Shown: one piece after another, positions 1 to 64,000 of the stretch
Position numbering within the stretch: position 1 is the first letter of the stretch
Layout of the letters: each line of letters starts with the position of its first letter
Assembly (NCBI GenBank): GCA_034509925.1
Contig: CM067533.1
Coordinates: 3,114,535-3,178,534 of the forward strand
Source: Hirudinaria manillensis
Lineage: Eukaryota > Annelida > Clitellata > Hirudinida > Hirudinidae
Direction of reading: 5' to 3'
DNA length: 64,000 nt
Translations under genes and position numbers: made by a program
The notes under the pieces: model-generated
Told to the model about the DNA's origin: nothing
Databases searched by the model: none
The model's input: the letters and a program-made list of their open reading frames with translations, nothing else

Positions 1-3000
1 GCACAAATACGAGAAGGAGGACATTCACACGCTGGAGAAGATGGTGCAACAGGCCGAGGCCAACCTGGCTTTGACGAATGTTGGTACCTTTTTATGCTTT
101 CGTGTAACTTTAGGAAGCACAACAACCACAATTACTTTGGTTATCAGGTTTTGCAATCATTGTTATTGGATTACATTGATAACGGAGCTAAATTGTAACA
201 ACGATTTTGTTTTTATTAACCAATTCATGTTTACATCAGTAATTAATAATAATAATAATAATATGTCATTTATATAGCGCCAGGTACATGAGCTACAGGG
301 GCTCCGAAATTATTGCGCTGAGCAATTAAATTTATTAAATTATTAATTAATGGTTAATTAGACATCATTTTAAGCATGAGTTTGTTGCCTTTCACTTTGA
401 AATTTGGTCGTTAATATTTTAAAATGTTTGCTTCCCTGACATATTTTCATTATCTGATCCTTTATATTTTACTAAATCAATTTTCTGATAATAACAACCA
501 ATTTAAGCAAATATGGCCACCAACTTGTTAAATCCTTCATTTCTTATTTTGTTGTTGTTGCGCAATAATTATTTTAAAATTATTCGAAGCAGAATATAAT
601 TATTATTATTATTATTAATGATATTATTATTATTGTTAAGTTTAGATTGTTTTATAGCTGCACATAATCAACTTTTAAAGTCATCATTATAAGTAGCATG
701 TTATTAAAATATGTAAATCATCCAATTCATTGATTAACAGCTTACCTAATCCTGCCATAAATTTATTGAAGGCATGCTATTGATAGATTGATCACCATAT
801 CAATAAAAATCAGAATATATAATTGAGAATGTTAATCTCTTCAATATACTACAGCCTCTAACAATATTCTTTGATGTTGTTTTGAAATATCAATTTATAT
901 ACAGTCATAAATTCAAAAGAAATGTTCAGCATCTTAAAATCAGTGTCATCACATCGTATATTATCATTTAGATCCTTTTGATCAGAATTTTTCCTTTTTC
1001 TTCCTATGAACCTGTGCTTCTATTGCTATGGAGAGAGACTTTGCAGTACATTTTGTAGTACTTTTGCAGTACATTTCACTGGTTTGTCCTGAAAGTGACT
1101 TCTTATTGATCTTGAACAATGTTGTTCTTTATTTCAGAGGCAGTTGAAGACTGAGAAAGAAATGAATATCAACCTGCAACAACAACTTCTTTCCATGAAT
1201 GTGGGTTTCCATAACGATGTTCTTTTTCATGATGTTTCATGATAAATTGCTTTATTTAAAAGCATTTTCAATTTATTATTATTATTATTATTATTATTGC
1301 CATCACTTTTTTTTTATATGCAATGTGACAAATATGATGTAATGTAAATTTAAAACCTCCTGTAATTATTTAATGTTCCCTGCTCAGTTCGATGCACCTT
1401 TGTATCGTTCCTCAATATCTTGGTATTCCTTCCTGGATACTTTAGGAGAGAAGACATGATTTTGCTTTTGTACATGATGCATTTTTTTAGGCACAATTTA
1501 AAATATTTACAGCAATGCAAAGTAAATAATTTTCTTTCTTCCAAGAATGAGTTTTCTGAGTCACGAGTCTGTAAGGATGAGTGTTTGTTGTAAAGCCCAT
1601 CTTTTGGGTTCATTTTCGTGCTTCAAAACAACAGCTTTAAACAGCTGTCTTTCATGTTGTTATTTGTCGATCCCTGGACAGACATGAATTGTGTGCCACA
1701 AATTTTCAAGAGACTGAATTCCTCAGTGCCTATAAAATTTCACTTTGTGGATCTCCACCTGTTATATTGCCAAAAACGAAGGACGAAGCTTGACCGTGAC
1801 AACCCACTTCTTCGGTGAATAGATTATATGATCTCCACATTGATCTTCATATTTTGCCAATGTGACTGTCTTTCTATGCTATACATTCGAAGGATAGAAG
1901 TGAATTCAGGTGGTTTGCATCCAGAGGCTGCCTAACTTTATCGTAGACCTTGGCAGGTCCAGTGAATGGACTTGAACTCTCCATAACCATAACAAAGCCG
2001 ATAGTTGTTATTGTCGTTATGATGTTGAGAGTTTTAACTTTGTTTAAAGTCTGACTTAATTTGCATTTATATTATTTACGCTATTATGCTTAATTTCAAA
2101 TTAGTGCCAAAGAATGACAGCCACATTTATTAGATATTTAATCAATCATTAGCTATTGAACGAGGATATAATTTTACGTTTAATTACATTTTAAAAAATC
2201 TTTTTTTCTTCGTTCAGAACAAAATGGAAATGCTGAAGAATCAGGCAGTTTGCATGAAATGCGGCCAAAAGTTTGTGGACGGTCGCGTCGAAACAGCTTC
2301 GCGACAGATTGCCGTGGCAGCAATCGAGGCAGAGAAGCTTTTGAAGTGAGTTCTCGAGTCGCAATTAACAATTTATTTAGAATAATAATTAATTAATTAT
2401 TTATTTAGATTAATAATAATAATTAACAATTTATTTAGAATAATAATTAATTAATTAGAATAATAATAATAATTAAAGATATTAAGCAGCTCATTAATTA
2501 GACAATAAATTAATTTGCATCGTTATTCGATAAAAGTTGAGGAATTGATTAGTTATGAAACCATTCACTATGAGATCGGTGACTGACTGATGACTTCAGT
2601 GCATCTCCTAGGAGTTCAAATCCCAGCTCATCACAAGATTTTCAATAATCAAACAATTGCATTTTTTTTATATTGAATAGTAATTTAAATCAATTTTTTG
2701 TCGTTAAAGTGATTAATAGGTGTCCACACATTCAGAATATTCCGTAATGGAGATTAAGTTGAAAACCTGTGCTATAAAATCTTTTGTCTAAGCAAATAAC
2801 ATTCAAAACAAAAGTCAGTTAAAAACATTTAAAGCAAAATTGGTTTAATTTCAATTGAGTGAAAATCTGCGTTTGCCAAAATATAGGCAGGCATTTTATG
2901 GACAGGTGCATGGATGTTGTAAGGTTTCGTCAGGCCCGGAGACGTGCGATGTTGCGCGTGTGACATTCGAGTTATTCGATTATCTTTCCTGAGCAGCTTT

Positions 3001-3953
3001 AAGTTAATTTGTCCTGTGATTTGTGAACACGTCTGCTCTTATTCTGCACCATTTTCTATTTCCTGTTTGTTATGTTATTACAGTCAGTATTGATGAATCA
3101 GAGTTGAAAGCATTAAACATCAAGGGGTTTAACTCGATTTGAATTTTTCCAAATTGTTCAGTTTTTGAGGATTTGTCCTATACGTGAAATATTTTCCTGA
3201 AGTCGCATGAGGTTATAATTGCCTCCGCGATGTTCTAAGTTTTATGGAGTCGTCTGAACCTGGGGAATTACAGCATTATTTATGAGCATGCAAAAGATGT
3301 GACGAGAGTTGACAATGACTTGTAGTTTGTCTATTAGACTTAAAATGTCCTTGGTGTGGTGTAGCAGGAGTCCATTGTGCAAATTGTTTGAACAAAAGAG
3401 TGTGGGTGTTGGCTCGGACCGTGTGTTCTTGCGTATGACATTGACAGTTGTAATGCAGCTTCAACCACCGTAAGCTTCATCGCAGAAGATCACTATCCAC
3501 CTAAGAGAGTCACCACTGACACAAATCAATTACATTCAAAGATCACTAGTACTTTGATGTTGAAAGCCAGGCTTTTTTTTTTTAGAATATTGAGTTATCA
3601 TCCCACAAGTGCATAATTTATTAAGCACACAAAGTCATGGCAATGGAAAATGCAATTTCACTGAAGCTGATCACTGAAGTCTCGTCTTGATGGGATTTTC
3701 TGTTAATATAAAAAATAATTAGTTTTGAATATTCTGTTGAAACATTCAATGGTGAAATGTTTAAAGTGTTATTCTGTTTTGATTGCTTTTCATTACTTTG
3801 TCAAAGGTATTATTGATTAATAAATTTAATAAAACGAATTTTAAAAACTATTATTGCAGACAGTTGCTTGTTGGTGTGGACAACCTCAAATCTGTTTCCA
3901 ATCTCTTGGCCTCCTGCAACATGTCCGACTTGACCAACAATTGTTCTGAATGA
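1..3953 (+). CDS. Coiled-coil protein, last four exons (5' end outside window)
   Basis: Four exons join in frame: 1-79, 1138-1200, 2218-2345 and 3860-3953 (TGA). Each is bounded by AG/GT and the phases agree. The visible part is about 120 residues, rich in Glu, Lys and Gln in a heptad-like pattern (for example KYEKEDIHTLEKMVQQAEA), so it is a helical coiled coil. The third exon carries a Cys pair, CMKCGQKF, which could be half of a small metal site or a disulfide. The C-terminus is polar and ends NNCSE. I do not recognise the family. A centrosomal or ciliary coiled-coil scaffold would fit the composition, but that is a guess. The gene runs in the same direction as the MAP kinase 1.5 kb downstream. 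Exon calls are fairly safe because the reading frame, the splice sites and the coiled-coil character all agree. Confidence 0.7.
246..300 (-). repeat. Trinucleotide tract plus GCGCTATA-like tail of an L2/SINE-type repeat
   Basis: A short (AAT)n tract runs directly into TTTATATAGCGCC. The same arrangement, (AAT)n then TTTGTATAGCGCC, forms the 3' end of the full L2-like element at 44 kb in the same orientation. I read this as the 3' stub of a related element lying in the first visible intron of the coiled-coil gene. Confidence 0.5.
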
Positions 3954-5462
3954 TTCCCAGGAGGATGATGGAGTGAAGTTGTACTCTGAAATTCTGTTTA
4001 TAGAACGTTTTTTGTTTTTTCTTTTTTATTTCATTCAAATGAAGTTTTAATCGCATCCTCAGAGTTTTGATTTTCATCTTTGACGGCCTTCCATTGAAAT
4101 GGGTACTGATTAGCAGTTTGTGGTTTACAACATGCATGTTTAATGGAGTGATAATTGCATTGGTAAAGATTGTGGGGAAAGTTTGAAGCAGTGAGAGGTG
4201 GCAGTCTGTGGTTGTGAAGTTTAATGGCTTTGTCAAAGAATTGGGAAATTCATTGGATTTGAACAAAATTGGATCTGAACTAGATTGTGCAAGATTAATT
4301 AGGATCGTTGTAACAGCTAATGCTCTCTGCAAGGCTGAAACTATTTGCTTGGGGAGAGGATATTTCTATTTGAGTGGGTGCGATATGGAGGATTTAATAT
4401 TTCTAAGAACATTAGAAATCAGGTCAGGTTGGTTCTATGTGAGACGTTTAAATAAGTTTGATTTCAAACTTTGCTATTAGCGGAGCAATGATGACAGCTA
4501 ATGGAGTGCATTATTTCGGTCGTGGGGAGATTCCCCATCGATATGTCCCTCAGATGACTTTTTTAACGTGAAAAAAATGCAATCGACGGCTATATACATA
4601 CATTTCTCCCCATACCAAAATAATTTTACAATGCTGAAGAGTTCACGGCTCATGGCCGACCTCGTGACAATTTCTTGGCTTTCCAAGACAAAATTAAACC
4701 AGTTTATTGTTTATACGCCAAGTTGCTCCTGTTTTTTTTTAAATAGGCTCACACTCGTGCATTTTCTACTTGTAAATTTGGCTATGTGTCATATAAACAT
4801 AATCTAGCCTATCGAAGTCAACAGCTAGTTAATTTAAAAACATTGTGGTTTAGAAGAATTTTCCCCAGAGCCTGTGACTAACTCGTTCGCTTTATCATGC
4901 AATTCCATCACTATTATGAAATGCTCAATTGATAGATGGAACAAAATTCTTATGCTCAATTGAATAAAAAGATGATTATCGACAGGTGGCCAGGACTCCG
5001 GAACCCACTTTGAAGGCACTCAAAATCGGAGTTACGTTTTGAAGATACATGTTAAATTGCTATAATAACTTTAGGCAGTGCAGTTTACGAGAATATAATA
5101 TAAGCAAAATTAATAACTTTCTGAACTTACTGTATGTCATTTAAAAGTGGGTATCATTTAGTTGTTAGCCATTCGAAATGGATAATATGTGAAACATATT
5201 TTGAAACATTCCAGAAATCTTAACTTAAATTGCTTAAAATTGAATAAAATAATATTTGTCGATTATATCATTAGTTGTTACAGATAAAAAGTTATCGCAC
5301 TATTGATCGGGAAGGATTTTCCTTTCCCGGGTTTGATTAAGCTTTTAATAAGCAAAGTAAGGTGGTATTTAAAGCATTTTATTCAATCAATATTTTTGCG
5401 CTGATACCCCTCTGACGATCAGATTATTTGTAGTCTTCACATTCTTATTCATAAACAGGAAA
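3954..5462. other. Intergenic / probable ERK 5' UTR region
   Basis: This stretch separates the coiled-coil gene from the MAP kinase. Two overlapping open frames at 3886-4480 on opposite strands have no recognisable domain and look accidental. A good acceptor (CATAAACAG) ends four bases before the ERK start codon, so the kinase probably has a non-coding first exon somewhere in this stretch. I could not locate it. Confidence 0.4.
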
Positions 5463-11567
<6,105 letters not shown>

Positions 11568-12057
11568 TATGGCCGGATACGACAATAAGCTTTTAGATGT
11601 GTTCCTGAAATTAATAATTCTAATCTTTAACTTGTTTTTCCTTGTAAATTCAAAACATACATTTAGTTTATATCCAGCTTATTTTTTTTTTATATACGTG
11701 CTCACTGAGATGTGCTGATAGAAATTTGTACAGCACTTTTGCAACCCAACTGTCTCTCCTGAGTTATGTTTTAATTTCACTAAAGCACACAGCGAGTGTT
11801 TACAGTGTTCCTCATTGCAACATTTTGCAATGGGTGCAAAGTTGAAACGGGTTGCTTGTTTTTCGTTGTATTTAATTCTAGCCTAGCACTAATCGTGACT
11901 TGTTTGATTTTTTTTTCTTCTTGTTTCTTTATCAATGGATTGTCTGCCTCACATTAATGTCTCAGAATCCGATGAATCCAAAATTGTGGCATTCGTGGGT
12001 GGATGTGTACATATTTGAGTGTAGGATATCAGAATTATGTCCTCAAATTTTGTTACA

Positions 12058-12063
12058 AATAAA
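12058..12063 (+). terminator. Candidate poly(A) signal for the MAP kinase
   Basis: AATAAA about 490 bases after the ERK stop codon, in an otherwise non-coding 3' region. It is a plausible 3' end for the transcript, about 500 bases before the LYR-motif gene starts. Downstream GT-rich sequence is modest. Confidence 0.35.
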
Positions 12064-12560
12064 TTTGTTCCATACATTCTTGTTTACTGTTATTGATTAT
12101 AAGTGATAATTGAATTATTAAGTAGAAATCGAGCATAACAATGAATTTGGAGCAGCTTAGTATAGTGTCTTGTGCACTAGTGATGGGGGTGGGAATGGTT
12201 TTATTTGGCAAAACTATTTTTGTGATGGGTTGGAGAGTCACTGTCTACGGTTGTTAATTCGATGATTGTGATAGTCGTGGGTAAATGTAAATTCATTAGA
12301 GTCTCGGATGGGTCGCTTCATCTTTTTTGGGGATGAGAAGGTTGAATACCCCAAAATTAACCACCATCAAAAGTAACGCTTATTAATTTATGAATTTGAA
12401 CAAATAGAACGTAATGTAATCATACAAAAAACTTTTTGTTAGAAACTTATTTAAAATAAATGTTTTGTTGTAATTTCTATTAACTTTTAGCGTATTTGTT
12501 ATTATTTGATATCGCTCGAGTTCAGCTTGTCGCATTTTGACTTACGATCAACATTAGGAA

Positions 12561-12832
12561 ATGTCTGTCAGAACCGACGCTTTAAAATTATATAAAGCTC
12601 TCGTCAGGCATGCGAATAATCTTGTTTACACCGATAAAGGCTATTACCTGAAAAGAATTAGACGATCTTTTGAAGAAAATAAAAATGAACGGGATCCCAA
12701 AAGAATTACATTCCTTGTTGAGGTAATGTTCTTATACGATTTGTAGTTATTCAAAAACATCTCAAATAACATGTAAACTCTTATTTCTTTAAGAAAGGGA
12801 AACATCTCTTGGAAAGGAATAAACTTCTCTGA
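12561..12832 (+). CDS. LYR-motif microprotein, MIEF1-MP (altMiD51)-like, two exons
   Basis: Exons 12561-12722 and 12794-12832 (TGA) give 66 residues, with a 71-base intron (GTAATG...TTTAAG). The start has the signature LKLYKALVRHANNL (LYK in place of LYR), then YTDKGYYLKRIRRSF and EENKNERDP, and the second exon adds EKGKHLLERNKLL. This order matches the single-domain LYR (Complex1_LYR) fold. Among family members I know, the block YTD-x-x-(Y/F)-Y-x-x-x-IRR and the short ending after EKG fit best the human microprotein encoded upstream of MIEF1, which is mitochondrial and binds the large mitoribosomal subunit with MALSU1 and acyl carrier protein. Here it is a free-standing gene; no MIEF1-like coding sequence follows. 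The next gene, PSMD14, is convergent, 330 bases away. Another LYRM paralogue (LYRM4, LYRM5) is less likely. Confidence 0.8.
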
Positions 12833-13163
12833 AGTTGACTTTGAAACATCACCTGGTTTTTGAGCAATTAAAATATAAAACATTTCTTGTGCCAGTTTTG
12901 AATGTTGTTTGTTGAAGTTATTAAATATCTTGTGACGAATTTTGATGAAAATATACTTGGTATTTGAGCAGTGAGACATAACTAAAAAGTCCCATGCTAT
13001 AATTAGTGGGCTCTTGTTGCATATTGAAACGTAATTTTTCATTTTCAAATATTATTTAAATGAAGTAAGAATTAACAAAGAAATCAATTTTATTTAAACC
13101 AGCTCTTAAAGACAGAAATGTTCTGCCCTGCCATTATAATGAATAACTAATTCAGTCAAGAAT

Positions 13164-15292
<2,129 letters not shown>

Positions 15293-16940
15293 TTCAGAAA
15301 GGTGAGGATGTTTTCAAACAAGAGCCTGCATTTGTAAAACAAAATTAAAGTTTCCTGTGCACTGATGGATTTACATAGAAGTCCAAAAATATACGCTTAT
15401 CGGATACACTTAAAGACCAAGAATATTCATAGCCAAATCCAGATTAAGGAAAATCAAAGAACCTTTTAGAAATAATACGAGCCGGCAATACGCTGCGTGA
15501 CAATGCAGTTTGAGTTTGTTGTTGAGTTAATCGCTAGACTTTCTTTGTTTATGATAACGAAAGATTAAAATTGTTTTCACAAACAAATTAAAATATATAA
15601 ATATTTAAATATTTATGTTTTATTTTAAAACTGTATTAATAGCACGAGAATTATCTAGATTTCGTTAAACATCAATGAGACATTTTCAACTTGAATGAAA
15701 ACCCTATTAACGTAAGTAGACTGTATGAAACGAAAGTTCCTCCTGATTGTAGATTCGCTGCCTTTGATTCAAGATGTGGTGCATCTTCTTGTGAGCTTAT
15801 TAAGCAAATGTTACTAAAACCAGTAAGTAATAAAGTAAATGCTAGCCCCAACATACAAGTACAGATATTGTTCTAGCATTTTGTAACTAGAGATAGGAAT
15901 GATGCTAGGGATTTTATCCAACATTTTTCTGGTTTCACTATCCAAATTGACCAATCGTAGCGAACGCCAAAAATGCCTGCGGAGGACTAGATAACGGTTA
16001 CTGCCCAAATCATCATCATTATACAACATCATAGTTTTAAATTTAAACTCTGCAAAATGTTTTATCGTTTATTGATCAAATTAAAACTGAATAGTTTGCC
16101 TAATCTGTCCGAGGTTTCTTGCTCATCCACCGCATTATGAATTTCCTTTCATTCGCCTCTGCGCTTTAAGATTCCTTCACAAGGCCGCAACACAGGTGAA
16201 TCTACAAACACGAAGGACGCAAAAAGAAAGGTATAAAAGTAGCAAAGTAGCATCCTTTACCATATGGCCAAATGAGCAGTCCAAACGAGACTGTTACTAA
16301 CAAAAAATAATTAACTTCTAACTAGGCGTACGTTTATTATTTGACAATGGAAAATGTTTTGGTTGAGTTTCCACTATTGGTAATATACCTAAGTTGACAT
16401 TTAAACATGATGCTACCTGTTTCTGCTGGAGTGCAACCAACCGTGACAGTGTTTATACAATAACATTCAAATTTGTGATGTCATTTACGTGCATTATTAA
16501 TGCTGACAACATATAATCTTTTGATGACATTAATAAGATCGAAATATTGCCTTTAATCTGGCGACTGTTATAATACCTACTTTGATCCTGTTAGACCATT
16601 TTTAAAAATAAGTCATTTAATTATGCTCCAGTCATTAAATTATTACGCTTAAGATATATTAGATATTGATTAGCTTAAATACATGCTCTTTTTGATTGGT
16701 GGATAATTTAGTTATTGAAGTGACAGGATCTGATCATTTTTGATCCCATGAAGTTACTCTGCAATGTCTTGATCATATGGCTTCTCAAATGCTTCAAAAG
16801 TAACTTTGAAATTACTTATTTTCCAGAATTTATTTAGGTACAAATTAGAAAAACAATATTTAATTATTAAATGGTTGATGTAAGTGAATAGTGGCAAAAC
16901 AAGATTAATCAGAATTGATCGGATGTTGCTGTAATTTCAG
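15293..16940. other. Intergenic between PSMD14 and the fasciclin-like gene
   Basis: The two genes diverge here, so the region should hold both promoters and the missing first exon(s) of the fasciclin-like gene. I looked for a signal-peptide exon ending in phase 1 and did not find a convincing one. Short open frames at 15691-15876 (+) and 15672-16032 (-) have no recognisable domain. Confidence 0.4.
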
Positions 16941-19634
16941 TCTCCAGTTCCCAGGACTTGATTGTGATTCCATCTGGAACGCAAGTCAAAGGCCTGGGAG
17001 AAGATTTAGTTCTGACCTGCAAACTGGCACCAAGTTTTGACCAAATTGGGATCATCATAAATATACAGTGGTTTGATGGAAACACAGGCTTAGAAATACT
17101 CGACAAAACTCCAGGACGAGACAAGTGGGCTGTGATCCGTGTTTAAGAAATTGTTTTCTTAGTCCCTAGAAATTGCTGTCCTCCATTATTATCATCATCA
17201 CCATCCAGATATTCATAAGATTTAAAATTGGAGAATGATAGAATTAATTAATATGAGCTTAAGTTTACTTTGATAATCATTTTGCATATAAATTTGTACT
17301 TGCATAAGATTCTTATATTACTGATTCAAAAGCATGAAACCTAGAATGTAAAAGCTGTTAGGAATTTAATAAAATTTATTAAAACAATACTCTTATTCTT
17401 CTTTCTATTCCAAACTTTCTATTCAGTGCTCTTATAGCTCAAGGCAATATATAAATGACATATTAATAATAATAATAATGTTATTATTATAATAGTAATG
17501 TTTTTTTTATTATTTTATTATTATCATTATCATTAACATCATCATCATCATTATAATTATTATTGTAAATAAAACACGAAAATAATCCATCAACTGCCTC
17601 ATGCTATTTTGTGTTACTAAATGTTTGATTTTTGGTGTAAAAAGTAAAAAAAAGTCCTCACCAACCATATGAATAAGCATATTTTCTCCAAGCATGTTTA
17701 AAGTACAACCCATTGCTAGCATTAAAAGTGAATGAGATAACAATATTTAAATCAGCACTCCATATATTGACAAGTCCATCCCTCAAACGAGCAAGTTGTA
17801 CATCAATGGCATCATGGCCAAACATGCCACTACTTACACCTGCTCTGCTCTCATTGGTGGCAATAAAGAAAGTGTAACATCCACACTTGAGGTTTTAAGT
17901 TAGTGGATTTAAAAGTTATTTTTAAATTAGTATTTACCTATATTTACTAATGCTATTCTTTAATATTCGAATAGAAGTCAGGTAGTATGAAAATCACTAA
18001 AAACCATTTCTTTGCATGTGACTGCATGGGTATTTAACAAAATATAGTCATTGTTTGTCATCACATTGTGGTGAATGCTTAACACCTTAATCGTGATGAT
18101 TTTTGATAATAATTTTTGTTAAATAATTTTTATAATTTCTGTATTTGGTTGTAACAGGAGACATAACAGTGCAAGACACACCTTCAGAGCAATATCCACA
18201 GATATACACGGATGCCACGATCTACTGTAAGGTTACAGGACAACCCAATCCAGATGTCTTCTGGAGATTCAAAGGAGTCCGATTAGTTGGTCGTTGTTTC
18301 ATCAGTTTTCCTAAAATTATGTTTGTTTTTATCCAGTTAAATTCAGCCATTATTTATTCTGCATTGTTACTTTTATAGTTTGTTATGGATTTTTTTTTAA
18401 AAAGAGATGAATATTAATTTGTTATTGTATATATGATGAAATGATTACAGTTCTTAAGTTTTCCTTTTGAGCAAATAAGAAGCTGTCTTTCTCCAATATT
18501 ATTTATTATAAAAAATCAAAATTCATTCTAAAGAAATAGTTTAAATAAATTTAACAAATGTCAATGCAATAATCGACAAACTTTTAATTAAATCTAAAAA
18601 TAATTTTCAGGTGGGAGGTACTCACAGGATTTGTATGGATTGAGAATTAAAAATATCACAAAGCAAGACAATGGTGTGTACGAATGCTGTGCTGAAATTG
18701 AATCATTGGGGAAAGTCCATGTAGTTCAGATCAATGTCATTGTCAGAGGTCTGAAAAATACATGATATCAATTAGCATATTCATTACATAATTAACATAT
18801 TCATCAAGTTAAAACTTTTATTTGAATAATACATTTATTAAGTATTGATTCACAAGGAGAAATCAGCATATCAATTTTGTAACTTTCATAAAAAAGATGT
18901 GACAATCAAATCATTTTACTTTTCCTTCATTCAGAACCACCAACAATCACTCAGTTTGAGGACAGTGAGGGCATCTCCAGCCATGAATTTGCTTTCAAGT
19001 GCATTGCCACAGCCTTGCCTCCAGCAAAATATGATTTCTATAAGGTTTTGACTTTTTTGGATGCATGCTTGAGGTCATGCATAATTTTATTTTTATATCT
19101 GATAATATACAATTTATTTAATCTATAATTATAACTGATTTATTTTATATGTACCGTAATTAAACATTAGGCAGCAGTCAATCGTAAAGCCTATAATCAT
19201 ACTCAGAATCATTATTATAAATATGGACAAACCAGAAAATCACACTAGTTCTAACTCTGGAATGTATTTATTAAAGGCTGATAACATCACATTATAAACG
19301 TGTATCACGTATATATATAAGGATGAGAATCCACAAGTGATGTTCAGTACAAACAGAATCATGGTGGACAGGGATGGAGGACAGCTGTTCTTCATGCCCC
19401 TCATTCCTGAAGATAAAGGAACTTATAAGTGCAAGGCCTTCAATGATGTTGGAGAGAACAGCAAAGTTGCTGTGCTTACTGTCGTTGGTTGGTTTGAAAC
19501 ATGAACATTGTTGCATTGGAAAGCATTTATGTCGAGGCTCAAAGAAGCAACTAATGTTATTATTATTATTATTATTATTATTAATATTTTTATTAGTATT
19601 ACTATAATTTTATTATTATTATTATTTTATTATA

Positions 19635-19667
<33 letters not shown>

Positions 19668-22489
19668 AACAAGAATATTTGAATACTGGTTTTGAGGTGG
19701 TAGTTTTTAATAAAAATTGATTAAAAGTTCTTTCTTACCAAGCGAGTTATTAAATCTAAGTAAAATATGAGTTTTGAAATTTGCATTGTTATGTCATTGA
19801 AACCAATTCGGTCGAACAATAACTTCAGTTCCTCCAAAGATTTATGCCGTGAGGAACGTCACGCAAACCGAAGGGAAGAGCACAACCCTCGTGTGTTTAA
19901 CTTATGGCGACCCTGAACCTGAGATGACCTACAGGAAGGCTGGTCTCACTGAAAGTTACATCATGGGTTCCAATGTTTGAATTCCTGCATTTCTTTTCTT
20001 CTATTCTGAACTTCTGCATAAAGGTTCTTAATTATCTTTCAATCCAGGAAGGTGGCAGAATAATGCTTACAAAGCCAGGCCCTCTTGAGTTGGACATGAC
20101 AATATTTCCACTGAGATGGGATGACACTGCCAATTACACCTGCATTGCTAAGAACAAAGGTGGAATGCATGTATGGAATGGAACCGTCATCGTCCAATGT
20201 ATGACCTTTATAATTCATTATAGAATTGGTTTGTTCTTATGGTAGAATGTCCATTAACCTATTACCTAAGTCCTACTGAAACATTTGAAATAAACTAGTC
20301 CTCAATCTGACAGTCTCACTAAAGCCTGGGTGTTGTAGCTTTATCAAATTGCTAAAAGTTACATTTTACAAACAGACGTACCTCGCTTCTCACCAGAAAT
20401 GCCCCAAGTTGTTTACAACTGGGCTGGGAAAACCAGAAATCTAACATGCCTCATCTTCTCTGAGCCAAAACCGGTCGTAGAATGGTACAGACTTGGCAGA
20501 CTTCTCCAAAACAATGAGACTTTTAGAATTTATTACATTGAAAAGAGTAGTAATTTGCAGGTATGTATTTATGTTGTTGGTATAAGTTATACATAAATTA
20601 TACTTACTTATCATGCATTTTGATTACTTAAATTAAGACTGGCCAATGTAGGCTTGCCTTCATAATTCACACATGATATGCTTATCAGGTAACTATTAGA
20701 CAAGTGGACGAATATTACATTTATGGTGACTACATATGTAAAGCCAGGAATCAAATTGGTGCAAATCAAACCACCATTGAGATGAGGCGAGCATGTGAGT
20801 TTATACCATTAATACCATCGACGTCGTCGTCATCCTCGTCAATATCAAAGTGATTACTGACCAAATCTATACATGCATACAAATTTAGCAGTTATTAAGG
20901 AGTGTTCTGCCTGCTGTCTACTAGTGTTCTCTACAAAGAGAACTTAAGTATTGGAATTGTTCTTAGTAAGAAATTAATTTGCAGAGCGTAAGTTCAGCAA
21001 ATTCATCACCAACACAGATCTCCCTGATGCCCCTCAATCAGCCACAGTCATCAGGGCTACTCCCACCACCCTGGAACTTTACATTGTTCCTCCTAGTGAT
21101 GATGGACTTCATGGACTTCCATTGCTTGGCTTCTGGGTTCAGTGTGAAAATAAGATCCTTGAATTTTTGTACAGTGAGTGTTCATCTGCACCAGCTTTAA
21201 TGAACAATCTTCAGGATGTTGATTTCATGAAAGTTTATGTGAACACTTAATTGATTCCTTTATCACCTTATCATTTCTAAGAGTCAAAAGTAAAGGTTTA
21301 AATTTTTGTTGATGTTCTTTAAGTTGAAAGGGTCTTCATAGAGTATTTGAGACCGGGCAACACGTACGAAATCCTAACAAGAGTGAGAACTGAAATTGGA
21401 ATTGGAGGAATTCTCAAAATCAGCGGAACAACCTTAGACATAAGTGCCATACTTTTTTATTGATGCAAATTACTTTTATTTTCTAGTACATTCTTAAGAG
21501 CTCCTAAATAGGTTTTTGTTTAAACAATGATAATCAAAGTCTTTACTTGGATTAACTTATTGATATATTTCAAATTATTGTGCCAGTCAGTAATAAATAT
21601 TCATACTTTATAATTATTGTCCATCCATAAATAAAATTAATTCACATCCACGTAAACATGAAGGTGCCCCTTATCCACTCACAATCAATTCCGATCCAAG
21701 AGGTAATTTCCCTTTTGAATACACTGTCACTTGGATGAGACCAGAAACGGGAGGAATGCCAATAAGGCAGTACCAGTTCCGATTCAGACAAGTATTGCAC
21801 TTTCCTAACATTATCCATAGCTTTGGTTGTTATCAATATGTCAAAATTATCACAAATTACAAATTGAGTGGAAAAATGATATTTCAGAGCAGATCTTTAT
21901 ACATATAATAATATTGTTTTGAGATAAACAAATGACTTTATATTTGAATCCTTGCCAATTTTATTTATTGAATTTGATATTAAATAAATATATCTCAACT
22001 TATTTTGGTAATTAATGATCATTTGTATTTATAGGTGTCTGTAGTGCCAGGTACTTTCAAGTTGAAAGAAGGCTTGAGCGAATGGAAGAGAAGAATAAAG
22101 AATACAGACATAAGTTACCCCTCACTCTTTTACAGGATTCAGGGTCTTGCTTCAAATGCCTATTACCAGCTGGAGATCCAAGCACTCAATGATGTTGGGT
22201 GGTCCATTCCCAATGGCATGTTTATTTTCAGAACAAACTTTGGTGAGATTTGATTGTTGCCAATACTTCCTGAGCAATTGATAGTTTTATATCTTTTTTC
22301 TATTGCTAGTTTTAGTGACATTAGACTTATCAACTCTTATTAAACCGATGTGCATTAATTATTTTTATTGTTTCAGATCCACTTCGAGACCCTTATTATG
22401 ATTATGAAGATGCATCGAATGACCTCAGGGCCAACCACTCCATTCTGTTGAGGATTTCTGTAACAATTCTATTGGTTTTATATTTGTGA
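16941..22489 (+). CDS. Fasciclin II / NCAM-type cell adhesion molecule (5 Ig, 2 FN3, GPI-like tail), 5' incomplete
   Basis: Fifteen exons: 16941-17124, 17756-17898, 18158-18289, 18611-18748, 18935-19044, 19322-19487, 19829-19974, 20048-20198, 20376-20560, 20689-20794, 21018-21173, 21324-21443, 21664-21791, 22035-22242 and 22377-22489 (TGA), about 728 residues. Each Ig domain is split over two exons and shows the Cys-Trp-(D)xxxYxC pattern: WFDGN/ATTYTCSA, VFWRF/NGVYECCA, FAFKCIA/GTYKCKAF, TLVCLTYG/ANYTCIAKN, LTCLIF-VEWYRL/GDYICKAR. Two fibronectin III domains follow (WVQCEN/YLRPGNTYE and YTVTWMRP/YYQLEIQALNDVGWS). The last exon ends in a short hydrophobic stretch (ILLRISVTILLVLYL) with no cytoplasmic part, as expected for a GPI-anchor signal. 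The family (fasciclin II, apCAM, leechCAM) mediates homophilic neuronal adhesion. The signal-peptide exon is not found. The exon 11 start at 21018 was chosen because the nearer acceptor would create a TAG at the junction. Confidence 0.88.
17424..17490 (+). repeat. L2/SINE-type 3' tail with (TAA)n in a fasciclin intron
   Basis: The sequence CAAGGCAATATATAAATGAC followed by (TAA)n resembles, in the opposite orientation, the GCGCTATA-plus-trinucleotide 3' end of the 44-kb element. I read it as the tail of a short interspersed or truncated element on the + strand. Confidence 0.4.
19554..19672. repeat. (ATT)n microsatellite cluster
   Basis: About 120 bases of near-continuous ATT repeats with interruptions, in the intron after fasciclin exon 6. 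Translation in either strand gives only poly-Ile/Leu/Asn. Confidence 0.85.
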
Positions 22490-23040
22490 ACATCAATTTC
22501 CATGTATGTAATGCCACCTGATTCTTCTGTAATAGATTCAAAACCCTTTTTGTTCTATAATGCAGTGCTTCATAGGCTATTAGAAGCAAACCACCAAGTT
22601 CAAGCAGAAAGAACCTCAAATGCCTTTCTCAGAAAAACAATAGTTGGAATTTTGGTCGGATTTAAGAGCACCTAAGACCATATTACGTAACAGAATTAAT
22701 TCTGACACCAACCACCAAGCATGAGATCGACTCTAGCACCCGACGTCAGTAAATCACATTGCAAGGCTTGGCAAAGAAAGGTCACCAAATCTGAGCCAAA
22801 AGTACAAACTGATTGCAATGCTGAGCTCGACCATGTTATCGCTTCGACTGCACTAAAAGCAAGCACGCTCGCACGCACGTACACATCATAAACGACATTT
22901 CTTGGTCAAATCATCATTTTATTCCTAAAACATCGGTCGCTTCATACAAAAGTGTTGCGCTTTCATTTTGGGAACCTTGGATTTAGTTGCAACCAGTCGG
23001 ACGATTAACAAGGAGTGTCGAATTCTATTGCATTCTTTTA

Positions 23041-25152
23041 TCAGTCAGAATCCGTGTGCGAGTCGTAATAATAATAATCTAATAAATCATCGTCGAAGTC
23101 GTCGTCGTCATCATCGAAGTAGTCGTCGTCGTCGTCATCCGAATATAAATCGAAGAAGTCCGAGATTGTAACGAGATCGATGATGTCGACGATGCCGTCC
23201 GCATCTTCTCGAAACCTCCTCTTGTTGTGGCCTTTGGAACCGTCCGGGCACTGGTGGAGGTAGAAGCAGTTCTCGCCAAATCGACAGAACTGATCCTTTG
23301 CAAAGTATCTGCATGGCTTTATCCTGTGGACCGAAGCAAATGTTTTTTTTTAGATTTTTTATTTCGACTAGATACGATCGTTCGTATTAAACATATTAAC
23401 GGTAGGCGGGAAAAGTGCCAGGAGTTCAAAGCATGCTCCACGCTAAAAACAGGCTTACTTGAGGGAGTCTTTGTATTCGGTGATCATCTTTTCCTTCTCC
23501 GCCTCGTCGCTGAACCAATGGTAGCTCGGAAAAACGAAATCCGACTTCGTTCGGCATTCCGGGCATAACCTGCAAACGACAGAAGGCATCCTCGTTGACG
23601 GACTATCGGGTCAAAGAATTTTAGCAAGGCCGAGATACCTCGAGGTCTCGCCTTCGGACATGTTGTTGTGTCTCCAAGTTCTGATGCAATCGAGGCAGTA
23701 GATGTGGTTGCAGTGAGAGAGGATCCCGAACCTCTTCTTCGAATCCGGCTTCTTATCCCAGACAACGTCCAAGCAAATGCCACACATTTTGTCACTGCTC
23801 ACCTTGGCTTTGAAAGCATTTTCCATCTCCTTTTCTTGGAATTTCACACAATTCTGAATAAAAGGATGAGCACATCAGGTCTGTGGATGTTAACCTACAA
23901 TTTCAATTTAGTAAAATGTTTGTTAAAGACCTCCAGATGGTTTTCCTCTTCCTGAGTTATGATTTCTGAACAATGTTCACAGGTAACAGTGCTAGGCTCC
24001 TCTGGTAGGCCTGCCCTTGCTGCATCCGAGTAGGAATGGGTCGGAGCTGTTTAAAACCGTTCAATTCTTTATATTTAAAATAACAATACAAATCGACTTT
24101 CACGAAAATTTGACTTAACTGTAACTAAATTACCAAAACAAATATTGCTTTATCCCAAAACATGAAAATAATATAAATCCCAACACTCCAAAAATGAAGA
24201 GCTTTGGGAAATACCAATGCAATAGTGACAAGTTAAGAGAAAGTAGACATATGCAAATAATTATAGATATCTTAGATAGAGTTAACTGATGTATAAATTA
24301 TGTTAAAATGTTAATTGATGTATAGCATAAATCCATATTAAACAAAAATGTATCAGTAATAAGCTGATACCAATAAATGTGCCCCTATGTTGGGCAACAA
24401 GAAATTATTAGACAAACCTGCATTTGAAGTTGCCCACTTCTGACCAGGAACAAATTCCTGGCCATTGTACTTGAGTTTCTTTTTTGTGAGTGTTTGCATG
24501 CCACTGGATGAAGCCCCATTGTTGACCTCAGAGTTGATCATTGGAGGTGGTGCTCTTGCATCGTTTTTAACTTTCACGTGATCAAACCTTTAAAAGTAGA
24601 TAATTACTTGCCTAGCTTAAGAATCAACAGTTTACAAATACTGAGTTAAGTCATCCTAAAGTCAATAGCACTTTCCAGCTAGTTATGTCAAAGTTATGTC
24701 TCCACATATAATAATTTTAATAACAATCCACTGATAGTGCCATTAAAAAAACATTTGCTAAATTTGAAGATCATTAATCCTTTAACATCTAAGGTGGACC
24801 ATTCATTGCATAATCACCATCTCTTAATAAGGAGTTCAAGAATCTCACTTGCAACGAGAGCCGTAGCTGCAATTTCCTTGGAGGTAAAAGGTACAAACGT
24901 TGGACGGAGGATCATTTCTGTCATGTGAAAATGCACAGGATTGACCTTTGTTGCAGGCTCCACTCATAAAATACCTTTGAGGAATAAACGTAAGTTTCAG
25001 GCAATAAACAAATTTGAAGTAAATGCCACGGATTCTTTGTTTATAATGGTAAGACTTGCTGCAACAGCACATATAACACTGTGAAGTGGTATAACAATAC
25101 AATGGACCTACTTGCACAATGTTTTCTTAGCAGGTCTCCTTGCCTCACTCAT
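23041..25152 (-). CDS. MKRN1: Makorin-type RING E3 ubiquitin ligase with CCCH fingers, 7 exons, complete
   Basis: Exons from the start: 25152-25112, 24974-24849, 24587-24418, 24046-23931, 23853-23639, 23569-23459 and 23323-23041 (TGA), 353 residues. Domains in order: CCCH finger 1 (CKYFMSGACNKGQSCAFSH), CCCH finger 2 (CTFYLQGNCSYGSRCKFDH), the EFVPGQKW segment seen in makorins, a Cys/His makorin-type region (TCEHCSEII), a C3HC4 RING (MCGICLDVV...HCNHIYCLDCI...LCPECR), a C-terminal CCCH finger (CRYFAKDQFCRFGENCFYLH) and a highly acidic tail. Makorins are RNA-binding ubiquitin ligases. The final 50 residues are dominated by Asp and Tyr (runs of DDDD and YYYY); vertebrate makorins also end acidic, but this tail is unusually repetitive. 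The symbol is the family name; which vertebrate paralogue it matches cannot be decided here. Start chosen at the only upstream Met in phase with finger 1. Confidence 0.93.
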
Positions 25153-26450
25153 TTCTTTCAATTTTGTCACAATTATTAAAATATGCTGAAAATACATTGT
25201 GGCCTTTATTATAAAAACAATAATGTATTTCCGAAATTATAGTAAGTACATATATGTGAAAATATCACGCCAACTATTTATACTGCGAAAATGCCTTATA
25301 GAAACTGCTTCAACAAAAAATAATCTCCAGTACTATGTTAACTTATATCTCACAAGTAATCAACCAGATTTTGCTTTGGTCTATATTACTCACATAAACT
25401 ATGAAACGATGTCATCAAATGTAAAAGCACTCGAGCCTACTACTCAAGCATTTTAGTCTTTAAATTAACTAACGCTTCTATAAAATCACTATTAAAGCAT
25501 TCTGCCGGATTCCGATGTCCAAAATTTAAATTTACATGCAGCTTACTTTCAACTATCAGCTTGCCCTAATTGGTAAAACATCAAACAAGAAAAATCATTA
25601 AGAATTAGATTTGTGCAAGTCGGAACAACGTTACGAAGCGGGAACCCCGAAAACAATAATCTTTATATCACAAAAAAGTGCGCAACCAGAAGCATATAAA
25701 AGCAACATCCTCTTCAAATAATTATTTTACAATATTGCGAAGTTTTAGTCAAAGTGCTAGAAGTAATATAAACATTTATTTTATTTTAAAAAATTTATAA
25801 CATTTGTCACATTTTTTATGTTAAATTTGGATATTATGAAAAACCTAATCAAATTTGTTTTGCAGCGTTAATGCTATTAATTATGCTTCAAAAATTATTG
25901 TAGGTGGAATTTTGATTTTACAATAGTGTTTGTATCTATGGGATTGATAAGGTACTACTTCTGGCGTGCGGCAGGTTTCTGATGGCTATTGTGGGCTTGT
26001 CGATAAGTTTTACTGCATTCAGGATTAGAAATATTACTACTTAAAAGTAGAAAAGGATTACATAAAGGAATATATAATGTTCTGAGGGTTTTTGCAAGGT
26101 GAGTTGAGTTTTATAAGTGAATGTTGGAGAGCGGAACACGATAGTGAAAATTATTACTCAACTTGCAGCATAACTGCGGCAGTCAGAGAGACTGCCATGA
26201 ATGATTTGACGTACTCAGGACAAGTTCCTTTCATTTGTTAGAATTAGTATTTGTACATATCCATGCGTTTACACTCAGGTGAAGTTATCGGCGGTAGGCG
26301 GCGGTGCAGCGGATATCGGGTTTCTGTAATTATTTCAATTTATAAACATACAACAAATGGCACATTTTTGGAAAGGGGAGATGATAACCTTATAGAATAT
26401 CATAAAATTGTTTAATTTACCTTTTTTTATTAACTAAACATGGAAAGGTA
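25153..26450. other. Makorin upstream region, no gene seen
   Basis: AT-rich sequence with no open frame of recognisable content. It should contain the makorin promoter. Past about 26 kb the sequence changes to repetitive DNA. Confidence 0.5.
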
Positions 26451-26452
26451 TT

Positions 26453-26985
26453 GGTTTATATATCATTTTGTAGTACTATTAATTATCTTTAAAATGATAT
26501 ATAACATTATTGTATTCTAAGCTTCGCAGCTGAGATAATGTGCTTCAAAGATTTAATTACGAAATGACTATATGAGGCTTATTTGTGATTTGCAGTACTT
26601 AAAACGTATGGAAATTCCAATATATCTACAAGACCTTGTAGTGCTAATAGAACTGTTGTATATGTTTACTGATTTCCAAAGTTTCTGAGTGGATATAAGC
26701 CTCTTCATAGTTTCGAATGTATTTCGCTACAACTTTTAATGCAACCCAATGCCCAAAACATGCTCTGTAAGATATTTGAAGCGTGGAAATGTATTTCTTC
26801 GTATATCATTTTGTAGTACTTTTAATTACCTTTATAATGATGTATAACATTATTGTATTCTAAATGTTGGAGCTGAGATAATTTCAAAGATTTAATTACG
26901 AAACGACTATTTGAGGCACCTATTTGTGATTTGTGGCACTTAAAACGTATGGAAATTCCAATATATCTACAAAGAAATGAGTTAA
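26453..26985. repeat. Diverged tandem duplication, period about 340 bases
   Basis: The block at about 26455-26635 (from TATCATTTTGTAGTACT through GGAAATTCCAATATATCTAC) recurs at about 26800-26972 with scattered substitutions and small indels. A shorter match (TTTGAAGC-x-TGGAAATGTA against TTTGAAGCATTGAAATGTA) follows each copy, so the unit is about 340 bases repeated twice. No coding content was recognised. Confidence 0.8.
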
Positions 26986-27179
26986 TTTCTATGAATTACT
27001 TGAGACCAAATATTTGTTTGAAGCATTGAAATGTAATGCTTTGCCAACCATTTCAAAGAAACATGAATTATCTAGACGGATTAATAATTTATAACTTTAC
27101 ATTCCATCTACCAAAAAATGAAACTTAAACAACCGTCGACCTAATAATTGAATTTATTTGTGAAAGACCTATTTGTGTG

Positions 27180-27790
27180 TAATCTTTAAACAAAAATCGC
27201 AGGGAAATTCAGCCTCATCTGACCTACTTATCCCTGTACATTCGATGTGGATCCATCGGCGGCAGTTGTAGCATTGGACCCAGCTGGTGTCCCCTTCAAT
27301 ACCGCAATAGAGGCAGTAGTCATTCAAAGCGTCAGAAGTTTCAAGTACTCCATATACAACATTCTAAGGTGTTTCTCGTCGAATTCTTCCGTTATGTCCA
27401 TGTCTTGATCTATCCGTAGGATGATATTTATAACGAATATCCCGCAGCTATGACCATCTCTTTGTGGTCTCATTTACCACAAAAACCAGAATGGTTATGC
27501 ATAACAGGAAACAGGTATATCTCTTGGTGAATAGATCTAATGCGAAAATTGGCGACTCGAGATACTCGAGTTCTTATTGGTTGAAAATAATGCGCTATTG
27601 ACATAGCAAGTCTGTCTCAGCTCGTTTGAGATGCTCACCACATAATCTAAGACTGAAGTTGAAAGCCATTTCCCACTAGCCAGCGTGAGATAATCCTCTA
27701 AACTGAGGGATATGTTGTTCCTACGACTGACTGTTGTTCCGTGGTAGAAAGGCATGTCATAATAATTTACACCAACTGGCAAGCCATTTG
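27180..27790 (-). pseudogene. Decayed Ulp1-family (C48) protease with PHD finger, transposon-derived
   Basis: On the minus strand, a stretch at 27782-27537 (LSLEDYLTLASGKWLSTSVLDYV) looks like the N-terminal half of a Ulp1/SENP peptidase. It is followed at about 27480-27440 by QRDGHSCGIFV, the Gln and Cys active-site block, and at about 27325-27195 by a PHD zinc finger (YCLYCG, WVQCYNCRRWIHIECTG, CDFC). The three parts lie in different frames, with stops and at least one frameshift between them, so this copy is dead. Ulp1 peptidases joined to PHD fingers are common in animal DNA transposons. A second, better-preserved Ulp1 element lies 400 bases away in the same orientation. Confidence 0.65.
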
Positions 27791-27931
27791 ATCATAACTC
27801 CAGGTTCCCGTTTTTTAAGTTAGCATATGTGATATATTTATTTACTTGCTGTTAGAACTTTCTCACTATATTCAGACCTGACGTATATGGCCTTCTTATT
27901 TGGGGGTGACTTCCAAGAACTTTCAAGCCTC

Positions 27932-28110
27932 TTTTTTTTTTGAGTTTATGAGTTTATTAAGGTATCAAAGCAACTGAAAGAACATATGTACAATATTAAA
28001 CAAACAATTATGTACATAACACAATGAAACAAATGAACTAAAATACAAAGTAAACTCATAGGGTCAGTCTTAAGGAAGCGCAAGCTTCCGCTAGACAGAC
28101 TGGCCCTGAA
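27932..28110 (-). mobile_element. 3' tail of a retroposed element with poly(A) and hairpin
   Basis: Read on the minus strand, an imperfect palindrome (28106-28061, arms GGCCAGTCTG.../...AGACTGACCC) is followed by AT-rich sequence, then AATAAACTCATAAACTC and a run of eleven A residues ending near 27932. Such an ending is typical of a non-LTR element or a retroposed transcript. The body of the element upstream is missing or replaced by the Ulp1 element. I did not find a convincing target duplication. Confidence 0.5.
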
Positions 28111-28157
28111 AATCATAAGATATCTTCTTTTTTCTCACTGTGAAGTCAATGTCGATC

Positions 28158-29735
28158 TTATGGCACAGGCCAATTGCTCTTGTTTTTAGAAGCTCCAAAA
28201 CACTGCAATGCATAACTGCGCTGTATAGAACCACTTTTTCCACCTGGCTCCAGATTCCTCGTTATTGAGCCAGTGGCATCAAAATGCACAATGGGATCGA
28301 TTCCATATTTTGTTGCAGCATTTCCGAGTAATGCCTGCTTGGGAGATACCATAACCATTTGAAATGGCTTGGTTGGCACCATTTGAACTACTTGTTCACC
28401 ATCATCCTTATGCAGTTCTAAATCTCTTTTCATCCTATCGGCAAGGTCAACGTAAACGTTCTTATACATATCATCACTTGCTTTGTCCATTGACCTGATT
28501 TTATTCAGGTTAGCCTTCGATGGAATTTCGTGTTTCTCCAGCCCCTTTACGCCTGAGATACACATCATTGTATGGAGGACAGATGTTGCGATGCACTTTA
28601 GTTTGTCTTTTATATAACCTTTCGGTGAGCCTCGCAGACGCCTTTTGACATAACCTTTATGGTTAAAATTCTTACCATTGGTAAAAATTATTAATTGGTT
28701 AGAACTATCAATCGAGCATCTATATAACCTGCAGTCTTCGTGCAAACAGTACAAATATCCTGTCACCACATGGTTGAAAATCTTCAGGTTTGAAAAACTA
28801 CACTCGCAAGTTATGTTCTGGCTGAGCACTTTTCTAAATGCTTCCCTTCGAATAGCAAGATCAAGTTTGCTACCCCAAATTCTTGATAAATGGTTTGATT
28901 CCATAAAATCAACTTTCTTGAATAATAAAGTACATGCATTGTATTGTCTTTCGGTCTTCTTCAACGGTGCTTCAACATCTCTTTGGCACACATGACGAAG
29001 CATATATGCAACATAAATGCCACAATTATGGCCATCTTCCTGTCTAGCTGTCCATGGGCCTCTCTTGAAATCATACTGCAGCCATATATTCTTTCTGGAG
29101 CTAGTGCACATTGCAGCGAAACGTTTCTTCATGTCTCCTAGACTGTGATTCTCTCCCAGTAAAGGGTCTTAAAAAACACTTCCTCCGTTTCGTTTCGCAT
29201 ATCGTGACTTCTTCCCAAAGCCTCGAACCAACAATATCTGAAAATGAGGACGGTTACAGAATTTTAATGTCATTATTTTCAAATTGAATTAAAAGATGTA
29301 TATTAACATAAACACGTGTTGTGTCAAATATGATTGCTGCTGATCGTGGCGCTTTTCTCAATTCTGCCGAATATCTTTCCCACTTTCTTTGGAAATCGGT
29401 GAGGAGGTGCAGATAACCACTGCTTGATACATAACTGACGAAATGCTCAATAGGCAATACTCTGAGGCAGACACTCCATAAAGCAAACGAAGTGCATGCC
29501 CCCTTTGTTATATGGCAAAAGTATATAATTTGATTCGAAATCATATTCTGACCAAACTTCCTCTTGTATATCTTTGCCATCGAATGCCAGTGTTGCTAAC
29601 ATATATGGAATGTAGGTACAATTTGGAACATGACACACCAAAAAGTCTAAAAGTGTGGTTGTTAGCCATTCTTTCTTGAAGAGAATGTGGAAATCTTCTA
29701 GGTACAGTGTATGCCTATTCAGTTGAGCCACAATT
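28158..29735 (-). pseudogene. Ulp1-protease/transposase-like element, frameshifted
   Basis: Three consecutive minus-strand frames cover one protein. 29731-29447 holds the first half of a C48 peptidase with a catalytic-His-like GMHFVCF. 29580-29254 continues it in a shifted frame. 29132-28158 (324 residues) carries the Gln/Cys block RQEDGHNCGIYV and then a region of about 240 residues with Cys pairs (CECSF, CLHEDCRLYRC) and VHFDATGSITR, which resembles the start of a Mutator-like (MULE) DDE core. It then stops, so the transposase is truncated. Ulp1-carrying MULE relatives are known in plants and animals. The MULE assignment rests on the FDATGS motif and the architecture only. No terminal repeats were identified. 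Confidence 0.65.
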
Positions 29736-29969
29736 GTTCCAGCTTTGTATGGGATGCTAAAATACGTTGGATCTTCGGGTAAGCCATTAGGCCAGATGTT
29801 AATAGCAAATTTTGTGACGTTAATATCATGATCTGCACTCTTGATTAAGCGTTGAAATTTGCTCTCTGTTAAATAACCTGCACCCCTTTTCCTTTTATTC
29901 CACCTTTCCTTTTATCACCCTTTCCAATTAATAATTCGGTTCGTTAGAGTGGCATATGTCCGGTGGACT

Positions 29970-30404
29970 TCAAGGCCACTGAGGGGGATGAAGATAAATT
30001 TCCCTGAAGAGGAAGGTCTTCAGGGCGGAGTGGAAGTCGGCTGGGTCTGAGGTCATCACCGCAGGATCTAGTCTATTCCAGGTCCTGGGCCCAACGATGT
30101 CGATGGACCTGCCGTCAAGCGTGGCACGATTGGCGTGTGGGCAGAAGAGGGAGCCTCCGAGGCCGTGTCTGCCCTGGAGGTGCGCACTACGGGTGAATGG
30201 CAGGTAGGACGGTGAGCAGCCCAAGAGAGATTTAAAAACCATCGTGGCGATCTTGTAATCGATGCGCAACCAGTGGAGCTTGTAGAGGAGTGGAGACACA
30301 TGATCGTATTTCCTCTTGTTGAAGATGAGCTTAGCTGCCGTATTGATAACTCTCTGAAGCTGCTCCAGGCGACAGGACGGGGGACCTAACTTCACCGTCC
30401 TCAC
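29970..30404 (-). mobile_element. C-terminal fragment of a non-LTR retrotransposon polymerase
   Basis: A 144-codon open stretch carries the pattern that ends many CR1/L2/Jockey-type ORF2 proteins: LQRVINTAAKLIF, then HWLRIDYKIATMVFKSL, then RSIDIVGPRTWNRLDP and FHSALKTFLF. The catalytic part of the reverse transcriptase is absent, so this is a 5'-truncated copy. Its wording differs from the 44-kb element, so it is probably another subfamily. Confidence 0.8.
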
Positions 30405-31150
30405 GTTATCTTAAGCACAAATGTGGCACTGTTGTCTCTGACTACCTTTCTCACTTTGTCAACTATTATTTCAGTGTAATATGAGCAACATAACAATACT
30501 GTCTTCCGGGGCTTCGTAGAGGTCAGTTCTTCAACGCAATTCTGAGATACTCAGAAATAGTTAAACGTGTCGTCACAGACAATGGCATCCAAAGAGGCCC
30601 TGTAAAAGTCTACCATGAATGAACTAAAAAATTGTGTATTTTTTGGGCAGAATTGAATTAAATTAACAGCAATTCTTTTGGTGAGCCTCACTCCTTTTGA
30701 CATTTAATGCATCATACAGGTGTTTATCATAATATTTGTTTTGTTACCTTGTCCATAACAAGTGTGTTGGCTCTTGTGAGACATGGGAAAACAAGATATC
30801 TTCATGTGGTCAGTAAAGAAATTGATTTCATAGCTGAGTTGCATTTCAGCCACAAAATCCATTTTTAGGTGATTACTCCAATTGTTCATTTGTATCGAAA
30901 TAGGAGGTGCCCTTTTCCTGCATACGCTCCCAATGAGCTTTAGGCACGGGCCTCCTTCTACATTATACCTTTGGAAATTTCAACTCCCTACATCTAGCAT
31001 TGGCAAAGAAGCCTAGCTTCAAATGTGTTTTGCTACCTATTAAATCTAATGACCCTAAACACAACCAGGCTGTTTGATATTCTGTTTTTTTTTTGGGTGA
31101 AGAATAGAAAGATGTTTTTTAAGAAATCAATTTGCAAAATTTATGTTTTC
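30405..31150. other. Non-coding spacer between retroelement fragments
   Basis: About 750 bases with no open frame of recognisable content and no clear repeat. Confidence 0.4.
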
Positions 31151-31318
31151 ATATTCCTCAGCCGCACTCGTAGGCTAGGATTGTTCCAGACTTCGGAGCT
31201 CGCCTCTTTTCTTAACGGTTCCATGGAAGGTGATCTTGGCCTGCCTTCCAACGACCACTCCACCTTCTTCGCCAGAGTTTGGGTATCCACTGTCGAACTC
31301 AAAAAAAGGGTGAAGTTC

Positions 31319-31327
31319 TCCTGGGCA
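31319..31327. repeat. Target-site duplication, left copy (TCCTGGGCA)
   Basis: This nine-base word recurs exactly at the right edge of the inserted retroelement. It spans three codons (Ser-Trp-Ala) of the host element, and removing one copy plus the insert restores the host reading frame. Confidence 0.85.
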
Positions 31328-31702
31328 CCAGGCATCATTTACATTTATTTATCTGATATTTTACGTGCTCGATGTAATCCCAAAGGGATGTAAAGGCACG
31401 GCGACAAGAGCTCACAAATTTGAAGTCTATGAAATATATAATAAAAAGTAAAATAAGATAAGGTTAAAATAAAAGTGAGTGAACAGAATGGAATAAAATA
31501 AAATAATAGAGACAGGGAAAAAAGACAAACTGTAGATTAAAGAATTATTGATATGAGGTCGCAAATAGATGGGTTTTCAGTCCGGATTTGAAGGCTTCTG
31601 ATGATTGAGCCAGACATCGACACACCCTTCTTACAAATGGGAGGCCACCCCGTCCCATTCTTCCAAGCTGAGGCCCGATTGAAAAAGCGGTCCGCAAGGA
31701 CT
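31328..31702 (-). mobile_element. 5'-truncated non-LTR retrotransposon inserted in the R2-like fragment
   Basis: A 375-base insert bounded by the nine-base duplication TCCTGGGCA. On the minus strand it begins inside coding sequence, and one frame ends EAFKSGLKTHLFATSYQ and TAA, the usual end of L2/CR1-type ORF2. An AT-rich 3' UTR follows, ending in ATAAATAAATGTAAATG. The start in mid-ORF, the short UTR and the duplication are what target-primed reverse transcription leaves behind. Confidence 0.82.
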
Positions 31703-31711
31703 TCCTGGGCA
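31703..31711. repeat. Target-site duplication, right copy (TCCTGGGCA)
   Basis: Exact match to 31319-31327; see the insert between them. Confidence 0.85.
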
Positions 31712-32211
31712 AGCTCCACCCACGGCAAAAGAAGCCAGGGAGCAGCCTCCAGGTGCGCTTCTCAATCGGCCCTCAGCAACCACTTTATCCTTAAGGGAAC
31801 CTACTGCTCCTTTGCCAACTGGAAATTCATCCACAAGGCAAGGATCAACGTGCTGGCCAACAAAAGCCAGCCCTGGGTTAAGGATGACCGTAGATGTGGC
31901 GCTGACATTCTGTGCGAGTGCAAACCCTACCTTGCACTAGCCACAATCCGTCATAACGTTATCGTAGACGAGATTGTTAAGTTGATTCTGGCGACTAACC
32001 TACGCCTGAATCAACAGGTTCCCTTAACACTTTCGCCCCTTTGCCCAGACATAGTTTCTTTCAACCCCTCCAGCAAAAAGGCAGTCATTATAGATGTAAA
32101 ATGCCCTTTTGACTACCATGCCGATGCGCTGGAGAGGGGAAGATTAGAGAAATTTAACAAATACCAGGGAGTAGCCCAGGAACTTAGGTCCCTCGGCTAC
32201 CAGTGAGTAAT

Positions 32212-32335
32212 AAGCTTGGCTAACTTGTTTTGAATGCATTGAAGGGATTGGATCAGGGAAGCAGATGATCCATATAGAAGAGAGTTGCAGTAGTCAAGGT
32301 GAGATAGAACCAGTGAATGGGCGAGTGCAGATATA
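32212..32335 (-). mobile_element. Fragment of the 44-kb L2-like retrotransposon family
   Basis: About 120 bases, from GCTTGGCTAACTT through GGATCAGGGAAGCAGATGATCCATA to GGGCGAGTGCAGAT, match 44398-44517 in the same orientation with few differences. In the intact copy this segment lies near the ORF2 C-terminus. It abuts the end of the R2-like fragment. Confidence 0.85.
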
Positions 32336-33395
32336 TTTTGCTCTTGCTATTTTGAAAAGCACAAATCCATGACAACCTACAAAATTCATTATGCAAGTTT
32401 CGAAGACCAAACTTCTCAATCCTTTCCCCTAACCTTATCTTGTTCATCACTCCCATCGTCACTGCCAATGACGTGTTATATTGTGCGATTGTAGAATACA
32501 TTTAGAACGACGGTTTAGTTTAGCAGTATTAGCTAACAACAAAACACGATAAAGTGGAATAGCCCCAAGGCATTCCATTGTATAATGCTGCACTTCACTC
32601 TCATTGGTTCTTCACCATAACATGAATAATGTTATTAAATTCATTTTCTGATCCATAACAAGGGAATTATCCATTATCATCAAGCTGAATTGATTTCCCT
32701 CTGGTGTGCTTCAACCATCAAATTATTTAATTTATCAAAAAAGGAAGCTTGGTGAATGAGATAGCATGGGGGTCGTTTGGTCGGTCGAGCCGGATGTTGA
32801 AGTCCCCAGTGATTAGAACGTTCTTCCGAGCGGAGGCTGTCGAATTCATTGAAGAAAAGTGGAGTCACCGGCCCGGTTCTGTAGATGGTCAGAGTCGCTA
32901 GATGGTGGCCTTTGAGTTGGAAGGAGGCACAGACGAACTCGAATGTGGAAGTGACGATATCGATGGCCATCAGACTGAGTCGAACGCCTGGAGTGGCGAG
33001 TAGAGCAACACTGACGTGATTGACGCGGAGTAGCGACGAAGGTGCGTCGTCTGGGTCACGAGGGCGAGGTCGGTCTAACACTGTGAGGGCGGCTGCTCTG
33101 AGTCGGTCGCTGGCGATGGAACCTGTGTCGTGCCAGGTTTCGGTCATAAATGTCTTCATATTGGACGAGGTCCATGACTTCATCGACCTTGTTATTGAGC
33201 GACCTCACGTTGAGCAGCCCAAAGGACAACGATGGAGCGCGGTTGTCAGGATGATGATGATCGGGAAACGAGCACTCTTGGGCTGCTCGGCGGCGGTGGC
33301 GTCGTCCGGATCTTTTGCCACGATGGTGATGATGACGAAAATCCTTGCGAAGTAGCCCGGCTCTTTTGAGCGATCGTATTAGTTCGGCGTCGGGT

Positions 33396-33403
33396 GTGGC
33401 CGG
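33396..33403. repeat. 8-bp target-site duplication, left copy (GTGGCCGG)
   Basis: Exact match to 34244-34251 on the other side of the hAT element. Eight bases is the duplication length of the hAT superfamily. Confidence 0.9.
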
Positions 33404-34243
33404 TAGTGAACGACCGGGGACCCCGGACCCGGCTGAACCCCGGCCTTTTTTACCACCGGGGTCCCGGCCCGGTCCCGGCTTTTTAACATTCCCCAGTCCC
33501 GCCCCGGCTTAAATTCAACCGGGGTTTAGCCGGGGGTAAACAATAGTCTAATTTTTAACTTTGTCAACTTAAATAAAATTTATTCATCATCCGATGAATC
33601 ATAAAATATATCGTTCGGAGAGTTAAAGTCCTCAGGTACCCATTCACCAATAATATTTCATGGAGCTTTCTGGAAAATCCATCAGTCATCCTAGATATCC
33701 AATCTCCTCGTAGCTTTTAAGTTAAAAAAAAAACATTACTGGATTCCTCAACAAGATTCAGGTACCTCCCCTCGAAAGGAGCCCGAGAAAGTTTCCTTAA
33801 CTCGATGGGGTTAAATAAACATCATCGGCTGGAAACTGGAATGATGTCCTTAAAACTACCGTTTAACTTTCATCACTGTTGCGTTCACAAAACAGTAATC
33901 AATTAGTATTCAATAAGATTTGATTTTCATGAGATTCTATCAACGATTTAATGTTTTTCTAAGTTTTCGCAACGGAGCGTGGAAGAGTTGTCGTTGCGAA
34001 ATTTTTTTTTAATTACAGGTTTTACAGAATCTCTTTGACATAATAAGCATACTTATATATTATTTGACGTTTACAACATGTTTAGAGAATAAAAGCACCG
34101 TTAGTTAACGTTATTATAGATGGCCTCCCCAACCCCGGCTTTAACCCCGGCCCGCCTGAACCCCGGTCCCGGCTGCCCCCGGCAACCGCTCCCCCTACCC
34201 CGGCCCCGGTCCCGGCTAAAATTGTCGCCCCGGTCGATCACTA
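33404..34243. mobile_element. Non-autonomous hAT transposon (MITE-like) with CCGG-rich ends
   Basis: The 840-bp element starts TAGTGAACGACCGGGG and ends in the reverse complement TAGTGATCGACCGGGG, matching 15 of 16 bases. It is flanked by the exact 8-bp duplication GTGGCCGG. Terminal TAGTG and an 8-bp duplication are hallmarks of hAT elements. About 140 bases inside each end are packed with CCCCGGC / GCCGGG words in a very GC-rich stretch, while the middle (about 33545-34120) is AT-rich and has no transposase frame. The end repeats may be transposase-binding sites, as subterminal repeats are in other hATs. Removing the element and one duplication rejoins the host retrotransposon. Confidence 0.88.
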
Positions 34244-34251
34244 GTGGCCGG
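34244..34251. repeat. 8-bp target-site duplication, right copy (GTGGCCGG)
   Basis: Exact partner of 33396-33403. Confidence 0.9.
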
Positions 34252-34606
34252 CACGTTCAAACTCATTAGCATATCGTAGCTGATAGGCCTGGGTCGCGCG
34301 GCATTCATGACGAAGTTAACGACAAAGGGAAAGCTTGGAGAGCTAAAATGAACGAAATGAATGAAACGAAAAACCGAGAAAAGTCCGAGTAGAAATCCAG
34401 ATCGAGAGTAACGAGAACTAAAACACAGCCGGGTACTTTGCCAGGAAAGTCTTACTATTGTAAGACCCAAATGCAAAAAATATTTATGCATAATAGAATT
34501 CAGCAAGAGTTGGGGTTTTGGGGAATCTCATATGAAGCATATTTGCATGGAAATCTTCCAATACAAATTCAAATGGATGGATTTCTCCATCATTTTTAAG
34601 TGCTTT

Positions 34607-34855
34607 TCATCCCAGATTTTGTGATTTTTTCTTGCCCTTTTGTTCTCTTTTCCTCTTTAAGATCTCATCATTCATTGTATGAATGCATGCACGGCATTTA
34701 AACTTTTGATATTGGTCACATTTCCAATATGTTTTATCCTTGCAAAACTTGTCCTTCACAAATAAATGTCCTGAATCCACCAACTTTTGATTCCCTTTCT
34801 CACTTAATACAAATTCAAGAGACATTTCGGATGAAAAATATAACATTGTTTTCAT
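34607..34855 (-). pseudogene. FLYWCH zinc-finger fragment, probably transposon-derived
   Basis: An 82-codon minus-strand frame has the FLYWCH layout: LSEKGNQKLVDSGHLF, then TYWKCDQYQKFKCRACIHT, with the Trp, two Cys and His in place. A basic tail follows. Such fingers occur at the N-terminus of many Mutator-like and Ulp1-bearing transposon proteins, so it may be a remnant related to the elements at 27-29 kb. It could also be part of a host gene, but no other exons were seen. Confidence 0.6.
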
Positions 34856-35009
34856 TTTGAAATCCTAAAATTCCAACCAGTCCAGCGATTTATAAAAATC
34901 GTGTAAATTGCGAACTAAAGTAGAACCACAAATATTAACAGAAGTAAATGAAGAATTTTGTTTCAGAAGAGGTCCGTATATACCCGAAAGCCCAAGAAAG
35001 AGTGGTTCG

Positions 35010-35150
35010 GCTATCACAAGAAAGTAATTAATTAGTATTCAATAAAATTTGAATATTGATGAGAATCTGCCAAGAGGTGCTTTTGATGTTGTTTCTCAGA
35101 GTTTCTGCAATGGAGCATGGGGTCACTTCCATTGAGGAAAAATTTTTTTT
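35010..35150. repeat. Relic similar to the hAT element core
   Basis: From ATCACAAGAAAGTAATTAATTAGTATTCAATAA on, this stretch parallels 33880-34012 inside the hAT element (TAATCAATTAGTATTCAATAAGATTTG, then GATTCTATCAACGA and GCAACGGAGCGTGG, then a T-run). Substitutions are numerous. It lacks the GC-rich ends, so it is a truncated older copy or a sequence captured by both. Confidence 0.55.
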
Positions 35151-35154
35151 ATTA

Positions 35155-35169
35155 CCTAACCCTAACCCT
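35155..35169. repeat. Short telomere-like tract (CCTAA)CCCTAACCCT
   Basis: Two and a half units of the animal telomere hexamer in C-strand sense, exactly at the 3' break of the reverse-transcriptase fragment that follows. It could be a chance run, or repair or retro-insertion debris. Confidence 0.5.
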
Positions 35170-35830
35170 CTGTTGAGTAGCATCATTTCCTTGCTCAACA
35201 AAAATTTCTCCTGTTTTTATGTATTCGTTGCCAACTGTTAAAATCATATTGGTTCTCCACCTAAGCATTGACTGGCCAATGAAGTTTCTGGTGACATCAT
35301 CAATCTTAAAAGTTTCTAGAATTTGCCTGATCAAGGAGTGGGGGATGCTATCAAAGGCTTTTTTGTAGTTGATCCAGGTGATGCACAAGTCTTTCTTGAA
35401 TTTTTTTGCGTGTTGGGCTACCATCTGACTGATGAGCAGTTGATCTTTGCATCCTCTACTTTTTTTTGGCACCCTTTTTGTTCCTCTCGTAGAATGTTAT
35501 TATTTTGGAGATGGGTATATATATCAGTTATTAAGGAGGTTAGAATTTTGTACAGGGTGGGCAGACAAGTTATTGGTCTATAGTTTTTAGGTTTGTCAAT
35601 TTCTTGTGTTTTTGGTATCAGGAAGGTGACTCCCTTTGTCAACCAATGAGGCATATCCCCTGGGTTTTTCATTATTTCATTATACCCATTGAGTAGATGA
35701 CCATGTAGAGATCCCAAATACTTCACCCAGAAATTATGTATTTTATCCAACCCTGGTGATTTCCAATTCTGCAAAGCTGAAATTGCTTTCTTCAATTCTG
35801 ACTCTTCGAAAATTTTCCATGTCTCAGTCT
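35170..35830 (-). mobile_element. R2/R4-like reverse transcriptase fragment
   Basis: Two overlapping minus-strand frames form the front half of a non-LTR reverse transcriptase: LQNWKSPGLDKIHNFWVKYL, TFLIPKTQEIDKPKNYRPIT, LPTLYKILTSLITD, NILREEQKGC, then in a second frame CITWINYKKAFDSIPHSLI (motif A with its catalytic Asp replaced by Asn). The YxDD region is not reached; the sequence breaks at the telomere-like tract. A frameshift near 35440 and the Asn make it dead. It could belong to the same R2-superfamily lineage as the fragment at 31-32 kb. Confidence 0.75.
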
Positions 35831-36107
35831 TCAGCTTTTCGTGGGACCTTTCTTCCTCCTGAATCCATTCTGCCTGACTAGTGTGGAATAGTGTGCCTTT
35901 CTAAATAGAGTCTGATAGTTTGTGGTTTAATGTTACAATGATCTTACTGAAATTGTCATGTAGAAACTCTGTTAAGATTGTGATTTGATAATAAACTAAA
36001 TTATATGTTCTGTAAAGTGACGAGTTGAACTTGTTCAAACTTCGATAAAATTATGTTCTTTCGAGTACGAGTGAGGGATGTGACATCAGGATTGTATTTC
36101 AGTTCAA

Positions 36108-37612
36108 ATGTCAGCTCAGAAACGCAAGCGAACCGACTTTACGCTGAAGGAGAAGAAGGAGATCATCGATGCCATGAAGAAGGAACCAAATCATTCCAAA
36201 CTGGCCAGGGAGATTAGCAAGAGATGGGGAGTCGAAGTTAAGAGAACCACTGTGAGAGGCATTCTCAGCAGGACGAATGCAATTGAGGCTGCAATCAAAG
36301 CTGGAGTTCCATCGAAGCGCATGAAGCTGACGCAGGCTCACTACCCAAAGCTCGACGAGGGAATGCTCATGTGGCTGAAGCAAACAAGAGGACAGAATCT
36401 GCCTGTCGGTGGCGATCTGATCAAAGAGAAGGCAATGAAACTGGCTGAGCTGATGGACATCCCAGACTTCATGGCAAGCCACGGTTGGCTGGACAATTTC
36501 AAGAAGCGCCACGGCATCACATTCAAGAAAATGCAGGATGAAGCCGGAGCAGTGGATTCGCAATCCCTTCTAGAGTGGCAACAACAGGTTCTCCAGCCCT
36601 TGCTCCTTCAGTTCTCCGAAGATGACGTCTTCAACCTGGACGAGACTGGAGTCTTCTGGAAGCTGCTTCCAAACGATACCATGGTTTACAAGGGAGAGCA
36701 GTGTACTGGAGGAACGAAAAGCAAGGAAAGGATCACTCTTCTGGTCGGGACAAATATGAGCGGCAATGAGAAGTTCCCTCTTCTGGTGATTGGCAACTCC
36801 AAGAGACCCCGTTCCTTCGAGAACAATGAGATCCCAGTCACGTACAGGGCGAACTCGAAGGCATGGATGACGACGGAGCTTTTCGAGGAGATGTTGCTCG
36901 CATGGGACGCAGAGTGCTGCTCTGTCTCGATAACTTCTTTGGCCACCCTCCGAAGCTCCAGCTGGACAACATCCGACTGGTCTTCTTCCCACCCGGCACG
37001 ACAGCCAATTCACAACCGATGGGTCAGGGAATCATAGAGAACCTCAAGTCCCACTACAAGAAGCTCCTGCTGTGCCGCCGGCTCGAGGCCGTGGACGAAG
37101 GAAAAGAGTTTGAGTTCACGTTGCTCGACGCTCTACACGTATTACGGCTTGCTTGGGAGCAGGTCAGCAAGTCGACAATCAGGAACTGTTTCGCAAAGGC
37201 CAAGTTTATTGAAGAAGATATCCAAACTGAGCCAGAGGATTCTGAGCTGCTTGAGATCTGGAAAGCTCTGCCTGCAGAGGAAAAGATGCACAAGAACGGG
37301 GAGATCGAGCTGTCCGACTTTCTCGGAGCCGACGAGCTCCTTGCGACCGGCGGGTTTTTCACTCTGGAGGAGATTGCAGAGGAGATGCTGTGCAGCGAGG
37401 AGGCGGTAGAAAGCGAAGACGAGATAACTGTCGACGAGGAAATCGTTCCACTAGAGGAAGCCCAGCGTGCATGGGGCACCGTCCGAAAGTTCATGCAGCA
37501 GAGAAGCTGGAGGACCGGCGCGATGCAAGCGTGCGATCGGCTAGACAACGAGATACGCAAGATCTGCCAGAAGAAGATACGCCAGCCGACGATTCAGAGA
37601 GCCAACGGGTAG
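36108..37612 (+). pseudogene. Pogo/Tigger (Tc1-mariner) transposase, one frameshift
   Basis: A 309-codon frame (36108-37037) and a 249-codon frame (36863-37612) overlap and together make about 500 residues of a Tigger-type transposase. Order: CENP-B-like N-terminal helix-turn-helix (DFTLKEKKEIIDAM), the second CENP-B HTH (ASHGWLDNFKKRHGI), then the DDE_1 core with VFNLDETGVFWK (first Asp), RVLLCLDNFFGHPP (second Asp), FFPPGTTANSQPMGQGII and a later acidic residue in TLLDALHVLRLAW. The second half is one frame off from about 36890. One indel is the only visible lesion, so the copy is fairly young. Host TIGD-type domesticated genes have this architecture too, but the frameshift argues for a mobile copy. 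Codon use is far more GC-rich than the surroundings. Terminal repeats were not found. Confidence 0.85.
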
Positions 37613-37617
37613 CTTGA

Positions 37618-38871
37618 GAAAAAGCTGCTTTTTTTACGATAAAGCTGTTTACAATAAAGACAAATAATTTAGGTTATTAATGGATGAAAGTGTACAGAAT
37701 AGAAACATGGGACTGATGATACATGTTGAATAGTCTCAGAATTGGAAAAACTGCTAAAAATTTGATATTTTTTTGCTAATAAATGATGTGTTTATATACA
37801 TTGAATTTTAAGTTGTTTTTTTTTGTTTTGTTTATAATTATACAGTTTACAGTAATAAATATAAGAAAAATTAGCTTTCTGGCATTTAATTATCATGTCC
37901 TAAAAAATCAGTAAAAAGCTACTAAAAAGTATTCTATTGATGAGCCAACTTGGGCAAAGCAAGCGGTGTGTCCCCAATGAAGGAGGATCACGTACAAGAG
38001 TGGTATAGAAAAGTAGTTAATATGATAAAAGTGGAACTTGGGGTTGAGACCAATGGAGACATTGGGGGAAAAAGCTCCTATATTCATCAGGTGGGGTCAT
38101 CCAGCTTGGTCTTGAGAAGATCCATGGTCATGATTGCTTGAAAATAATTGATGTATAAATTGTTACCTAAACGCTGAGACAAATAGGTGGAATGGAAAGG
38201 ATTGGATACAAAATCTTGGATATGTGTATGGATAGATAAATGATATGATTGATATGATATCATGTTTTTGAGATGGTTTTATGATCATTCCTTTTATGCC
38301 TTAAAAGGATCTTTGGTGCACCGAGGGTTTTGTTTTGGAATTTGCTAGGCTACTCGGAAAAAAGTTAGTTAAGTAAATTCCAAATATTTAAAAATAGAAT
38401 TTGACGGAATGCCAACGAGAAGCGTTCGTTGTGCCTGGATCGATGCGGCAAACCGAAAATCAAAACGAAATCTGCAAAGCCGAGTGCAGCAGAAGCATGC
38501 CACATATAATGGCGTCCAAGGAGTTTATTCAAGGGGGGGGGGGCTGGAAGACCAGCTCAAGTCTGACTATAGGTGTGAAGATTGCTTCAATCATTACTTT
38601 TTAATTTTTTTTTAAATTGTCTGCTACGCCGTTTCTCAAGCCTACTCTGCTTCAACCCTCATGTTATTGCCAGTCTTGTCTTGATTTTAGAAGAAGCCAA
38701 TTTTAAAAATTTATTATATAATATCATTTAAAATTTGTAAAATTATATTTTTATTTGAAAACGTATTTAAAGTTTTTGGTATTTGATGCTCTGTGGAGAA
38801 TTTCTAGGAAATATAACAAGTTATTTCAAGCAGAATCCTTCTAAGTAAAATAATTTCAAGCAATTTGTAAA
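37618..38871. other. Spacer between transposase and Elongin C-like gene
   Basis: The first 200-250 bases are probably the 3' part of the Tigger element. Short open frames at 37950-38141 and 38401-38615 have no recognisable domain. A run of ten G at about 38535 and several T-runs are present. Nothing else is supported. Confidence 0.4.
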
Positions 38872-39198
38872 ATGGTTACAGATCAGGATTGCAAAGGGCC
38901 GGACTCCCTTTACGTCAAATTGGTTTCTTCAGATAACAGGGTTTTCTATGCTTTAAGGGAAGAGGCATGCTGCTCGAGTTTCATCAAATCGATATTGAAT
39001 TGTCCAGCAGAAGATGAGGACGAAGTAAACGAGGTTGTTCTTAGCCAGGTACCAGGCCATCTTTTGGAATGGGTCTGCAAATATTTTGAATACAGAGAAC
39101 GTTACAAGTTTTCTCCGGAAGAGGAAATTCCCGATTTTGAAGTGCCCATAGAAACAACGCTGGATCTCTTGATCGTGGCGGATTTAATTGATTGCTAG
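38872..39198 (+). CDS. Elongin C-like protein, intronless
   Basis: A single open frame of 108 residues, against 112 in human Elongin C. It keeps the Skp1/BTB-fold landmarks: GPDSLYVKLVSSDNRVF, a central EVNEVVLSQVPGHLLEWVCKYF and the ending TTLDLLIVADLIDC, equivalent to the family ending in (A/L)LLMAANFLDC. The middle (CCSSFIKSILNCPAEDEDE) is divergent. Elongin C bridges Elongin B to BC-box proteins in Cullin-2/5 ubiquitin ligases and in the elongin transcription factor. The lack of introns in an intron-rich window and the divergence suggest a retrocopy or fast-evolving paralogue, yet the frame is open end to end. An AATAAA follows 35 bases after the stop. The neighbours are transposons on the left and the pikachurin-like gene, convergent, on the right. 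Confidence 0.88.
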   Translation: MVTDQDCKGPDSLYVKLVSSDNRVFYALREEACCSSFIKSILNCPAEDEDEVNEVVLSQVPGHLLEWVCKYFEYRERYKFSPEEEIPDFEVPIETTLDLLIVADLIDC

Positions 39199-39232
39199 GC
39201 ACTAAATGATTGTTTTGTCAAATTCTATGCAA

Positions 39233-39238
39233 AATAAA
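39233..39238 (+). terminator. Poly(A) signal for the Elongin C-like gene
   Basis: AATAAA 35 bases after the stop codon, followed by T/GT-rich sequence (GATTTTTGTTT, AGTTTGTCGTGTTTTGC) suitable as a downstream element. Confidence 0.55.
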
Positions 39239-39935
39239 ATGATTTTTGTTTAAACTTGTCATTAGTTTGTCGTGTTTTGCTGAGTGACCTTAAATTAAGT
39301 CAATTGCTCGAACATATTTGTTCATCCATTGGACCTTTTGATAGAGTATTCCATTCTGGTTAATAGCATTATAGACAACCTTTTATGTTGAATTCGAAAA
39401 TTTAAATATTGAATCCGGACAATATACCGAAATCGATTTTAGGTACCGATGAATGCTATGATACGCCCTGTTCCTTCACAATTTTTCTGTTTTCCCCAAG
39501 TCTTAGAGGATATGCTAATAGGCCTGTAACCTTAACGCAAGATAAATTAGCCTAATTTTGGATTAATGGCATAATTTTCTCCAAAATAAGTATTCAAAAC
39601 TTAATCTTAATAGTCTTAGTAAAAACTTTCTACTAGCCAAAATAATTCTATTTGAACTTCATAACAGATATCGAATGAATTCCTAAATCATCAATAAACT
39701 ATCTAGATAAATAAGCGATATTCACAGATCTAATTTCATTGTAAATTGTCATAAACGTTTTACATTGTCTAAATTGTAGTTTCTTTGCAACCACCACATT
39801 AACAAACACTGATTTTGATGATACAAACCCCTGAATTTATTTATAAATTGGACGAATTTATGAAAGCATAGATTTGAGAGCATTAGAAAGAGGCTTGCAT
39901 TATTATCAGTGCCAATGCTGAATAGTATCCAGCTC

Positions 39936-42900
39936 GTCAGCAAATATCAATGTTGATTCCGTCATCAGCGCCTTCGATCAGATTCAACTGAAACGTTGGA
40001 CTGAGAGCAATACTGTCCAAGCATCCGATGAATCCCTTCGAATATTTGTAGAAAGTTCCGTGTGCCACGTCATCCATTCCACCTTGAAAAAAAAATCGAA
40101 CCAATCGAATCGGGAAGGTTTTATCGTTTCATCAAATATTTTGTTTGGTGTATCCAAATCTGGTTTGCGATTCACGACATATTATAGCTGTAGCCGCTAT
40201 TGCCGCAGGTAGATAAAAGATCAACTGTGAGCTACAATTATCTGTATTTTTAAAAATACATTTACGAGTGATAATATTACCAATAAAAAGAGCACCCTGG
40301 GCCGTTAGGTGGGTCATCAGTCCACTCGAGAGCCCTTTGACCGGCATGGAATCATCCACGTACAAATAGAGAACCTTTTTATCTCTTCGGAGTGAACAAC
40401 ATCGATTTTTATTCAGAAGTATTTCATCAATTTGACTAATAAATTTTACTATTTGTATGTTAAATACATTAATAAATTCATCACGATTTCCATCAGATAC
40501 TAGAAAATACCTAAATATCTGTAGGGTATGCCATAAGCCGTCGTCTACTTTGGTCAGGTTGTAAACGACGTTGGTCTCACCGCTACCCAAGTTGAAAGTA
40601 ACGCAGACGTGTCCTTGTTTCATTCCAACGGCAAAGAAGTCACCATATTCGCTAACATCATCTCCTGTTATCCACATCATCAAGCCGTCAGGATTGAAGG
40701 TTTTGAAGCGGAGTGACAAATTCATTGTTTTGCCGATCAGTCTGTTGTTGTTTCAGATAATAACATGTACACTTGGTGCAATGATTGACATTCATTTACC
40801 AGAAAGAATTATTGAAGTGATTTGTTTATAAGCATCACGAGTTCTAAAACCATTGACAAACTGGGCATCCTCTGTTGCAAACACCAGATGGCTTTTATGA
40901 ACATCGCTGCTTTCAGTAATGCAGGCCCCTCCAAATAAATTACAGGTTCTTATGGTTATGTGTTCTAATTATTAACGACAGCTACTTTCACGGGATGGTT
41001 TAACAAGAAGCAAATGTATGATAACCTCCTGGTAATTTTGCTGTCAATGAACAGCAAGTAGCTGTTACCGAAAAAGAAAGGGGCAGATATGGTGGTGGAA
41101 ACATCTGAAATCATCATGCGATGGTATTTACAGTCCAGCCTAATCCAACGTTTGAGTTAATTCAAGTTAATTGACTTATAATAATATTAATAAATCTATC
41201 GATGGATCAGATGTCAAATACTTTTCGTTCACTTACTTTTTTCGCAATTTTTGCTGACAAATCCGAGAGGGCAGTTGCATTTGTAAAGGTTGAGGCTGGG
41301 AACGCAGCGACCTCCATTCAAACACGGTTGAGAAATGCAGGGGTGATTGCAATCCTTCAAGTTTACGCCTGTCATCGGCTCTTCCAGGAGTTTTATTGTT
41401 CTTTTGTTGATGACGAGCTAAGAGAATCAATGCCATGTTACTTAATGTAACCTCGATGTTTTGTTTCAGAACTTAGTTGTCTGTAAATAGGATCAGCGAA
41501 GCGCCAGAGCTTCTACTGGATTGATAGTAAATTTTCAACCGTGTTATTTTTCAGAGTTTCATGGCTGAATTCAGATTGTTTTTTAAATTCTTAAATACGT
41601 TTGACAAGCAAGCAAGAGTTTACAAAAGCGTCAGACGTAAGCATTCAACGAGCCATTGTAAAATCTCTGCAATTCGATTACCTTTTGTATGCATCCTTCG
41701 AAAGATTTTTCAACCGGAACTTTTCTGGAAACCTCGTCGTAGTTCTTGTGACCTCCAATGAACAATTCCAAGAGCAGAGTGAGTTGAGTGAATGCCCCAC
41801 TTGCGATACCCTCAATCATCTGCTGATCGTTGACCTTCAGGAAACCCACCCTGCCCGTTCTGGCCGCCCAAATTGTATTCCATTCCCAAAAGATGATCGG
41901 CTCTTTGCTCCTAAATAATAATTCAGTCGATGTTTTCAATTATTAACATTTTGCCATATGTTAGTCTAAAAAGATTATAAAGTTTCGATACTTTATGATA
42001 GCATGGCCTGTTCCAAGATCGAAGGAAAAGACGACAAAGCCATTTTCAAGATAAATGGCCAGGAAATCTCCAGTTCCGTTCCTTGAATATCCATTGTATA
42101 GGAGTAAGCCGTTTCCACTTTGATGCGGCTTAACAATCAACATGATCTCCGTGTAGGACAAGACACTCCTCTGCAAACCGATGTATTGGAGATAAGAAAA
42201 CCTGGAAAATGACGGAATGTCGACCTTGTTTCCTGAAAAAGAAATAGCAATTAATTTCATTTGAATTGAATAACTATGCACCGTCGAACGTTTTATCCTT
42301 GCGTCTTTCGCAGATTCAACAGTTCGTGTAAAAAGATGATTCCAAATTCAAGGGTTTGAACGATAAAAAAAAGGTTCGATATTGGAATCCAGCCAAATAA
42401 GTCACTTTCCAAATGAGACTTCATTTGGTCTCACAAAAACTGATGAAATACTTTTGTGATTTAAGCAACACTTAATCATTTTTTTTGCTTTTCTTGTAAA
42501 TGCTAGCAAGACAGAAATAAACAGACGGAACCACGTTTATAATTGCTGTCCATCAATGAGTCGAACGTGCTTCGAAGGAGAATTCAAACTTTTCATTGAA
42601 ATGATTTGAAATTTTTAAGACCTCAAAATTAGTGAGAAATTCAAGAAGAAAAAAAGTTCATTCATGTAAATGCTCTCATTTCTTTTCATCACATTCTCAG
42701 TATAATTTTATTACTACGTCGAACCGTGGGGACAAGGACCCGCTTACCCTTGTTACCGCTGGCCCATTGAAGGATTGATTTTTGGTTTGGAAAACAACTA
42801 AAAGATCATCAACACAGCAATTCAGCATAAAATTTGCATCACTTCGACAAATTTAATGTTCTGATTATGTCAATGATTGGTGATGATACAGCGATGTAAT

Positions 42901-45900
42901 AATATTAAAAAGACAAGTTAGGACGAAATAAGGATATTAAATCCGATTAATATTTAATTATTACTTGTTCAGAAGGTCATATTTGATAATTTTAAGTCAG
43001 AAGTATTCAAGAGTTTAGGGCTCCAGTGAAACCAATGCCCTTCTTCCACGTGATTTACGAAAAACATTTACACTCGGTGAACGGGATGAGGCAGATTAAA
43101 TGGTTAAATTCAATATTTAACTATTATTAACACCTATTTTTCTCCTAAGTTCCGGCAAATGTTTCCTACAAACTGAGCCTCAAAGCCTCCCGTCGAAGTA
43201 TGTTGTGGATCCACCGCTGATCCAAAGTAATGAAAAGAATCAATGCATGTCTCTTAACAATTAATATTTGTAATTTGTACGAACTTACACTTCAGATCAC
43301 AAAATGAGGCATTATAAGCCTAATAAATATTTCGTAAATGCAATCCATCCACCATTTAATGAATAATTTATTATTATTATTATTGTTATTATTATTGTTG
43401 TTGTTATTATGTTTATTCTTTAAAGCTGTTACTAAATGATATCAATAATAATTGTTAAGTAATACATTAATAAGTAATAAATTCTTTGACTTCATGAAAG
43501 CAAGACTTGAATAAATCATTGGAAGAAAATCCTGCTGAGACGTAATCTCTCAAGTACTGCCGAACAATTCTAATAAATTTCATTTATTTTTGCCATTTAT
43601 TTCTTTAATTATATTATTTTCTTTAAAGCAAATATATATAATTGTTGTATAATAGTATAATATCGTAATTACGTAATGCTAGACGTGCAATGTTACAATT
43701 ATTTTCTTTAAAGCAAAGTATTCTTTAAAGCAGTATTGTATAATAGTTTGTATAATATTGTAATTTTGTAACGTTACAGGTGACCAGTCAGCCTAGAATG
43801 TGGAGTCCGCGCTAAATAGAAAATAATAAAGAATTACCAAATAATTAAATAATAATAATAATAAATCTAAATAGATAAATAATAAACAATTATCAAGTAA
43901 TTAAATAATAATAAATCTTTAAAAATAAATAATAAATAAACAATTATCGGATAATTAAATAATAATAATAATAATAATAGTTGATTTGTATAGCGCCATA
44001 TGCATAGCGTCGGAGGCGCTTTGTGTGATGTTGTGTCTAGTCCGGTAGGTATTTCCTGAAGAGGTGAGTCTTCAGGTGACGCTTGAAGAGCTCCAGGGAT
44101 GGCTGGGCTCTCACAGATGGGGGTAGCTCGTTCCAGACTGCCGGAGCGGCGTGTGAAAAACCTCTGTCGACGATGGTCGCCCCGTGGACCGGTTGATAGA
44201 GGTGGACGGTGTCAGATGAGCGAAGGCTAGAGGGTGGGTGGCGACGCTGTATGAGGCGATGGAGATATGGCGGACATGACGTCGCCTGTATGCGATATGT
44301 GATGGTTGATATTTTAAATGAGATTCGGGCGGCGATAGGTAACCAGTGCAGTTCTCTCAGGCACTCAGAGCTGTCAAGACACGGGTTAAGTAGCACGAGC
44401 TTGGCTAACTTATTTTGGATGCCTTGAAGTGATTGGATCAGGGAAGCAGATGATCCATACAGAAGAGAGTTGCAGTAGTCGAGGCGAGATAGAACCAGCG
44501 AGCGGGCGAGTGCAGATGTTGTGTCAACGGAGAGGAGTGGGCGGATATGACGTATAGCCCAGATGAGATGGTTGCAGGCTTTAACTATGGAGGCTACGTG
44601 TTGTCTGAAGCTCAGGTGAGAATCAAACGTGACCCCAAGAAGTTTTAGAGTAGCCGAGGAAGGGAGAGCAGTTCCTGCTATCTCTGCTGAGGACGGAGGG
44701 TTGAGGGCTTTAATGTTCGTGGGTGTACCGATGAACATGAGTTCGGACTTGTGGGGATTGAGCTGAAGGAAGTTCACGAGATGCCAGTCATTTATAGCCT
44801 CGGTACACTTACGTAAGTTGTCAAGCTGATCAGTAAGATTATGACTGGAGAGTGCGCAGTACAGGCTGGTGTCATCAGCATATTGATGGAACGATACATT
44901 GTAGGCTTGCACTATGCTGGATAAAGGCGAGGTGTGAGTAGTAAAGAGTAGGGGTCCAAGGACTGAGCCTTGGGGAACTCCAGCGAGGAGCTCTACAGGA
45001 GAGGAGGAGTGTTCACCTAGTTTGACATATTTGACATACCTAGTTCTATTAGATAGATAGGATTGGAGCCAAGATAGAGCAAGTCCGTCAATTCCAAAAT
45101 CTATCTTGAGTCTCTCCAGCAGTATTTGGTGATTGATGGTGTCAAAAGCAGCCGAGAGATCGAGGCCGACCATTGCTGCACAGCAGCGATTGCCGCATAG
45201 TCTGGAGAGGTCGTTGAAGATATGGGAGAGGGCCGTTTCTGTTGAGAAACCAGGTCTGTAGGCGGATTGAAAAGACGAAAAGTTGGAGGAGGAAGTAATA
45301 TGTGGACGGATTCTGGACAGGATGAGTCTCTCTAGCAGTTTAGACATGGTAGAGAGGTTGGAGATTGGTCTGTAATTTGCAGGGTTGGCAGAGTCAAGGT
45401 TTGATTTTTTCAGGAGAGGGAGAACCTGAGCTCTTTTGAAGATAGTGGGAAATGTGCCAGTGCTGAAGGAGAGATTTGCTAGCTTGGATAGGATAGGAGA
45501 TAGGATCAGAGCATATTTCTTGAGCAGGGGAGTAGGAAATGAGTCGAGAGGAGATGTCTTGTTTGGTAGAAGGCGAATAGCCCTGGTGACCTCTTCTGAG
45601 GACACCGGTGGGAGTATCGACATTGAAGTACCTGAGTATTGCCTGGCTGGGAAAGATGCGGTGGATGATTTGGCGATTTTGTCAGTGATTGAATCATGAA
45701 TCTTGCTTATTTTGGTAATGAAGAATGAGTTGAATGAAGTGACGAGAGCGAGACACTCTTCCTCGGTGTAATATTGTTGTGGGCGAGTGTGAAGAAGTCT
45801 GTGTAGGGCGCGCCACCTGGCACGGGGGCTCGCGTCGGAGTTGAGCTCCTCTTTGATGGCGGAAGCCCTAGAGTTGAGGATGGCGTTCCTGGCAGTCGCT

Positions 45901-46393
45901 TTGGCGGACTTGTAGAGCTGCTTAGCGGCCTCCGAGCGCTCCCGGAGGTAGCGACGTCCCAGTCGTCTGCAGTTCTTTTTTGCTTCAACTGCCTCCTTGG
46001 ATAGTTGACAGTTTGGAAGATGGCCAACTCGAATGGTCTGTCTACCGATAGGAGCGTGCTTGTCAAAGAGGTTCTGGAGTGATTCGTGGACGAATAATAA
46101 TAAATCTCTGTGAAAATGCTCTCTGATGATTGCAGGCTCCCATTAAAACTTCTATTGTATGGAGGTTTGTGCTTCCTGTGCTTTCGAACCAAACTACAGT
46201 CACGTACGTATAATTATAATTTGAATATAATAAAAAATTAATATAAATATAATTCAAAAGAAGACAAATATAATAATAAAATATAAACAAATAAATCTTT
46301 TCAGAGACATAATTGGACAACTGAACGGACACTACATTGTTAGCAATAAGGTCGCAAATCATCGTTGATTTGGGCCAAAAGCATTTCATAAAA

Positions 46394-46433
<40 letters not shown>

Positions 46434-46690
46434 GTTATTAATATTGCATGTTATTATTATAATTATTATTATATTGTTATTAATAATAATATTATTATCT
46501 CATTTAAATTCAATCACAAGTTGCTTTATTATAATAACTGAATTAATTTCATAAAATGTTATTATTACTGTCAGTGTCCGACCTTCCAACGTATCGCGGA
46601 GCAACCCAGGATAGTTACAATTATTATTATTATTGTTGTTGTTGTTGTTTTTGTTGCTGCTGCTGCTGTTGTTGTTGTCAATAATGATGA

Positions 46691-46750
<60 letters not shown>

Positions 46751-49286
46751 TAATAACAATAATAACAATAATAATAATAATAAATAATCTATAATAATAA
46801 TGTGATCATCTAATTATTAATATTTATATAATAATAATAATTATTATTATTATTTAAACTCTATTGCGACTTAAACATTCGTAACTGACTTTGTCCGCAG
46901 TTTGTGCCGCCAGTTCCGAGCGGACAGAGGCAGACGAAACCTTCTGCGAAGTCGTCGACGCACGTTCCACCGTTCAGGCATTGAACGTGGTTGCAAGACG
47001 AAGATGCACAATTATCTGAAATCGAAGCCGATGAATTAAATTGAATTTTAAATATTTATTTATTTATTTATTAAATATTAACAACTGAATGAGCTTCGTT
47101 GAGCGATTCATCATATTATTATCATTTTTGTTATTATTATTATTATTATTATCATTATCATCATCATCATCATCAATCAATCAATCAATCAACCGTCATC
47201 AATATTAATGAACGTTGATGTCCATTAAAATCCCCATTTATTTATTTGTTCATTTATTTTATGTAAAACATCCGCACGACATCCCCGTGTCGTGGAATTT
47301 TTAAATACACGTTTTATGGCTCTTTGACGCTCCACTGATGCGAACTTTTCGAAGATGACAACGGAAAAATGGCCGTCTCTTGACGATGAAGCCGTCCATT
47401 CAAATGCCGCTCACCGGTTGCTCTCAGCCGATCTTCGGTTGTTATTTGTTTTATTTGCTTTTTATTTGTGATTTTTATTCATCCAATGGCATCGAATCAT
47501 TCAAATCTTGCTACGTATACTCCGAGTTTAATTCCATTTCTTTTTAATTATCCGACAAATCAGATTAATGTCTTTAAATTTTCGTGTGAATTCTAATCTG
47601 AGTCTAAACTAGCGATATGGTTTAAGTAACAATTATAATTGTTGTAACATCATTGCCTTTCAAATCTGTGCGTGTTCCATTTATGGTGAAAGTCGTGATG
47701 ATGTCGTTAATAATGATCTGATGTGCTAATAAATATTGATTAATGAAACTTACAGTTTAAAATGAATCACCAGTTATTCAAATCTGATGGATTCAAAAAG
47801 CACCCGTATAAATAACGCCATAAATAACGGCCGATTGTAAACACGACACTTCATTAAAAATGTCAGGAACGTTCTGACGATTTGTCAACGACGTGAAATA
47901 ACATAAAGAAAATATCACTTTGTTCCTGTTTTTCATCAATCAAGTAGCAATGTTTCCAGACCAATATTCCAGCTGCGAAGAGTTTGTCCATGGTTGGCTT
48001 TGGTTCTCAGATCGACTTGCTTGCCATTGACGTGAAACCTTCTTATGCAACCAGTGAAGTTGCTCTTGATGCCTGTCAACTTCTTCAGTTCAGACTCCTC
48101 TGTGAATCCTCCCACGTACACCTCGTTGCAGGAGTTTATGTGAAAGAATTGACCCTAGTCGTATATAAAATACACTATAACGTCAACAAGAGCGTAACTA
48201 ACAGTAATGATTATTAGTTAACTTATAGCAATAACTATTATTGATAATAGTCCTCGTCATTGTCAAATATTTAATAGAAAGAAGTCCCATGACCATCGAT
48301 AAATGTACAAACAACACACACACACACACAGAGAAACTGAGTAAATGTCAAATCAAAGGAGAATTATTTTCAATTAAACCTTTCATGACTCTTGCAGGCG
48401 CAACAGTCCAAAATAAAAAGGAAGATTGCGTGAGATTTCTTATCACAAGAAGAACAAGAAGAAGAAGAAGAAGAAGAAGAAGAAGAAGAAGAAGAAGAAG
48501 AAGAAGAAGAAGAAGAAGAAGAAGAAGGAGAAAGAAACTCTTTTCGCTCACGAGAGGAAAATGAAACGAACATCCATCCCAACAAACCTGAGACTTTCCA
48601 GAAACCTCCGAAAATTTATTTAAAGTCACAGAGGCGTTCCAATAGTTGCGATGGACGGAAATTCTGTTCCATTCACGCGGTTTGACCTGCTCCAATGTTC
48701 CTATGTCTCCGTCTCCAGAACCGCAGTCGAACCTAATCCATTAATTTGATTTATTTAATTAATTAATTTATTTATTAACTTGTATTAGAATTGTTATAAC
48801 TTAACTAATGTATATACGGGCTGTGATTATTGCACACATTAAACCTCACTCCTCCATAGATATTTATTGCTATTTATTCTTTTAATTCTAACAAACTTTG
48901 TTGGCACTTATTAAACATTTATTAATGGTAGTACCACTCGGTCCAGCAAAACATAAAAAAAAATAAATGAACCAACTGATGTAATCGTTCAGCATATCGT
49001 ATTATAAAACAATATGTCTGAATATGTTGACTATTTGTGACAACCCGATCGGTTATTAAGACATCATATTTTCAAATGAACAACCTGAAATGAACGTGTC
49101 CTTGTTTGAGGAAGATGGCGAAATAGTCAGGGTGGTGGCCTGAGCTGCTTTTGGCAAGGACCAAGATACCTGAAGAGGTGTCTGCTTTGAACTCAATCGA
49201 CAGCGAGAAAGCCTTGTATCCATTTTCGATGGATGGCAGAACCAGGAAGCTCTGACCGGAAAATCGCGGATATTTGAAAGTCGATT
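39936..49286 (-). CDS. EGFLAM: Pikachurin (EGFLAM)-like LamG/EGF extracellular protein, ten 3' exons
   Basis: Exons in coding order: 49286-49085, 48732-48588, 48154-47962, 47015-46890, 42232-41992, 41910-41682, 41417-41233, 40741-40511, 40384-40281 and 40081-39936 (TGA). All phases close. Domains: LamG1 ([12 protein letters not shown] to [16 protein letters not shown]), EGF ([12 protein letters not shown]...[12 protein letters not shown]), LamG2 ([15 protein letters not shown] to SFEGCIQK), EGF ([12 protein letters not shown]...[12 protein letters not shown]), LamG3 ([14 protein letters not shown] to [12 protein letters not shown], ending NIDIC). LG-EGF-LG-EGF-LG with single EGFs and this ending match pikachurin, a secreted matrix protein that binds dystroglycan at photoreceptor synapses in vertebrates. 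Agrin and perlecan have similar modules but different EGF spacing. The 5' exons (FN3 domains and first EGF in the family) were not found before eIF4E. The 4.66-kb intron after exon 4 carries an L2-like insertion. Confidence 0.82.
42233..43960. other. Pikachurin-like intron 4, part without features
   Basis: AT-rich, with (TTA)n and (AAT)n runs near 43368-43410 and 43850-43980. No coding content was recognised. The right part of the intron is occupied by the L2-like element. Confidence 0.5.
43960..46095 (-). mobile_element. L2/CR1-like non-LTR retrotransposon, long open ORF2, 5'-truncated
   Basis: Minus-strand open frame from about 46095 to the stop at 44037, about 680 codons with no break. 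It starts at LFDKHAPI, just after the missing endonuclease domain, and contains a complete reverse transcriptase: [67 protein letters not shown] and [14 protein letters not shown], then the usual C-terminal block ending [12 protein letters not shown]. The 3' UTR is about 60 bases and ends GGCGCTATACAAATCAA followed by (ATT)n, the ending typical of L2-type elements. The unbroken frame means a recent insertion. It lies in, and in the same orientation as, the pikachurin-like gene. A shorter relative lies at 32.2 kb. Confidence 0.9.
46390..46775. repeat. Composite (ATT)n / (AAT)n / (TTG)n microsatellite region
   Basis: Several trinucleotide blocks in a row: (ATT)n at about 46396-46433, a (TTG)/(CTG) block at 46633-46678 and (AAT)n at about 46694-46778. 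The two ATT-type blocks are complementary and could fold back. Confidence 0.8.
48448..48526. repeat. (GAA)n microsatellite in a pikachurin-like intron
   Basis: About 26 near-perfect GAA units on the + strand (TTC on the gene strand) within the intron between LamG1 exons 2 and 3, 62 bases from an exon edge. Long Arg, Lys, Ser or Leu translations here are artefacts of the repeat. Confidence 0.95.
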
Positions 49287-52091
49287 CTGCAAGCGAAGGT
49301 GACTTGTGATCGATTCGTTTTCATTGTAAATCCAGGATTTTGTTCCTCCTCGATAAGTTGTACCAATCGTTTGTTCATTCGCTGCGAGACGACGACGACG
49401 ACGATGGCGACGACGATGACGACTACGAACCTGCTTCGCATGTAATAATTTGCTCGAAAGCAAAAATGGTGATTAACCGGTCGGCAATGCTTAATTTGCC
49501 CGCATTAATTATCGTCCATTTTCATCGGGAGAGAGATCAAAAAATCACGGAGAATAGGGTTGTCATTTGCGTTCAAAGGAGGTAATAAATTAATAAAAAA
49601 AGATAAACGTGTTTTGTGTCCAAGAAGTTCCCCGGTTGCTTTCAAACTCGCATTAAAAAGCAGACTACATGCTGCACGAAGGCAATTGTATCAATTCATT
49701 TGGGAATAATTTTTCATTATTAAAGAACTCCCTCTGTCGCTTCCGAGAGGTTTTTTTTTATACCCAGCATTCCTGGCTTTTTACTTGAAATTGCTCGAAA
49801 TTGTAGCAGCAAAGAATTGGTATAAAAAAAAAGGAAAGAGAGGTAAATAAATCAATGACGGTCGAATTTGTATTCAGACCTCACGCTTCTGAGGTCCCGC
49901 ATTTATCTCGAAGGCTTGCCTTTTAACGACTTTCACAAGTGGTGCAGAATAGACAAGTTGATGCCAACAAGACGTACTTTCACCTCTCATACGCCATCTG
50001 TCGTAGGTAATAAAAAGTGTTCCCACCTTGAAATTGTCTGCTCCTCTGCAGTGCCAGCTGAACTGCCGGAAATATGGCAAACAGGCCTTCCACAATTTCG
50101 ATCCATTTCAGAATCATCTCTGGAGAAGCTCTCCTGTCACAAGTTCCTACTTTATATCATAAATTCATAGCTACAGGTTGAACTCAGTTTTGTCTGGTTT
50201 ATTATTTTATTTTATTTTTTTTTAAATTAATTAAAACTCAATTCTGATGAAATTTTTCGATCCATCGACTTGCCGATACACGCGAAAGTCGACATTACGT
50301 TCTGCCTCTGAAACTTATAAGCGTTTCATCGGATGCTTGTGTGTTCGTGCAAACACGAAACTCTTAAAATGCTTCGCTGGCGAGAGTAGATTTAATCATT
50401 TGTTGACTTCAGTTTAAGATACGTTTCATTTAATAACATTCCATCGGCTGTTATTTATTCCAACGGCTCTTGTTAAATTAGATCAATCATGATCGCTCAT
50501 CCTTGGAGTTATAATTTCAAAGAATTGAGGAAATTTAGATACCAAGTAAATCATAAATGTGGAGTTTAAGAAGTCCCACGAAACCAATGGAGCTTTTGAA
50601 CTTAAATCATTCATGGCTCTTTGCGTGCCATGTTATTTGCAATCTTTTTTCCCTTGATTTATAATTTAATTTAATGGTTCTTATCGTCAAATGCCTTCTG
50701 TATGATTTACTAAATCGCGATTGTCATTAATGTTAATGTTAGAAACCGTATTGGACGTTAGCAATATTACAATACCAACAGTACAATATCTTGTTATAGC
50801 CACAGTGTGTGATTATGGTATAGAGATTTTATTAATTTAGTCTTTCATTTAGTAATTTAATTAATTCTGATTTCTATATTAATGCAAAATTCACTTTTCA
50901 AATTTCTTCTAAAAATATTAATCTCATTTCACAGCAACAGCGCGGTTTTGAATCCCGGGTCGCCGACACAATCTTGATTCCCGCCAAAGCTTGGTTCACA
51001 GATGTCAAGGAGTAGCAGGTCATTATTGGACGCCATTGTAGCTTCTTGAGACACGTTTTGTAGAGATAGAATTTCAAGAACGTAATGGTTCGTCTCCTTG
51101 CCTAAAATAGTCGACACGGAACCGACGAAAATATGGCACAAACACTAAGACTACGGTGAAGAACTTCTCAAGAGCAGAGTATAAAGCAAATTTCTGTTGC
51201 GTGTAGAATGGACTTCTTCACCAGTGACACGAAACAAACAAACCTATGCAATTTTCTAACTCACGATTGCGCCCCCGTACGGGCCATTCCAACAATCTTG
51301 GAGAGAAATTACTAAGCTGACAAATTATAGTCACAAGGGAAGGTTGAGTGTTTCATCTAGCCTCAATCTATGCTCCAAACAACGCAACAGCCCGTCAGAT
51401 GTGCACTACGTATTGCTACCTAAATCAGACTTTTAAGGTATTCATGGTACTAGGAGCAGGTACTTAAGTTCTTTTTTGCATGCCAGTACCAGTTTTTGAA
51501 ACAAAATACTGGCTTTAAGTTGGATACTTTAGCTGCCTTGGTCCTTCAAGCATTCAACAATCATCTCTCAAAAATGCTTGAACCTAATCAAATCACCAGG
51601 CATCTTCCAATTTCAACTTCATGGAAACCATGTAGAAACATCATAAGGCAATCAGCCAATGGGAAATCTGTGTTGAATCATCCACATCAGCTAATAAAAT
51701 CTGAAGGAGAATGCATTACATCATGTACAATAAGATGAGAGCCAGATAACTACATTTCAATGATCAATTTCGACAAATTTCTATAAGGAGACACCAAAAG
51801 TAGTCATTTCGGAGACCTACGAGCTTGCATGCTTATGTATATATATATATGTATGTATTATCCTAAGGCCATCCGATCAAAATGATTAAAAAGTACAAAC
51901 AAAAATAACGCAAGCCAGGTGTCAAGAAAAAAGAATTTATCGCGTCTTTCTCAAAAATTGACAAGCTCGTTCCACACTCTCAAACCCTATAACAGCTCTT
52001 CGTAACCGAACCGATCTTGACCGAGTTATCCTTGTGAACCTGTAATGACAAATCTGCATGCATTCTGGGCAATAAGTAAAATCGGGTAAAG
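49287..52091. other. Region between pikachurin-like exons and eIF4E
   Basis: The missing 5' exons of the pikachurin-like gene should lie here or further right. Minus-strand open pieces at about 50095-49874 and 51141-50929 are bounded by plausible splice sites, and the latter has three Cys (CEPSFGGNQDC). Neither matches a FN3 or EGF module well enough to call. A + strand frame at 51496-51738 is unrecognised. An (AT)n run lies at about 51840. Confidence 0.35.
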
Positions 52092-53693
52092 TCATGTAAC
52101 GACCTGGTATTCCAAAATGACATCTGCGGGTATATTCAATCTGTGCTTCAGCATCTTGCTGCAAAGGATACCAAAGACAAAGTAAGAGACGCACAAACAA
52201 AAGATCTATAAAACAAAGGGACAAACCCGATTTTTAAATTTGCTTCGCTATTAGATGCATCTCTCGTCCACAGGCCGAGTTTATCTCCTTTGGGTCTGAT
52301 GTTGACGACCGCACCGCAAATCTCGTCGCTCAGTTCATCGAATGCCTCGCCTATCAGGCAAAGTAGCTGCAAAAAATAATTAAAATAGAATTATATCGCC
52401 TATAAAAAACAAATTCAATAATTCAGCTGTCTGTAAATATTGACAAATCAAAAGCAAGAGTAACTTGCAATCCCAAAAGGCACTTAATCTCAAAAATCAA
52501 TATTTATTCCCCACACAGAATTATTGCAAGGCAAGACCAAGAAATGAAGGTCGTGGAAGCAAGAAAAATTAAACGAGATTGATACATAAAACCGACCGTT
52601 TCGAGCCAAAATCGATCTAGTTCTGTGCTTCTTTTCCTTTTATCTAAATTTATCAGCCACCTTCCTCCGTCCCTGTTGAAATCATCCTCCCACATAGGTT
52701 GAATTCCATCCTTCAAAGAAGCAAGCGCTCGGGTAAGCTTCGATACGACCAATAATACAAAGCAATGTTATTGTTGTCCCTACCTTAAACAATGAATAAT
52801 CACAACCTGGAGATATTTTACTGGCTGATTGTATGTAGTTGTACACTCTAAAATGAATCAATGCATCGAGTGAACAAATAATTAGATCCATTTTTTCCAT
52901 GCATTCAAAACTTACGCCCAAAAATCCTCTACAGTGGAAAATGTTGCGATGATCTTTTGATTAGCTGACCAGTCGTTCCTCTTGTCATTTTTAAAATACC
53001 ACAAAGCCCAGACGCTATGCAATGGATGTTTGACATAAAGACAGGTGTCCAAGCTCTCCAAAGCAGTTGGTTTTTCTTCCTCCTCTTCCTTTAATTTCTC
53101 AACAACCTTCAACACAAAAACATTCCAATGCTTCAAAAATCCATCAGTGTTTTAAATATTTGTTAAGGCCAATGTTATTATCGTTATATATACTAATATG
53201 CTTCAACTCAGATGGTCAGAATTGATCATTTTGATCTAAAGTCTCCTAAAGTCAACAGGGACAATTTAAAAATCACATCCACCAGTCACAAATAATCTAG
53301 TAATGCCAAATCCTGATTTCGAATGGTCATTAAAATTTCCCTTCTTAATGACGTGAACGTAAACATGAGTTTCACGCGTGATATGTACGTCCTCTAAAAT
53401 AAGGACGTTGAAATTAGCTTAAGATGCAGATCAACCGCTAACACTGCAACATGGGTCGTACTAAACAAGCAACGACTGGATTCGCAATGATCCCCTGTCC
53501 ATATGCTATGATCCAATTTGTTACGTTTTTGCCGTAATGCAATGCCTTCGCCCTTAAAAACCACAGCCAACGGAATTCATAATATTGATCATCTTGGAAA
53601 ATTATGAACCCATAAACAATGACATAAAAACGTGATTTAGTTGTTAGAATAGAATAAAATGAAAAACATGCTAACCGGTGCAACAGACGCCAT
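52092..53693 (-). CDS. EIF4E: Translation initiation factor eIF4E, six exons
   Basis: Exons in coding order: 53693-53676, 53106-52916, 52847-52784, 52710-52597, 52366-52227 and 52158-52092 (TGA), 197 residues. The cap-binding core is intact: HPLHSVWALWYFKND (first stacking Trp), TVEDFWAVYNYIQ, GCDYSLFKDGIQPMWEDD (second stacking Trp and the cap-contacting Glu), GGRWLINL, RFWLETLLCLIGEAFDE, AVVNIRPKGDKLGLWTRD (third Trp). The protein binds the mRNA 5' cap and eIF4G as part of eIF4F. The C-terminus ends VILEYQVVT, about 20 residues earlier than human eIF4E, so the loop with the regulatory serine (Ser209 in human) is absent unless a further exon is spliced from the GTCGTT site just before the stop. 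Exon 1 has only six codons, MASVAP, placed by phase and the adjacent donor. Confidence 0.92.
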
Positions 53694-55805
53694 ATTGAAA
53701 AGTTTGTTACAAGGAACAAATGATTGACAGTTGGGTGGAGTTAACATTTAATGGAAATTCAAAAGTAAATTATTTCTTACATAATAAGCATACGTTATTT
53801 AAAGTTTAGATTAATTTTAAAAATCTTTTAGTTAAATTGAAAATAAAACATGGTTCAAAAGCTTTCGGAATGATTAAATCTTGGTCGGGATCTTAATAAC
53901 ATATAATAGTGACGAAAATAAACCCATATACGGTACGAATCCTAATATATTCTCGTATCTCAAAACAGCGTCATGGCGAATAAATGCCAAAATTCAAACG
54001 AAAGAGGAAATGTGTAGTTTGAAATGTTAATTATGAATTGCTATTTTATAGCCCTTTTTTTGGCCCGCAACTTGACATATAATTTATCTTTTATAACAAA
54101 AGTTATAAAAATGTAAGTCATTAAATCCTAATGGTATGAGTTATGTGGTTGATACTTTTAAAATTTATTTCAAGCTAATTATTCCGCCAGTTGTCAGACT
54201 TCAAAATCTTGTTGAAATCAGGAGAAGCAGAGGAGACTTTATATAAGCGTTCAAGATGTTAACAGGAAGAGTAATTTTTCCACCGTCGAGTTTCTTTGAG
54301 GCCACCAAAACCAAAAAGCAGTTCCACAAAAGGGCGTGGGTGTAAACTAGAGGAAGGCAACGGGAATTCTAAAAACCAATTGTTTCAGTATAAGAATTGG
54401 CTTATGGAATAAGCTAGATGAGATCATGTTTTCAACATGTGTTCAACAGAATTGTCTAAAACAGCACTTTCAAAATTCAGCTAATGAATTGAAAAGGATT
54501 GGTTTATTGCCTTTGGTCACCGCTATAAACTGCAATTAAGTTAGAGCTTTGACAAAACTTTGATATACAAAATTCTTGACTGCACAATGTCTTTTTCATT
54601 TTTCTCGGATGCCCCAAGATCTACATTTAACAGAAATTAATGACATCACTTAAAAAAAGTTCACTAATAATCAAATGCCCGGCCTACATCTGTTTATCTC
54701 CTATAGCAGACTAAGCACTTAATCAGAATGTTTCTCGACGACATCCAAAATAAAAAGAAATCAAATTAAGATTGTAAAGCAGAGCTGTTCGAACCCTGAG
54801 CATTTCAAACGAGAGTTCGGTTTTGATGCTTTCTCTTCTTCCCTCATTAAGGAACTTTTAATATAACATCAATATTCACAACCAGAAACGCTGTAAAAGC
54901 GGAACAAATCCGATCATAGCAGATTCAAACACACTTGTAGTTTTTCCATTTTATTAACTGAAAATCAAAAATTTGCTGTTCAAGTCTGGTGCAAAACAGC
55001 CATTAAGGTCTTTCATTGAATTTTTCAAATAAGAGTCTGAAGATCCCAGGTATTAAGCAAAGAAAGAAGCAAAAACCACCCAAGAAAGTTGAGGAAGCTC
55101 AGCAAATAAATGTCAAAATAATTTGAGCTCATGAATATGTAAATGAAGTAGGATGACAACAAGAGGATATATTCCTTCAAGTAATCTCTCAAGATGAACA
55201 TAATTATAAGGCAGCAATGAATAGGTGTCAATATCCTTATATATTATAATATATAATATAATATAGCCAACACTTTAAATGTTTTTACCAGTCCAGTAGT
55301 AATAGGAATTGACTCTAAGCCACTAAAGACAGAACTTTGAGCAGGGTAGAAAAATGTTGAAGAGGCCATAGCAAATGGGACGATGACCCGTCGATGGCGA
55401 AAATAAATAAATAAATAAATAATGTGTTAAATGAAATAAATTAATAATAAGAATAAAGCTTAATAAATTAAATACTAACAACTACCAAACTACTTTCTTG
55501 CTAAACACGTAACAGGCAGGAATGACTTTTTGTAAGGAAATGTATGGTAGGAATTTTGTACGAAGTATGCCAAAAGGTCAATTAATATGCCAAAGAGGCA
55601 GATTAATCTTCCACGAGCACAAACACGGTCCGAAGCCATGCACCAGACGGGGGGGTGTTGACCTTCTCGTGTGAAGGTCAAGTCGAATTTCGAAATGTAA
55701 CATTCATTAAAATGTAATTTGCTGGAATAAGAGGGCAGAATTGAAATGAAAGCCACTAAAATGTTGTTCAGTGAGTTGAGGTGATCATCATCATCACAGA
55801 GGATT
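53694..55805. other. eIF4E upstream / intermediate filament downstream region
   Basis: It holds the presumed eIF4E promoter on the left and the 3' UTR of the filament gene on the right. An (AAAT)n run lies at about 55402-55424. No open frame of recognisable content was seen. Confidence 0.45.
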
Positions 55806-57230
55806 TCAGGCATAAACTGTTTTCTGGACTTGAGTGGCTCTTTCCTGTAAAGCAAGGAAGTTAATTTTATTTTGGAATCTCGCATAAGTTTTGCAAAGCG
55901 ACGGTTAAGCCGTCATTGGAGAATTGTAATATGTGATATTAATACTGTAATAATTAAATAACAAATTAATTATAAGGTATAATTGCCTAAAAATTAAAAC
56001 TCTTAATTCAAAGGAATATTTTCAACAAAAAACGTTAATTACCTCCCCAGATGCATTACAAAGACGAGTTGTGACATTCTGCCCCTGACCAAATGTTGGG
56101 AAGTTGTAAAGTTCAATGTCCTGGTAGCCGGAATCCCTAGGTTTAGCACCTCTTGCATAAATCTGTTTTTTTTTTTAAATTTCAGTTTAAATATTTCCGT
56201 GCAAAATATAATTTCATGATAAATGAAAATTTCATTTATTAACATCATATACTGGCAACAGAGATAACTCCTTAATTCCAAAAAATAATTATTTCCTATT
56301 AATATTAATATTATTATAAAATAGAAAGAAAATATAAAAGAAAATATCAACCAAAGAATTCTTCAATAAACAATTTAAAGACCGACGATAATCGTAAGAA
56401 TATTGACTATCGGCATTTAACTATTCGGATATTCATCACCAAAACGGAACCTTGGTTTTTCCACCAGGAGAGATTTTAAAGTCCCCAGGAAGGTTTGCAA
56501 CTGGCATCTCCCTACCATCAACATTTCTTCTGATGGTCCAATTTCCCAGGTGTTCTTCCTGCAGGTGAGATGTTTATTTTAAGGTGCACCTTGATCTTCA
56601 GTCAATGAAGTATTTCAAAATGACTCTTATAAATCTTGGCCTTTGTTGCTAAGATCCATGCAATCATGTAAGGAGACCAAGTTAGAGTTGGCTCCATATT
56701 TGTATTAATTAAAAATTATTTTAAAACGGCTGCCTTACAATTATAAGCGTCCCATAAGCTTCAATTTTCAACCATTTAAATAAACTTTTAAATCATTAAA
56801 TCAAGCAAATCTCAAGAACGCATCAACATTTCAACGTCAATCCTTCACATCCAACAAACACGGAATGCAGACCCTGCGACCGGTGTTTTCGAGGCAAATG
56901 TACTTCCCGTCGGGTGAAGATTCGGAAATGGCGATCGGACCTTTGGCACTTCTTTGGTAGGTGGTTTTGGCGAGCATGTCGCCTTTTACCACCTGGTTGA
57001 CGTTCAGCGTGTTGTCTGCAAGCATTTACCAGGTAACGTCGAGTAAGCAATCTTAATTCTTATATTAATTCTATTAATTAATTATATTCTTATATTAAGG
57101 ATAACTCAAGAATTAATGTCAATTTGATGAGCATAAACTTTTAGTTTAACAACTAATTTTAGTAAAATATTTTACAAAGTATTTCAGGTGTCTGATGAAA
57201 ATGATTTGTTCGGTATTCAATTGTAATTAC

Positions 57231-57261
<31 letters not shown>

Positions 57262-58592
57262 GATTGGTCAGTAAAGTGATCGTATAATCTTTAAAAGAAA
57301 AACCACCTCCATATCCCGCAAACGTGGATGCATATCCGCCCGTTGAAGACGTCTGCTGCGCTTTGTAGCTGCTCGTCATGGCCCTCGAGGTCTCGTAGGC
57401 AGTTTTTGTTGTCGTCGTCGTCGTTCCATCCCCGAGGTGGCCTCCTCCCCCTCCGCCTCCAGAGAAACCCGTCGTCATGGTAGCGAACATGGAGTCGACC
57501 ACTTGTTTCAGGCCCACCCTGTGCCGAGGAAAGACGCGCGTTTCCAGAAATGCAATAAACGTACGAGTTTTTAAAAGTAATCTAATTGCATATTTAATTT
57601 CACTGTGATTGCACTGAAGATGCAGAATAATTTACTGGACATGCCTGAGTATTAATGACTACAGACAACCTTGAAATGCATCGAGGATAACAAACCAACC
57701 AACTCCCTTCAGCACCGAACGAACCACAAATAAGCAAACGATCGAGATGCAGTCAACTGCAAAACTGTTGCATTTTTGAAGTTCTGACGAAACTTCACTC
57801 ACTTGTCGTCCTCTCCTTCGAGAAGTTTCCTGTAAGCAGCGATTTCCAGTTCAAGAGACAGCTTGGCATCGAGAAGGTCCTGCATTTCCTTAGTGATGGA
57901 CTCCAATTCTGCCTTGAGTTTTGCGACCTCTGCGATCAGTCGCTCGCTGTCCTGTTGCAATTCCTTCTCGCGCGACAGCATGTCCTGAGTCATTTCGTCG
58001 ATTTCCCTTTGCAGCATGTCGTTCTGGTGAAGTGATTTTTTAAAATATTTTTGGAGAACTTTATACTCTTTGCAATGAGATTGCAGTTTATATTTTACAA
58101 AGATGACACATGGAAAACTATTGCAACAGCGTCTTGCCATAAAGAATTTTGATAACAAGTTACAAACATTTGCTTGTAAGTAACTGATAGTTTATTAAGT
58201 TGATTAATTTCTGTTTCCCCTCTGAAATTTTATTTTGCTTATTTTTATTCACATCTTATTCACATTTTATAACATCATATTTTTATTGACCTTATTATTA
58301 CTTTTATTTATTACCGAAAAAAATAAAGCCAAGTACCTGAAACAACGTGCAAGTGTTTGAATGTAAGTCACGTGCCGCTAAGAAAACAATCGCTGCGCGT
58401 ACAAAATATGCACATTGTTTAGCAGTTAGGTGTATCATGTAATAATTTAACAGGAGACCACTGAAAATATGCAACTGTTCTTAATGCTGTTCTTGAAAGC
58501 AATTCAATAGGACATCCGACCTCTGTCAATGTCATGACAATGTCACTATTGTCCCGACATCTTTGACGGCAATCGTCAAGATTTTTGGAAAG

Positions 58593-58623
<31 letters not shown>

Positions 58624-61459
58624 ATACAAAAACAAAAGAATTGAACTGAAAAACTTTCACACCTTGCCCTGAAGGTCGAATATTTTTCCTTGAAGGTCGG
58701 AGGACTGCGACTTGAGTCGAACGACTTCTTCTTTGGCGTGTACGGAGTCGAGATTCTGTCGCGTAGCTCCAGTTCTGAACTCTTGCACCTTGAAAGGCAA
58801 CAAGATGAGTATCAGCTCCTTACGATTGATCACCACTTCATCATCTCATGTTTGAGGTGCCAAGCAATTAAGTAATTTAAATAGCTACCACAATCAAGCC
58901 ATCAATGTTTATGTTTATTTGCTAGTCATAAAAAAGAGGTTGAGGAGTTAATTTGTAAACATTTCATTCGCTCAATAGTCAGATGAGATAATCAAATCCC
59001 ATGATATAGGAAAACAAAAACACCACCACTACCATCAACTATCCATCATCATCATCATCACTGCCACCATCACCTTCATTGTCAAAGGTCATCATCATCA
59101 TCATCATCGTTGTTGTCATCACTGTCTACTTATCTATGGATCCATCCATTGATTTGTAACCTTCATGGTGTAAAGAGTTTCCATCTCCTTCCTCATGTCG
59201 TCCATCTTGTCATCATAAAGCTGTTGAATTTCCCTCAAACTGCCGCTCATTTCGCTCTTCCACAACTCCCTGTTCTCGGTCGTGGTGTCCCTGTAAGCGA
59301 GGGCTGCCAGCTCTCTTAGTTCCTGGACGTGGATCCAAACCGTCGCATCAATTTCAAAATAATATTTAATGGATACATGATTGGCTCTTTAAATACAAAA
59401 TCAAAACATTACAGTAACATTATGCATTGAATGATACAGAATACGATGCCTTAGATTATAATAATTGCCTGAAAATGTTCCTAATAACTCCACATAAATG
59501 GCAGGATTCCACATAAATAATTGCACGACTTTACAACTATGTTAAACTATGTTCTACTCAGTCATTCGTTCAAAGCTGCATCCATTTGTTATGAATCCAG
59601 AAGTAGAGAACGACTTCAAAGAAATCAAAACCTGTTCATGGACTTGTTTCAAGAATTCCAACTCCTCCTCCAAGGCTTGTCTCCTGTTCTCTGCATCCTG
59701 GTGCAGGATTGATTCATTGTCCAGGTCCTTTGAAAACATTTTAAAAATTGTTTTGGTTATTTATAATTATATTTACATTATAATTAACAATTCTTACAAT
59801 AATAATAAAAATAAAAATAACTCTTTACAATAATTAAACATTTTTTAATAATTATTTAGAATAAATATGAATGATTATATAAATAAATGCAATGATATTA
59901 CATAAATGTTATATAAATATAAATAAATAAATGTATTCAACTCAGACAACAAACACCTTGTTGACGATCAATTTTAATATCATCATCATCATCATCACTT
60001 GTAATGCTTAATTAATTAATATTAATTCAATGGCTAATGTTACAATCCTCACAAATGACAAGGTTAAAGGTTAGGGTTAAGGTTAGGGTTAGGTGATTCA
60101 ATAAAAATCTAGTCCTATCTATATTATATCTAATATAACACTATGTACTTACAGTCCTGGCTCTGTTGAAACAATCCTGATAACGTGTGAGAGTCTTCTT
60201 GTTGACGTCTCTGTCTCCCTCGAGGAGTCCGATTCTCCTCTTCAAAAGGTTCAACTCGGCTTCGTAATCTGCCAGCTGTTGTATTTGTCGTTCGACTTTG
60301 TCTCGACTGTCGCTGACTGCAAGGCCTGCTTCTTCGAACCTGCCGTGCAGAAAACGTGCAGAGAAAGACGAAAGGTAAAACAAGAAAACACGAGTGAAAT
60401 TCGTGATTTGTTGCTTTGAAATAAGCATGTAAGAATGAAGTAAAGGGTGATTTTTCAACCAACACGTGCGATGTGGCAGGTAATCGACACGTGTATTGCA
60501 AGCAGAGGAGAGGATGTTCAAGAAATATCTGTGCAACATTTATCATTAATTGTTTCTTTAAAATTAATGTTGGCCGAGATTAAGATGAAAACGGAGATGA
60601 ATTATAAAGCAAATTTGATGAAATAATAGGAGACTGACTTCCTCCTAAGGATTTCAATCTGCTCTTCGAATGCTGATACTCTGAGCTGCAACTTCTGCTT
60701 CTCTCGCTCAGAATCCTCGAGCAGTTTTCTGGCCTCGTCAGATTCTGTTTGGTACATGAGTTTGATGTTGTTCGTCTCCTTTCCCCATTTCACTTTTAAT
60801 CTTTCCAGTTCGTCCGAGATTTTTCGGTTCTGAGCCTCCAAGAACCTCACTTTCTCGATGTAGCTTGCAAATCTGTTGTGTCAACATAGGATGGTTGAGT
60901 GAATTTTTATAGTGTGATTAAGCAAATTTAGCTAGGTCTCATAGCTCCTGGTCACTGATGGAGAAAGTTTACATAGTGAAATCCAAATTCAAAGAATTCT
61001 TGACAAATAATACAAATAAAACTTGCAGATTTGTTGATATAAAAAAGTGATAAAAATGATTGAATACACTAATTAAGGTTAAATAAAGTCATGAAACCCA
61101 TAAATCAATTAAATAACAACAATTAAAAAAAGAAATAAATCAATCAAACCTTTCATTTAAATCCTGCATTTCTTTCTTCTCCCTTTCACGAGACATTTTC
61201 AACTCTGACACACCAGTTCCAGATGCACCAGTTGGGAGTGCCATTGAAGACATGGCAAGCCTTCATTTGTCAAAAGAGTCCCAATGAAGCATGCAACACG
61301 ACAAGACCATAACTCATTATGTACCAACCTCGATGACTTTTCCACCATCAATCCACCTGCACCTGCTCCCGTTCTCTGGATGACAACATGCCTGGGTTGA
61401 ATGTTCGACCGAATCGAACGTCCAAATGCAAAAGCGTCGAGATCAAAAGTCGTCTCCAT
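55806..61459 (-). CDS. Cytoplasmic intermediate filament protein with lamin tail domain, 13 exons, complete
   Basis: Exons in coding order: 61459-61329, 61260-61150, 60872-60639, 60339-60153, 59727-59632, 59322-59161, 58788-58663, 58023-57803, 57518-57307, 57015-56873, 56558-56451, 56162-56043 and 55844-55806 (TGA), 629 residues. A short Gly-rich head (1-65) leads into the rod start EKKEMQDLNERFASYIEKVR and ends in the family signature EIAAYRKLLEGEDDK near residue 420. A Gly/Thr-rich linker follows (FSGGGGGGG, DGTTTTTTK), then a lamin tail (Ig-like) domain: YICLENTGRR, HLGNWTIRRNVDGREM, FPTFGQGQNVTT. The C-terminus ERATQVQKTVYA has no CaaX box, so it is not a nuclear lamin but the protostome cytoplasmic type, forming filaments for cell strength. 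The rod is broken by introns at several points. The exon 9 donor could lie three bases either way (57307 or 57304). Confidence 0.94.
58591..58624. repeat. (AAAT)n microsatellite in a filament intron
   Basis: About eight perfect AAAT units just before exon 7 of the filament gene on the minus strand. Confidence 0.85.
60067..60094. repeat. Short telomere-like tract (GGTTAG)n
   Basis: Four to five imperfect TTAGGG-type units (AAGGTTAGGGTTAAGGTTAGGGTTAGG) in the intron between filament exons 4 and 5. It is an interstitial telomere-like run, in G-strand sense on +. Confidence 0.75.
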
Positions 61460-63303
61460 GCCGAGTCAAAACACTTTTTCGAGCTTTAAAAATATGGTTT
61501 AATTCATAGGATGCGTTCTATTAGAATAATTTATAAATGTACTTTTAGCGCTTAAAAGGGTTACCAACCTCTGCTGGTAATTAAAGTTAACTCTGCGATT
61601 TGCGACTTCAACGCTTTTCGAAATTATGCCTCACAGTCTGAGAGCGTTTATTTCGTCAATTCCCGCGAATATATAGCTCTTGTAACACTTGAAAAAAGTC
61701 AGCCAAGAACGGAACTTTGCAGGATGAGAGTTTCTCTCCGAAATGAAGGTCTAACGTAGACTAATAACATCTGCTCACAGATAAAACTGTTTGACTCACT
61801 CAATCGATTTGTTCACGTATTGCAACGAACGACTCTTCGTAATACCGAAATAGGGCTATCTGGCGAATGAGCTCAGCGAAGCTCGAGATTCAGTCAGGTG
61901 AAACAGTAGCGTAGGCATTGCTGGTCAGACACGAAAATATTAGGCAAAAAGGCCAGACGATCGCTCTAGTAATATAATAATATATATATATATAGGATAT
62001 ATATATATTGCATTCAGAAAAGCTTTGCAAATAGCCATTTCGATGAAATATCGGACAGTCATCGATCCCTTCTATGCTCCACTCAATGAAAATAACGATT
62101 TTTTCTCAACAGTTTTTTTTTATATAATTCTCATCTTATTTTGATTTCAGCTTCACACCTTTTAGCCATGCTCAAATGTCATTTACCCACGGGAAATGTA
62201 CGGCTACAAATCACTAGCGAATTCATTGCACTTCGTACAATACGTTGAAAAATAGTAGGTGTAGGATGCACAGATCGAAATGTCACCAAATTCATATTTG
62301 TTGGAAATGCGTCTTTTACCACTATCAGGACGGAATCTTTAAATGTAATATACTGCCCCACTTCCCTTGCGTGCCCAACGGCCCCCCTCCCCCATAGTAT
62401 TCTAGATCCGCCACTGACTCAGCATTTTCGCCCTTTCCAATTGACTATTTTTTTTTAATCTAGAATAATAAGGCCCACAGAAGGACCGATTACAGAGGGT
62501 GTTAGTTTAAATTCTTTGCAACGAAAGCAGAGTTACGTTAGCACATTGAACTAGCCCTAAGCACATCTTTACAGAGTGAATTCTTTGTTAAAAGTTCAAT
62601 GTCTCACGAATAACTAACATCAAAACGTGACTCAGCCAGAGCAACGCAATTGGAAATAAAATAATTCGCCGACCAATTACCTAGACGATTGCTTTCGATC
62701 CAGTCATTGATACCCAGGCTCTCCAGGGCAATTCGCTCTCCAGTTGGCCTCGATTCTAAATAACCATCGCGTACGAATCTTGCTCATCTTCTCAGGTCGC
62801 TGAGTAATTGAGAGCTTTACGCAGAGAAAATGAATAAAAATGAGTTTTTTTAAAAGGTCTATTATTACATAAGACATCTATTGTCGTATACACGATTTTC
62901 TAGGCACGCTCAGATATTTCTACCAGACAAGTCTGAGGTAATGAATGGTTTGCAGATTAATGTCACATCCGAGCAAGGAAAAACAGTGTAAACGCTTTCC
63001 AACCATCCATGCCTTGCAACTCGTGCATAGATGGACAAGAACACAAAATTAAAAAGTTGGTGCAGCCCTAGCGAGTTTGATCGGCGAGTGCGTCAATAAA
63101 AAATCGAGAAGTAACCGAAAACCAATCCTTTGGGTTTTGAATGCAAATACGCCGTTCGAATAAATGTAAACAAAATAATTCGATGCAATCGAGGCGCGTT
63201 CTGCACTTCATTCCCCATGAAAACTATTGAAACGTGTCTCGAAAATTATGACATTGAATGCAATTTATTTCAAAGAAAGCAGATTAGAATCAAGCAGCAT
63301 CTG
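61460..63303. other. Filament promoter region and spacer
   Basis: Contains the filament 5' UTR and promoter and an (AT)n run at about 61975-62010. The sequence CCGCCACTGACTCAGC near 62410 may be a repeat remnant, but I could not place it. No gene was recognised. Confidence 0.4.
61668..61676 (-). promoter_or_regulatory. Candidate TATA box of the intermediate filament gene
   Basis: CTATATATT on the minus strand, about 210 bases upstream of the filament start codon, in a locally less AT-rich stretch. It would place transcription start near 61640. This is one motif only. Confidence 0.3.
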
Positions 63304-63812
63304 TCACAGTTCAATCTCCACCATTTTTTTCACCCAATCAGCAAAGACGACCTCCTTTCCATATTCCTGTTCTGTCTTCTTCAGGAATGCATGTTTCTAA
63401 AAGGAGATAAGGTTTTTTTGTGTCTAATACTTACATGAATCTTCAAACACCTTGACTAATAAGTTTAGTTCTAATACTGATTATTGGTGATTATTGTCAT
63501 CAATATTGTTGTCATAGCTGTTACCACTGCCATTGTCATCAACAACCACCATCAGGTTAACCAAGGATAATCAAAATGTTATCACTTTCACAGCCACATC
63601 CTTACCAGTGGTAATCCACCATAATGGTCTTATGAAGAGTCATTAATAACACAGAGTAAATCCAATTACAAACAATTAAGCAACTCAATTATGGTTTCAT
63701 AATGTAATTATGAAACAATAAGTAGTATATAAAATTGTAACATTCAACAACGTAATGTGTACTTACCGTCAATGTTTGGAGGTCAGACCTCTCAGAAGGG
63801 ATTTTTTTCAAA
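63304..63812 (-). CDS. Unrecognised protein, last two exons (5' end outside window)
   Basis: Minus-strand exons 63812-63767 and 63396-63304 (TGA) join in phase across a GTAAGT/TTTTAG intron. They give a 45-residue C-terminus, LKKIPSERSDLQTL then KHAFLKKTEQEYGKEVVFADWV and KMVEIEL, which is charged and probably helical. I do not recognise the family. The good splice sites, matching phase and sensible amino-acid composition make it likely to be real. The gene lies upstream of the filament gene in the same orientation. Confidence 0.55.
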
Positions 63813-64000
63813 CTGTAAAAACAAAAAGCAGGAGATCATTAGGAGAAGCAACAAAATCAGAATGTTGAATATGAATGTTGCATCATAAATGTTGCAGCTA
63901 TTATTAAAATTGTTACATTCACATTAATACATTAAGATAAAATAAAATAACAAATTCACATTAAATTCATTTCTCTGAAGAATAAGAACAAGAACATGAA

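Follow-up and report, generated by a model that had tools for sequence, protein, structure and literature searches.

The 840-bp element at positions 33404-34243 of the window, the whole 64,000-nucleotide stretch of Hirudinaria manillensis DNA that was analyzed, is short and carries no transposase gene of its own, and its sequence points almost conclusively to descent, through an internal deletion, from a ~3.1-kb hAT transposon of the Ac/Hermes type. On this reading, interrupted gap repair probably removed ~2.28 kb of the transposase gene from a long copy, between two sites with 3 bp in common. The inverted ends, along with the subterminal arrays rich in CCCCGG, would have stayed in the shortened copy, so that it could still be bound, cut, and reinserted with an 8-bp duplication by a hAT transposase, and at least 21 copies would then have arisen by amplification. 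A separate deletion, one that kept the hATC exon, would have given rise to at least 47 copies of ~1.15 kb. What results is a worked-out family in a compact genome, with its long form, two founder deletions, copy numbers, target pattern, and ends; this can serve repeat annotation and offers a clean case of MITE birth through internal deletion, and it leaves the view of hAT biology unchanged.

Boundaries and Parts of the Element

The 16-bp terminal inverted repeats (TIRs) of the element are the longest pair among the inverted repeats listed for the 64-kb stretch, and the left TIR side corresponds to the 3' side of the transposase in the parent (Table 1). An earlier, sequence-only reading had described an 840-bp element with inverted ends complementary at 15 of 16 positions and an exact 8-bp duplication, all of which can be read directly at 33396-34251. 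Its description of GC-rich subterminal blocks around an AT-rich core agrees with the GC content, which is 64% over the left 137 bp, drops to 33% over the 585-bp core, and rises to 72% over the right 118 bp. The same reading saw no transposase, which is correct in substance, except that the final 19 codons of the family gene, with its stop, remain on the minus strand. A short frame close to the 5' end that opens with ATG (MSKRFCKTCN...) was weighed and rejected, because it precedes the transposase ATG and has ACG in place of its own ATG in the long copy.

Table 1. Features of the 840-bp element and its flanks (window coordinates)
Feature	Position	Strand	Remark
Left target site duplication GTGGCCGG	33396..33403		Read directly; exact match to right copy
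Left 16-bp TIR TAGTGAACGACCGGGG	33404..33419	+	Exact in 41/53 oriented copies
Left GC-rich subterminal array	33404..33540		CCCCGG 3 on +, 4 on -; putative transposase-binding repeats
Residual last 19 codons and stop of family hAT transposase	33580..33639	-	Start codon absent
Deletion junction, 3-bp overlap	33637..33639		~2.28 kb of long form missing; alignments stop at L086:664 and restart at L086:2945
AT-rich 5' leader of long form, upstream of transposase start codon	33640..34125	-	~92% (gaps counted) to L086 and L093
Right GC-rich subterminal array	34126..34243		7 CCCCGG, + strand only; putative function
Right 16-bp TIR CCCCGGTCGATCACTA	34228..34243	-	Exact in 49/53 oriented copies
Right target site duplication GTGGCCGG	34244..34251		Read directly

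Elsewhere in the window lie a Tc5/pogo-type transposase divided between two overlapping frames (36108-37612; HTH_Tnp_Tc5, DDE_1), a 528-aa reverse transcriptase frame (44037-45623; RVT_1), LINE-like as a guess, and a frame with a Laminin G domain (40132-40725), likely an exon of a host gene.

Copies, Duplications, and Target Sites in the Genome

The genome searched comprises 148 Mb in 23 contigs, with the window on a 10-Mb contig. A search with the end motif showed that the termini recur: TAGTGAWCGACCGGGG (up to one mismatch) was found 91 times forward and 92 times in reverse, i.e., 183 times genome-wide, where the reversed control gave 1 and 0. When two ends, each with up to three mismatches, were paired at a distance of 150-3000 bp, 53 copies of 269-1244 bp were obtained; these were drawn from the best-scoring matches, so the sample leans to well-kept copies. 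Loci without such an end pair, e.g., one with a single end (L052), and one 1250-bp pairing across a nested copy were left out of the copy counts. Since the termini were the pairing criterion, the termini common to the paired copies are partly built in, and the duplication length is an independent test. The sequence-only reading had held that different termini or a different duplication length in other copies would speak against it; the 8-bp flanks were identical in 46 of the 53 copies, with one mismatch in 5 and four or five in 2.

Across the 46 perfect duplications, taken on both strands, T stood at position 2 in 52/92 and A at position 7 in 52/92. The target sites of the family lean to the Ac/Hermes pattern nTnnnnAn, which the available text of the respective papers gives for Hermes (PMC10368747) and for hobo, an Ac element (PMC8961557); the window's own duplication, GTGGCCGG, matches the pattern at position 2 alone. 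The TIR length of 16 bp fits the 10-25 bp given for the short TIRs of the hAT superfamily in the accessible part of PMC3942097, and the ends are common to the copies. The 8-bp duplications, together with a collinear long copy bearing hATC in the same genome, bear out the earlier call of a non-autonomous hAT element.

One family copy (L092, C2:9272739-9274171) resembles an inverted duplication, with hATC pieces on both strands between its ends. As an observation on the assembly, a mitochondrial COX1 match is found with equal score at C9:3026446-3027786, on a chromosome-size contig, and at C23:31-1371, which could reflect either mtDNA recently copied into the nucleus or a mis-join. COX1 reads with TGA as a sense codon, and its AGA/AGG fall at positions that are usually Ser, a code that indicates an invertebrate without narrowing it further.

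The Long Form and Its Transposase Gene

The hATC profile (PF05699) matches 68 places in the genome, many of them within family copies, where the matches lie on the strand opposite to the window element as drawn. Blended from ~1.15-kb copies, a 170-aa query scored 54.1 bits for hATC and matched the C-terminus of Hermes (E 7e-4). The residual codons in the window (C8:3148117-3148173) were matched at 100% over query residues 118-136. The stretch C6:4781900-4785200, taken up for its hATC match and end motif, belongs to a long copy, L086 (C6:4780770-4785068), with both ends present. Near its 5' end, L086 is interrupted by another, nested family member, 1147 bp long and flanked by a duplication of its own, GGAGTTAG; the net length of L086 without the insert is, by arithmetic, 3144 bp. 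With splice sites chosen by hand, the L086 transposase gene is readable as five exons with GT..AG introns, giving 659 aa. Both zf-BED (PF02892, 27.3 bits; cut-off 20.6) and hATC (PF05699, 45.7 bits; cut-off 21.4) score above their cut-offs, and the core lies below those of Pfam (DUF659, 21.6 vs. 34.7; hAT-like RNase-H, 16.6 vs. 27). When the predicted 659-aa transposase was compared with PDB chains, the best match was Hermes, across the core (E 3.4e-13), the next other protein being ZBED2 (0.078).

A search with exon A recovered two more long copies, L093 and L094, at 93-94% identity, in both of which the 3' part is cut off and stops or a frameshift are present. These two read VVRDNANNM where L086 reads VVRHNANNM. 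By the hAT motif, the Asp of VVRDNANNM would be the second catalytic acid, and the Asp-to-His change in L086, the sole copy with all five exons, probably hits this residue; in the phmmer alignment, it is the neighboring Arg, one column off, that stands opposite the Hermes Asp. Given VVRHNANNM in L086, whose flanks agree at 6 of 8 bases, and the truncation and stops or frameshift in L093 and L094, the three long copies read yielded no family transposase gene that was recognizable as intact. For the autonomous copy that the sequence-only reading had suggested looking for, the genome gave a collinear long copy with hATC whose gene was not recognized as intact.

Two Founder Deletions

Reversed and aligned to L086, the window copy differs by a single large deletion (Table 1); the two blocks that align, 536 and 237 columns long, have 19 and 7 mismatches, respectively, with gaps not counted. 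These mismatches, plus the gaps, make L086 a sister of the true source and not the source itself. The window-type junction word was found at 21 places (15 exact, 6 with one mismatch), and a second junction, mostly in ~1.15-kb copies that keep the hATC exon, at 47 places (up to two mismatches), with 0 in the reversed control for each. The family holds two founder deletions, each amplified. The test used assigned 9 of the 53 paired copies to the first junction and 37 to the second, leaving 7 with neither. From their class consensus, copies with the first junction (9 of at least 21) diverge by 1.6% on average and those with the second (37 of at least 47) by 1.5%, which argues that both classes were amplified fairly recently.

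The window copy also contains ~110 bp absent from the 1.15-kb class. Filler or captured host DNA was considered as the origin of this stretch and rejected; it is carried by all three long copies and therefore belongs to the long form. Because the all-copy consensus is without the 110-bp stretch, the value of 91-92% for the 840-bp class against that consensus is unusable as a distance.

Which Transposase Moved the Short Copies

Judging from these sequences, the short copies were quite likely mobilized by the family's own transposase. A rather less likely course of events keeps the kind of element unchanged but has a related hAT element supply the transposase that amplified both short classes. 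Such cross-mobilization would fit the lack of a recognized intact family gene in the genome, and possible donors exist. Older hAT relatives with a similar TIR core are present (L087, L089, L090, and L091, with similar ends, and L088, in which no ends were found), and their hATC is ~40-57% identical. The exon A search also returned several distant rows at 21-54% identity (including C9:988372-989325, C4:10517279, C12:4276378, and C2:4499283), among them open frames of 572 aa (C9:988372-989325) and 510 aa (C2:4499283-4499828), 21-40% identical to exon A, that may be intact. However, all five older relatives fetched have stops in hATC; ends must suit the enzyme, and the distant frames would need such ends as well. 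The copies, moreover, lie ~1.5% from consensus, so that a working family gene may be recently lost, or missing from this assembly alone.

A single 566-aa open frame with hATC at its end, at L085:1076-2776 (C3:5468575-5470275), is a candidate domesticated hAT gene; no family ends (up to four mismatches) were found within the 4 kb read near it.

CCCCGG Subterminal Arrays

Counted on both strands, CCCCGG occurs 7 times at the left end, 7 times at the right end, 0 times in the core, and twice in the remainder of the window. None of 500 dinucleotide shuffles of each end reached 7 (means 2.4 left and 1.6 right), and beyond the element no 150-bp tile, of 419 in all, contained more than 1. The dense CCCCGGC words remarked upon in the sequence-only reading amount to 3 on the left and 4 on the right, counts that 2/500 and 1/500 shuffles reached, with 0 in the remaining window. 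All CCCCGG at the right end point one way and those at the left end are mixed; the ends of Hermes are asymmetric too, as described in the available sections of PMC10368747. In L086, the 150 bp at the 3' end contain 7 CCCCGG and the initial 102 bp at the 5' end contain 5, while counts per end are 4 in L094, 1 in L093, and 0-4 in five ends of older relatives. The arrays are therefore usual but not constant in the family, and this weakens the case for a strict need for many repeats.

By analogy, and in line with the sequence-only reading of the CCCCGGC words as possible binding sites, we infer that the BED finger of the family transposase may bind the CCCCGG arrays. In the portions of the papers at hand, Hermes BED fingers bind subterminal repeats and mutation of the Tol2 repeat lowers excision (PMC10368747), and the Herves transposase binds a subterminal motif (PMC3143072). 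The first of these texts also holds a caution for CCCCGG, since GTGGC is a plausible repeat in Hermes, yet not the binding site (PMC10368747). It is a long shot that the arrays are a recently expanded landing platform, in which the number of repeats would tune competition for transposase and help to explain how two derivatives took over while the long form decayed; the older relatives read do have fewer CCCCGG than the window element.

The hATC Exon of the 1.15-kb Class

We consider it highly improbable that the ~1.15-kb class persists since its hATC exon makes a dimerization-only peptide that represses the transposase. Many copies at the 47 places with the second junction do carry the exon. 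Furthermore, in 37 copies >1000 bp, a set used for variant and frame counts and not identical to the 37 second-junction copies behind the divergence figure, the variants were 37 synonymous, 61 non-synonymous, and 7 stop, compared with 26.4, 73.7, and 4.8 expected under an assumed transition/transversion weight of 2 (p 0.018). Yet 7 of these 37 copies are full-length and in frame as far as the usual stop, another six lack any stop within the stretch, and the rest have stops or length changes; the ATG is absent from most frames. Stops are not depleted, variant density, at 0.257 per site, equals that of the non-coding parts (0.267), and the window class is without the hATC exon apart from its last 19 codons. 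In our reading, the exon is in decay and may still show slight traces of selection that acted before the deletion.

That the element is a chance inverted repeat with GC-rich low-complexity flanks has nothing in its favor beyond the low complexity of the arrays and is refuted by an end motif found 183 times, as opposed to once in the control, and by 46/53 perfect duplications.

Comparison with Known Systems

Ds and the hobo derivatives come from autonomous hAT elements that were internally deleted, kept both ends, and are mobilized in trans, and Herves is a member of the Ac family. The deletion in the window element is of the same type as in the Ds and hobo derivatives, which are taken as unrelated to it in sequence. 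Elements of the Ac family (Hermes, hobo, and Herves) are like the present family in their 8-bp duplications with nTnnnnAn, short imperfect TIRs, BED and hATC transposase, and subterminal repeats at both ends, whereas its own TIR, TAGTGAWCGACCGGGG, sets the present family apart. The putative Ac-family placement is based on the target pattern and the similarity to Hermes, with the predicted transposase compared with PDB chains only. In contrast to the CCCCGG-type repeats here, the parts available of the two sources give AAGT as the subterminal repeat of Hermes (PMC10368747) and CG/AATTCAT as the subterminal motif of Herves, a hAT element (PMC3143072).

A literature search for GC-rich subterminal hAT derivatives gave no match, which is uninformative on what is in print elsewhere. 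The nearest printed case seen is the Mar MITE family of Drosophila, described in the accessible part of PMC3517528 as recently mobilized hAT elements of the Buster group. Like the window element, the Mar MITEs are hAT MITEs whose origin is attributed to internal deletion and that have relic full-length copies. Mar is, however, placed in the Buster group in that text, whereas the present family combines an Ac-like target pattern with two separate founder deletions.
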